Below, piece after piece: positions 1 to 36,994 of a stretch of 36,994 nt of DNA. Source of the DNA: Bacteroidales bacterium. Its GTDB lineage: Bacteria; Bacteroidota; Bacteroidia; Bacteroidales; WCHB1-69. Every line of letters begins with the position of its first letter. Within the stretch, counting starts at the first letter, position 1. The position numbers and the translations under genes are program-made. The notes beneath the pieces are model-generated. The model was not told the DNA's origin and did no database searches. It saw nothing but the letters and a program-made list of their open reading frames with translations. Location: the NCBI GenBank assembly GCA_028703095.1, contig JAQVNO010000007.1:1-36994 (forward strand), read 5' to 3'.

Positions 1-2112
1 TTCTTTGAAGTGGAAATATCAACCAATGCAAAACTTTCGTCTATTTCGGTAAATGGAAATGCAATGGCAACATTCCATGCAGATACTACCTATTATCATG
101 TAATACTGCATTATGACAGTATAATTCCGCCCATAGTATCAGTAGTACCTCAATCGGGAGCAGCTCATATTAGCATTCAACAAGCTCTTACAGTAAATGA
201 TTCGGCGATTATAACTGTTTTAGCGGAGGATAGTGTTCATACCTTAACCTATGTTGTTCATTTTACAAGACAGTTGTCTCCGGTGGCTACTTTAACAAAT
301 ATAGCTTATAAATTGGGTACTAATGATTCAATTGTTCATGATTTTGCTTCCAATGTATTTATTTATACCATCGATTTAAAAGCAGAAACAGTCAATGTTC
401 CTGATAGCATTCAATATAGCTTAACAGATTCCAGAGCCCAGGCACAAATTATTCGTTACCCTTTACATGTTAATGATACAGCAATCATTAAAGTAATTGC
501 GGAAAATATGATAGATAGTAATTTGTATACACTCATTTTTCATCGCTTACTTTCCGATAATGTAGCTTTAGATACTATCAAGATAAATGGTATACCTATG
601 GCAAACTTCAATAAAGATAGTTTGTCTTATACAGTCATTTTGCCATGGCAAACATCTGCTAATCCTGTTGTAAGTGCTATTGCATCCTGGAATCTATCAA
701 CGCTTCAGTTTACACAGGCAGGTTCATATTTTGGACAGGCACAAGTTCAAGTTATTGCTGAAGATGGAATCCATAGCAGAACCTATACCATTCAATTTGT
801 ACAAGGCTCTAATGTTGATTTACAAACTTTGTCATATGATTTAGGAGGTGTTAACTATACGATTGCAAATTTTAATCCTGCAGATACCGTATACCATGTG
901 ATGTTGCCAATTGGTACTACCGATGTTCCTCAGTTAAATTATAGTTTGCTTGATAGTCGATGCAGTGTAGATACTATTCCGGCAATAAATCCGAATGGTC
1001 AAGCAAGTTTAATTATTACCGGTTGGGATATGCTTCATATGAAGACGTATACCGTTAATTTTGAAGTAGCACTCTCAACAGATGCACATTTAATAGATTT
1101 ATTGGTGGATAGTGTGAGTTTGCCTGATTTTCATCCTGATACTTTAGAATATTTTATTGAATATGCATATGGTCGTAGCCAAATGCCTGTTGTAGAAGCA
1201 ATAGCTAAAGAAATCGATGCTCAGTTTGAAATAACTCAAATAACTGCATTTCCTGAAACTGCCATCATTCGTGTCAAAGCAGGAGATACAAACATTACGA
1301 TGACTTATCTGATACATTTCTCTATCGAAGCCGGTGATAATGCTTATTTGTCGGAATTAAATGTCAATGATATATTAATTTCTGATTTTCAAAAGGAAAA
1401 TTTAATCTATACCCAAGTATTGCCTTATGGTACTACTGATGTGCCGGTAATTACTGCAACACCCGAAGATAGCAGAGCTAGTGTACGGATTGAGCAGCCG
1501 ACTTCAGTCAGCGATACCGCTCGTATTGTCGTTGTAGCAGTAAATGCTAAGGATTCACTTATCTATGAAGTAGTCTTTACCCTAGCTTTGAACGATGATG
1601 CAAGACTTAAATTTATTAAAGTAGATGGAGTAGCAATCACCAACTTTGATCCGGAAGTACATAATTATAAATATGAATTGCCAATAGACTATCAAGGAAT
1701 TCCTGTGGTAACGGTTGAAAGCGAAGATAGTAACGCTACTCACCTTATTACACCGACACAAGCTTTGCCGGGGCAAACCGTTATCGATGTCGTAGCTGAG
1801 GATGGTATTAATGCACGTACCTATCGGGTGAACTTTGTTTTCGCAAATAGTATTGAAGTGATGAATGAAGATGAAAAGATTCTGATTTATCCAAATCCTT
1901 CACGAGATATAGTTAAAATACAAGTAGAGAGTGAATCAGCTACCATAATAGAAGCTCAATTATATGATTTATTCGGGAAGAAAATTAAATCAGAGTATAC
2001 TAATAATGGATCAATGGTGATTGATATAAGTTCCTTTTCAAACGGAATGTATATTTTGAAAATTAATCAGGGAAATAAAATGCTTAAAAGCGTTAAACTG
2101 ATCAAATATTAA
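1..2112 (+). CDS. Secreted multi-repeat surface protein with T9SS sorting domain (5' end outside window)
   Basis: The reading frame is open from the first base (codons TTC TTT GAA...), so the N-terminus and signal peptide lie upstream; a GTG at base 10 is internal and not a credible start. What is visible is seven tandem repeats of 84-92 residues resembling the cadherin-like beta-sandwich family (Pfam PF12733 type): each opens with a D/N-A-x-L motif, has a central F-x-P-D/E-x-x-x-Y strand pair and closes with AEDG-x-x-x-x-TY-x-V-x-F or a variant. A C-terminal domain of about 80 residues from base 1870 contains YPNPS and ends with a basic K-x-x-K-L-I-K-Y tail, typical of the type IX secretion type A sorting domain. 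The protein is therefore probably exported through the T9SS and anchored on, or shed from, the cell surface. Its last repeat and tail resemble those of the next gene, suggesting tandem paralogues. Ligand and function are not recognisable. Confidence 0.85.
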   Translation, partial: FFEVEISTNAKLSSISVNGNAMATFHADTTYYHVILHYDSIIPPIVSVVPQSGAAHISIQQALTVNDSAIITVLAEDSVHTLTYVVHFTRQLSPVATLTNIAYKLGTNDSIVHDFASNVFIYTIDLKAETVNVPDSIQYSLTDSRAQAQIIRYPLHVNDTAIIKVIAENMIDSNLYTLIFHRLLSDNVALDTIKINGIPMANFNKDSLSYTVILPWQTSANPVVSAIASWNLSTLQFTQAGSYFGQAQVQVIAEDGIHSRTYTIQFVQGSNVDLQTLSYDLGGVNYTIANFNPADTVYHVMLPIGTTDVPQLNYSLLDSRCSVDTIPAINPNGQASLIITGWDMLHMKTYTVNFEVALSTDAHLIDLLVDSVSLPDFHPDTLEYFIEYAYGRSQMPVVEAIAKEIDAQFEITQITAFPETAIIRVKAGDTNITMTYLIHFSIEAGDNAYLSELNVNDILISDFQKENLIYTQVLPYGTTDVPVITATPEDSRASVRIEQPTSVSDTARIVVVAVNAKDSLIYEVVFTLALNDDARLKFIKVDGVAITNFDPEVHNYKYELPIDYQGIPVVTVESEDSNATHLITPTQALPGQTVIDVVAEDGINARTYRVNFVFANSIEVMNEDEKILIYPNPSRDIVKIQVESESATIIEAQLYDLFGKKIKSEYTNNGSMVIDISSFSNGMYILKINQGNKMLKSVKLIKY
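25..1854 (+). repeat. Seven tandem cadherin-like protein repeats
   Basis: Repeat units begin at about bases 25, 283, 559, 811, 1081, 1339 and 1597 and are 252-276 bases long. The unit length and the AEDG...TY signature are conserved, but the nucleotide sequences have diverged strongly. This is an old domain array, not a recent DNA-level duplication, and slippage is unlikely to change copy number quickly. Confidence 0.85.
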
Positions 2113-2131
2113 CAATTTAATTGATTATAAG

Positions 2132-2172
2132 TATAAAAAGACATTATTCGTTATGAATATTGTCTTTTTATA
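2132..2172 (+). terminator. Strong hairpin terminator, possibly bidirectional
   Basis: A 12-bp perfect outer stem pairs 2132-2143 (TATAAAAAGACA) with 2161-2172 (TGTCTTTTTATA). One T-T mismatch follows, then an inner 5-bp stem (2145-2149 with 2155-2159) and a 5-nt loop GTTAT. The T-rich 3' arm serves as the U-tract. It lies 19 bases after the stop of the upstream gene and separates it from the next promoter. Confidence 0.8.
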
Positions 2173-2202
2173 TTTAAAAAAATAACAATACAAATATTTG
2201 TG

Positions 2203-2211
2203 TACTTTTGC
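2203..2211 (+). promoter_or_regulatory. Bacteroidetes -7 promoter box (TACTTTTGC)
   Basis: Matches TAnnTTTG followed by C, directly after the terminator. No convincing -33 TTTG is present at the usual distance. The expected transcription start is near 2214, giving a leader of about 37 nt before the ATG at 2251. The box rules out the longer reading frame that would begin with GTG at 2200. Confidence 0.6.
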
Positions 2212-2250
2212 ACCTCAAAAAATATGGTCAAAGAAGTTTTATTTTTTAGA

Positions 2251-3786
2251 ATGAAAAAAATATTTTTATATATTTTGATTACACTATCTTCATGCTATAT
2301 TTCCATTCTTTCAGCACAGACATATCAACTTCCGAATGCTGATTTTGAAACATGGGACAGTTCACATGTGCAATCTGAACCAAGCAATTGGAATTCTTTT
2401 CAAACAGCAAAATGTTTACTTCCTATTGGCTGTATCATGGCGATGAAACCACATCATTATCGTGTTGATGGAGGAAGATCCGGGAGTACCGGTAATTATT
2501 ATCTCACTTTATATTCTAATAGTATTATGGGTGTTATTGCCAATGGTAATATGACTTTAGGTCAAATCAATTTGGGGAGTATATCTACATCCAGTCCTGA
2601 TAATTATAATTTTACAAATAGGGCAAAAGCGGAACATTGTCAAATTTTTACAGCGAATCCCGATTCTTTATATATTTGGATTAAATATTATGCGGCAGAT
2701 AGTTCAAGCAAAGCAAGAATTGCAACGTACATACATGGTGATACTGATTTTAAAGACCCTAATGATATAAATATCAAAAGCGCATACGCCTCTAAAGCCA
2801 CATTGGAATGTAATCGTACGGGAAGTTCAGCAGGAACAGCAACTTGGATACAAAAAAGAATAGCCTTCGTTAAGGATGGCACTTCAGAAAGAAATTATAT
2901 ACTCATTACATTGACAAATAATTCAATTCCTGCTTCCGGCGAAGTAGGTGATTCCCTTTCAGTTGATGATATTGAGTTTGTTTATAGCGCCTGGTTGCAT
3001 AAGATTAAAGTCAATGATAAAACGATTGCAGCATTCAATACTTCACAATTGGAATATGATCGTTATTATCAATTAGGTACTAATCCTGATTTAATGCCGA
3101 CATTGACCATTATCCCCGAATCAAGTACAGCTCAAGTGCATATTGATACACTCTTGGGTCCTAATCACAATATTGACAGTGCTAAAACTATTATTACTGT
3201 TACTGCAGAAGATGGTAATAGTCAAAGAACATATATCATCAATCATTATATTTCAAAAACCTTATTAGCTAACAATGCAAAAATAAAAAACATTAGCATA
3301 GATGATGATCTTATTCCGGATTTTAATCCCGACACCTACACCTATCAATATGTGTATAATTATGAGAGAATGCCTACGATAGGTGTTGAATTGGAAGATT
3401 CCAATGCCAGTTATGATATTATTCCATTTACGGACATGCCCGGACAAAGCATCATTAATGTGCTTGCAGAAGATGGTGAAACAGTTTTATCCTATTGCAT
3501 TAATTTTACTTCCGGTGTGAAAGTAACGGAAGTTTTATCCACTGCCGATAATTTTATTTTATATCCCAATCCAACAAATAGTTGTGTTCAATTTTTGTTT
3601 CCTGATTCAGAAATTCATATAGATAATGTTTTTATTTACGATTTGTGTGGAAAACTAATCAAAACGCAGCCAATGAATGAAGTAAATATGCCGATAGATG
3701 TTTCTGCTCTTTCAAAAGGAGTATATATTATGAAAGTGAATCAAGGGGTAGAAACCGTTAAATTTTTTAAATTTATTAAATACTAG
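2251..3786 (+). CDS. Secreted PCMD-like protein with two cadherin-like repeats and T9SS sorting domain
   Basis: The ATG at 2251 is chosen because it starts a clean signal peptide (MKKIFLYILI..., cleavage likely after SA at residue 22) and because the upstream GTG lies in the promoter box. Residues about 26-245 resemble the PCMD family (PF13201) of Bacteroidetes surface proteins: an early N-x-DFE-x-W motif, a G-x-x-G-N-Y-Y-L strand, and a late VGDSLSVDDIEF strand. Two cadherin-like repeats follow (about 246-338 and 341-424), then a T9SS sorting domain (about 434-511) with YPNPT and a K-F-F-K-F-I-K-Y end. The product is 511 residues and probably displayed on the outer membrane. It leads a three-gene unit with a TonB-dependent receptor (24-nt gap), suggesting a surface binding role for that receptor's substrate. 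PCMD is a structural label only; a carbohydrate role is not shown. Confidence 0.8.
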   Translation: MKKIFLYILITLSSCYISILSAQTYQLPNADFETWDSSHVQSEPSNWNSFQTAKCLLPIGCIMAMKPHHYRVDGGRSGSTGNYYLTLYSNSIMGVIANGNMTLGQINLGSISTSSPDNYNFTNRAKAEHCQIFTANPDSLYIWIKYYAADSSSKARIATYIHGDTDFKDPNDINIKSAYASKATLECNRTGSSAGTATWIQKRIAFVKDGTSERNYILITLTNNSIPASGEVGDSLSVDDIEFVYSAWLHKIKVNDKTIAAFNTSQLEYDRYYQLGTNPDLMPTLTIIPESSTAQVHIDTLLGPNHNIDSAKTIITVTAEDGNSQRTYIINHYISKTLLANNAKIKNISIDDDLIPDFNPDTYTYQYVYNYERMPTIGVELEDSNASYDIIPFTDMPGQSIINVLAEDGETVLSYCINFTSGVKVTEVLSTADNFILYPNPTNSCVQFLFPDSEIHIDNVFIYDLCGKLIKTQPMNEVNMPIDVSALSKGVYIMKVNQGVETVKFFKFIKY

Positions 3787-3810
3787 AATATTTATAGACT
3801 GAACAAATTT

Positions 3811-6366
3811 ATGTTATATATTATCAATATGTTGGCTGAAAGATACAAACAATTTATCGTTATTTGTTTATTTTTTATTCCAATTTTTCTCTCAGCACAA
3901 CCTTTTATACTTAAAGGAACTATTTATGATGCGGATGAAAAAGAGTTAACCTTGCCTTTGACCAACATAGTTCCTGATTGTGAGAAGAATAAAGGCACAG
4001 TCTCAGATAATAACGGGCACTATTATTTAGAAATTAATTCATTAGAATGTGAAGTTAAGTTCTTGTATTTAGGATATCAGACTCAAATTAAACACATATC
4101 CTTCAAAGGAGCTAAGGTGATAACATTAGATATCTATATGGAATTAGATAACACATTGTTGCAAGAAGTAAAAGTTACGCAAAAGAGGTATGAAATGAAA
4201 AAGGATGAATCTGTCTCTTCGGTAGCATATGTTAGTCAACGAAAACTGGAACAAACAAATATAACAACCTTAGATAATGCGTTTGATCAGGTTGGGGGTT
4301 TAATTGTAGTAGATAATGAACCTCAGATGCGGGGTGGCAGTGGATTCAGTTCAGGTATGGGCAGCCGAGTGATGATAATGATGGATGAAATGCCTGTAAT
4401 GAGAGTAGATGCAGGTCGTCCTGCTTGGAATCTTATTCCCATGGAAAATGTGGAACAAATAGAAGTATTAAAAGGTGCTGCATCTGTTTTATATGGTTCA
4501 TCGGCTATCACAGGAGCTATTAATGTAAGAACAGCATATCCGAAAGGTAAACCACAAACAAAAATAGTGTTATACAATGGCTTTTATAGTCGCCCGCAAG
4601 CAGAATATCGCTGCAGTTGGCCCGTAGGAACCATACCATTAACTTATGGTGCTAATATTTCTCATGCACGAAAAATTAAAAAATTGGATTTGGTCTTAAG
4701 TGCAGAATATGCAAAAGATGATGGTTTTGTAGGGCAGGAACTTTCTGTAGATTCTACCTTGCGAAATCCGAGCAGCTATGAGAAAATAGTGAAAGAAGAA
4801 AGAATGCGTTTCAATTTTGGCACCCGTTATCGTTTTAAAAAAGAGGGTGTTTTTGCCGGGATTAATGGGAATGTGTTGTATTCTACGCATACTATGACGC
4901 ATTTTTGGTTAGATGCTGATAGCGGAATGTATAGAACATATCCGGGTTCTTTAACGGATATCCGAGATTTTATGTTTTTTGTGGATCCTTATTTCAAATA
5001 TTTTACTAAAAAAGAAGGCTCGCATTCTCTTAAAGCAAGATTAATGTATAGTGATAATTGGGCTACCAACAATCAGGATAGTAAGTCGGAAATGTATTAC
5101 CTCGATTATCAGTTTGCTAAAAATTTAAAAAAAATAGGAAATCTGCAATTATTTACGGGTTTAGTAGGGCAGTTTGCACGTTCTACCGGAAATGTGTTTT
5201 CAGGAGTAAGAGATACTAATTCGATATTAAAACCTAAATATGCTGCTAATGCTGCATGTTATGTGCAATTAGAAAAACGCTTTTTGAAAAAACAAAATTT
5301 AATTTTATTGGGTGGAGGTCGTTATGAATATTATCAGATTTTTGAAGATTTTGGTTATTTTATGAACGATACTTCTACCGGGAATTATGTAGAAGCCAAA
5401 CCTGTCTTTAGAGCCGGTATCAATTACAATATAGTAGAAACGTTTACCTTTATACGTGCTTCTTTTGGGATGGGATATCGTTTTCCCAGTATTGGAGAAC
5501 GCTATCTCACAACAAAAGTTGGCAATTATGGTTTTTATCCTAATCCTAATTTAAAATCAGAAACAAGTTGGAATGTGGAGCTGGGTGTGCAACAAATGTT
5601 TAAATTGCTTAATTTTAAGGGATTTATAGATGTTGCCGGCTATTATCAACGATATAATAATTATGTTGAATTTTTCCTGGGTCCTTGGCTGACAAGAGAA
5701 CAGGAGTTGAATCCTTTAAAACGATATGGGTTTAAATTTTTCAATACAGGCCCGGCTCGTATAGCAGGTGTTGATTTAAGTATAGGTGGTGAAGGTAAAA
5801 TGGGAAAACAAGTGAAGTATACATTGTTGTTTAATTATGCCTATACTAATCCGAAAGTCTTGGATACCGGTTTTGTATTTACCGAAACAGCAACAAAGGC
5901 ATATACCTATAATAACACTTCCAGTGATACAAGCGGTCGAATCATGAAATACCGAATAGAACATATTTTAAAAGCCGACCTGGATTTTATAATTTATGAT
6001 ATGTTTACTGTTGGTTTTTCCTCCCAGTTCTACAGTTTAATGAAAAATGTGGATAAGTTCTTTTACGAATTAGACAGGTATTCTTCCATAGCACCACGTA
6101 ATGTTAGAAATTCTGCTTATCCTTTTCCTTTTGATGGTTTAGAAACGTACAGACAAACACATGATAAAGGTACGTGGGTGTTCGGTTTACGAGCCGGTGT
6201 CGAAATTTCAAATGTAAAGGTCTCTGTTATCGTAAGCAATTTGTTTAATAAAGAGTATTCTTTACGACCGATGTGTCCGGAATCACCCCGTATAACTAGC
6301 TTGCAATTGGTGTATAAATTCACCGAAGGTGAACCTTTCTTTCCTAAAAGAAAAAATGATGCGTAA
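3811..6366 (+). CDS. TonB-dependent outer-membrane receptor
   Basis: This 851-residue protein has a signal peptide ending in LSA-Q at about residue 30, then a carboxypeptidase-regulatory-like domain (about 33-112, with G-T-V-S-D-N-N-G-H-Y), a plug domain (about 130-240) containing MENVEQIEVLKGAASVLYG, and a 22-strand-type beta-barrel region to the C-terminus. Such receptors take up scarce ligands (siderophores, haem, cobalamin, glycans) using TonB energy. No SusD-like partner is present, which argues against a classic glycan SusCD pair; instead it is flanked by two T9SS-exported PCMD-like proteins. An alternative ATG at 3829 (MLAERYKQF) gives a more compact signal peptide and may be the real start. 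It is co-transcribed with its neighbours to judge from gaps of 24 and 31 nt. The substrate cannot be read from sequence. Confidence 0.93.
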   Translation: MLYIINMLAERYKQFIVICLFFIPIFLSAQPFILKGTIYDADEKELTLPLTNIVPDCEKNKGTVSDNNGHYYLEINSLECEVKFLYLGYQTQIKHISFKGAKVITLDIYMELDNTLLQEVKVTQKRYEMKKDESVSSVAYVSQRKLEQTNITTLDNAFDQVGGLIVVDNEPQMRGGSGFSSGMGSRVMIMMDEMPVMRVDAGRPAWNLIPMENVEQIEVLKGAASVLYGSSAITGAINVRTAYPKGKPQTKIVLYNGFYSRPQAEYRCSWPVGTIPLTYGANISHARKIKKLDLVLSAEYAKDDGFVGQELSVDSTLRNPSSYEKIVKEERMRFNFGTRYRFKKEGVFAGINGNVLYSTHTMTHFWLDADSGMYRTYPGSLTDIRDFMFFVDPYFKYFTKKEGSHSLKARLMYSDNWATNNQDSKSEMYYLDYQFAKNLKKIGNLQLFTGLVGQFARSTGNVFSGVRDTNSILKPKYAANAACYVQLEKRFLKKQNLILLGGGRYEYYQIFEDFGYFMNDTSTGNYVEAKPVFRAGINYNIVETFTFIRASFGMGYRFPSIGERYLTTKVGNYGFYPNPNLKSETSWNVELGVQQMFKLLNFKGFIDVAGYYQRYNNYVEFFLGPWLTREQELNPLKRYGFKFFNTGPARIAGVDLSIGGEGKMGKQVKYTLLFNYAYTNPKVLDTGFVFTETATKAYTYNNTSSDTSGRIMKYRIEHILKADLDFIIYDMFTVGFSSQFYSLMKNVDKFFYELDRYSSIAPRNVRNSAYPFPFDGLETYRQTHDKGTWVFGLRAGVEISNVKVSVIVSNLFNKEYSLRPMCPESPRITSLQLVYKFTEGEPFFPKRKNDA

Positions 6367-6397
6367 CTATACAATTAAAATATAAAATTTATTCAAG

Positions 6398-7351
6398 ATG
6401 AAAAAAGTAACAATTTTAATCATGCTGGCTTTATGTTTTGAAAATTATAACATGAAAGCACAAAACTTTCCGGATGGAAGTTTTGAAAATAATTGGGAAT
6501 ATTTCAGTAATCCAACTCCGGGTAAAAGTGATTATTGGGATTTTAAGGATGCTTATTTTTTAGCAACCTTAAATCAATTACATGAGTTAAGCGGAGTTAT
6601 GGGAGATGCTCCATTAACGGCATTTAGAGAAAGCAATGCCATAGATGGCAATTACGCCTTGAAATTAATCTCTAATACCATGACATTCGGTGAAGATTTG
6701 TTTTTGCCGGGAGCTGCAGGGACTCTTTACATTGATTTTACTAATTTAGATTGTATTTTAGGCAAACCATTTACTCATCGCCCATTGCAATTTACGGGAT
6801 GGTTTCAATCAACTTTGGTAAATGGAGATTCAGCTGCTATTGAAGTGTTTTTGAAAAAAGGAGGCACGAAAATAGGTGGAGGTAAAATGTTGATTTATAA
6901 TAATGTTAATACATGGACTTCATTTAATATTCCAATAACCTATACCTCTCAACAAACGCCTGATTCTGTTGTTGTGATTTTTGCGTCCAGTGCCGGATAT
7001 GATTTTACAAGCATAGAAACTTTAATGCAGTGTAAAGGACAAAATGGAAGTATTTTGATGATTGATGATGTGGCTTTTGGATATGAACAAGGAATAAAAC
7101 AATTGTTATTTTCCGAAAAAGAAATATTCATTTTTCCAAATCCCGCAATAGATAAATTAAACATACAATTTAATGAATTACAGGATGGAAAATTAATAAT
7201 TTATGATAATTCGGGAATGGAAGTAGAATGCAAACTTGTTAATAGCGATAATGTTTCGATAAATGTTTCTGCTTTAGCAAAAGGTTCTTATTTCATTAAT
7301 TTATATGTAAACGGTAAACAAATAGCAAGTAAACAATTTGTAAAAGAATAA
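6398..7351 (+). CDS. Short PCMD-like secreted protein with T9SS sorting domain
   Basis: This 317-residue protein has a signal peptide (MKKVTILIMLALCF..., cleavage probably after MKA at about 21). It opens its mature part with F-P-D-G-S-FE-N-N-W, like the other PCMD-type proteins, has a beta-rich body with G-N-Y-A-L-K-L and ends the body with S-I-L-M-IDDVAFGY, the metal-site-like strand common to carbohydrate-binding jelly rolls. A T9SS sorting domain follows from about residue 240 (IFPNPA, ending KQFVKE). It has no cadherin-like repeats, unlike its upstream relative. As the last gene of the receptor unit it converges on the hydrolase gene with only 7 bases between stops and no visible terminator. 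It is probably a surface-exposed accessory of the receptor; this is inferred from position. Confidence 0.75.
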   Translation: MKKVTILIMLALCFENYNMKAQNFPDGSFENNWEYFSNPTPGKSDYWDFKDAYFLATLNQLHELSGVMGDAPLTAFRESNAIDGNYALKLISNTMTFGEDLFLPGAAGTLYIDFTNLDCILGKPFTHRPLQFTGWFQSTLVNGDSAAIEVFLKKGGTKIGGGKMLIYNNVNTWTSFNIPITYTSQQTPDSVVVIFASSAGYDFTSIETLMQCKGQNGSILMIDDVAFGYEQGIKQLLFSEKEIFIFPNPAIDKLNIQFNELQDGKLIIYDNSGMEVECKLVNSDNVSINVSALAKGSYFINLYVNGKQIASKQFVKE

Positions 7352-7358
7352 CAGCTTA

Positions 7359-8120
7359 TCAGATTTCTACCTTCAAGCCATCGTGCGCTAATTGAATGGA
7401 TGGAGGGAGTATTTCATTAACTTCATTGTTCAGCCCCATCACATGGCTGATATGCGTAAAATAAGCTTGTTTCGGCTGCAATTGATTAACGATATACAAG
7501 GCTTCTTCCAAGTTGAAATGAGAGTAATGGGGTTTGACCCCTAATGCGTTGAGAATAAGTAAATCTAAATTATGTAATTTTTCCATTTCTGCTTCACATA
7601 TTGAGCTGGCATCTGTAATATACGCCATGTTTTCAATGCGAAAACCGATAACCGGTAATTTGAAGTGGATAACATGTATAGGTTGAATGAAAATTCCTTG
7701 CACTTTAAAACCTTGGTTATTTATTTCATGTAATTTTATTTTAGGAACACCCGGATATTTACACTCATCGAAGGCATAGGCAAATTCGGTGCGAATGGCA
7801 TTGCATGTGCGTTTATTTGCATATACATTCATGGCTTCTTGTTGAGAAAAATTAAAGGCACGTATATCGTCTAAGCCGGCTGTATGATCTTTGTGTTCAT
7901 GTGTTAGTAAAACGAAATCAAGGTGATATACTTTTTCCCGTAGCATTTGTTGTCGAAAATCAGGACCTGTATCAATAATAAATGTTTTATTTTTGTGTTT
8001 TACCAAGATAGAAGAACGCAATCGTTTGTCTTTTGGATCTTCCGACTGACATACTTTGCATTGGCATGCAATAACAGGTACCCCCTGTGATGTTCCGGTT
8101 CCTAAGAATGTTATTTGCAT
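7359..8120 (-). CDS. PhnP-like metallo-beta-lactamase-fold hydrolase
   Basis: This 253-residue protein has the metal motif T-H-E-H-K-D-H (H74, H76, D78, H79), further likely ligands at H149 or H152, D170 (Y-I-T-D-A-S) and H223 (Y-F-T-H-I-S-H), and an N-terminal G-T-G-T-S-Q-G-V-P. A C-x-C-x-x-C cluster at C19, C21 and C24 followed by D-P-K-D-x-R-x-R-S-S is the extra structural zinc site seen in PhnP-type phosphodiesterases. The family cleaves cyclic or other phosphodiesters; the substrate here is unknown, and no phosphonate genes are nearby. Its ATG lies inside the 3' end of the alcohol dehydrogenase gene (10-base overlap), so the pair is almost certainly co-transcribed and translationally coupled. 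Confidence 0.88.
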   Translation of the reverse strand: MQITFLGTGTSQGVPVIACQCKVCQSEDPKDKRLRSSILVKHKNKTFIIDTGPDFRQQMLREKVYHLDFVLLTHEHKDHTAGLDDIRAFNFSQQEAMNVYANKRTCNAIRTEFAYAFDECKYPGVPKIKLHEINNQGFKVQGIFIQPIHVIHFKLPVIGFRIENMAYITDASSICEAEMEKLHNLDLLILNALGVKPHYSHFNLEEALYIVNQLQPKQAYFTHISHVMGLNNEVNEILPPSIQLAHDGLKVEI

Positions 8121-9262
8121 AATGTTAGTATTTCCAATACTTTTTCAGGAGTAACGCTTTTATTTTCTCCGAGTATGGTGTTTCTTTCCCGAAAACGCTT
8201 AACGATTTCATTAATAATATTTTCTTCTATACCATATTCATGTAGTTTGGTTTTGATTCCCAATGTGTGGAAAAAAGCTTCTGTTTTAGCAATGACTTCA
8301 GATATTATAAGATTTTCATTTTCATCAGAGATAAGCCAAACTCTTTTGGCATATTGTAGTAATTTATCTTTCTTTTCATCGCGCATAATCTGCATAAGAG
8401 CAGGGAAAACAACAGCTAAACTACAACCGTGTGTCAAGCCGCTCAATGCAGTAATTTCATGACCTATCATATGTGTTGCCCAATCTTGTTTTACTCCCAT
8501 TCCCAGAAAGCCATTTAATCCCATGGTGGCTGTCAGCATAAAGTTGGACATGCTTTCATAGTCTTGATGATTTTTCATTAATCTCGGCGCTAATTCAATA
8601 AGGGTAATCAATAAGCCTTCCGCGAATCTATCCATTACCATGGATTGTTTTGTTTTTGTAAGATATTGTTCCATAATATGTATGAATGTATCTGCTATGC
8701 CGGCTGCTATTTGATGTTTCGGTAATGAATAACAAGTTTCAGGATCTAATATTGAAAAAACAGGATAGATTAGGGGATGATGGAAAGCATATTTTTCCAA
8801 AGTTGTTTTTCTGGATATAACAGCCCCTCCATTCATTTCCGAACCTGTTGCAGGTAATGTTAACACTGAAGCTAATGGAATAGTCTTTTTAATTTTACGA
8901 TCGTCAATTACTATTTCCCATGGGTCATTCTCATAAGGAATGGCTGAGGCAATAAATTTTGTTCCGTCTAAAACCGACCCGCCACCAACAGCTAAAAGAA
9001 AATCAATATTATTGGCTCGTGCTTGATTTACTGCCTCCATCAGTGTTTCGTAGGTTGGATTGGGCTCAATACCCCAAAATTCAAAACAGGTATGATTTTT
9101 AAGAGCATCAATTACTTGTTGATATACTCCATTTGTTTTGACACTTCCTCCTCCAAAGGTTATTAATATTTTTTTGTCAATCGGAATTTCTTTTTGTAAT
9201 TGTGTAATACTACCTTTTCCAAAGATAAGTTTTGTGGGATTTTTAAAAGAAAAATTATACAT
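8111..9262 (-). CDS. yqhD: YqhD-type NADPH-dependent alcohol dehydrogenase / aldehyde reductase
   Basis: This 383-residue protein is collinear with E. coli YqhD, an iron-containing-family enzyme that reduces short and reactive aldehydes with NADPH. Recognisable blocks are LIFGKGSI, GGGSVKTNGVYQQV (nucleotide binding, residues 37-50), GIEPNPTYETL, LAVGGGSVLDGTKFIA, TLPATGSEMN, DRFAEG and QDWATHMIGHE. The four metal ligands fall at D191, H195, H264 and H278, each three residues below the E. coli positions. The enzyme is cytosolic and probably protects against aldehydes such as those from lipid peroxidation or sugar breakdown. It has its own promoter (box at 9318-9326) divergent from the cupin unit and overlaps the following hydrolase gene. 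BdhA-type butanol dehydrogenase is the close alternative; YqhD fits better over the whole length. Confidence 0.93.
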   Translation of the reverse strand: MYNFSFKNPTKLIFGKGSITQLQKEIPIDKKILITFGGGSVKTNGVYQQVIDALKNHTCFEFWGIEPNPTYETLMEAVNQARANNIDFLLAVGGGSVLDGTKFIASAIPYENDPWEIVIDDRKIKKTIPLASVLTLPATGSEMNGGAVISRKTTLEKYAFHHPLIYPVFSILDPETCYSLPKHQIAAGIADTFIHIMEQYLTKTKQSMVMDRFAEGLLITLIELAPRLMKNHQDYESMSNFMLTATMGLNGFLGMGVKQDWATHMIGHEITALSGLTHGCSLAVVFPALMQIMRDEKKDKLLQYAKRVWLISDENENLIISEVIAKTEAFFHTLGIKTKLHEYGIEENIINEIVKRFRERNTILGENKSVTPEKVLEILTLCK

Positions 9263-9317
9263 AGTTATTTGTTAATCTTTTATTTTATTTTATTTTAAAT
9301 GTGATGCAATCGTTTAT

Positions 9318-9326
9318 GCAAAGATA
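9318..9326 (-). promoter_or_regulatory. -7 promoter box for the yqhD unit (TATCTTTGC on minus strand)
   Basis: GCAAAGATA on the plus strand reads TATCTTTGC on the minus strand, a full TAnnTTTG match plus C. The expected start is near 9315, with a leader of about 53 nt. It is identical in sequence to the opposed box for the cupin unit. Confidence 0.65.
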
Positions 9327-9334
9327 CAAGAAAA

Positions 9335-9350
9335 TATTCAATATTGAATA
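9335..9350. promoter_or_regulatory. 16-bp perfect palindrome, candidate operator
   Basis: TATTCAATATTGAATA is its own reverse complement. It sits just upstream of the yqhD -7 box, over the -15 to -33 zone, where a bound dimeric regulator would control RNA polymerase access. AT-rich DNA gives such palindromes by chance, though 16 bp perfect is rare; function is inferred from length and position. Confidence 0.4.
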
Positions 9351-9370
9351 GTATTATTATAAGTGAATAA

Positions 9371-9386
9371 AAATACACATGTATTT
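9371..9386. promoter_or_regulatory. Inverted repeat upstream of cupin promoter
   Basis: Arms AAATAC (9371-9376) and GTATTT (9381-9386) flank a 4-nt centre ACAT. The right arm overlaps the expected -33 position of the cupin promoter (TTTC at 9383-9386). It may be a regulator site distinct from the palindrome serving yqhD. Six-base arms are weak evidence alone. Confidence 0.3.
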
Positions 9387-9403
9387 CATGTAAAAAAAAC
9401 GTA

Positions 9404-9412
9404 TATCTTTGC
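9404..9412 (+). promoter_or_regulatory. -7 promoter box for the cupin-ccsBA unit (TATCTTTGC)
   Basis: Full TAnnTTTG match plus C with TTTC 17 bases upstream as a partial -33 element. The predicted start near 9415 gives a leader of about 27 nt to the ATG at 9442. It excludes a TTG start at 9409, which lies inside the box. Confidence 0.65.
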
Positions 9413-9441
9413 ACATACTAATTATAAATAATAATACATTG

Positions 9442-9774
9442 ATGAAATCAAATGAGTTTGAAAAAGGAAAGAAATTTACTTTTAATTCAAGTATCGCCTA
9501 TGCAGATAAAGCGGTTATCAGTAAACATATTCTAAAAAAGGAGATAGGAAATATTACCCTTTTTTCTTTTGATAAAGATGAAGGCTTAAGTGAACACACA
9601 GCTCCCTTTGATGCTTTGGTTTATATTTCTGAAGGCAAAGCTGACATTAGATTAAATGGGCAATCGCATATATTAGAAACCGGTGAATTCATTATCATGC
9701 CTGCAAATTTCCCCCATGCATTAACAGCTATTGAAAAATTTAAAATGGTGTTGGTGATGATAAAAAGTGAATAA
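9442..9774 (+). CDS. Small cupin-domain protein
   Basis: The ATG at 9442 is chosen because an in-frame upstream TTG (9409) falls in the promoter box. The 110-residue product is a single cupin barrel. Motif 1 keeps E51-H52 and the closing G65 (D-A-L-V-Y-I-S-E-G) but has A54 where many cupins have a second histidine; motif 2 has G81-E-F-I-I-M-P87 and H92. Metal binding through H52 and H92 is plausible. No signal peptide is seen. It is first in a unit with ccsB and ccsA, and its stop is the only stop between it and ccsB in the same frame. Small cupins of this kind are common in anaerobic Bacteroidetes, but no defined activity is known to me; a sensor or small-molecule-binding role is conjecture. 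Confidence 0.85.
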   Translation: MKSNEFEKGKKFTFNSSIAYADKAVISKHILKKEIGNITLFSFDKDEGLSEHTAPFDALVYISEGKADIRLNGQSHILETGEFIIMPANFPHALTAIEKFKMVLVMIKSE

Positions 9775-9804
9775 ATAAATTTTGCCGATTTAAAAAAGAT
9801 AAAG

Positions 9805-10665
9805 GTGATAAAGTTTAAAATATATAACAAATCAATAATCACATTAGGAATTGGATTATTTCTTGTAATCGCTTTGAGTTTTATCAGTATCAATACTAAT
9901 GCATTTGCTTTTCCGGTGAATGTGTTTTTATTAATGCTTCTTGTTTATTTTTCTTTTGTTGCCGGACGATTATCGGAACGTTTTAGATTTTTTTCTAGTG
10001 GTAAAACGGCATTATTAGTAAGTGTTTATATTATTGTTTTACTGATATTACATTGGTTTTTTTATCATCGTAAAAATTTTTCGGATAGTCTATTTCCAGA
10101 TTCTCTATATGATTTTTCTACATCAGCATTGTTTGTGATATCGTGGTTGTTTTTTTTATTTGTTTTAGGAGCTGTTATAGTGCGTAGGTTTACCATAGTT
10201 AAGAAAAATAACGTTTTGTTTTTGTTAAATCATGTCGGATTATGGGTAGCTTTGTCTGCCGGTTTTTTGGGAAGAGCGGATTTGTATACGATGCAAACAA
10301 TAGTTAATAAAGAATATGTGATTTTTCAAGCATATACTGAGGATAATCAAAAAATGAATCTCCCTTTTTCTTTAGGATTACAAGAAATACGGAAGGAACA
10401 TTATTCTTCGGGAGAGATAAAAACTGTTGAAGCAGATTTAATTATAAAAGACAGGCAGTATGAAAAGAATGTGTCTGTTTCCGTCAATTATCCATATCGT
10501 TATAAAGGCTATGATGTTTATTTGATGAATGCCGGAGTGAACGCTGCTAAACTACAAATTGTTTATGATCCATGGCGTTATATAGTTTTACTTGGAATTG
10601 CAATAATGTTTGCTGGAGCCATAGGTGCTTTTTTTACGGGTTTTAAACAATCAGTCTTAAAATGA
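9805..10665 (+). CDS. ccsB: ResB/CcsB-like cytochrome c biogenesis protein
   Basis: System II cytochrome c maturation uses a CcsB (ResB) and CcsA pair to bring haem across the membrane and join it to apocytochrome. This 286-residue protein has four hydrophobic segments (about 10-30, 37-56, 68-88 and 107-127), a fifth with LLNHVGLWVAL (about 138-155), a long soluble region with alternating strands (K-G-Y-D-V-Y-L-M-N-A-G, then V-Y-D-P-W-R) and a last membrane span (about 256-278), matching the ResB plan of Bacteroidetes. Histidines at H83, H88 and H143 lie at membrane borders where haem ligands occur. The start is GTG at 9805; the next in-frame methionine would remove two spans. It overlaps ccsA by 4 bases (ATGA), a strong sign of coupled translation. 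Confidence 0.85.
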   Translation: MIKFKIYNKSIITLGIGLFLVIALSFISINTNAFAFPVNVFLLMLLVYFSFVAGRLSERFRFFSSGKTALLVSVYIIVLLILHWFFYHRKNFSDSLFPDSLYDFSTSALFVISWLFFLFVLGAVIVRRFTIVKKNNVLFLLNHVGLWVALSAGFLGRADLYTMQTIVNKEYVIFQAYTEDNQKMNLPFSLGLQEIRKEHYSSGEIKTVEADLIIKDRQYEKNVSVSVNYPYRYKGYDVYLMNAGVNAAKLQIVYDPWRYIVLLGIAIMFAGAIGAFFTGFKQSVLK

Positions 10666-11447
10666 TAACTTGGGATAATTTTTATGTGTTTGTATTATTA
10701 ATTTCTATCTGTTGGGGGCTTGCTTCTTTTCTTGCTTTGGTGAAAAATCAATCCATATTATTTTTTCGCCTGCTCGTAGGTCTGCAGCTTTTGGGAATCC
10801 TTATCTTGTCATTTTTTATTATTGGGTTAAGTTATCGTCTGCAAAGACCACCTATGCAGACAACGGGTGAAATACGATTGTGGTATGTGTTGTTTTTGTC
10901 AATAGTTGGTATTGTTACTTATCTACGATGGCGTTACCGTTGGATATTGCTTTTTACGACGATAATGTCGATAGTGTTTATGTGTTTGAATATAGTGAAG
11001 CCGGAACTTCATAATCAAAATTTAATGCCTGCATTGCAAAGTGTATGGTTTGTTCCTCATGTAATTATTTACATGTTTTCTTATTCTTTGTTGGGCTGTT
11101 CTTTTATTATTGCTTTGGTAGGTTTAATCAAACAAAATTTTAGTTATTTAAAAGCTTGTGATAATATTGTCAATACCGGATTATCCCTTTTTTTTATTGC
11201 TATGTTGATAGGAGCTGTGTGGGCAAAAGAAGCTTGGGGGCATTACTGGACTTGGGATGCAAAAGAAATTTGGGCAGCCATAACAAGCTTGATGTATTTG
11301 CTGTATTTACATTTCAGAACATTTCAACACAAAAGACATTTAATTTCTTATCTTTTGTTGATTTTTGCTTTTTTCGCTTTACAAATGTGTTGGTACGGAG
11401 TAAATTATTTTCCTTCGTTAAGGGAGAGTTTACATTCTTATGTTTGA
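10662..11447 (+). CDS. ccsA: CcsA haem-handling protein, cytochrome c assembly (system II)
   Basis: This 261-residue integral membrane protein of the CcmC/CcmF/CcsA haem-handling family carries the tryptophan-rich WWD motif W-G-H-Y-W-T-W-D at residues 192-199, followed by A-K-E-I-W-A. Flanking histidines H133 (in V-P-H-V) and H258 (near the C-terminus, L-H-S-Y) fit the conserved external haem ligands. About eight membrane segments are visible. With CcsB it forms the cytochrome c synthetase that attaches haem to CXXCH motifs in the periplasm. In many Bacteroidetes the pair sits behind nrfHA; no cytochrome gene is present here. The last 10 bases overlap the 3' end of the opposite-strand coaE. 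Confidence 0.92.
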   Translation: MITWDNFYVFVLLISICWGLASFLALVKNQSILFFRLLVGLQLLGILILSFFIIGLSYRLQRPPMQTTGEIRLWYVLFLSIVGIVTYLRWRYRWILLFTTIMSIVFMCLNIVKPELHNQNLMPALQSVWFVPHVIIYMFSYSLLGCSFIIALVGLIKQNFSYLKACDNIVNTGLSLFFIAMLIGAVWAKEAWGHYWTWDAKEIWAAITSLMYLLYLHFRTFQHKRHLISYLLLIFAFFALQMCWYGVNYFPSLRESLHSYV

Positions 11448-12025
11448 TTTGACAAGCTAAGTAATTGATTGTGAATTTTTAGTACTTGGGGTATTTCCAA
11501 TTCCTGCTCATTGCTGAAAATGATATAATCGTAAGGATGAGTTTCTGTTTTTTGTTTTGATAAACGTTCTAAAACAGCTTGATGGGTAGTATTGTCTCTT
11601 TTCATAACTCGCTTGATAGCAATTTCTTCCGGACAATCAACATAAATTATTTTTGAAAATAAAGAAGCTATTCTACATTGATAAATAATAGCCGATTCAA
11701 AAAGCACATAAGGAAAATCATTTTTTTCTTTATACCATGCATCGAAATCTTTTATCACCAAGGGGTGAATAATGCAGTTCAACTGTTCTAACTTATCCTC
11801 GTCGTTAAAAACAATGGAAGCTAATGCTCTTTTATCAATTTTTTTGTCAATATCGAGTATGCCTTTGCCAAATTTATCACAAAGGGTTTTAATGATTTCA
11901 GGATAATTATAAAATTTCTTAGCTTCTGTATCACTATAATAAACAGGGATGTCGATGCTTTCAAAAATGCGGCATATAGTACTTTTTCCACTTCCGATTT
12001 TTCCGGTAATACCTATTTTTAGCAT
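11438..12025 (-). CDS. coaE: Dephospho-CoA kinase
   Basis: CoaE phosphorylates the 3'-hydroxyl of dephospho-CoA with ATP, the last step of coenzyme A synthesis. The 195-residue product has the P-loop G-K-I-G-S-G-K-S-T at residues 8-16, the D/S-D-x-E-A acceptor region (Y-S-D-T-E-A-K), H-P-L-V for the CoA-binding lid and R-x-x-x-R-D (K-R-V-M-K-R-D) followed by ERLSKQ. Length and order are normal for the family. It begins 3 bases after the cca stop, so the two are one unit. Its stop codon lies within the coding end of ccsA on the other strand. Confidence 0.95.
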   Translation of the reverse strand: MLKIGITGKIGSGKSTICRIFESIDIPVYYSDTEAKKFYNYPEIIKTLCDKFGKGILDIDKKIDKRALASIVFNDEDKLEQLNCIIHPLVIKDFDAWYKEKNDFPYVLFESAIIYQCRIASLFSKIIYVDCPEEIAIKRVMKRDNTTHQAVLERLSKQKTETHPYDYIIFSNEQELEIPQVLKIHNQLLSLSNQT

Positions 12026-12028
12026 GAT

Positions 12029-13453
12029 TTAGTTAATATGTGTTAATCCTATTTTTTTTGCTTCTTGGAGCATGAATTGGTATGCAGCATCGTATTCATT
12101 GGGAATAATGCCGTCCAGAATGGCTTCACGTATGGCATTTTTTATAAGGCCTACTTCTTTACTGGGAGACAAATGAAATAAATTCATGATTAATTCCCCT
12201 GAAATTGGAGGTTGGAAATTACGAATGTTATCTTTTTCTTCAATTTCTTTTAATTTCAAACGCACTATTTCAAAATTTCTAAGTAGACGTTTTACTTTTT
12301 TTTCATTTTTTGATGTAACATCTGCTTCACAAAGCAGCATCAAATCATCGATATCATCCCCGGCATCAAAAAGTAATCGTCTAATGGCAGAGTCTGTTAC
12401 GGTCTCTTCTATCAACGCGATAGGACGTAAATGCAAATAGACTAATTTTTTCACATAATCCATTTTTTCATTTAATGGCAAACGTAATTCGCGGAAAATT
12501 TTAGGAACCATTTTAGCACCTACCAATTCATGTTGATGAAATGTCCATCCGTAATTTTCAACGTAGCGTTTTGTTTTGGTTTTTCCGATATCGTGTAAAA
12601 GTGCAGCCCAACATAGCCATACATTTGTAGAGAGGGATGCTATTTTATCAACAACTTCCAGGGTATGGTAAAAATTATCTTTATGTCCATTCCCATTAAT
12701 TATCTCAACACCTTGCATTGCAGATACCCAAGGGAGTATTAGAGGCAAAACATCCATTACTTCTAAAAGCTGTAGTCCGAGAGAGGGTTTTTTGCACAAA
12801 AGAATTTTGTTCAATTCATCTACAATGCGTTCTTTCGATACAATTGCGATACGAAATGCTTGTTTTTTTATGGAAAATAAAGTGTTTTGATCAATGGAAA
12901 AATTCAATTGCGTTGCAAAACGTATGGCACGCATAATTCGTAAAGGGTCATCGGAGAAAGTAATGTCTGGGTCTAATGGAGTGCGGATAATTTTATTATG
13001 TATGTCATTCAGCCCATTAAAAGGATCAATAAGCATACCGTAATCATGTTTGGACAATGAAATAGCCATTGCGTTAATGGTAAAATCTCTTCGGTTTTGG
13101 TCGTCTTGTAAACTTCCCGTTTCAACAATGGGATTACGCGAATCTTTCATATAGGATTCTTTGCGAGCACCAACAAATTCAATATTCATGCCTTTGTAAT
13201 GAAACATAGCTGTACCATAGGTTTTAAAAATGGCTATATTTTTATCGGGAATGTTTATTTTTTTTGCAACAGTTTTCGCAAAATCAATACCGTTTCCAAT
13301 AGAAACAATATCAATATCCTTACTGTCTCTTTTTAAAAAATAATCTCTTACAAATCCACCAACAACATAAGAATCAATGTTTAATTCTTTACTGCATGCA
13401 TGAATTATTTGGAAAATTTCATATGTTAGAATTGCTGATAAATTTTGCTTCAT
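12029..13453 (-). CDS. cca: CCA tRNA nucleotidyltransferase with HD domain
   Basis: The enzyme adds or repairs the 3' CCA end of tRNAs. The 474-residue protein has the class II nucleotidyltransferase head with V-G-G-F-V-R-D (31-37), catalytic D46 and D48 (K-D-I-D-I-V), and R-R-D-F-T-I-N-A-M (from 121), then the R-A-I-R-F helix region and an HD domain with H-D-I-G-K (287-291). The longest frame would begin at an ATG ending at 13471, but that ATG is upstream of a -7 promoter box that reads directly into the ATG at 13453, so the shorter start is used. HD-containing CCA enzymes often have phosphohydrolase activity as well; a poly(A) polymerase role cannot be fully excluded but is less likely in this phylum. 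Confidence 0.93.
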   Translation of the reverse strand: MKQNLSAILTYEIFQIIHACSKELNIDSYVVGGFVRDYFLKRDSKDIDIVSIGNGIDFAKTVAKKINIPDKNIAIFKTYGTAMFHYKGMNIEFVGARKESYMKDSRNPIVETGSLQDDQNRRDFTINAMAISLSKHDYGMLIDPFNGLNDIHNKIIRTPLDPDITFSDDPLRIMRAIRFATQLNFSIDQNTLFSIKKQAFRIAIVSKERIVDELNKILLCKKPSLGLQLLEVMDVLPLILPWVSAMQGVEIINGNGHKDNFYHTLEVVDKIASLSTNVWLCWAALLHDIGKTKTKRYVENYGWTFHQHELVGAKMVPKIFRELRLPLNEKMDYVKKLVYLHLRPIALIEETVTDSAIRRLLFDAGDDIDDLMLLCEADVTSKNEKKVKRLLRNFEIVRLKLKEIEEKDNIRNFQPPISGELIMNLFHLSPSKEVGLIKNAIREAILDGIIPNEYDAAYQFMLQEAKKIGLTHIN

Positions 13454-13459
13454 AATTTT

Positions 13460-13468
13460 GCAAAAGTA
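13460..13468 (-). promoter_or_regulatory. -7 promoter box for cca-coaE (TACTTTTGC on minus strand)
   Basis: TACTTTTGC on the minus strand is a full TAnnTTTG match. By the usual Bacteroidetes spacing, transcription would start near 13457, only about 4 nt before the ATG at 13453, so the mRNA would be almost leaderless. The upstream ATG at 13469-13471 would not be transcribed. Confidence 0.6.
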
Positions 13469-13471
13469 CAT

Positions 13472-13842
13472 TTTTTTAATTTCGGTTATGTAATATTCAT
13501 TTTTTTATTGTAAGTTTCATTCGATTCAAATGCGTATATAAAACATCAAAAATATCATAAAAATTACAAAAGAAATTAGAAAATGATGCCAAAAAAAAAG
13601 GATTTTTTTAAAGGCTATTCTAAAAAATACAAAATTTAATTAAAAAAAACACACAAAAAATCAATAATAGTAATTGAAAAAGACTCGATTTAAAAGAAGA
13701 CATAGCTTGTTAAGAAATAGAAATACAGAAAGATATGGAAGTATTTTATTTTTATAATTCAAAGACGTGAAAGTTGAAAAAACGTATGTTTTTTTTTTAT
13801 GTAAAAGGTGATTAACAATTAGCTTAGCATTGAAAAAAGTTG
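13472..13842. other. AT-rich intergenic region between cca and the ribosomal superoperon
   Basis: About 370 bases with no credible gene. It holds many A and T runs and a weak hairpin (AAAAAAC 13777-13783 with GTTTTTT 13788-13794) followed by more Ts. On the minus strand a second possible -7 box, TATTTTTG (CAAAAATA on plus, near 13545), could serve cca. An open frame of 79 codons on the minus strand here is low-complexity F/N/K/L and is not called. No tRNA or riboswitch fold is recognisable. Confidence 0.5.
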
Positions 13843-13851
13843 TAAATTTGC
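13843..13851 (+). promoter_or_regulatory. -7 promoter box for the ribosomal superoperon (TAAATTTGC)
   Basis: Full TAnnTTTG match plus C. A near-consensus -33 element TTAG lies at 13819-13822 with 20-base spacing. Transcription would start near 13854, leaving a leader of about 64 nt before rpsL. It is the only promoter seen for the 33-gene unit, though internal promoters are not excluded. Confidence 0.7.
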
Positions 13852-13917
13852 AGTCCCTAAAAAAAAGGGTATTAAAATATATAAAAAAAATAAAATACAA
13901 GGAAAAATTAAATACAT

Positions 13918-14298
13918 ATGCCTACAATACAGCAGTTAGTAAGAAAAGGAAGAACTCAAATGAAGTATAAGAGCAAATCTCCTGCTTTGGATTCATGCCC
14001 ACAACGCCGCGGAGTTTGTGTAAGAGTTTATACCACAACGCCAAAAAAACCAAATTCGGCAATGAGAAAAGTTGCCAGAGTAAGGCTTACTAATCAAAAA
14101 GAAGTAAACGCTTATATACCCGGAGAAGGACATAACTTGCAAGAACACTCCATCGTGATGATAAGAGGAGGTAGAGTAAAAGATCTTCCCGGTGTTAGAT
14201 ATCATATTATCCGCGGAGCATTAGATACATCCGGAGTGGATGGCCGTCATCAACGACGCTCTAAATATGGAACTAAAAAACCAAAAAAAGATAAATAG
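13918..14298 (+). CDS. rpsL: Small ribosomal subunit protein S12
   Basis: S12 sits at the decoding centre of the 30S subunit and governs accuracy. The 126-residue sequence is typical, with T-T-P-K-K-P-N-S-A and the [13 protein letters not shown] loop. K43 and K88, the two usual sites of streptomycin-resistance substitutions, are both the wild-type lysines. D89, the residue methylthiolated by RimO in E. coli, is kept. First gene of the superoperon; C-terminus is lysine-rich. Confidence 0.99.
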
Positions 14299-14349
14299 TA
14301 ATATATTAATTAATGTATAGAAATATTCTTAAATAATAATAGCAATCGC

Positions 14350-14817
14350 ATGAGGAAAACTAAGCCTAAAAAAAGAATCATTTTACCGGATCCGAAATTT
14401 CAAGACCCGCAAATTACGAAGTTTGTAAATAACATAATGTTAAGTGGAAAAAAAAATGTTGCATTTGAAATATTTTACGATGCAATAGAAATAGTTTCCG
14501 AAAAAACAAAAGATGATGGTGTAACTGTGTGGAAACAGGCATTGACAAATGTAACTCCTTCGGTGGAAGTGAAAAGTAGAAGAATTGGTGGAGCGACCTT
14601 CCAAATACCTTCTGAAATTCGTCCTGAAAGAAAACAATCTGTTGGGATGAAAAATCTTATTAACTTTGCTCGCAAACGTCATGAAAAATCTATGAGTAAT
14701 AAATTAGCTGCAGAAATAATGGCAGCCTATAAAGAAGAAGGTGCTGCTTTTAAACGTAAAGAAGATATTCATAGAATGGCTGAAGCAAATAAAGCATTTT
14801 CACATTTCAGATTTTAA
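14350..14817 (+). CDS. rpsG: Small ribosomal subunit protein S7
   Basis: S7 nucleates assembly of the 30S head by binding the 3' major domain of 16S rRNA and lines the E-site. The 155 residues are the usual bacterial length; the recognisable segments are the early LPDPKFQDP, the beta-hairpin with G-G-A-T-F-Q-I-P and the end [12 protein letters not shown]. In E. coli S7 is the str-operon repressor; whether it does so here is not shown. 51 bases after rpsL. Confidence 0.99.
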
Positions 14818-14846
14818 TATAAAAATAAAAATAAGGTATAATAGAA

Positions 14847-16940
14847 ATGGGTAATTTATCTTACATACGGAATATCGGAATTATGGCGCATATTGATGCC
14901 GGAAAGACGACTACCACCGAGAGGATACTCTATTATACCGGAAAAAATTATAAAATCGGTGAAGTTCACGATGGTACTGCTACCATGGATTATATGGAAC
15001 AAGAACAAGAAAGAGGCATTACTATCAATTCAGCAGCAACAACTGTTTATTGGAATTATTCCAATAATTCATATAAAATTAATGTCATTGATACTCCAGG
15101 TCATGTAGATTTTACTGTGGAAGTGGAACGTTCATTACGTATATTAGATGGTGCAGTTGCACTCTTTTGTGCCGTTGGTGGTGTAGAACCACAATCAGAA
15201 ACCGTTTGGAAGCAGGCACGAAAATATGGGGTTCCTCTTATTTGTTATGTGAATAAAATGGATAGAACAGGAGCCGATTTCTTTTCTGTAATTGAGCAAA
15301 TTAAAAACCGATTAGGAGCAAATCCAATTCCTTTGCAAATACCAATAGGGGAAGAAGATAGTTTTGTTGGAATCGTTGATTTAGTAGCTAATAAGGCTTT
15401 TATTTGGGATGATACAACTCAAGGTACTCGTATAGAAGAAATTCCTATTCCCGAAGACTTGCAAGAAATAGTTGACAAATATCGATTACAATTAATTGAA
15501 GGTGTTGCTGAAGAAAGTGATGATTTGTTGATGAAATATATGGAAACGCCTCAAAATATTACGCTTGAAGATATACATTCAGCGATAAGAAAAGCTACCA
15601 TAGAAAATAGGATTAATCCGGTTTTATGCGGATCATCCTTTAAAAATAAAGGAGTTCAATCTTTATTGGATGCTATTACGTTATATTTGCCTAGCCCTGA
15701 AGATAAACCGGCTATTGAAGGTGTCAATCCATATACGAATAACACAGAAAGTAGAGAACCTAATGTGGTTGAGCCATTTTCAGCTTTAGTTTTTAAAATA
15801 GCCATGGATCCTTTTGTTGGGAAAATAGCTTTTTTTAGAGTCTATTCAGGAAAACTCAAAGAAGGAACTTATGTGTTGAACGTGGCAACCAATAAGAAAG
15901 AAAGAATCTCACGTATTTTTGAAATGCATGCCAATAAACAAATTCCCATACAAGAAATCTCAGCAGGCAATATAGGGGTAGCTGTAGGCTTTAAAATGAT
16001 ACGAACAGGACATACGATTTGCGATGAAAAACATCCTATCTTATTAGAATCTATGAATTTCCCGGATCCTGTTATCAGTATAGCCGTTGAGCCTAAGACT
16101 CAAGATGATATTGACAAGTTGGCCTTAGCATTGCAAAAACTTTCCGAAGAAGATCCTACATTAATTATAAGGACAGACGAAGAAAGCGGACAAACCATAA
16201 TAAGTGGAATGGGTGAATTGCACTTGGAAATAGTTTTAGATAGAATCAAACGAGAATTTAAGGTTGAATGTAATTATGGAAATCCGGTAGTTTCTTATAG
16301 AGAAGCAATAACAAAAACCGTAAAACACAGAGAAATTCATAAAAAACAAAGTGGCGGTCATGGTCAATTTGCAGATATAGAAGTCGAAATTTCACCTCTT
16401 GATGAAAACGTGAAAGGATTGCAATTTTTTAATGAAATCAAAGGAGGTGTTATTCCGAAAGAATATATACCTGCCATCGAAAAAGGTTTTGAAAAAGCAA
16501 TGACTACCGGACCTTTGTTGGGATATCCTGTGATGAACCTTAAAGTAAAATTGCTTGATGGTTCGTTTCATCCGGTAGATTCTGATGCAAATGCATTTGA
16601 AATCTGTGCACATAAAGCATTTAAAGCAGCAACAAAAAATGCGATGCCAACACTATTGGAGCCTATTATGAAATTAGAAGTAATAGTTTCTCCGGAATAT
16701 ACAGGTAATGTAACAGGCGATTTGAATCGAAGGCGAGCATATATAGAAGAAATATCAACCAAACAAAACAATCAGGTGATTGATGCCAAGGTTCCCTTAG
16801 CAGAAATGTTTGGATATATTACCTCATTAAGAACGTTAACCTCAGGTAGAGGAACAGCAACGATGGAGTTTTCTCATTTTTCAGAACCCCCGGTATCCGT
16901 TGTTGAAGCATTAAAAAATAAATGGAAATTCAAATTTTAA
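14847..16940 (+). CDS. fusA: Elongation factor G
   Basis: EF-G is the GTPase that drives translocation of tRNA and mRNA and, with RRF, ribosome recycling. The 697-residue product has the G-domain motifs A-H-I-D-A-G-K-T (14-21), R-G-I-T-I (56-60), D-T-P-G-H (82-86) and N-K-M-D (136-139), followed by the full set of domains II-V ending near K-N-K-W-K-F-K-F. All catalytic elements, including H86, are intact, so it is a normal GTP-hydrolysing EF-G, unlike the divergent second EF-G some Bacteroides carry elsewhere. tuf, which follows fusA in many proteobacteria, is absent; rpsJ comes next after 25 bases. Confidence 0.99.
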
Positions 16941-16965
16941 TTATTGAATAATAAAAATATATATC

Positions 16966-17280
16966 GTGAGTGAAAGAATAAGAATTAAATTGAAATCGTA
17001 CGATCATAATTTGGTTGAAAAATCAGCAGAGAAAATCGTTAAAACCGTCAATGCGGTGAAAGATGACAAAGTGGTAGTAGTTGGGCCTGTTCCATTGCCA
17101 ACGCAAAAGAAAATATTTACAGTGAATCGTTCTACTTTTGTGAATAAAAAATCAAGAGAACAATTCGAATTATCTTCTTATAAAAGGCTATTGGATATTT
17201 ATGGAACAACTTCAAAAACCATCGATGCATTAATGAAAATAGAATTGCCAAGTGGTGTTGAAGTAGAAATAAAAGTATAA
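16966..17280 (+). CDS. rpsJ: Small ribosomal subunit protein S10 (NusE)
   Basis: S10 is a 30S head protein and, as NusE, links RNA polymerase with NusB and NusG in antitermination. The start codon is GTG at 16966, giving [14 protein letters not shown], which matches the conserved N-terminus exactly, so GTG is secure. 104 residues. G-P-V-P-L-P-T and the end S-G-V-E-V-E-I-K-V are family hallmarks. Confidence 0.99.
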
Positions 17281-17326
17281 GGTCGTTTATTGGTTGATAA
17301 TATTAATTATATAAAAAAATAAAATA

Positions 17327-17956
17327 ATGTCTGGTATAATAGGAAAGAAAGTTGGAATGACCAGTATCTTTGATGCCTCTGGTAAAAATTTGCCATGCAC
17401 ACTTATACAGGCTGGTCCTTGTGTTGTAACACAAGTGAAAACCAAAGAAAAAGATGGCTATGATGCCATCCAATTAGCATTTGATGATAAAAAAGAAAAG
17501 AATACCACAAATGCATTAAAAGGGCACTTTGAAAAAGCGAATACGAGCCCTAAAAGAATTATTAGAGAATTTACTCGTTTTGAAATAGAAAATAGAAAAA
17601 CTCATGGTGAAGTATTAAACGTTGATATCTTCATAGAAGGAGAATATGTTGATGTTTCAGGTATAAGTAAAGGAAAAGGTTTTCAAGGTGTAGTAAAACG
17701 TCATGGTTTTCATGGTGTGGGAGATAGTACGCACGGGCAACACAATCGATTGAGAGCTCCCGGTTCTTTAGGCGCTTCTTCTTGGCCTTCGCGAGTTATG
17801 AAAGGTATGAGAATGGCCGGTAGAACCGGAGGTGAAAAAGTTAAAATGATTAACTTGCAAATAGTGAAAATTTTTCCAGAAAAAAATTTATTATTAGTCA
17901 AAGGATCGGTACCCGGTCATAATGGTTCATATTTAAAAATTGAAAGATGGAGTTAA
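17327..17956 (+). CDS. rplC: Large ribosomal subunit protein L3
   Basis: L3 is an early-assembly 50S protein whose loop reaches the peptidyl transferase centre. The 209-residue protein starts [12 protein letters not shown] and carries the central loop [11 protein letters not shown], then [14 protein letters not shown], whose Gln is the PrmB methylation site in E. coli. Its final 10 bases overlap rplD. Confidence 0.99.
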
Positions 17957-18582
17957 AAGTATTAAAAATAGATGGAACAGAAACCGGCAGAACGGTTACT
18001 CTGAATGATAATATTTTCGGAATTGAACCGAACCAACATGTTATTTGGTTGGATGTAAAACAATATTTAGCTAACCAACGTCAAGGGACTCATTCCAGCA
18101 AAGAAAAATCAATGCTTTCGGGAAGCACACGTAAGCTGAGAAAACAAAAAGGTGGCGGTGGTGCACGTGTGGGAAGTATTAAAAATCCTTTATTCTCCGG
18201 TGGAGCTCGTATTTTCGGACCTCACCCCAGAGATTATAGCTTTAAGTTAAATAAAAAAGTGAAACGTTTAGCTCGTATGTCAGCCTTGTCGTTAAAAGCA
18301 AGCGAGAGTAGCATAACAGTGTTGGAAAAATTTGATTTAGAGGTGCCTAGGACTAAAGACTGTATCAATATTTTCAAAAATATAAATCTTTTTGAAAAAA
18401 AGACATTATTAGTTCTAAATGAAACAAATAAAAATATATATTTGTCTTCTCGAAATTTAGGCAAGGTTAAGGTTGTAGAAATCTCAGATTTAAATACTTA
18501 CGATATTTTAAATGCACAGAATTTGATTATATCTGAGCCGGCAGCTTCCAAATTCGACGAATTTTTTAAAATTAACGAGTAA
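17947..18582 (+). CDS. rplD: Large ribosomal subunit protein L4
   Basis: L4 (211 residues) lines the exit tunnel with its loop and in E. coli represses the S10 operon. The extended loop is visible as [18 protein letters not shown], followed by [13 protein letters not shown]. The ATG lies inside the end of rplC in another frame (10-base overlap), so the two are probably translationally coupled. Confidence 0.99.
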
Positions 18583-18593
18583 AAATTTTTATA

Positions 18594-18884
18594 ATGAATG
18601 TTATTATTAAACCGCTTGTAACTGAAAAAATGACCGCCATGAGTGAAAAAGGAAATCGCTATGGTTTTGTCGTAGATCGTAAAGCTGATAAAATACAAAT
18701 AAGAAAAGCCATAGAAACCTTGTATGGGGTTGAAGTAGAAAGTGTCAATACTATGATACAAAGAGGTAAAAACACATCACGTTATACAAAGTCAGGCTTA
18801 ATAAAAGGAAGTAAAAATTCCTTTAAAAAAGCGATAATACAATTAAAAGGAGATCAAACAATAGATATCTTTAGTAATATATAG
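18594..18884 (+). CDS. rplW: Large ribosomal subunit protein L23
   Basis: L23 surrounds the tunnel exit and is the docking point for trigger factor and SRP. The 96 residues show I-I-K-P-L-V-T-E-K at the N-terminus and I-R-K-A-I-E-T-L-Y-G-V-E-V, both family signatures. It follows rplD by 11 bases. Confidence 0.98.
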   Translation: MNVIIKPLVTEKMTAMSEKGNRYGFVVDRKADKIQIRKAIETLYGVEVESVNTMIQRGKNTSRYTKSGLIKGSKNSFKKAIIQLKGDQTIDIFSNI

Positions 18885-18902
18885 AATAGAGATTAATAAA
18901 AG

Positions 18903-19727
18903 ATGGGATTAAAAAAGTTTAAACCGGTTACACCCGGTCAAAGATTTAAGTTATTAAGTAACTTTGATGAGATAACATGTAAAACCCCCGAAAAGAGTTT
19001 GTTGTTATCACAAAAACGATCAGGAGGAAGAAACAATCAAGGGAAAATGACCATGCGCTATATGGGGGGTGGTCATAAGAAACAATACCGTATTATCGAT
19101 TATAAAAGAGATAAAGATGGTGTACCTGCTACTGTTAAAACTATAGAGTACGATCCGAATCGTTCAGCACGTATTGCTTTGTTGTTTTATGCTGATGGTG
19201 AAAAAAGATATATCATAGCTCCTCACGGGTTAAAAGTAGGGCAACAAATAGTATCGGGAGATGGCGTTTCTCCTGATGTCGGTAATACATTATTTTTCTC
19301 ACAAATACCTTTAGGTACCGTTGTGCATAATATAGAAATGCAACCGGGATCAGGAGCAAAAATAGCTCGAAGTGCGGGTTCATATGCTCAATTGATGTCT
19401 AGAGAAGAAAAATATGTAACCATTAAATTACCTTCCGGAGAAACACGTAAAATTTTATGTACTTGCAAAGCAACTATCGGAATGGTTTCCAATATTGACC
19501 ATAATTTACAAGTATCCGGAAAAGCAGGAAGATCACGTTGGTTAGGAAGAAGACCGCGGGTCCGCGGTGTGGTTATGAATCCTGTCGATCATCCGATGGG
19601 TGGAGGTGAAGGAAGAGCTTCCGGAGGTCATCCACGATCGAGAAAAGGTTTATATGCTAAAGGATATAAAACTAGAAATGCTAAAAAAGCATCAAGCCAA
19701 TTTATTGTTGAAAAAAGAAAAAAATAA
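18903..19727 (+). CDS. rplB: Large ribosomal subunit protein L2
   Basis: L2 joins the subunits and is needed for peptidyl transferase activity. The 274-residue protein has the N-terminal [10 protein letters not shown], the central [15 protein letters not shown] and the C-terminal [14 protein letters not shown]230 corresponds to the functionally important E. coli His229. Typical in all respects. Confidence 0.99.
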
Positions 19728-19736
19728 AAGAAAGAT

Positions 19737-20015
19737 ATGAGTAGATCATTAAAAAAAGGTCCGTTTATTCATTATAAACTCGAAAAGAGAGTACTTGAAG
19801 CCCAACAATCCAATAAAAAAGTGGCAATTAAAACATGGTCAAGGGCATCAGTGATTTCTCCGGATTTTGTTGGTCAAACGATAGCAGTTCATAATGGCAA
19901 CAAATTTATTCCTGTTTATATTACAGAAAATATGGTAGGACATAAATTGGGAGAATTTGCTCAAACACGTATATTTCGCGGGCATGCCGGAAGTAAAGAT
20001 AAAGGGAAAAAATAA
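19737..20015 (+). CDS. rpsS: Small ribosomal subunit protein S19
   Basis: S19 binds 16S rRNA in the 30S head with S13. The 92-residue sequence shows [23 protein letters not shown] and [11 protein letters not shown], then a basic C-terminal tail. It lies 9 bases after rplB. Confidence 0.99.
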
Positions 20016-20033
20016 AGCAAATACAGAATTAAG

Positions 20034-20456
20034 ATGGGAGCAAGAAAAAGATTAGCAGCTGAAGCAACTAAAGAAAGAAAACAAAATGTGTCTATGGCAC
20101 GTTTGGTTGATAACAATACATCACCACGTAAAACACGTTTAATGGCTGATTTGGTTAGAGGAAAAAATGTTGAATACGCTTTGAATGTGTTAAAATACAG
20201 TAAAAAAGAATCATCTGAAAAAATTCGTAAATTATTACTTTCTGCAATAGCCAATTGGCAAGCAAAAAATGAAAATGCTCGTGTTGAAGACAGTAATTTA
20301 TATATAAAAGAAATTTTTGTTGATGGTGGTACTATGTTAAAACGGTTACGTACAGCCCCGCAAGGTCGTGGTTATCGTATACGCAAACGTTCGAATCATA
20401 TTACCATAATATTAGATAGCAAAATCGAAATCACAAATCAAATAACAGAAGAGTAG
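20034..20456 (+). CDS. rplV: Large ribosomal subunit protein L22
   Basis: L22 contributes a beta-hairpin to the exit tunnel, next to the macrolide site. At 140 residues it is longer than the 110 of E. coli, with a basic N-terminal extension of roughly 20 residues (M-G-A-R-K-R-L-A-A-E...) and an acidic C-terminal tail. The core (S-P-R-K-T-R-L-M-A-D-L-V-R-G, then R-T-A-P-Q-G-R-G-Y-R-I-R-K-R) is standard. Its TAG stop is immediately followed by the rpsC ATG. Confidence 0.98.
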   Translation: MGARKRLAAEATKERKQNVSMARLVDNNTSPRKTRLMADLVRGKNVEYALNVLKYSKKESSEKIRKLLLSAIANWQAKNENARVEDSNLYIKEIFVDGGTMLKRLRTAPQGRGYRIRKRSNHITIILDSKIEITNQITEE

Positions 20457-21191
20457 ATGGGACAAAAAGTAAATCCAATAGGACTGCGTTTAGGAATCAT
20501 TAGAGGATGGGATTCGAGTTGGTATGGTGGCAAAAAGTTTGAAACTAAACTGATTGAAGACGATAAAATTAGAAAATACATCAATGCACGTTTGCAAAAA
20601 GCAAGTATTTCAGTTATTTATATTGAACGTACTTTGAAATTAGTAACAGTAACAATCAATACTGCTCGACCAGGTCTTATTATCGGTAAAGCAGGTCAGG
20701 AAGTAGATAAATTAAAAGAAGAATTAAAGAAAATTACCAATAAAGAAGTTCAAATTAATATTTCTGAAATAAAAAGGCCTGAATTAGATGCTGTTTTAGT
20801 AGCACAAACTATTGCTAAGCAAATAGAAGGACGTATGTTTTATCGCAGAGCGATAAAAACAGCTATAGCTTCCAGTATACGTGCCGGCGCAGAGGGAATT
20901 AAAGTAACGATTTCCGGTCGTATAGGTGGCGCTGAAATGGCAAGAAGTGAACATTTTAAAGAAGGCTCTACTCCTTTACATACTTTGCGTGCTGATATTG
21001 ATTATAACCATGCAGAAGCTCATACCACCTATGGAAGACTGGGTGTAAAAGTATGGATTTGTCGAGGACTGGTTTATGGTAAAAAAGATTTATTCCAATC
21101 TTTTAATGAAACCAAAGAAGGTAAAGCGATGCCTGCTAAAAGAATGGGGCGTGGTGGAAATGATTTTGGCGGACAAAGAAGAAGGAAATAA
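20457..21191 (+). CDS. rpsC: Small ribosomal subunit protein S3
   Basis: S3 forms the mRNA entry tunnel with S4 and S5 and takes part in mRNA unwinding. The 244-residue protein starts [13 protein letters not shown], has a type II KH domain with [11 protein letters not shown], and the C-terminal [16 protein letters not shown]. The start codon directly abuts the rplV stop. Confidence 0.99.
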
Positions 21192-21235
21192 AATTAAATT
21201 ATGAATTTGTAAAAGATTAATAAAGATATTTAGAA

Positions 21236-21664
21236 ATGTTACAACCAAAAAAGACGAAATATAGAAAAGTGCAGAAAGGGAAAATGAAAGGCAACACCAA
21301 ACGTGGAGCTGAGATAGCTTTTGGGTCTTTCGCAATTAAAGCACTTGATGAATGTTGGATAACAGGACGTCAAATTGAAGCTGCACGTCAAGCTATCACA
21401 CGTTATATGAAACGTGAAGGTCAATTGTGGATACGTATTTTTCCGGATAAACCCGTTACTAAAAAACCAGCAGAAGTACGTATGGGTAAAGGTAAAGGAT
21501 CACCGGAATATTTCGTGGCTAGAGTTTCTCCGGGAAGAATATTGTTTGAATCCGATGGCGTTCCTTTGGAAATAGCACGAGAAGCTATGCGTTTGGGTGC
21601 ACAAAAATTACCCATATTAACTCATTTTGTGATAAGAAGAGATTATTCAGAAGAAATACTATAA
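21236..21664 (+). CDS. rplP: Large ribosomal subunit protein L16
   Basis: L16 organises the A-site tRNA elbow on the 50S subunit. The 142-residue sequence has [33 protein letters not shown] and S-P-G-R-I-L-F-E. It follows a 44-nt gap, the longest in this stretch, in which I see no hairpin or promoter. Confidence 0.99.
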
Positions 21665-21668
21665 GATT

Positions 21669-21878
21669 ATGAAGCAAGCAGTAGTAACAGAACTTTCTAC
21701 CAAGGAATTATTCGAAAGATTGGATGAAGAAATTAATCAGTTGTCAAAATTAAAATTGCATCATGCAGTTTCTTCTATTGAAAATCCAAACAGAATTAAA
21801 GAGTATCGTAAATCAATTGCAAGATTAAAAACGGAAATTCGTAATCGTGAACTTGTAGAAAAAAAATCTCAAAAATAA
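21669..21878 (+). CDS. rpmC: Large ribosomal subunit protein L29
   Basis: L29 is a small helical hairpin at the tunnel exit beside L23. The 69 residues form two helices, ending with N-R-I-K-E-Y-R-K-S-I-A-R-L-K-T, the L29 signature. It starts 4 bases after rplP. Confidence 0.97.
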   Translation: MKQAVVTELSTKELFERLDEEINQLSKLKLHHAVSSIENPNRIKEYRKSIARLKTEIRNRELVEKKSQK

Positions 21879-21881
21879 TTG

Positions 21882-22139
21882 ATGATGGAAAGAAATTTTA
21901 GAAAAGTAAGAGAAGGCGTTGTTATAAGCAATAAGATGACCAAGTCAATTGTTGTCGAAGTAGAAAGAAAACTTAAACATCCAAAATATGGAAAGTATTT
22001 GAAAAAAACTTCCAGTTTTATGGCACATGATGAAAATCAGGATTGTCAAATAGGAGACAAAGTAAAAATAATGGAAACCAGGCCATTAAGTAAAAATAAA
22101 TGCTGGAGATTAATTGAAATAACAGAAAGAGCTAAATAA
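21882..22139 (+). CDS. rpsQ: Small ribosomal subunit protein S17
   Basis: S17 is an OB-fold primary binder of the 16S 5' domain. Three candidate start codons follow one another, TTG (21879), ATG (21882) and ATG (21885). Homologues begin M-E-R/K-N, so 21882 or 21885 is the likely start; TTG is not needed. Signatures are [15 protein letters not shown] and K-H-P-K-Y-G-K-Y, with [16 protein letters not shown] later. Confidence 0.97.
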
Positions 22140-22142
22140 GAT

Positions 22143-22511
22143 ATGATACAGCAAGAATCAAGATTGAAAGTAGCAGATAATAGCGGAGCAAAAGAAGTTT
22201 TATGTATCCGTGTTTTAGGAGGAACTAAAAAACGATATGCCCGTCTAGGAGATAAAATTATTGTAACTGTTAAAGATGCTATTCCATCAGGTGGTATTAA
22301 AAAAGGAACAGTTTCAAAAGCAGTTGTAGTGAGAACAAGAAAGGAAGTACGCAGGAATGATGGTTCTTATATTCGTTTTGATGATAATGCGGTTGTTTTG
22401 CTTACAGCAACAGATGAGTTGCGAGGTACACGTATTTTTGGACCGGTAGCTCGTGAATTAAGAGATAAACAATATATGAAAATTGTTTCTTTAGCTCCTG
22501 AAGTTATATAA
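22143..22511 (+). CDS. rplN: Large ribosomal subunit protein L14
   Basis: L14 (122 residues, the invariant bacterial length) contacts helix 14 of 16S rRNA in an intersubunit bridge and is the target of silencing factor RsfS. It begins [17 protein letters not shown] and contains F-D-D-N-A-V-V-L-L and [13 protein letters not shown]. Confidence 0.99.
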
Positions 22512-22534
22512 ATAATTACGTAATATACAATAGA

Positions 22535-22849
22535 ATGAAGATACATATAAAAAAAGGAGACATTGTAAAAGTTTTGTCGGGAGAAGACAAAGGTCGTACA
22601 GGAAAGGTGCTTAAAGTGGAAGTAAGTAAATACAAAGCATTTGTAGAAGGAGTTAATTTGGTGTCCAAACATACCAAACCCAATGCTAAAAGTCCACAAG
22701 GCGGAATCGTTAAAAAAGAAGCTTCTGTACATATTTCTAATTTAATGCTAGTTGACTCTAAAGGAGTCGCATCACGCATCGGAAGAAAATTGAATGATAA
22801 GAGTAAATTAGTTAGATATTCAAAAAAGACAGGGGAGGAGATTAAATAA
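22535..22849 (+). CDS. rplX: Large ribosomal subunit protein L24
   Basis: L24 is an assembly-initiator protein of the 50S subunit. The 104 residues include an N-terminal KOW motif ([19 protein letters not shown]) and [13 protein letters not shown]. Its stop shares a base with the rplE start (TAATG). Confidence 0.98.
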
Positions 22850-23406
22850 TGAAATACGTTCCAAGATTAAGAGACAAATACGTAAACGAAATTGTTCCAG
22901 CTTTGCAAAAGCAATTTGATTTTAAATCAGTAATGCGTGTTCCAAAAATAACAAAGGTTTGTTTAAATCAAGGTATAGGCGCAGCTACTGCTGATAAAAA
23001 ATTAATTGATATAGGAATTAACGAAATGACTATGATAGCCGGACAAAAAGCCGTAGCTACTAAGTCAAGAAAAGATATTTCAAACTTTAAACTAAGAAAA
23101 GGAAATCCTGTTGGTGTTAGAGTAACCTTAAGAGGAGAAAGAATGTTTGAATTTCTCGACCGTTTAATTTCTGTTTCTATTCCGCGTATTCGCGATTTTA
23201 GAGGCATTAACGAAAAGGGATTTGATGGTAAAGGTAATTTCTCTATGGGTGTTACCGAACAAATTATTTTCCCTGAAATAGATATAGATAAAATTAATAA
23301 AATAAATGGTATGGATATTACTATTGTTACTACAGCTAGAAACGATCAGGAATGTTTAGCCTTGTTGAAAGAATTCGGATTCCCCTTTAAAAATCAGAAA
23401 AAATAA
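22849..23406 (+). CDS. rplE: Large ribosomal subunit protein L5
   Basis: L5 binds 5S rRNA and contacts P-site tRNA and S13. The 185-residue protein is typical: V-P-R-L-R-D-K-Y near the start, [11 protein letters not shown] and the C-terminal [11 protein letters not shown] purine run GGGGAGGAG at 22832-22840 sits 8 bases upstream and resembles a ribosome binding site, but it also encodes the Gly-Glu-Glu end of L24, so it may be coincidental. Confidence 0.99.
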
Positions 23407-23407
23407 T

Positions 23408-23710
23408 ATGGCAAAAGAATCATTAAAAGCAAAAGAAGTGAAAAGAGCAAAATTAGTTGCTCAATACGAAAGTAAACGAAAAGCTTTCAAAGAAATAATT
23501 CGTACTAGTACTGATTATGATGAAGTGAAAGCCGCTCAAATCGGTTTACAAAAACTTCCACCGAATTCAAATCCCATTCGTTTACATAATCGTTGTAAAT
23601 TAACGGGAAGGCCTAAAGGATATATGAGAGCATTTGGGATTTCTAGAATCAATTTTAGAGAAATGGCCTCTAAAGGCTTAATACCCGGAATAAAAAAAGC
23701 AAGTTGGTAA
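23408..23710 (+). CDS. rpsN: Small ribosomal subunit protein S14, zinc-free long form
   Basis: S14 is a late-assembling 30S head protein. This 100-residue version is the long form like that of E. coli. Its only cysteine is C63 ([10 protein letters not shown]), so it lacks the CxxC pair of zinc-binding S14. N-terminal [13 protein letters not shown] and the end [11 protein letters not shown] are conserved. It starts 1 base after the rplE stop. Confidence 0.98.
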
Positions 23711-23734
23711 TATACATTAAAAGGATAAAATAAT

Positions 23735-24133
23735 ATGAATACGGATCCGATAGCAGATTATTTAACAAGGATTAGAAATGCCGTGATGGCAAAACATAAA
23801 GTAGTAGAAATACCTACATCAAATGTTAAAAGAGAAATTACTAAAATTCTCTTTGAAAAAGGATATATTTTAAATTATAAATTTGAAGAAGGTGAAAAAT
23901 TTAATACTATTAAAATAGCATTAAAATATCATCCTGTATCGAAACAAAGTGCAATTAGTAATTTACTACGCGTAAGCAAACCCGGGTTACGGAAATATGT
24001 AAAAGTGGATGAACTTCCGCGCGTATTAAACGGGATGGGGATAGCTATTATTTCTACATCTCAAGGTTTAATTACCGATAAAGAAGCACGTAGTTTAAAA
24101 CTTGGTGGAGAAGTAATATGTTATATTAGTTAA
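23735..24133 (+). CDS. rpsH: Small ribosomal subunit protein S8
   Basis: S8 is a primary binder of the 16S central domain and the spc-operon repressor in E. coli. The 132 residues show [13 protein letters not shown] and the end [14 protein letters not shown] partial Shine-Dalgarno AAGGA lies at 23721-23725, 9 bases before the ATG. Confidence 0.99.
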
Positions 24134-24134
24134 A

Positions 24135-24141
24135 AAGGAGG
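24135..24141 (+). promoter_or_regulatory. Full Shine-Dalgarno sequence before rplF (AAGGAGG)
   Basis: AAGGAGG lies in the 15-base gap between the rpsH stop and the rplF ATG, 7 bases before the start. It is the only complete non-coding Shine-Dalgarno sequence I see in the window; neighbouring genes have A/T-rich upstream sequences or partial matches (AAGGA before rpsH, GGAG before rplR). Confidence 0.75.
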
Positions 24142-24148
24142 AAACAGC

Positions 24149-24709
24149 ATGTCAAGAATTGGAAAATTACCGATAACAATACCCAAAGAAGTAAATATTA
24201 ATATTGATGACAAGATTAATGAAATTACTGTAAAAGGACCTCTTGGTGAAATCAAACAAAAGATAGATCCTTGTATTACCTTAGAAATGGAAGAAAATAT
24301 ATTACACCTAAAACGTCATACGGAACAAAAAAGACATAAAGCCATGCATGGATTGTACAGAGCTTTGTTGTTTAATATGGTAAAAGGTGTTTCAGAAGGT
24401 TTTACTATTGTTCAAGAATTGGTAGGAACTGGATATAAGGCTCAAGCAACAGATCAAATATTAAATTTATCATTAGGTTATTCACACAATATAATTTTTG
24501 AAATACCTAAAGAAGTAAAGGTAGAAACAATCACTGAAAAAGGGAAAAATCCTATCATTAAATTAACTTCCTTTGATAAACAATTATTAGGTCAAGTTGC
24601 TACGAAAATCAGATCCTATCGTAAACCTGAACCGTATAAAGGAAAAGGTATTCGTTATCAAGGTGAGGTTGTTAGAAGAAAAGCAGGTAAATCAGCAGAA
24701 AAGAAATAA
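24149..24709 (+). CDS. rplF: Large ribosomal subunit protein L6
   Basis: L6 lies near the factor-binding stalk base of the 50S. The 186-residue protein has two RNA-binding repeats and ends with K-P-E-P-Y-K-G-K-G-I-R-Y, followed by a basic tail. It starts M-S-R-I-G-K-L-P-I. The strong ribosome binding site ahead of it is unusual for this phylum. Confidence 0.99.
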   Translation: MSRIGKLPITIPKEVNINIDDKINEITVKGPLGEIKQKIDPCITLEMEENILHLKRHTEQKRHKAMHGLYRALLFNMVKGVSEGFTIVQELVGTGYKAQATDQILNLSLGYSHNIIFEIPKEVKVETITEKGKNPIIKLTSFDKQLLGQVATKIRSYRKPEPYKGKGIRYQGEVVRRKAGKSAEKK

Positions 24710-24737
24710 GTTAATAAAAAAATAAAATCGGAGTAGA

Positions 24738-25100
24738 ATGGGAACGAAAAATCGTAAAAGTTATAGAAGACTTCGGATTAAAAATAGAATCAGAAAAACC
24801 ATACATGGATCAGATGTATGTCCAAGATTATCTGTTTTTAGAAGTAATAAGCAGATATATGCACAACTTATTAATGATAAAGCAGGCACAACTATTGTCG
24901 CAGCATCATCAGCAATAAGTTCGATAGATTCGCAAAAAGTTACAAAGATCGAAAAAGCTAAATTGGTAGGAAAAGATTTAGCAATAAAAGCTAAAGATGC
25001 AGGTATAACTAAAGTTGTTTTTGATAGAAACGGTTATTTGTATCACGGCAGAGTGAAATCATTGGCTGAAGCAGCAAGAGAAGAAGGTTTAATATTCTAA
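24738..25100 (+). CDS. rplR: Large ribosomal subunit protein L18
   Basis: L18 helps carry 5S rRNA into the 50S central protuberance. The 120 residues include R-L-S-V-F-R-S-N-K-Q-I-Y-A-Q and the end K-S-L-A-E-A-A-R-E-E-G-L-x-F, both standard. A GGAG 4 bases before the ATG is a weak Shine-Dalgarno match. Confidence 0.99.
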   Translation: MGTKNRKSYRRLRIKNRIRKTIHGSDVCPRLSVFRSNKQIYAQLINDKAGTTIVAASSAISSIDSQKVTKIEKAKLVGKDLAIKAKDAGITKVVFDRNGYLYHGRVKSLAEAAREEGLIF

Positions 25101-25109
25101 ATTAGGTTT

Positions 25110-25622
25110 ATGTCAACAATAAAAAGAGTAAAGACAAGCGAAATTGAATTCAAAGATAGGCTGGTTAGTGTACAGCGAGTAACAAAAGTAACCAAAGGTG
25201 GGCGAACGTTTAGTTTTTCTGCTATTGTCGTTATTGGCAACGAAAATGGTATTGTAGGCTATGGATTAGGTAAAGCGAAAGAGGTTAATATTGCTATTCA
25301 AAAAGGAATAGAAGATGCTAAAAAACATCTAATTAAAGTTCCGGTATTGAAAGGAACCGTACCTCATGCTCAAGAGGGTAAATATAGCGGTGCTTTGGTA
25401 TTAATTAAACCTGCAACTCCCGGTACCGGTGTTATAGCCGGTGGTGCTATGCGTGCCGTTTTGGAAAGTGTCGGAGTGAAAAATGTGTTAGCCAAATCTA
25501 AAGGATCTACCAATCCACACAGTGTGGTTAAAGCAACCATCGATGCATTGTCAAAAATGAAAGATCCTTATACAGTAGCTCAGTTAAGAGGTATTGAGTT
25601 AACAAAAGTTTTTAACGGATAA
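25110..25622 (+). CDS. rpsE: Small ribosomal subunit protein S5
   Basis: S5 acts with S4 in decoding accuracy and mRNA helicase function. The 170-residue protein has the N-terminal double-stranded-RNA-like domain with [14 protein letters not shown] and the helix [14 protein letters not shown], both standard. It follows rplR by 9 bases. Confidence 0.99.
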
Positions 25623-25636
25623 TAGTTAAAATAATA

Positions 25637-25822
25637 ATGAAAAAATTAAGAATTACACAAGTTAAAAGTCAAATAGATAGAGCTCAAGTGCAAAAAAGAA
25701 CCATTACTGCACTGGGTATCAAAAAACTTAATCGTCCTATCGAAGTAGAAGCAACACCTCAAATTTTAGGGATGATAGATAAAGTCAAACACTTGTTAAA
25801 AATTGAAGAAATAAAGAATTAA
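25637..25822 (+). CDS. rpmD: Large ribosomal subunit protein L30
   Basis: L30 is a small 50S surface protein absent from some bacteria. The 61-residue product has I-T-Q-V-K-S-Q-I-D-R, a G-I-K-K-L-N-R turn (L-G-L-x-x-x in homologues) and the end I-D-K-V-K-H-L-L-K-I-E-E. Position between rpsE and rplO agrees. Confidence 0.97.
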   Translation: MKKLRITQVKSQIDRAQVQKRTITALGIKKLNRPIEVEATPQILGMIDKVKHLLKIEEIKN

Positions 25823-25845
25823 TCTGAAATATACGATTTAAGAAT

Positions 25846-26292
25846 ATGAATTTACATAATTTAAAACCGGCAGAAGGTTCAACAAAAAGAACGAAACGTA
25901 TAGGTAGAGGAGAAGGATCGGGTAAAGGTGGAACGTCAACCAAAGGACATAAAGGAGCTCAATCCCGTTCAGGATATTCCAGAAAAGCAGGATTCGAAGG
26001 TGGACAAATGCCTTTATACAGACGTGTACCGAAATTTGGATTTAAGAATATTAACCGCGTAGAATATAATGCTATTAATATTTCAACGCTTCAATACCTG
26101 TATGAAAAAACCGGATTGACAACCATCGATATGGATGTAATGTATGCTAATGGTTTGAAATCGAAAAAAGATTTGGTAAAAATTTTAGCGAACGGTAACT
26201 TAACGGCAAAATTAGAAGTTAAAGCCCATGCTTTCTCTGAAAAAGCCATACAAGTAATAGAAGCATTAGGTGGAACCGCAATAAAATTATAA
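25846..26292 (+). CDS. rplO: Large ribosomal subunit protein L15
   Basis: L15 is a late-assembly 50S protein. The 148 residues show the glycine- and lysine-rich N-terminus ([20 protein letters not shown]) and the C-terminal [16 protein letters not shown] motif. secY starts 1 base after its stop. Confidence 0.99.
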
Positions 26293-26293
26293 G

Positions 26294-27679
26294 ATGAAAA
26301 AATTTATAGCCACAATTAAAAACATTTATCATATTGAAGAGTTAAGAAATAGAATTCTTTACACTTTAGGTATCATATTAATATATAGAGTTGGCTCTTA
26401 TATTGCATTGCCGGGTGTAGATGTTCAAGCACTTTCACAAACATCTTTTTCTTCTAGTTCAAGAGAAGGTTTGTTGGGATTGTTGGATATGTTTTCAGGA
26501 GGTGCTTTTTCCAATGCATCCATCTTTGCCTTGGGAATTATGCCTTATATTTCTGCTTCTATTGTGATTCAATTAATGACTTTAGTTGTGCCTTATTTCC
26601 AACGTCTGCAAAAAGAAGGTGAAAGTGGACGTAAGAAAATAACACAGTTAACAAGATTTCTAACCATTGCAGTTACTGCTTTACAAGCTCCGGCTTATCT
26701 ATCCAATTTAGTTTCACAAGTCGGGACAAGTACCGGTGTTTTTCATACGTTTACGGGAGACCCAATTTTAGCCGGAGCCGGCTTACCTTGGTCGTTTACA
26801 ATAGTCTCAATCATTGTATTGGTATCTAGTACATTGTTTATAATGTGGTTGGGAGAAAGAATCACCGATAAAGGAATTGGTAATGGCATTTCACTTTTAA
26901 TTATGATTGGTATTATAGCTCGTTTACCTTTTGCTTTATCCGCTGAATTTGTATCCAAAGTGGCTGAAACAGGTAATGGAGGATTGATAACCTTTTTAAT
27001 TGAAATTTTATTACTTGTGGCTGTTATACTTATTTCAGTATTATTAGTACAAGGTACACGTAAAGTACCGGTGCAATATGCTAAAAGAATAGTAGGAAAT
27101 AAACAATACGGAGGACAAAGACAATATCTACCTATTAAAGTGAATGCGGCAGGGGTAATGCCAATCATTTTCGCTCAAGCAATTATGTTTTTACCTTTAA
27201 CATTGGTAGGATTTGCTTCCAATAACGAAACCATGGGTGCATTAGCAGGTGCCCTTACAAATAATACGAGTTTTTGGTATAATTTTGTTTTTGCAGTATT
27301 AATTATATTGTTTACGTATTTTTATACTGCTATAACATTTAATCCAAATCAAATAGCTGATGATATGAAAAAGAACGGAGGCTTTATTCCCGGAATAAAG
27401 CCAGGGAAAAAAACTGTGGAATTTATTGATAATGTTATTTCCAGAGTTACTTTACCCGGCTCTATCTTCTTAGCTTTTATTGCAATTATGCCCTCATTTG
27501 CTAGCTTATTTGGTATTAATTCACAATTTGCACAGTTTTTTGGAGGTACATCATTGTTAATTATGGTAGGGGTCGTTTTAGATACGTTACAACAAATAGA
27601 AAGTCATTTGTTGATGAGACATTATGATGGATTAACAAAATCAGGACGAATAAAAGGACGTAGTACACTTCCTATTTAG
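26294..27679 (+). CDS. secY: Protein translocase channel subunit SecY
   Basis: SecY is the ten-span pore of the Sec translocon for export and membrane insertion. The 461-residue protein shows Y-R-V-G-S-Y-I-A-L-P-G-V-D in the first span, the plug region with G-L-L-G-L-L-D-M-F-S-G-G-A-F, T-D-K-G-I-G-N-G-I-S and the cytosolic V-P-V-Q-Y-A-K-R-I-V loop that contacts SecA and the ribosome. Placement in the spc operon after rplO is universal in bacteria. Confidence 0.99.
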   Translation: MKKFIATIKNIYHIEELRNRILYTLGIILIYRVGSYIALPGVDVQALSQTSFSSSSREGLLGLLDMFSGGAFSNASIFALGIMPYISASIVIQLMTLVVPYFQRLQKEGESGRKKITQLTRFLTIAVTALQAPAYLSNLVSQVGTSTGVFHTFTGDPILAGAGLPWSFTIVSIIVLVSSTLFIMWLGERITDKGIGNGISLLIMIGIIARLPFALSAEFVSKVAETGNGGLITFLIEILLLVAVILISVLLVQGTRKVPVQYAKRIVGNKQYGGQRQYLPIKVNAAGVMPIIFAQAIMFLPLTLVGFASNNETMGALAGALTNNTSFWYNFVFAVLIILFTYFYTAITFNPNQIADDMKKNGGFIPGIKPGKKTVEFIDNVISRVTLPGSIFLAFIAIMPSFASLFGINSQFAQFFGGTSLLIMVGVVLDTLQQIESHLLMRHYDGLTKSGRIKGRSTLPI

Positions 27680-27700
27680 CCCTATGAAGAAAGTCGAAAA

Positions 27701-28477
27701 ATGATACATTTTAAGACAGAAAAAGAAATAGAAATTATTAAACAAAGTTCTTTGATAGTTGGAAAAACCTTGGCTGAAGTAGCAAAGTTAATTCAACCCG
27801 GTGTTATGTGTAAAGCGTTGGACAGTGTTGCCGAAGAATTTATTCGCGATAACGATGCTATCCCTTCATTTAAAGGATATAATGGATTTCCTGCTACACT
27901 ATGTATTTCAGTAAATGATGTCATTGTACATGGAATACCCGGAAATTATGAATTACAAGAAGGAGATATAGTTGCCGTTGATTGCGGTGCAAAGAAAAAC
28001 GGATTTCATGCAGATTATGCCTACACCTTTGAAGTAGGTAAAGTATCAGAAGAAATTCAATACTTGGCTAAACGAACTAAACAAGCCTTATATGTAGGAA
28101 TAGAACAAGCCAAGGAAGGAAACAGAGTAGGTGATATTAGTTACGCTATTCAGTCATATGTGGAAGGATTTGGATATTCAGTTGTTAGAGAATTAATCGG
28201 TCATGGCATCGGTAAAAATCTTCATGAAAAACCGGATATCCCAAATTATGGGAATAAAGGGAATGGACATAAATTAAAAAAAGGAATGGTTTTTTGCATA
28301 GAACCTATGATTAATTTAGGAGTAAAACACATACGAATTGATAGAGACGGATGGACAACGCGAACAGCCGACGGGAAGCCTTCAGCACATTACGAACATA
28401 TGGTTGCTATCAGAGAAACAGGAACAGAAATATTATCAACGTACGAATATATAGAAGAAGTTATAAATAAAAAATAA
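27701..28477 (+). CDS. map: Methionine aminopeptidase, type I
   Basis: Map removes the initiator methionine from new proteins after deformylation. The 258-residue enzyme keeps all five metal ligands, D94, D105, H168, E201 and E232, in V-D-C-G-A, F-H-A-D-Y-A-Y-T-F, G-H-G-I-G, C-I-E-P-M and Y-E-H-M-V, along with H78. No N-terminal zinc-finger extension is present. infA begins at the base after its stop. Confidence 0.98.
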   Translation: MIHFKTEKEIEIIKQSSLIVGKTLAEVAKLIQPGVMCKALDSVAEEFIRDNDAIPSFKGYNGFPATLCISVNDVIVHGIPGNYELQEGDIVAVDCGAKKNGFHADYAYTFEVGKVSEEIQYLAKRTKQALYVGIEQAKEGNRVGDISYAIQSYVEGFGYSVVRELIGHGIGKNLHEKPDIPNYGNKGNGHKLKKGMVFCIEPMINLGVKHIRIDRDGWTTRTADGKPSAHYEHMVAIRETGTEILSTYEYIEEVINKK

Positions 28478-28699
28478 ATGGCAAAACAGTCATCAATAGA
28501 ACAAGATGGAATAGTGATAGAATCATTAGGAAATGCAATGTTCCGAGTCGAATTAGAAAACGGGCATCGGGTAATAGCACATATTTCCGGAAAAATGAGA
28601 ATGCACTATATTAAAATTTTACCGGGAGATAAGGTGAAAATGGAGATGTCTATCTATGACTTATCAAAAGCTAGAATCATATTTAGGTATAAAAATTAA
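28478..28699 (+). CDS. infA: Translation initiation factor IF-1
   Basis: IF-1 occupies the A-site of the 30S subunit during initiation. This 73-residue OB-fold protein has [28 protein letters not shown] and the L-S-K-A-R-I end. Its ATG directly abuts the map stop, so the two are probably coupled. Confidence 0.98.
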
Positions 28700-28715
28700 T
28701 TAATATAAAATAAAC

Positions 28716-28832
28716 ATGAAAGTAAGGACATCAGTAAAGAAAAGATCAGACGATTGTAAAATTGTTCGACGTAAGGGGGTTGTTTATGTGATTAACAAAA
28801 AAAATCCTAAATTCAAACAAAGACAAGGATAA
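28716..28832 (+). CDS. rpmJ: Large ribosomal subunit protein L36, zinc-free form
   Basis: A 38-codon gene in the 165-base gap between infA and rpsM. The product starts [10 protein letters not shown] and ends N-P-K-F-K-Q-R-Q-G, matching L36 over its full length. Of the four zinc ligands in E. coli L36 (C11, C14, C27, H33) only C14 is kept; the others are S11, N27 and F33. This is the zinc-independent variant, usual for Bacteroidetes. Confidence 0.97.
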
Positions 28833-28864
28833 AATATATAAAAAGATTGATAAAATAGAAGTAT

Positions 28865-29239
28865 ATGGCAAGAATTGCTGGTATTGATTTACCAAAAAAT
28901 AAAAGAGGAGAAATCGGTTTAACGTACATCTACGGCATCGGTAGAACAACTGCACAACAAATATTGACGAAAGCTAATATTTCATTGGATAAAAAAGTTC
29001 AAGATTGGGACGATGATGATTTAAATGCTATTCGAAGTCTCGTCGGTGAGATGAAAATCGAAGGAGCGTTGCGTTCTGAAGTACAAATGAACATTAAACG
29101 ATTAATGGACATTGGCTGTTATCGTGGTATACGTCACCGTATCGGATTACCTGTTAGAGGACAATCAACAAAGAACAATGCACGTACCCGTAAAGGAAGA
29201 AAAAAAGTTGTTGCCAATAAGAAAAAAGCAACGAAATAG
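28865..29239 (+). CDS. rpsM: Small ribosomal subunit protein S13
   Basis: S13 contacts P-site tRNA and forms head-50S bridges. The 124-residue protein begins [10 protein letters not shown] and has the helix-two-turn-helix [10 protein letters not shown] and the basic C-terminal end with [14 protein letters not shown]. Standard alpha-operon start. Confidence 0.99.
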
Positions 29240-29277
29240 AAATTAGTTAATAAACTTTAAGAAAATAATAATCGTTT

Positions 29278-29667
29278 ATGGCAAAATCAACGAAAGTTAC
29301 GAGAAAAAGAGTCGTAAAAGTGGATGCGATAGGGAAAGCATTTATTCAAGCATCGTTTAATAATATTATTGTTACTTTAACAAATAATTTTGGACAGACT
29401 ATCTGTTGGTCATCAGCTGGAAAGATGGGTTTTAGAGGTTCAAAGAAAAATACACCTTATGCAGCCCAAATGGCAGCTCAAGATGCTTCAAAAGTAGCTT
29501 ATGACTTAGGCTTACGCAAAGTAAAAGTATATGTTAACGGTCCCGGAGGCGGGAGAGAATCCGCTGTAAGAACCATCAATGCTGCAGGTATTGAAGTTTC
29601 AGAAATTGTCGATGTAACACCTCTACCTCATAACGGATGCAGACCTCCGAAAAGAAGAAGAGTTTAA
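29278..29667 (+). CDS. rpsK: Small ribosomal subunit protein S11
   Basis: S11 lies on the 30S platform close to the Shine-Dalgarno helix. The 129 residues include [12 protein letters not shown], the [11 protein letters not shown] loop and the end [18 protein letters not shown], all invariant features. Confidence 0.99.
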
Positions 29668-29699
29668 TAATTAAAAATCATTAAAAAAGATATAAATTT

Positions 29700-30314
29700 A
29701 TGGCAAGATATATTGGTCCAAAGTCTAAAATAGCAAGAAAATTTAAAGATCCTATATATGGACCTGATAAGTATGTAGAAAAGAAAAATTATCCTCCCGG
29801 TCAACATGGGGTTACTAAGAAAAGAGGTACAGGTAAAATTTCAGAATACGGAATTCAATTACAAGAAAAACAAAAAGCTAAATATACCTATGGCGTATTG
29901 GAAAAACAATTTAAAAATATTTTCCTAAAGGCTGCTTCTAAAAAAGGTATTACCGGTGAAGAACTGTTACAATTGTTGGAATCTCGTTTAGATAATGTTG
30001 TTTATCGTCTTGGAATAGCTCCTACAAGAGCAGGAGCACGTCAATTAGTTTCACATAAACATATAGTTGTTAATGGCGAAGTAGTAAGTATCCCCTCTTT
30101 TACGTTAAGAGCGGGTGATATTGTAGGTGTTAGAGAAAAATCAAAAGCAAGTGAATCAATATTAGATTCCTTAAGTAGTCATAGCGCAAGTCGTTATCCA
30201 TGGTTAGAATGGGATGGCAATTCTATGTCCGGCAAATATATGATGATACCTTCAAGAGATTTGATTCCTGAAAATATTCAAGAACAATTAATCATTGAGT
30301 TGTATTCTAAATAA
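29700..30314 (+). CDS. rpsD: Small ribosomal subunit protein S4
   Basis: S4 starts 5'-domain assembly of 16S rRNA, affects accuracy and in E. coli represses the alpha operon. The 204-residue protein begins M-A-R-Y-I-G-P-K and contains the S4 RNA-binding domain with [10 protein letters not shown] and [14 protein letters not shown]. The N-terminal zinc cysteines of some S4 proteins are absent. Confidence 0.99.
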
Positions 30315-30353
30315 TAGTTAAGATAATTATAAATAAAATAAAAAATATAAAAA

Positions 30354-31352
30354 ATGGTTACAATACCTTTTCAAAAACCGGATAAAGTCATAATGTTGGA
30401 AGCTAATGATTCCTTTGGAGTCTTTGAATTTCGCCCATTAGAACCTGGTTACGGAGTTACAATCGGAAATGCTCTTCGTAGAGTGTTGTTGTCTTCATTA
30501 GAAGGATTTGCAATTACTTCCATGAGAATAGAAGGTGTCTTGCATGAGTTTGCAACAATTCCCGGCGTCTTGGAAGATGTAACGGATATTGTTTTAAACA
30601 TGAAACAAATTCGTTTAAAAAGCAAAATTGAAGATCAAACGAATGAAAAAGTCCGCTTTACAATTATGGGACAAAACGAATTTAAAGCAGGAGATATCAA
30701 TAAATATTTAAGTAGCTTCCAAGTGTTAAACGAAGATCTTCATATTTGTTCCATGGAACCTAATGTGAAGTTGGAAATGGAATTAACAATTGATAAAGGT
30801 CGTGGCTATGTTACTGTTGAAGAAAACAGACAACTGCATAATGAAATTGGTGTTATCGCCATAGATTCTATACACACTCCCTTGAAGAATGTTATGTACA
30901 GAGTTGAAAATTATCGCGTTGAACAAAAAACCGACTTCGAAAAATTAATTTTCGAAATAACAACCGATGGTTCTGTTCATCCGAAAGAAGCACTCAAAAA
31001 AGCAGCAAAAGTATTAATTCATCATTTCATCCTATTCTCCGAAGATAGAATAACCATGAATGTAGATGAAATTTCATTAAGCGAAGAATTTGATGAATCA
31101 TCCTTACATACTCGTCAGCTTTTAAAACAAAAGCTTATCGATATGGATCTTTCTGTTAGAGCTTTGAATTGTTTGAAATCGGCCGATATAGAAACTATGG
31201 GCGATTTAGTGGCTATTCATAAATCCGATTTATTAAAATTAAGAAATTTTGGTAGAAAATCTTTAACGGAATTAGAAGAACTTGTAAAATCAAGAGGATT
31301 GGAATTCGGAATGAATGTCGCGAAGTATAAATTAGATTTAGAAAAAGATTAA
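30354..31352 (+). CDS. rpoA: RNA polymerase alpha subunit
   Basis: Alpha dimerises to start RNA polymerase assembly and its C-terminal domain touches activators and UP elements. The 332-residue protein has the N-terminal assembly domain with [20 protein letters not shown], a linker around 235-255, and the C-terminal domain with [10 protein letters not shown] and [12 protein letters not shown]. Length is normal and no degeneration is seen. Confidence 0.99.
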
Positions 31353-31364
31353 TAGAAAAGAGAT

Positions 31365-31928
31365 ATGAGACACGGGAAAAAAGTAAATCATTTAAGTAGA
31401 ACAAGCGTACATCGACAGGCTATGTTGTCTAATATGGCAACGTCCTTGATTTCTCATAAAAGAATTACGACAACAGTAGCTAAAGCGAAAGCATTAAAAA
31501 AATATATAGAACCTCTGCTTACCAAAGCCAAGAATGACACAACACATTCACGCAGAGTAGTATTTAGTTATTTAAGAGATAAAAATTCAGTTACTGAATT
31601 ATTCAGAGAAATATCACAAAAAATTGCAGACAGACCGGGAGGGTATACTCGTATTTTACGTACAGGTTTCCGTAGTGGTGATGGTGCAGAAATGTGCATC
31701 ATTGAGCTGGTAGATTATAATGAAAATTACACTCAAAGTAAAGGAGCCAAGAAGTCTAAAGCAAAAACAACACGTAGAAGCAGAAGTAAAAAAGTAGAAA
31801 AAGAAGTTGTTGAAACTCCGGTAGCCGAAGTTGATGAAAAAGTAACAGAAAAACAAAATACTCCGGTTAAAGAAGAGATAGAAAAAGTAGAAGAACCGCA
31901 AACAACCGCTAAAACACCGGAAGAGTAA
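31365..31928 (+). CDS. rplQ: Large ribosomal subunit protein L17 with long charged tail
   Basis: L17 lies at the tunnel exit. The core of about 125 residues is standard ([29 protein letters not shown]). A further 60 or so residues form a low-complexity tail: first basic ([14 protein letters not shown]), then acidic with repeated V-E-E/V-x-E-K-x-x. The total of 187 compares with about 116-130 in many bacteria; tails of this sort are common in Bacteroidetes. Last gene of the superoperon, followed by a terminator. Confidence 0.98.
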
Positions 31929-31963
31929 TAATCAGAAATAAAATGATTGTATCTACATCATAC

Positions 31964-31998
31964 AAAAACGTTACAATGGAGTTGTAACGTTTTTTTTA
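31964..31998 (+). terminator. Intrinsic terminator of the ribosomal superoperon
   Basis: A 13-bp perfect stem, AAAAACGTTACAA (31964-31976) with TTGTAACGTTTTT (31982-31994), encloses the 5-nt loop TGGAG and runs into eight Ts. It lies 35 bases after the rplQ stop. Confidence 0.92.
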
Positions 31999-32073
31999 TT
32001 CACTACCATGAACAAAAAACTATTTTATTGACATCCATTTTATACTTTTTTTGGAGATGCTTAAATAACAACA

Positions 32074-32085
32074 GTATACGTATAC
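32074..32085. promoter_or_regulatory. 12-bp perfect palindrome upstream of prs
   Basis: GTATACGTATAC is its own reverse complement and consists of two GTATAC hexamers. It lies about 70 bases upstream of the prs -7 box. It might be an operator; AT-rich chance is possible. Confidence 0.3.
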
Positions 32086-32101
32086 ATTGATTTGATCGAA
32101 A

Positions 32102-32120
32102 ATTGTTAAAAAAAAACAAT
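32102..32120. promoter_or_regulatory. Inverted repeat upstream of prs (ATTGTT / AACAAT)
   Basis: Six-base arms at 32102-32107 and 32115-32120 with a 7-nt A-run centre. This spacing is equal to that of the next dyad (7 nt). Weak alone; noted because three dyads lie within 75 bases. Confidence 0.25.
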
Positions 32121-32123
32121 AAA

Positions 32124-32148
32124 AAAACTTTATAAATAGTAAAGTTTT
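32124..32148. promoter_or_regulatory. 9-bp-arm inverted repeat at the prs promoter
   Basis: Perfect arms AAAACTTTA (32124-32132) and TAAAGTTTT (32140-32148) with centre TAAATAG. It ends 3 bases before the -7 box, so it covers the -33 to -15 zone, a natural place for a repressor. As RNA it could also be a weak terminator, but it lies upstream of the expected start. Confidence 0.45.
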
Positions 32149-32151
32149 AGT

Positions 32152-32159
32152 TAATTTTG
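32152..32159 (+). promoter_or_regulatory. -7 promoter box for prs (TAATTTTG)
   Basis: Full TAnnTTTG match. Expected start near 32163 with a leader of about 22 nt to the ATG at 32185. No clear TTTG -33 element; the region where it would lie is occupied by the inverted repeat. Confidence 0.55.
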
Positions 32160-32184
32160 AAAAATAAAATATAACACAAAAAAA

Positions 32185-33150
32185 ATGTCCTTAAAAGTTA
32201 AAATAGCCTCAGGTAGAGCGAGTATAGCCCTTGCAGAAAGAATAGCTAAAGCATATAATCAGGAGTTGGTAAATGTAGAAGTATGCGTTTTTAGTGATGG
32301 AGAATTTCAACCTGCATTTTGTGATAATTTACGAGGGAGTGATGTTTTTATTATACAGTCTACGTTTCCACCTGCAGAAAACTTGTTAGAGTTATTGTAT
32401 TTAATTGATGCTGCTCGTAGAGCTTCAGCACATAAAATTATCGCTGTAATTCCTTATTTTGGGGTAGCGAGACAAGACCGAAAGGATAAACCCCGTGTAT
32501 CCATAGGAGCTAAATTAGTAGCAAATTTATTAACGGTCGCAGGCGCTGATCGTATTATTACGATGGATTTACATGCCGACCAAATTCAAGGTTTCTTTGA
32601 TGTTCCTGTTGATAATATTTATGCATCCAGATTGTTTTTACCCTATCTGAAGAACCGCGCATTGGATAATCTCTGTTTGGCTTCTCCCGACACAGGAGGA
32701 ACGCGAAGAGCAGCAACCTATGCGAAATATTTAGGTGCTGATTTGGCAATTGGTTTTAAACAACGTCCTCGCCCCAATGAGGTGGGAACGCTGCAAATAA
32801 TCGGCGATGTGAAAGATAAAAATGTTTTTATTGTCGATGATATTATTGATACGGCAGGAACCATTTGTAAGGCAAGTAATGCCATTAAATCATTAGGCGC
32901 TAAAAGTGTAAGAGCAATGTGTGTGCATCCTGTTTTGTCTGGAAATGCTTACGAAAATATTGAAGCCTCGGCTTTAGAAGAATTAATTACAACAGATACC
33001 ATTCCATTGAAACGAACATCAAGTAAAATAACTGTTTTATCAACCGATAGATTGTTCGCTAAAGTAATCAATGGTGTTGTCTCGAGTAGTTCAATAAGCT
33101 CTTTGTTCGATTACGATCATTTTATGGAACTTGATGATATTACTTTTTAA
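32185..33150 (+). CDS. prs: Ribose-phosphate pyrophosphokinase (PRPP synthetase)
   Basis: Prs makes PRPP from ribose 5-phosphate and ATP for purine, pyrimidine, histidine, tryptophan and NAD synthesis. The 321-residue class I enzyme has the R-Q-D-R-K flexible-loop motif (96-100), M-D-L-H-A-D-Q-I-Q-G-F-F (127-138) and the PRPP loop V-D-D-I-I-D-T-A-G-T (217-226). It has its own promoter behind the superoperon terminator and a run of inverted repeats. purL follows on the same strand with its own promoter. Confidence 0.97.
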   Translation: MSLKVKIASGRASIALAERIAKAYNQELVNVEVCVFSDGEFQPAFCDNLRGSDVFIIQSTFPPAENLLELLYLIDAARRASAHKIIAVIPYFGVARQDRKDKPRVSIGAKLVANLLTVAGADRIITMDLHADQIQGFFDVPVDNIYASRLFLPYLKNRALDNLCLASPDTGGTRRAATYAKYLGADLAIGFKQRPRPNEVGTLQIIGDVKDKNVFIVDDIIDTAGTICKASNAIKSLGAKSVRAMCVHPVLSGNAYENIEASALEELITTDTIPLKRTSSKITVLSTDRLFAKVINGVVSSSSISSLFDYDHFMELDDITF

Positions 33151-33258
33151 TACTTACTAATTCAAAGCCTTTTACTATATTGTCTGTCTCCCTATGATAA
33201 TTGCTTCTTTTTCTCTATTAATGTGGTGTAATTAACGCTTTCTATTTTTTATTTTTAC

Positions 33259-33267
33259 TATTTTTGC
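33259..33267 (+). promoter_or_regulatory. -7 promoter box for purL (TATTTTTGC)
   Basis: Full TAnnTTTG match plus C in the 154-base gap after prs. Expected start near 33270 with a leader of about 35 nt. No terminator hairpin is seen after prs, so read-through from prs is also possible. Confidence 0.55.
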
Positions 33268-33304
33268 ATATATCAAATCTTTTATCCATAAAGAATAAAA
33301 TCAA

Positions 33305-36300
33305 ATGATTGTATATTTTCAAAAGAACAAATCTGTCTTTGTTGTAGAAACAGAAAAACTTTTTAACCCGGAAGAAAGTTCAAAATTAATATGGTTGTTT
33401 TCTAATGCAAAACAATTATCGGATACTACGATAAACGGAGTATTTATGGGTCCTCACCGTGAAATGATTACTCCGTGGAGTACAAATGCAGTGGAAATAA
33501 CCCAAAATATGGGTTTAAACGGGATTAAGCGTATCGAAGAATTGGTGCATGTTTTATCTCCTTTTCATGATATCGATGATATTTCTTATGCAAAAACAAT
33601 CTATGACCCTATGTTACAGCAAATATATCAAAATCCGAATCAAAGTATTTTTTATGTGGATATTCAGCCGGAACCTATCAGGTATATCGATGATATTAAA
33701 AAATACACCTTGGAAGAGGGATTGGCTTTAAGTGAAGAAGAAATTGTTTACTTGGAAAATTTATCTATTAAAATAAATAGAAAGCTAACTGATTCTGAAA
33801 TTTTCGGTTTCTCACAAGTAAATTCTGAACATTGTCGACATAAAATTTTTAATGGTATATATGTTATTGATGGACAAGAAAAAACATCTTCTTTATTTCA
33901 ATTAATTAAGAAAACTTCCAAGCAAAACCCCAACAGATTAGTATCTGCTTATAAAGACAATGTGGCGTTTGTAAATGGTCCGATAAGCGAGCAATTTGCG
34001 CCAAAAACTCACGATAAACCCGATTATTTTGAAACGAGAGAAATAGAAACTGTAATTTCCATTAAAGCAGAAACACATAATTTTCCCACTACCGTAGAGC
34101 CTTTTAACGGAGCCGCTACAGGTTCAGGGGGTGAAATTCGCGATCGTATAGCAGGAGGAATAGGCAGTTATCCTATGGCAGGAACGGCTGTTTATATGAC
34201 TTCCTATCCTCGTTTAGATGATAAAAGAACCTGGGAAAAAGCAAGTGTTCCACGGAACTGGTTGTATCAATCTCCCGAAAAAATATTAATCAAAGCGTCT
34301 AATGGAGCCAGTGATTTTGGGAATAAATTTGGGCAACCGCTTATCAACGGCTCTTTATTAACTTTCGAACATTCTGAAAATAATAAACAGTACGGATATG
34401 ATAAAGTTATCATGTTGGCAGGTGGAATCGGACATGCAAATAAAGCGTATGCATTAAAGAATACGCCGGAAATAGGAGATGCTATTGTGGTACTAGGTGG
34501 TGATAATTACAGAATAGGAATGGGGGGTGGTGCCGTTTCTTCGGTAGCAACCGGTGAGTTTTCTTCTTCTATTGAATTAAATGCTGTTCAACGATCGAAT
34601 CCGGAAATGCAAAAACGTGTCTATAACGCTATTCGTGCTATGGCTGAATCTGAAAATAATCCTATCGTTTCTTTACACGATCATGGTGCCGGTGGTCATC
34701 TGAATTGTTTATCCGAACTTCTTGAAGATATTGGTGGCAAGGTATCTATCGATAAATTACCGATCGGTGATAATACATTATCAGCAAAAGAAATTATCGG
34801 AAATGAGTCGCAGGAACGTATGGGGCTGTTAATTAAGTCTAAGGATGTTAATGTGTTAGAGTCTGTAGCGAAAAGAGAACGTGCTCCTATGTATGCGGTG
34901 GGTAATACAACAGGGGATTTTCGTTTGGTCTTTTCGCAAAAACAGATCAATCCCATAGATTTAGCGGTGCAAGATATGTTGGGAAATCCACCTAAAACAG
35001 TCATTCAAGACCAAACTGTCAACGAATGTTTTGTTGATATTCCGGAATTAAACGAGGATATAGAAGAAGTTTTAGAAAAAATATTACGTCTTGAATCCGT
35101 TGCGTGTAAAGATTGGTTGACGAATAAAGTCGATCGTTCCGTTACAGGTAAAGTGGCAAGACAACAATGTTGCGGCCCTTTGCAATTGCCATTAAGTAAC
35201 TTAGGGGCTGTAGCTATCGATTTTAAGGGAGAAAAAGGGATAGGCGTTTCTATAGGTCATGCGTCTATACCTGCTTTAATAAATCCTGCAAGTGGCTCCA
35301 TGCTTTCTATCGCCGAAGCTTTAACGAATATAGTTTGGGCACCTTTATCCGGAGGATTAGAGGCAGTTTCTTTAAGCGCCAATTGGATGTGGCCGTGTAA
35401 AAACAAAGGAGAAGATGCCCGTTTATATAAAGCCGTCGAAGCAGCGAGTGATTTTGCTTGTGCTCTGGGAATCAACATACCAACAGGAAAAGACTCTTTA
35501 TCAATGACGCAAAAATATCCAAACGGTGATGTTGTTTATTCTCCGGGTACTGTTATTATTTCAGGAGTAGCAGAAATAGAGGATGTGAAGAAAATTATTA
35601 CCCCTGTTCTAAAAGCAGAGAAGCATTCAGTGCTCTTATATATTGATTTTTCATCCGATAATTTGAAATTAGGAGGAAGTTGCTATGCTCAAATAAACAA
35701 TGTATTAGGTAACGATACACCTACTGTTAACCATCCATCTTACTTTAAAAAGGCATTTAATGGTATTCAACAATTAATCAGAGAAGAAAAAATCTTAGCC
35801 GGTCATGATATTTCTGCCGGTGGGATGATAACTGCTTTGTTGGAAATGTGTTTTGCTGAAACCAACATCAGTTTGGATGTAGATTTGTCTGTTTTTTCTG
35901 AATCAAACATTGAAAAAATTCTTTTTGCCGAAAATCCCGGTGTTTTGATTCAGCTTGAAAATAACAAAGAAGTATTTAATCGTTTGCGAGAACTTGGTAT
36001 AGCTTTCACTGAAATAGCTAAGGTGTCTACGGAGTTAAAGCAAGAGGTGAGATTGAAGCATAACAGTAAAACCTATACCTTTGATATAGATTATTATAGA
36101 AATGTTTGGTTTGAAACTTCTTATTTACTCGATTGTAAGCAGAGTGGAGAAAATAAAGCAAAAGAACGATTCGATTCCATTAAAAAGAATGTATTAAAGT
36201 ATACTTTTCCTTATTCGTTTAGTGGTGAAATGGAAGCGTGTAAGCGGAAAGTAAATGCAGCCATTCTTCGGGAACAAGGAACGAATGGGGATAGAGAAAT

Positions 36301-36994
36301 GGCGTATGCATTATATAAGTCAGGTTTTAATGTTAAAGATGTTCATATTAGCGATTTGATTGAAGGAAGAGAAGATTTAGCAGATATTTCCTTTTTGGTT
36401 TTCCCGGGAGGTTTTGCCAATTCCGATGTCTTGGGCTCTGCTAAAGGATGGGCGGGTGCTTTTATTTATAATGCAAAAGCAAATAAAGCATTGAAGGATT
36501 TTTACAAAAGAGACAATACGCTGAGTTTAGGGGTTTGTAACGGCTGTCAGTTGATGGTGGAATTGGGATTATTATATCCTTCCCATAAAGAATTTCCCCA
36601 CATGAAGCATAATGATACCCACAAATTTGAATCGGGATTTGTAAATGTAGATATCTTACCGACGAATGCAGTCATGTTATCGGGATTGGAAAATAGTAGT
36701 TTGGGAATTTGGATTGCTCATGGTGAAGGCAAATTTCATTTACCTTATGCAGAAGAAAACTATAGTATTCCCATGAAATATACCTACGCTTCTTACCCCG
36801 GGAATCCAAATGGTTCCAAGTATAATGCTGCCGCTATTTGCAGTGAAGACGGAAGGCATTTAGCCATGATGCCGCATTTGGAAAGAGCTGTTTTCCCTTG
36901 GCAATGGGCTCATTATCCTGCTGATAGAAAAATGGATGCCATTACTCCTTGGATGCATGCCTTTATTCAAGCTCGTAAATGGATTGAGAATAAA
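33305..36994 (+). CDS. purL: Phosphoribosylformylglycinamidine synthase (FGAM synthase), 3' end at window edge
   Basis: This large single-chain PurL converts FGAR, glutamine and ATP to FGAM, step four of purine synthesis. The frame runs 1230 codons from the ATG at 33305 to the last base of the window with no stop; homologues are of about this length, so only the stop and perhaps a residue or two are missing. Seen in order: an N-terminal PurS-like domain, a linker with F-S-Q-V-N-S-E-H-C-R-H-K, the first synthetase domain with A-E-T-H-N-F-P-T-T-V-E-P-F-N-G-A-A-T-G-S-G-G, D-H-G-A-G-G-H in its second part, the degenerate second half with T-G-K-D-S-L-S-M, and a class I glutaminase domain with nucleophile C1078 in G-V-C-N-G-C-Q and the H-x-E pair in A-H-G-E-G-K-F. 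This is the fused type, not the small PurL plus PurQ and PurS. Confidence 0.97.
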   Translation, partial: MIVYFQKNKSVFVVETEKLFNPEESSKLIWLFSNAKQLSDTTINGVFMGPHREMITPWSTNAVEITQNMGLNGIKRIEELVHVLSPFHDIDDISYAKTIYDPMLQQIYQNPNQSIFYVDIQPEPIRYIDDIKKYTLEEGLALSEEEIVYLENLSIKINRKLTDSEIFGFSQVNSEHCRHKIFNGIYVIDGQEKTSSLFQLIKKTSKQNPNRLVSAYKDNVAFVNGPISEQFAPKTHDKPDYFETREIETVISIKAETHNFPTTVEPFNGAATGSGGEIRDRIAGGIGSYPMAGTAVYMTSYPRLDDKRTWEKASVPRNWLYQSPEKILIKASNGASDFGNKFGQPLINGSLLTFEHSENNKQYGYDKVIMLAGGIGHANKAYALKNTPEIGDAIVVLGGDNYRIGMGGGAVSSVATGEFSSSIELNAVQRSNPEMQKRVYNAIRAMAESENNPIVSLHDHGAGGHLNCLSELLEDIGGKVSIDKLPIGDNTLSAKEIIGNESQERMGLLIKSKDVNVLESVAKRERAPMYAVGNTTGDFRLVFSQKQINPIDLAVQDMLGNPPKTVIQDQTVNECFVDIPELNEDIEEVLEKILRLESVACKDWLTNKVDRSVTGKVARQQCCGPLQLPLSNLGAVAIDFKGEKGIGVSIGHASIPALINPASGSMLSIAEALTNIVWAPLSGGLEAVSLSANWMWPCKNKGEDARLYKAVEAASDFACALGINIPTGKDSLSMTQKYPNGDVVYSPGTVIISGVAEIEDVKKIITPVLKAEKHSVLLYIDFSSDNLKLGGSCYAQINNVLGNDTPTVNHPSYFKKAFNGIQQLIREEKILAGHDISAGGMITALLEMCFAETNISLDVDLSVFSESNIEKILFAENPGVLIQLENNKEVFNRLRELGIAFTEIAKVSTELKQEVRLKHNSKTYTFDIDYYRNVWFETSYLLDCKQSGENKAKERFDSIKKNVLKYTFPYSFSGEMEACKRKVNAAILREQGTNGDREMAYALYKSGFNVKDVHISDLIEGREDLADISFLVFPGGFANSDVLGSAKGWAGAFIYNAKANKALKDFYKRDNTLSLGVCNGCQLMVELGLLYPSHKEFPHMKHNDTHKFESGFVNVDILPTNAVMLSGLENSSLGIWIAHGEGKFHLPYAEENYSIPMKYTYASYPGNPNGSKYNAAAICSEDGRHLAMMPHLERAVFPWQWAHYPADRKMDAITPWMHAFIQARKWIENK

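Follow-up and report, generated by a model that had tools for sequence, protein, structure and literature searches.

TonB-dependent receptors of Bacteroidota work with surface lipoproteins. The locus described here, at the start of the window (the whole stretch of 36,994 nucleotides that was analysed), raises the question of what T9SS-exported proteins do beside such a receptor. Bases 1-7351 carry four genes on the plus strand, which by the open reading frame listing and Pfam are one TonB-dependent receptor amid three T9SS cargo proteins. The source is a gut-type bacterium, represented by a draft genome. The earlier note had proposed that the T9SS proteins capture a substrate at the cell surface and pass it to the receptor.

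Organization of the locus

The features of the locus are as follows.

1..2112, + strand: gene 1 (BIG), T9SS stalk protein; C-terminal 703 aa, with 7 of about 14 cadherin-like repeats and the sorting domain
2128..2176, + strand: RNA hairpin between genes 1 and 2 (-20.9 kcal/mol, z -6.9); likely gene 1 terminator
2203..2210, + strand: -7 box of Bacteroidota type, TAnnTTTG; likely promoter for genes 2-4
2251..3786, + strand: gene 2 (MID); PCMD-like head, 2 cadherin-like repeats, T9SS sorting domain
3811..6366, + strand: gene 3, TonB-dependent receptor, 851 aa; CarbopepD_reg_2, plug and barrel
6398..7351, + strand: gene 4 (PCMD); PCMD domain at residues 22-232 (fold match), T9SS sorting domain at residues 241-317

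The hairpin at 2128-2176 is AU-rich and is absent from the list of a GC-based scan. The box at 2203 was assigned by the motif TAnnTTTG, which we take to be the consensus of the Bacteroidota -7 box. Together, the stable hairpin and this box suggest that gene 1 is transcribed separately from genes 2-4, giving two transcription units. Two starts are available for gene 2, a mechanically assigned GTG at 2200 and an ATG at 2251 that is followed by a signal-peptide-like N-terminus; the true start is probably near 2251.

Genes 1, 2 and 4 have C-terminal sorting domains (PF18962/TIGR04183) above the cut-off, which places them among predicted T9SS type A cargo (Pfam E values for PF18962 of 8e-15, 3e-12 and 6e-12, respectively). 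There are 74 sorting-domain hits in the source genome. A genome-wide search with one SusD model, SusD-like_3 (PF14322), checked on one positive control genome, found no such protein in the draft genome, and no SusD model was matched in a Pfam scan of the receptor's partner proteins.

The receptor and its PCMD partner

Gene 3 has the plug (2e-18) and barrel (5e-31) that define a TonB-dependent receptor, and also carries CarbopepD_reg_2 (6e-11). Its best profile match in the Protein Data Bank is XusA (9GBC, 4e-16), over the N-terminal and plug part. Gene 4 is recognized by the Pfam PCMD model (PF13201) at 3e-10, with 40.6 bits against a gathering cut-off of 28, and a structure search with its predicted model matches known PCMD structures with Z scores of 15.7-16.4.

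The conserved core of the locus is the receptor together with the PCMD protein. The two genes are adjacent in every one of the 45 family genomes where both occur. Of the 25 family genomes that lack a close receptor, none has a PCMD protein at E <= 1e-20. Around the 41%-identical receptor of G162, a genome from another family, the 19 kb examined contain no PCMD protein. Of the 15 loci with receptors of 30-38% identity, 14 also lack one.

In most genera the partner is T9SS cargo. Ten loci, from g11, g13 and g16, encode a partner without a sorting domain, and 9 of these 10 have a lipobox, the exception being the g16 partner L065, with no canonical lipobox. From its sequence, the partner in g11, g13 and g16 looks like a predicted lipoprotein instead of T9SS cargo. 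The export signal of the partner is retained though the anchor type changes. The receptor tree has two changes of anchor type, and a single origin of the lipoprotein form is disfavoured rather than rejected (AU p 0.089). Loss of T9SS cargo as the cause of the switch is unsupported, because the lipoprotein-type lineages tested still hold 45-100 sorting-domain hits per genome.

The stalk proteins

The window begins at the contig start, and gene 1 is therefore cut at its 5′ end. Its N-terminal 854 aa, a PCMD-like head and 7 repeats, were found on another contig (G000:C179), giving a complete product of about 1,570 aa with the head, 14 cadherin-like repeats and the sorting domain. The Cadherin-like domain of gene 1 is over the Pfam cut-off (2e-6), and that of gene 2 is under it (16.4 vs 24.2 bits). 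With a repeat profile of our own, the part of gene 1 inside the window shows 7 repeats and gene 2 shows 2. The head of gene 2 has no Pfam PCMD match, yet its family profile aligns with the PCMD profile with an hhalign probability of 99.1 (E 8e-19), and the related L096 protein clears the Pfam PCMD cut-off. Judged by these profiles, the heads of the stalk proteins are homologous to the PCMD partner of the receptor. Gene 2 is a local short-stalk copy, a relative of gene 1; its structure model (pLDDT 59) was too poor for a fold search.

The earlier note had described one receptor flanked by three T9SS-exported proteins, with no SusD, two PCMD-like proteins and two proteins with cadherin-like repeats. 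The plug and barrel of gene 3, the PF18962 domains and the SusD-like_3 search bear out the first two points. The count of two PCMD-like proteins, gene 4 by Pfam and gene 2 by its head, is fair given the profile match, and becomes three once gene 1 is complete. The cadherin-like repeats are likewise confirmed, those of gene 2 by our own profile.

A head-and-stalk gene lies upstream of the receptor in all 14 testable genomes of one clade (with G033 judged from L047). In other genera this gene is not linked to the receptor.

A promoter site shared in other genera

In some genera a rare site, TTAAC-N5-TTAAY, is located upstream of both the receptor and the unlinked stalk genes. Its spacing is nearly fixed for receptor and stalk genes alike, at 63-67 or 77-78 bp before the -7 box. 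With a pattern derived from the receptor sites, 17 of 17 matches in 1.73 Mb were located at the receptor. Across 53 genomes, 37 of 56 sites precede the receptor (18) or a stalk gene (19), compared to 6 for the reversed control. There are 0-5 sites per genome, and no other gene is preceded by one as often as the receptor and the stalk gene. The remaining 19 sites are before other genes, in some genera those for beta-helix-like proteins, a glycosyltransferase and a FadL-like protein, and 18 of the 53 genomes have no site. In the g7 genomes G043, G068 and G070 the site precedes a PCMD-like-head gene, and there is no receptor match at 1e-60.

The clade of the window has no site at its receptor or stalk genes, as 8 of 8 upstream regions score among the controls. 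A weak site (score 12.3) before gene 1 in the source genome was dropped, since by eye it overlaps a -7 type box. Regulators of the OmpR/PhoB kind bind direct-repeat sites. A global phosphate-type regulon for TTAAC-N5-TTAAY is unsupported, because the site is rare and no phosphate gene was recognised behind it by eye.

A model for capture and uptake

We consider it reasonably probable that the locus is a receptor-with-surface-partner uptake system, to which stalked relatives of the partner are added that catch substrate and pass it to the receptor. Gene content, adjacency, co-occurrence, the anchor change in sequence, head homology and the promoter site that receptor and stalk gene share in other genera were observed or computed, and from them we infer surface location, ligand binding, hand-over and import. 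The gene 3 receptor would carry a small substrate inward through the outer membrane. The gene 4 PCMD protein would be on the cell surface next to it, as SusD, BtuG or XusB are elsewhere. In genes 1 and 2, PCMD-like heads would be held out on a long stalk of about 14 repeats and a short one of 2, respectively, and may catch substrate away from the membrane and hand it to the receptor-bound PCMD partner. A scarce small molecule, such as an iron/haem chelate or other cofactor, is favoured as the ligand over a polysaccharide.

The capture proposed in the earlier note gains from the receptor-PCMD adjacency, the retained export signal of the partner, and the ties of the stalk gene by neighbourhood or promoter site; capture and hand-over themselves stay conditional. 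The idea that the four genes are conserved together stands for receptor and PCMD protein. The four are not neighbours everywhere, gene 2 being a local copy and heads occurring in receptor-less genomes.

A more specific version is tentative. In it, a PCMD lid on the receptor and stalked 'fishing rods', co-regulated with the lid and bearing heads homologous to it, may form two tiers of capture that feed one TonB-dependent receptor, with a dedicated activator controlling both in trans and evolution swapping the lid anchor between T9SS and lipoprotein forms. The stalks of the rods would range from 2 to 14 cadherin-like repeats; in one genus they would instead be thousands of residues long and of other sequence. 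Several observations count against the uptake model: stalk-type genes, some with the site, in receptor-less genomes; the receptors of G162 and of the 14 more distant loci without a PCMD partner; the sites before other genes, and the site-less genomes and window clade; the L065 partner; and the poor gene 2 model.

A rather doubtful alternative keeps the receptor and PCMD protein as an uptake pair and makes genes 1 and 2 adhesins or surface-structure proteins, which share only a surface-protein activator. Receptor-less genomes of g7, g12 and other groups do encode PCMD-like-head proteins, three g7 genomes even having the promoter site, and the site also precedes the beta-helix-like, glycosyltransferase and FadL-like genes. 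Moreover, the stalk type changes freely. Our cadherin-like profile counts 14 repeats for the clade of the window and for one g9 genome, but a single one for a second g9 genome and for the 3,946 aa read from G061; open frames of g17 reach 5,030 aa. On the other hand, so rare a site has the receptor and stalk gene as its commonest targets, the stalk heads are homologous to the receptor partner, and in one clade the stalk gene is directly upstream of the receptor.

Still less likely, the ligand of the heads is carbohydrate, and what enters through the receptor is an oligosaccharide or glycoconjugate. The PCMD name does refer to carbohydrate metabolism, and the whole-head matches ranking below the PCMD structures (Z scores of 8.6-10.5) include an arabinanase as well as CBM16 and CBM4 modules. 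However, the same range holds a phage tailspike and Vip3 proteins and is near common jelly-roll similarity, the genome has no SusD-like_3 protein, and gene 3 scores 24.4 bits against the SusC/RagA signature TIGR04057, below the cut-off of 46.2.

That gene 3 is a BtuB-type vitamin B12 receptor is very improbable and was set aside: its top NCBIfam match is TonB-B12 (1e-25) and BtuB is among its best matches in the Protein Data Bank, but the former reaches 90 bits vs a cut-off of 600, the genome's single cobalamin riboswitch hit precedes a different receptor with its own surface-protein neighbours, and the upstream riboswitch that the earlier note had suggested looking for was found around the receptor or stalk gene in 0 of 21 sources (Rfam, gathering thresholds). 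B12 is thus an unlikely substrate. At the separate B12 locus, the receptor is followed by a DUF4430-like sorting-domain protein (22.7 vs cut-off 23.8 bits), a second sorting-domain protein and a DUF5074 lipoprotein; sorting-domain proteins beside a receptor there as well were counted in favour of the uptake model. PMC13398666 treats DUF4465 and B12, and is no argument here because Pfam searches at this locus found no DUF4465 match.

With the uptake model, the PCMD family, until now labelled no further than 'putative carbohydrate metabolism', acquires a candidate function as the partner of a receptor, and the T9SS would be an alternative route for displaying such partners. Long stalk proteins of obscure use become testable candidates for capture devices. 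The shared promoter site offers a handle on the inducing signal, and therefore on the substrate. In the open-access literature searched, including PMC8941943 and PMC10404256, we found no description of a receptor partner exported by the T9SS, nor of PCMD in the partner role.

Comparison with known systems

As in the SusCD glycan importers, the receptor and surface partner are encoded together; the locus differs from them in the SusD-like_3 and SusC/RagA results given above. HmuRY of Porphyromonas, a small receptor with a surface haemophore, resembles the pair here, although by Pfam the partner here is no HmuY. The Porphyromonas response regulator HaeR binds the promoters of receptor and surface-protein genes (PMC3764172), a parallel to the promoter site shared in other genera.

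The BtuBG/BtuH system for B12 uptake in Bacteroides (PMC10404256) resembles the proposal in having a receptor, a lid partner and further surface binders not stably associated. It differs in its lipoproteins, BtuG lid and riboswitch control, none of which is present at this locus (no BtuG-type partner by Pfam of the partners, and no cobalamin riboswitch by Rfam).

The PF13201 proteins 3HBZ, 3S30, 4JRL and 4HET, titled putative glycoside hydrolases, have the same fold as residues 20-232 of gene 4. XusAB, for xenosiderophore uptake in Bacteroides (PDB 9GBC; PMC13142918), likewise combines a TonB-dependent receptor with a dedicated surface partner. There is a clear difference in the partners: XusB is a DUF4374 beta-propeller lipoprotein, a domain with no Pfam match among the partner proteins of this locus, whereas here the partner is a PCMD jelly-roll, exported as T9SS cargo and accompanied by stalked relatives.

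Organization of the receptor locus

The window opens contig C76 of a draft genome (2.29 Mb in 192 contigs), and bases 1-7351 are taken up by four forward-strand genes.

1-2112, forward: gene 1 (gene call), long-stalk protein cut at its 5' end, with a T9SS sorting domain (Pfam)
2251-3786, forward: gene 2 (gene call), short-stalk relative, with a sorting domain (Pfam)
3811-6366, forward: gene 3 (gene call), TonB-dependent receptor (Pfam)
6398-7351, forward: gene 4 (gene call), PCMD partner, with PCMD and sorting domains (Pfam)

The called start of gene 2, a GTG at 2200, precedes a signal-peptide-like ATG (2251). The spacers are 24 bases between genes 2 and 3 and 31 bases between genes 3 and 4, and a convergent gene follows gene 4 after 7 bases. 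The spacer downstream of gene 1 holds a hairpin (z -6.9) and, after it, a -7 type box (at 2203); on this basis, gene 1 is probably transcribed separately from genes 2-4. ResB-like and cytochrome c assembly (CcsB-type) genes at 9805-11447 have no link to this locus.

Gene 1 is one half of a stalk protein. A search with the head (N-terminal domain) profile of gene 2 picks up another copy elsewhere in this genome, on contig C179, as an 854-aa open frame that runs to the contig edge and is divergent from a gene read from its sequence as glutaminyl-tRNA synthetase-like. By-eye comparison places the last residues of C179 and the first residues of the window in the same protein of a 99% relative (L033; itself partial, 1,242 aa), with about nine residues between them. 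The complete stalk protein in locus L035 has 1,566 residues. With a repeat profile built here, seven cadherin-like repeats are counted in the C179 part, seven in the window part, 14 in L035 and two in gene 2. The head profile (A5, which takes in the PCMD-positive L096 protein) aligns with the PCMD profile (A1) at a probability of 99.1 and an E value of 8e-19 (hhalign), suggesting that genes 1 and 2 have a PCMD-like head in common. Stalk-type proteins of genus g17 are open frames of 3,450-5,030 aa (L180:1-11840, G061:C69; also G032, G067, G048, G053 and G021), with the same kind of head and other sequence behind it.

The receptor and the PCMD protein are a conserved pair

A receptor match at 1e-60 is found in 60 of 118 genomes, and a receptor of at least 41% identity in 46 of the 71 genomes of the window's family (own genome included in both). 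A PCMD protein at E <= 1e-20 is present in 45 of these 46; in the remaining one (G067) the receptor is cut at the contig end. None of the 25 family genomes without such a receptor has a PCMD match at this threshold, the weaker matches being in G010 (1.6e-15) and G035 (1.1e-11). In all 45 pair loci (43 fetched loci, G033 and the window), the PCMD gene is 3' of the receptor on the same strand. The gap in the 43 loci is at most 184 bases, except in L071 (412 bases, with a broken receptor frame) and L067 (an overlap of 74, from an early start codon).

Outside the family, PCMD proteins flank the receptor on both sides in G108, and one precedes it in G115. Two sets of loci count against the generality of the pairing: 14 of 15 loci with receptors of 30-38% identity (three in the family) have no PCMD neighbor, and a 41% receptor, one of four matches (own included) among 296 genomes of the phylum, has no PCMD protein in the 19 kb retrieved with it. 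Genus g3 has partners with two PCMD stretches each (L146:1771-4023, L147:1345-4286), and G033 has a further tandem copy. Some distant receptors (30-35%; L100, L107 and L108) are directly preceded by another kind of small secreted protein, about 250 aa long, with a sorting domain in L107 by a profile built here. A divergent sorting-domain protein adjoins the receptor in G154 (L307:9351-10388).

In the model of gene 4 (pLDDT 75, pTM 0.66), a fold search matches residues 20-232 to four PCMD structures (Z 15.7-16.4) and residues 241-317 to T9SS sorting domains. At Z 8.6-10.5, values within the common range, the head also matches a mixture of jelly-rolls (tailspike, arabinanase, Vip3, CBM16 and CBM4).

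Anchoring of the partner

The partner is without a sorting domain in genera g11 (L067-L072, L093, L095), g13 (L087) and g16 (L065). Nine of these ten have an N-terminal lipobox, mostly with acidic residues after it; the L065 partner has a non-canonical Cys only. Among the 32 sorting-domain partners of this set of loci, one has a lipobox-like match, inside the signal peptide. Sorting-domain matches number 39 to 135 in all 28 genomes tested, and 45 to 100 in the ten from lipoprotein-type lineages. On the receptor tree (43 rows, nine lipoprotein-type; G069, whose receptor frame is broken, is not among them), the anchor trait requires two changes, and a single origin of the lipoprotein type is disfavored, not rejected (AU p 0.089). 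If these lipoproteins face outward, surface display was retained while the export route was switched.

Linkage of the stalk gene to the receptor

In genera g1, g3, g8 and g10, the head-and-stalk gene is upstream of the receptor in all 14 testable genomes (G033 judged from L047, G023 left out as not testable). The short copy or its fragments lie between them in the window's species and G001, and a two-repeat form stands alone upstream of the receptor in G004. In G005 the contig end truncates the stalk gene. In the remaining family genera it is not adjacent to the receptor.

In those genera TTAAC-N5-TTAAY, with a T-run after it, is present in the promoter of the receptor gene. The receptor-derived pattern has 17 matches in 1.73 Mb (both strands), 17/17 upstream of the receptor, a partly circular result as the pattern derives from those same sites. 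In 16 whole genomes it has 31 matches, compared with 11 for the reversed control, at the receptor (14), unlinked stalk genes (5), a glycosyltransferase (3), an electron-transfer flavoprotein-like gene (1) and others (8).

With a weight matrix built from the 17 receptor sites alone, nine of ten receptor-first upstream regions not used in building it score higher than any of the 455 control upstream regions (maximum 11.3), the exception being L053 (6.6). For head-containing genes, 14 of 40 regions are above all controls and 25 are not; a fifteenth high-scoring region, from the genome of the window, is not counted because of its overlap with the -7 box. The low-scoring regions include all six of g12, eight of nine of g7, several of g4, g9, g11, g13 and g16, and more distant ones; three from g11 come close, at 9.6. 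Of the 25 sites scoring at least 15 in 2.15 Mb, 24 are at the receptor, a figure that includes the 17 source sites of the matrix.

The distance from the site end to the -7 box (TAnnTTTG) is 63-67 or 77-78 bases in 23 receptor promoters with the box (in L093 there is another at 56) and 64-67 bases in 13 such stalk promoters. Two receptor and two stalk promoters carrying the site have no box. The two spacing classes are about one helical turn apart, as would be expected of an activator.

The combined pattern finds 56 sites in 53 family genomes, compared with 6 for the reversed control; 18 of the 53 have none. Assigned by position and downstream genes (several gene names being a reading of the sequence, not Pfam), 18 are at the receptor, 19 at stalk genes, 5 at a glycosyltransferase, 3 at beta-helix-like surface proteins, and 1 each at a FadL-like gene (head protein next), a radical-SAM-like gene and a PEP-synthase-like gene. 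The 8 others are at about the control level. In the window's clade, all eight upstream regions of these genes are within control scores, and the combined pattern has one unrelated match in six genomes (in G002); the receptor-stalk link here is one of neighborhood only.

The glycosyltransferase downstream of the site in five g17 genomes (L187, L188, L189, L298 and L299) is GT4-type and is followed by a second protein (of the esterase family in L187). The beta-helix-like proteins are secreted proteins of g11 (L292, L294 and L295); the complete one, in L292, has a sorting domain. In G038 (L296:2354-4965), the FadL-like outer-membrane protein is followed by a short sorting-domain head protein.

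Possible function and substrate

The sorting domain of T9SS cargo is removed, and the C-terminal end of the protein is then fixed to the surface; therefore, the head of the stalk protein should point outward. The stalked heads may capture a ligand, which the PCMD partner would take over and the receptor, with TonB, would import. The demonstrated part of this capture model is the genetic links. Its main rival, in which the stalk proteins are adhesins under an activator common with the receptor, would fit the presence of head proteins in genomes without the receptor; three g7 genomes that have no receptor match (G043, G068 and G070) account for three of the stalk-gene sites.

Vitamin B12 is an unlikely substrate for the capture route, because the sole cobalamin riboswitch found in the genome precedes another receptor (L142:1-5281; G000:C114:14000 onward). 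Downstream of that receptor are two sorting-domain proteins, the first with a DUF4430-like stretch (22.7 bits against a cut-off of 23.8), and then a DUF5074 lipoprotein, of the BtuG-like type. The locus is an internal precedent for T9SS cargo beside a receptor, with an identifiable substrate. Elsewhere in the genome (L145:1292-4819, contig C28), another receptor is followed by a 117-aa frame and a PKD-like sorting-domain protein.

The gene 3 receptor has no SusC/RagA signature, and its best solved relatives by profile search are XusA (9GBC, 4e-16), PhuR and BtuB; on these grounds a small chelate or cofactor is tentatively preferred as the substrate. The best of them, XusA, belongs to the XusAB complex (9GBC), described as one in which a surface lipoprotein hands iron-bound siderophores to the receptor (PMC13142918).
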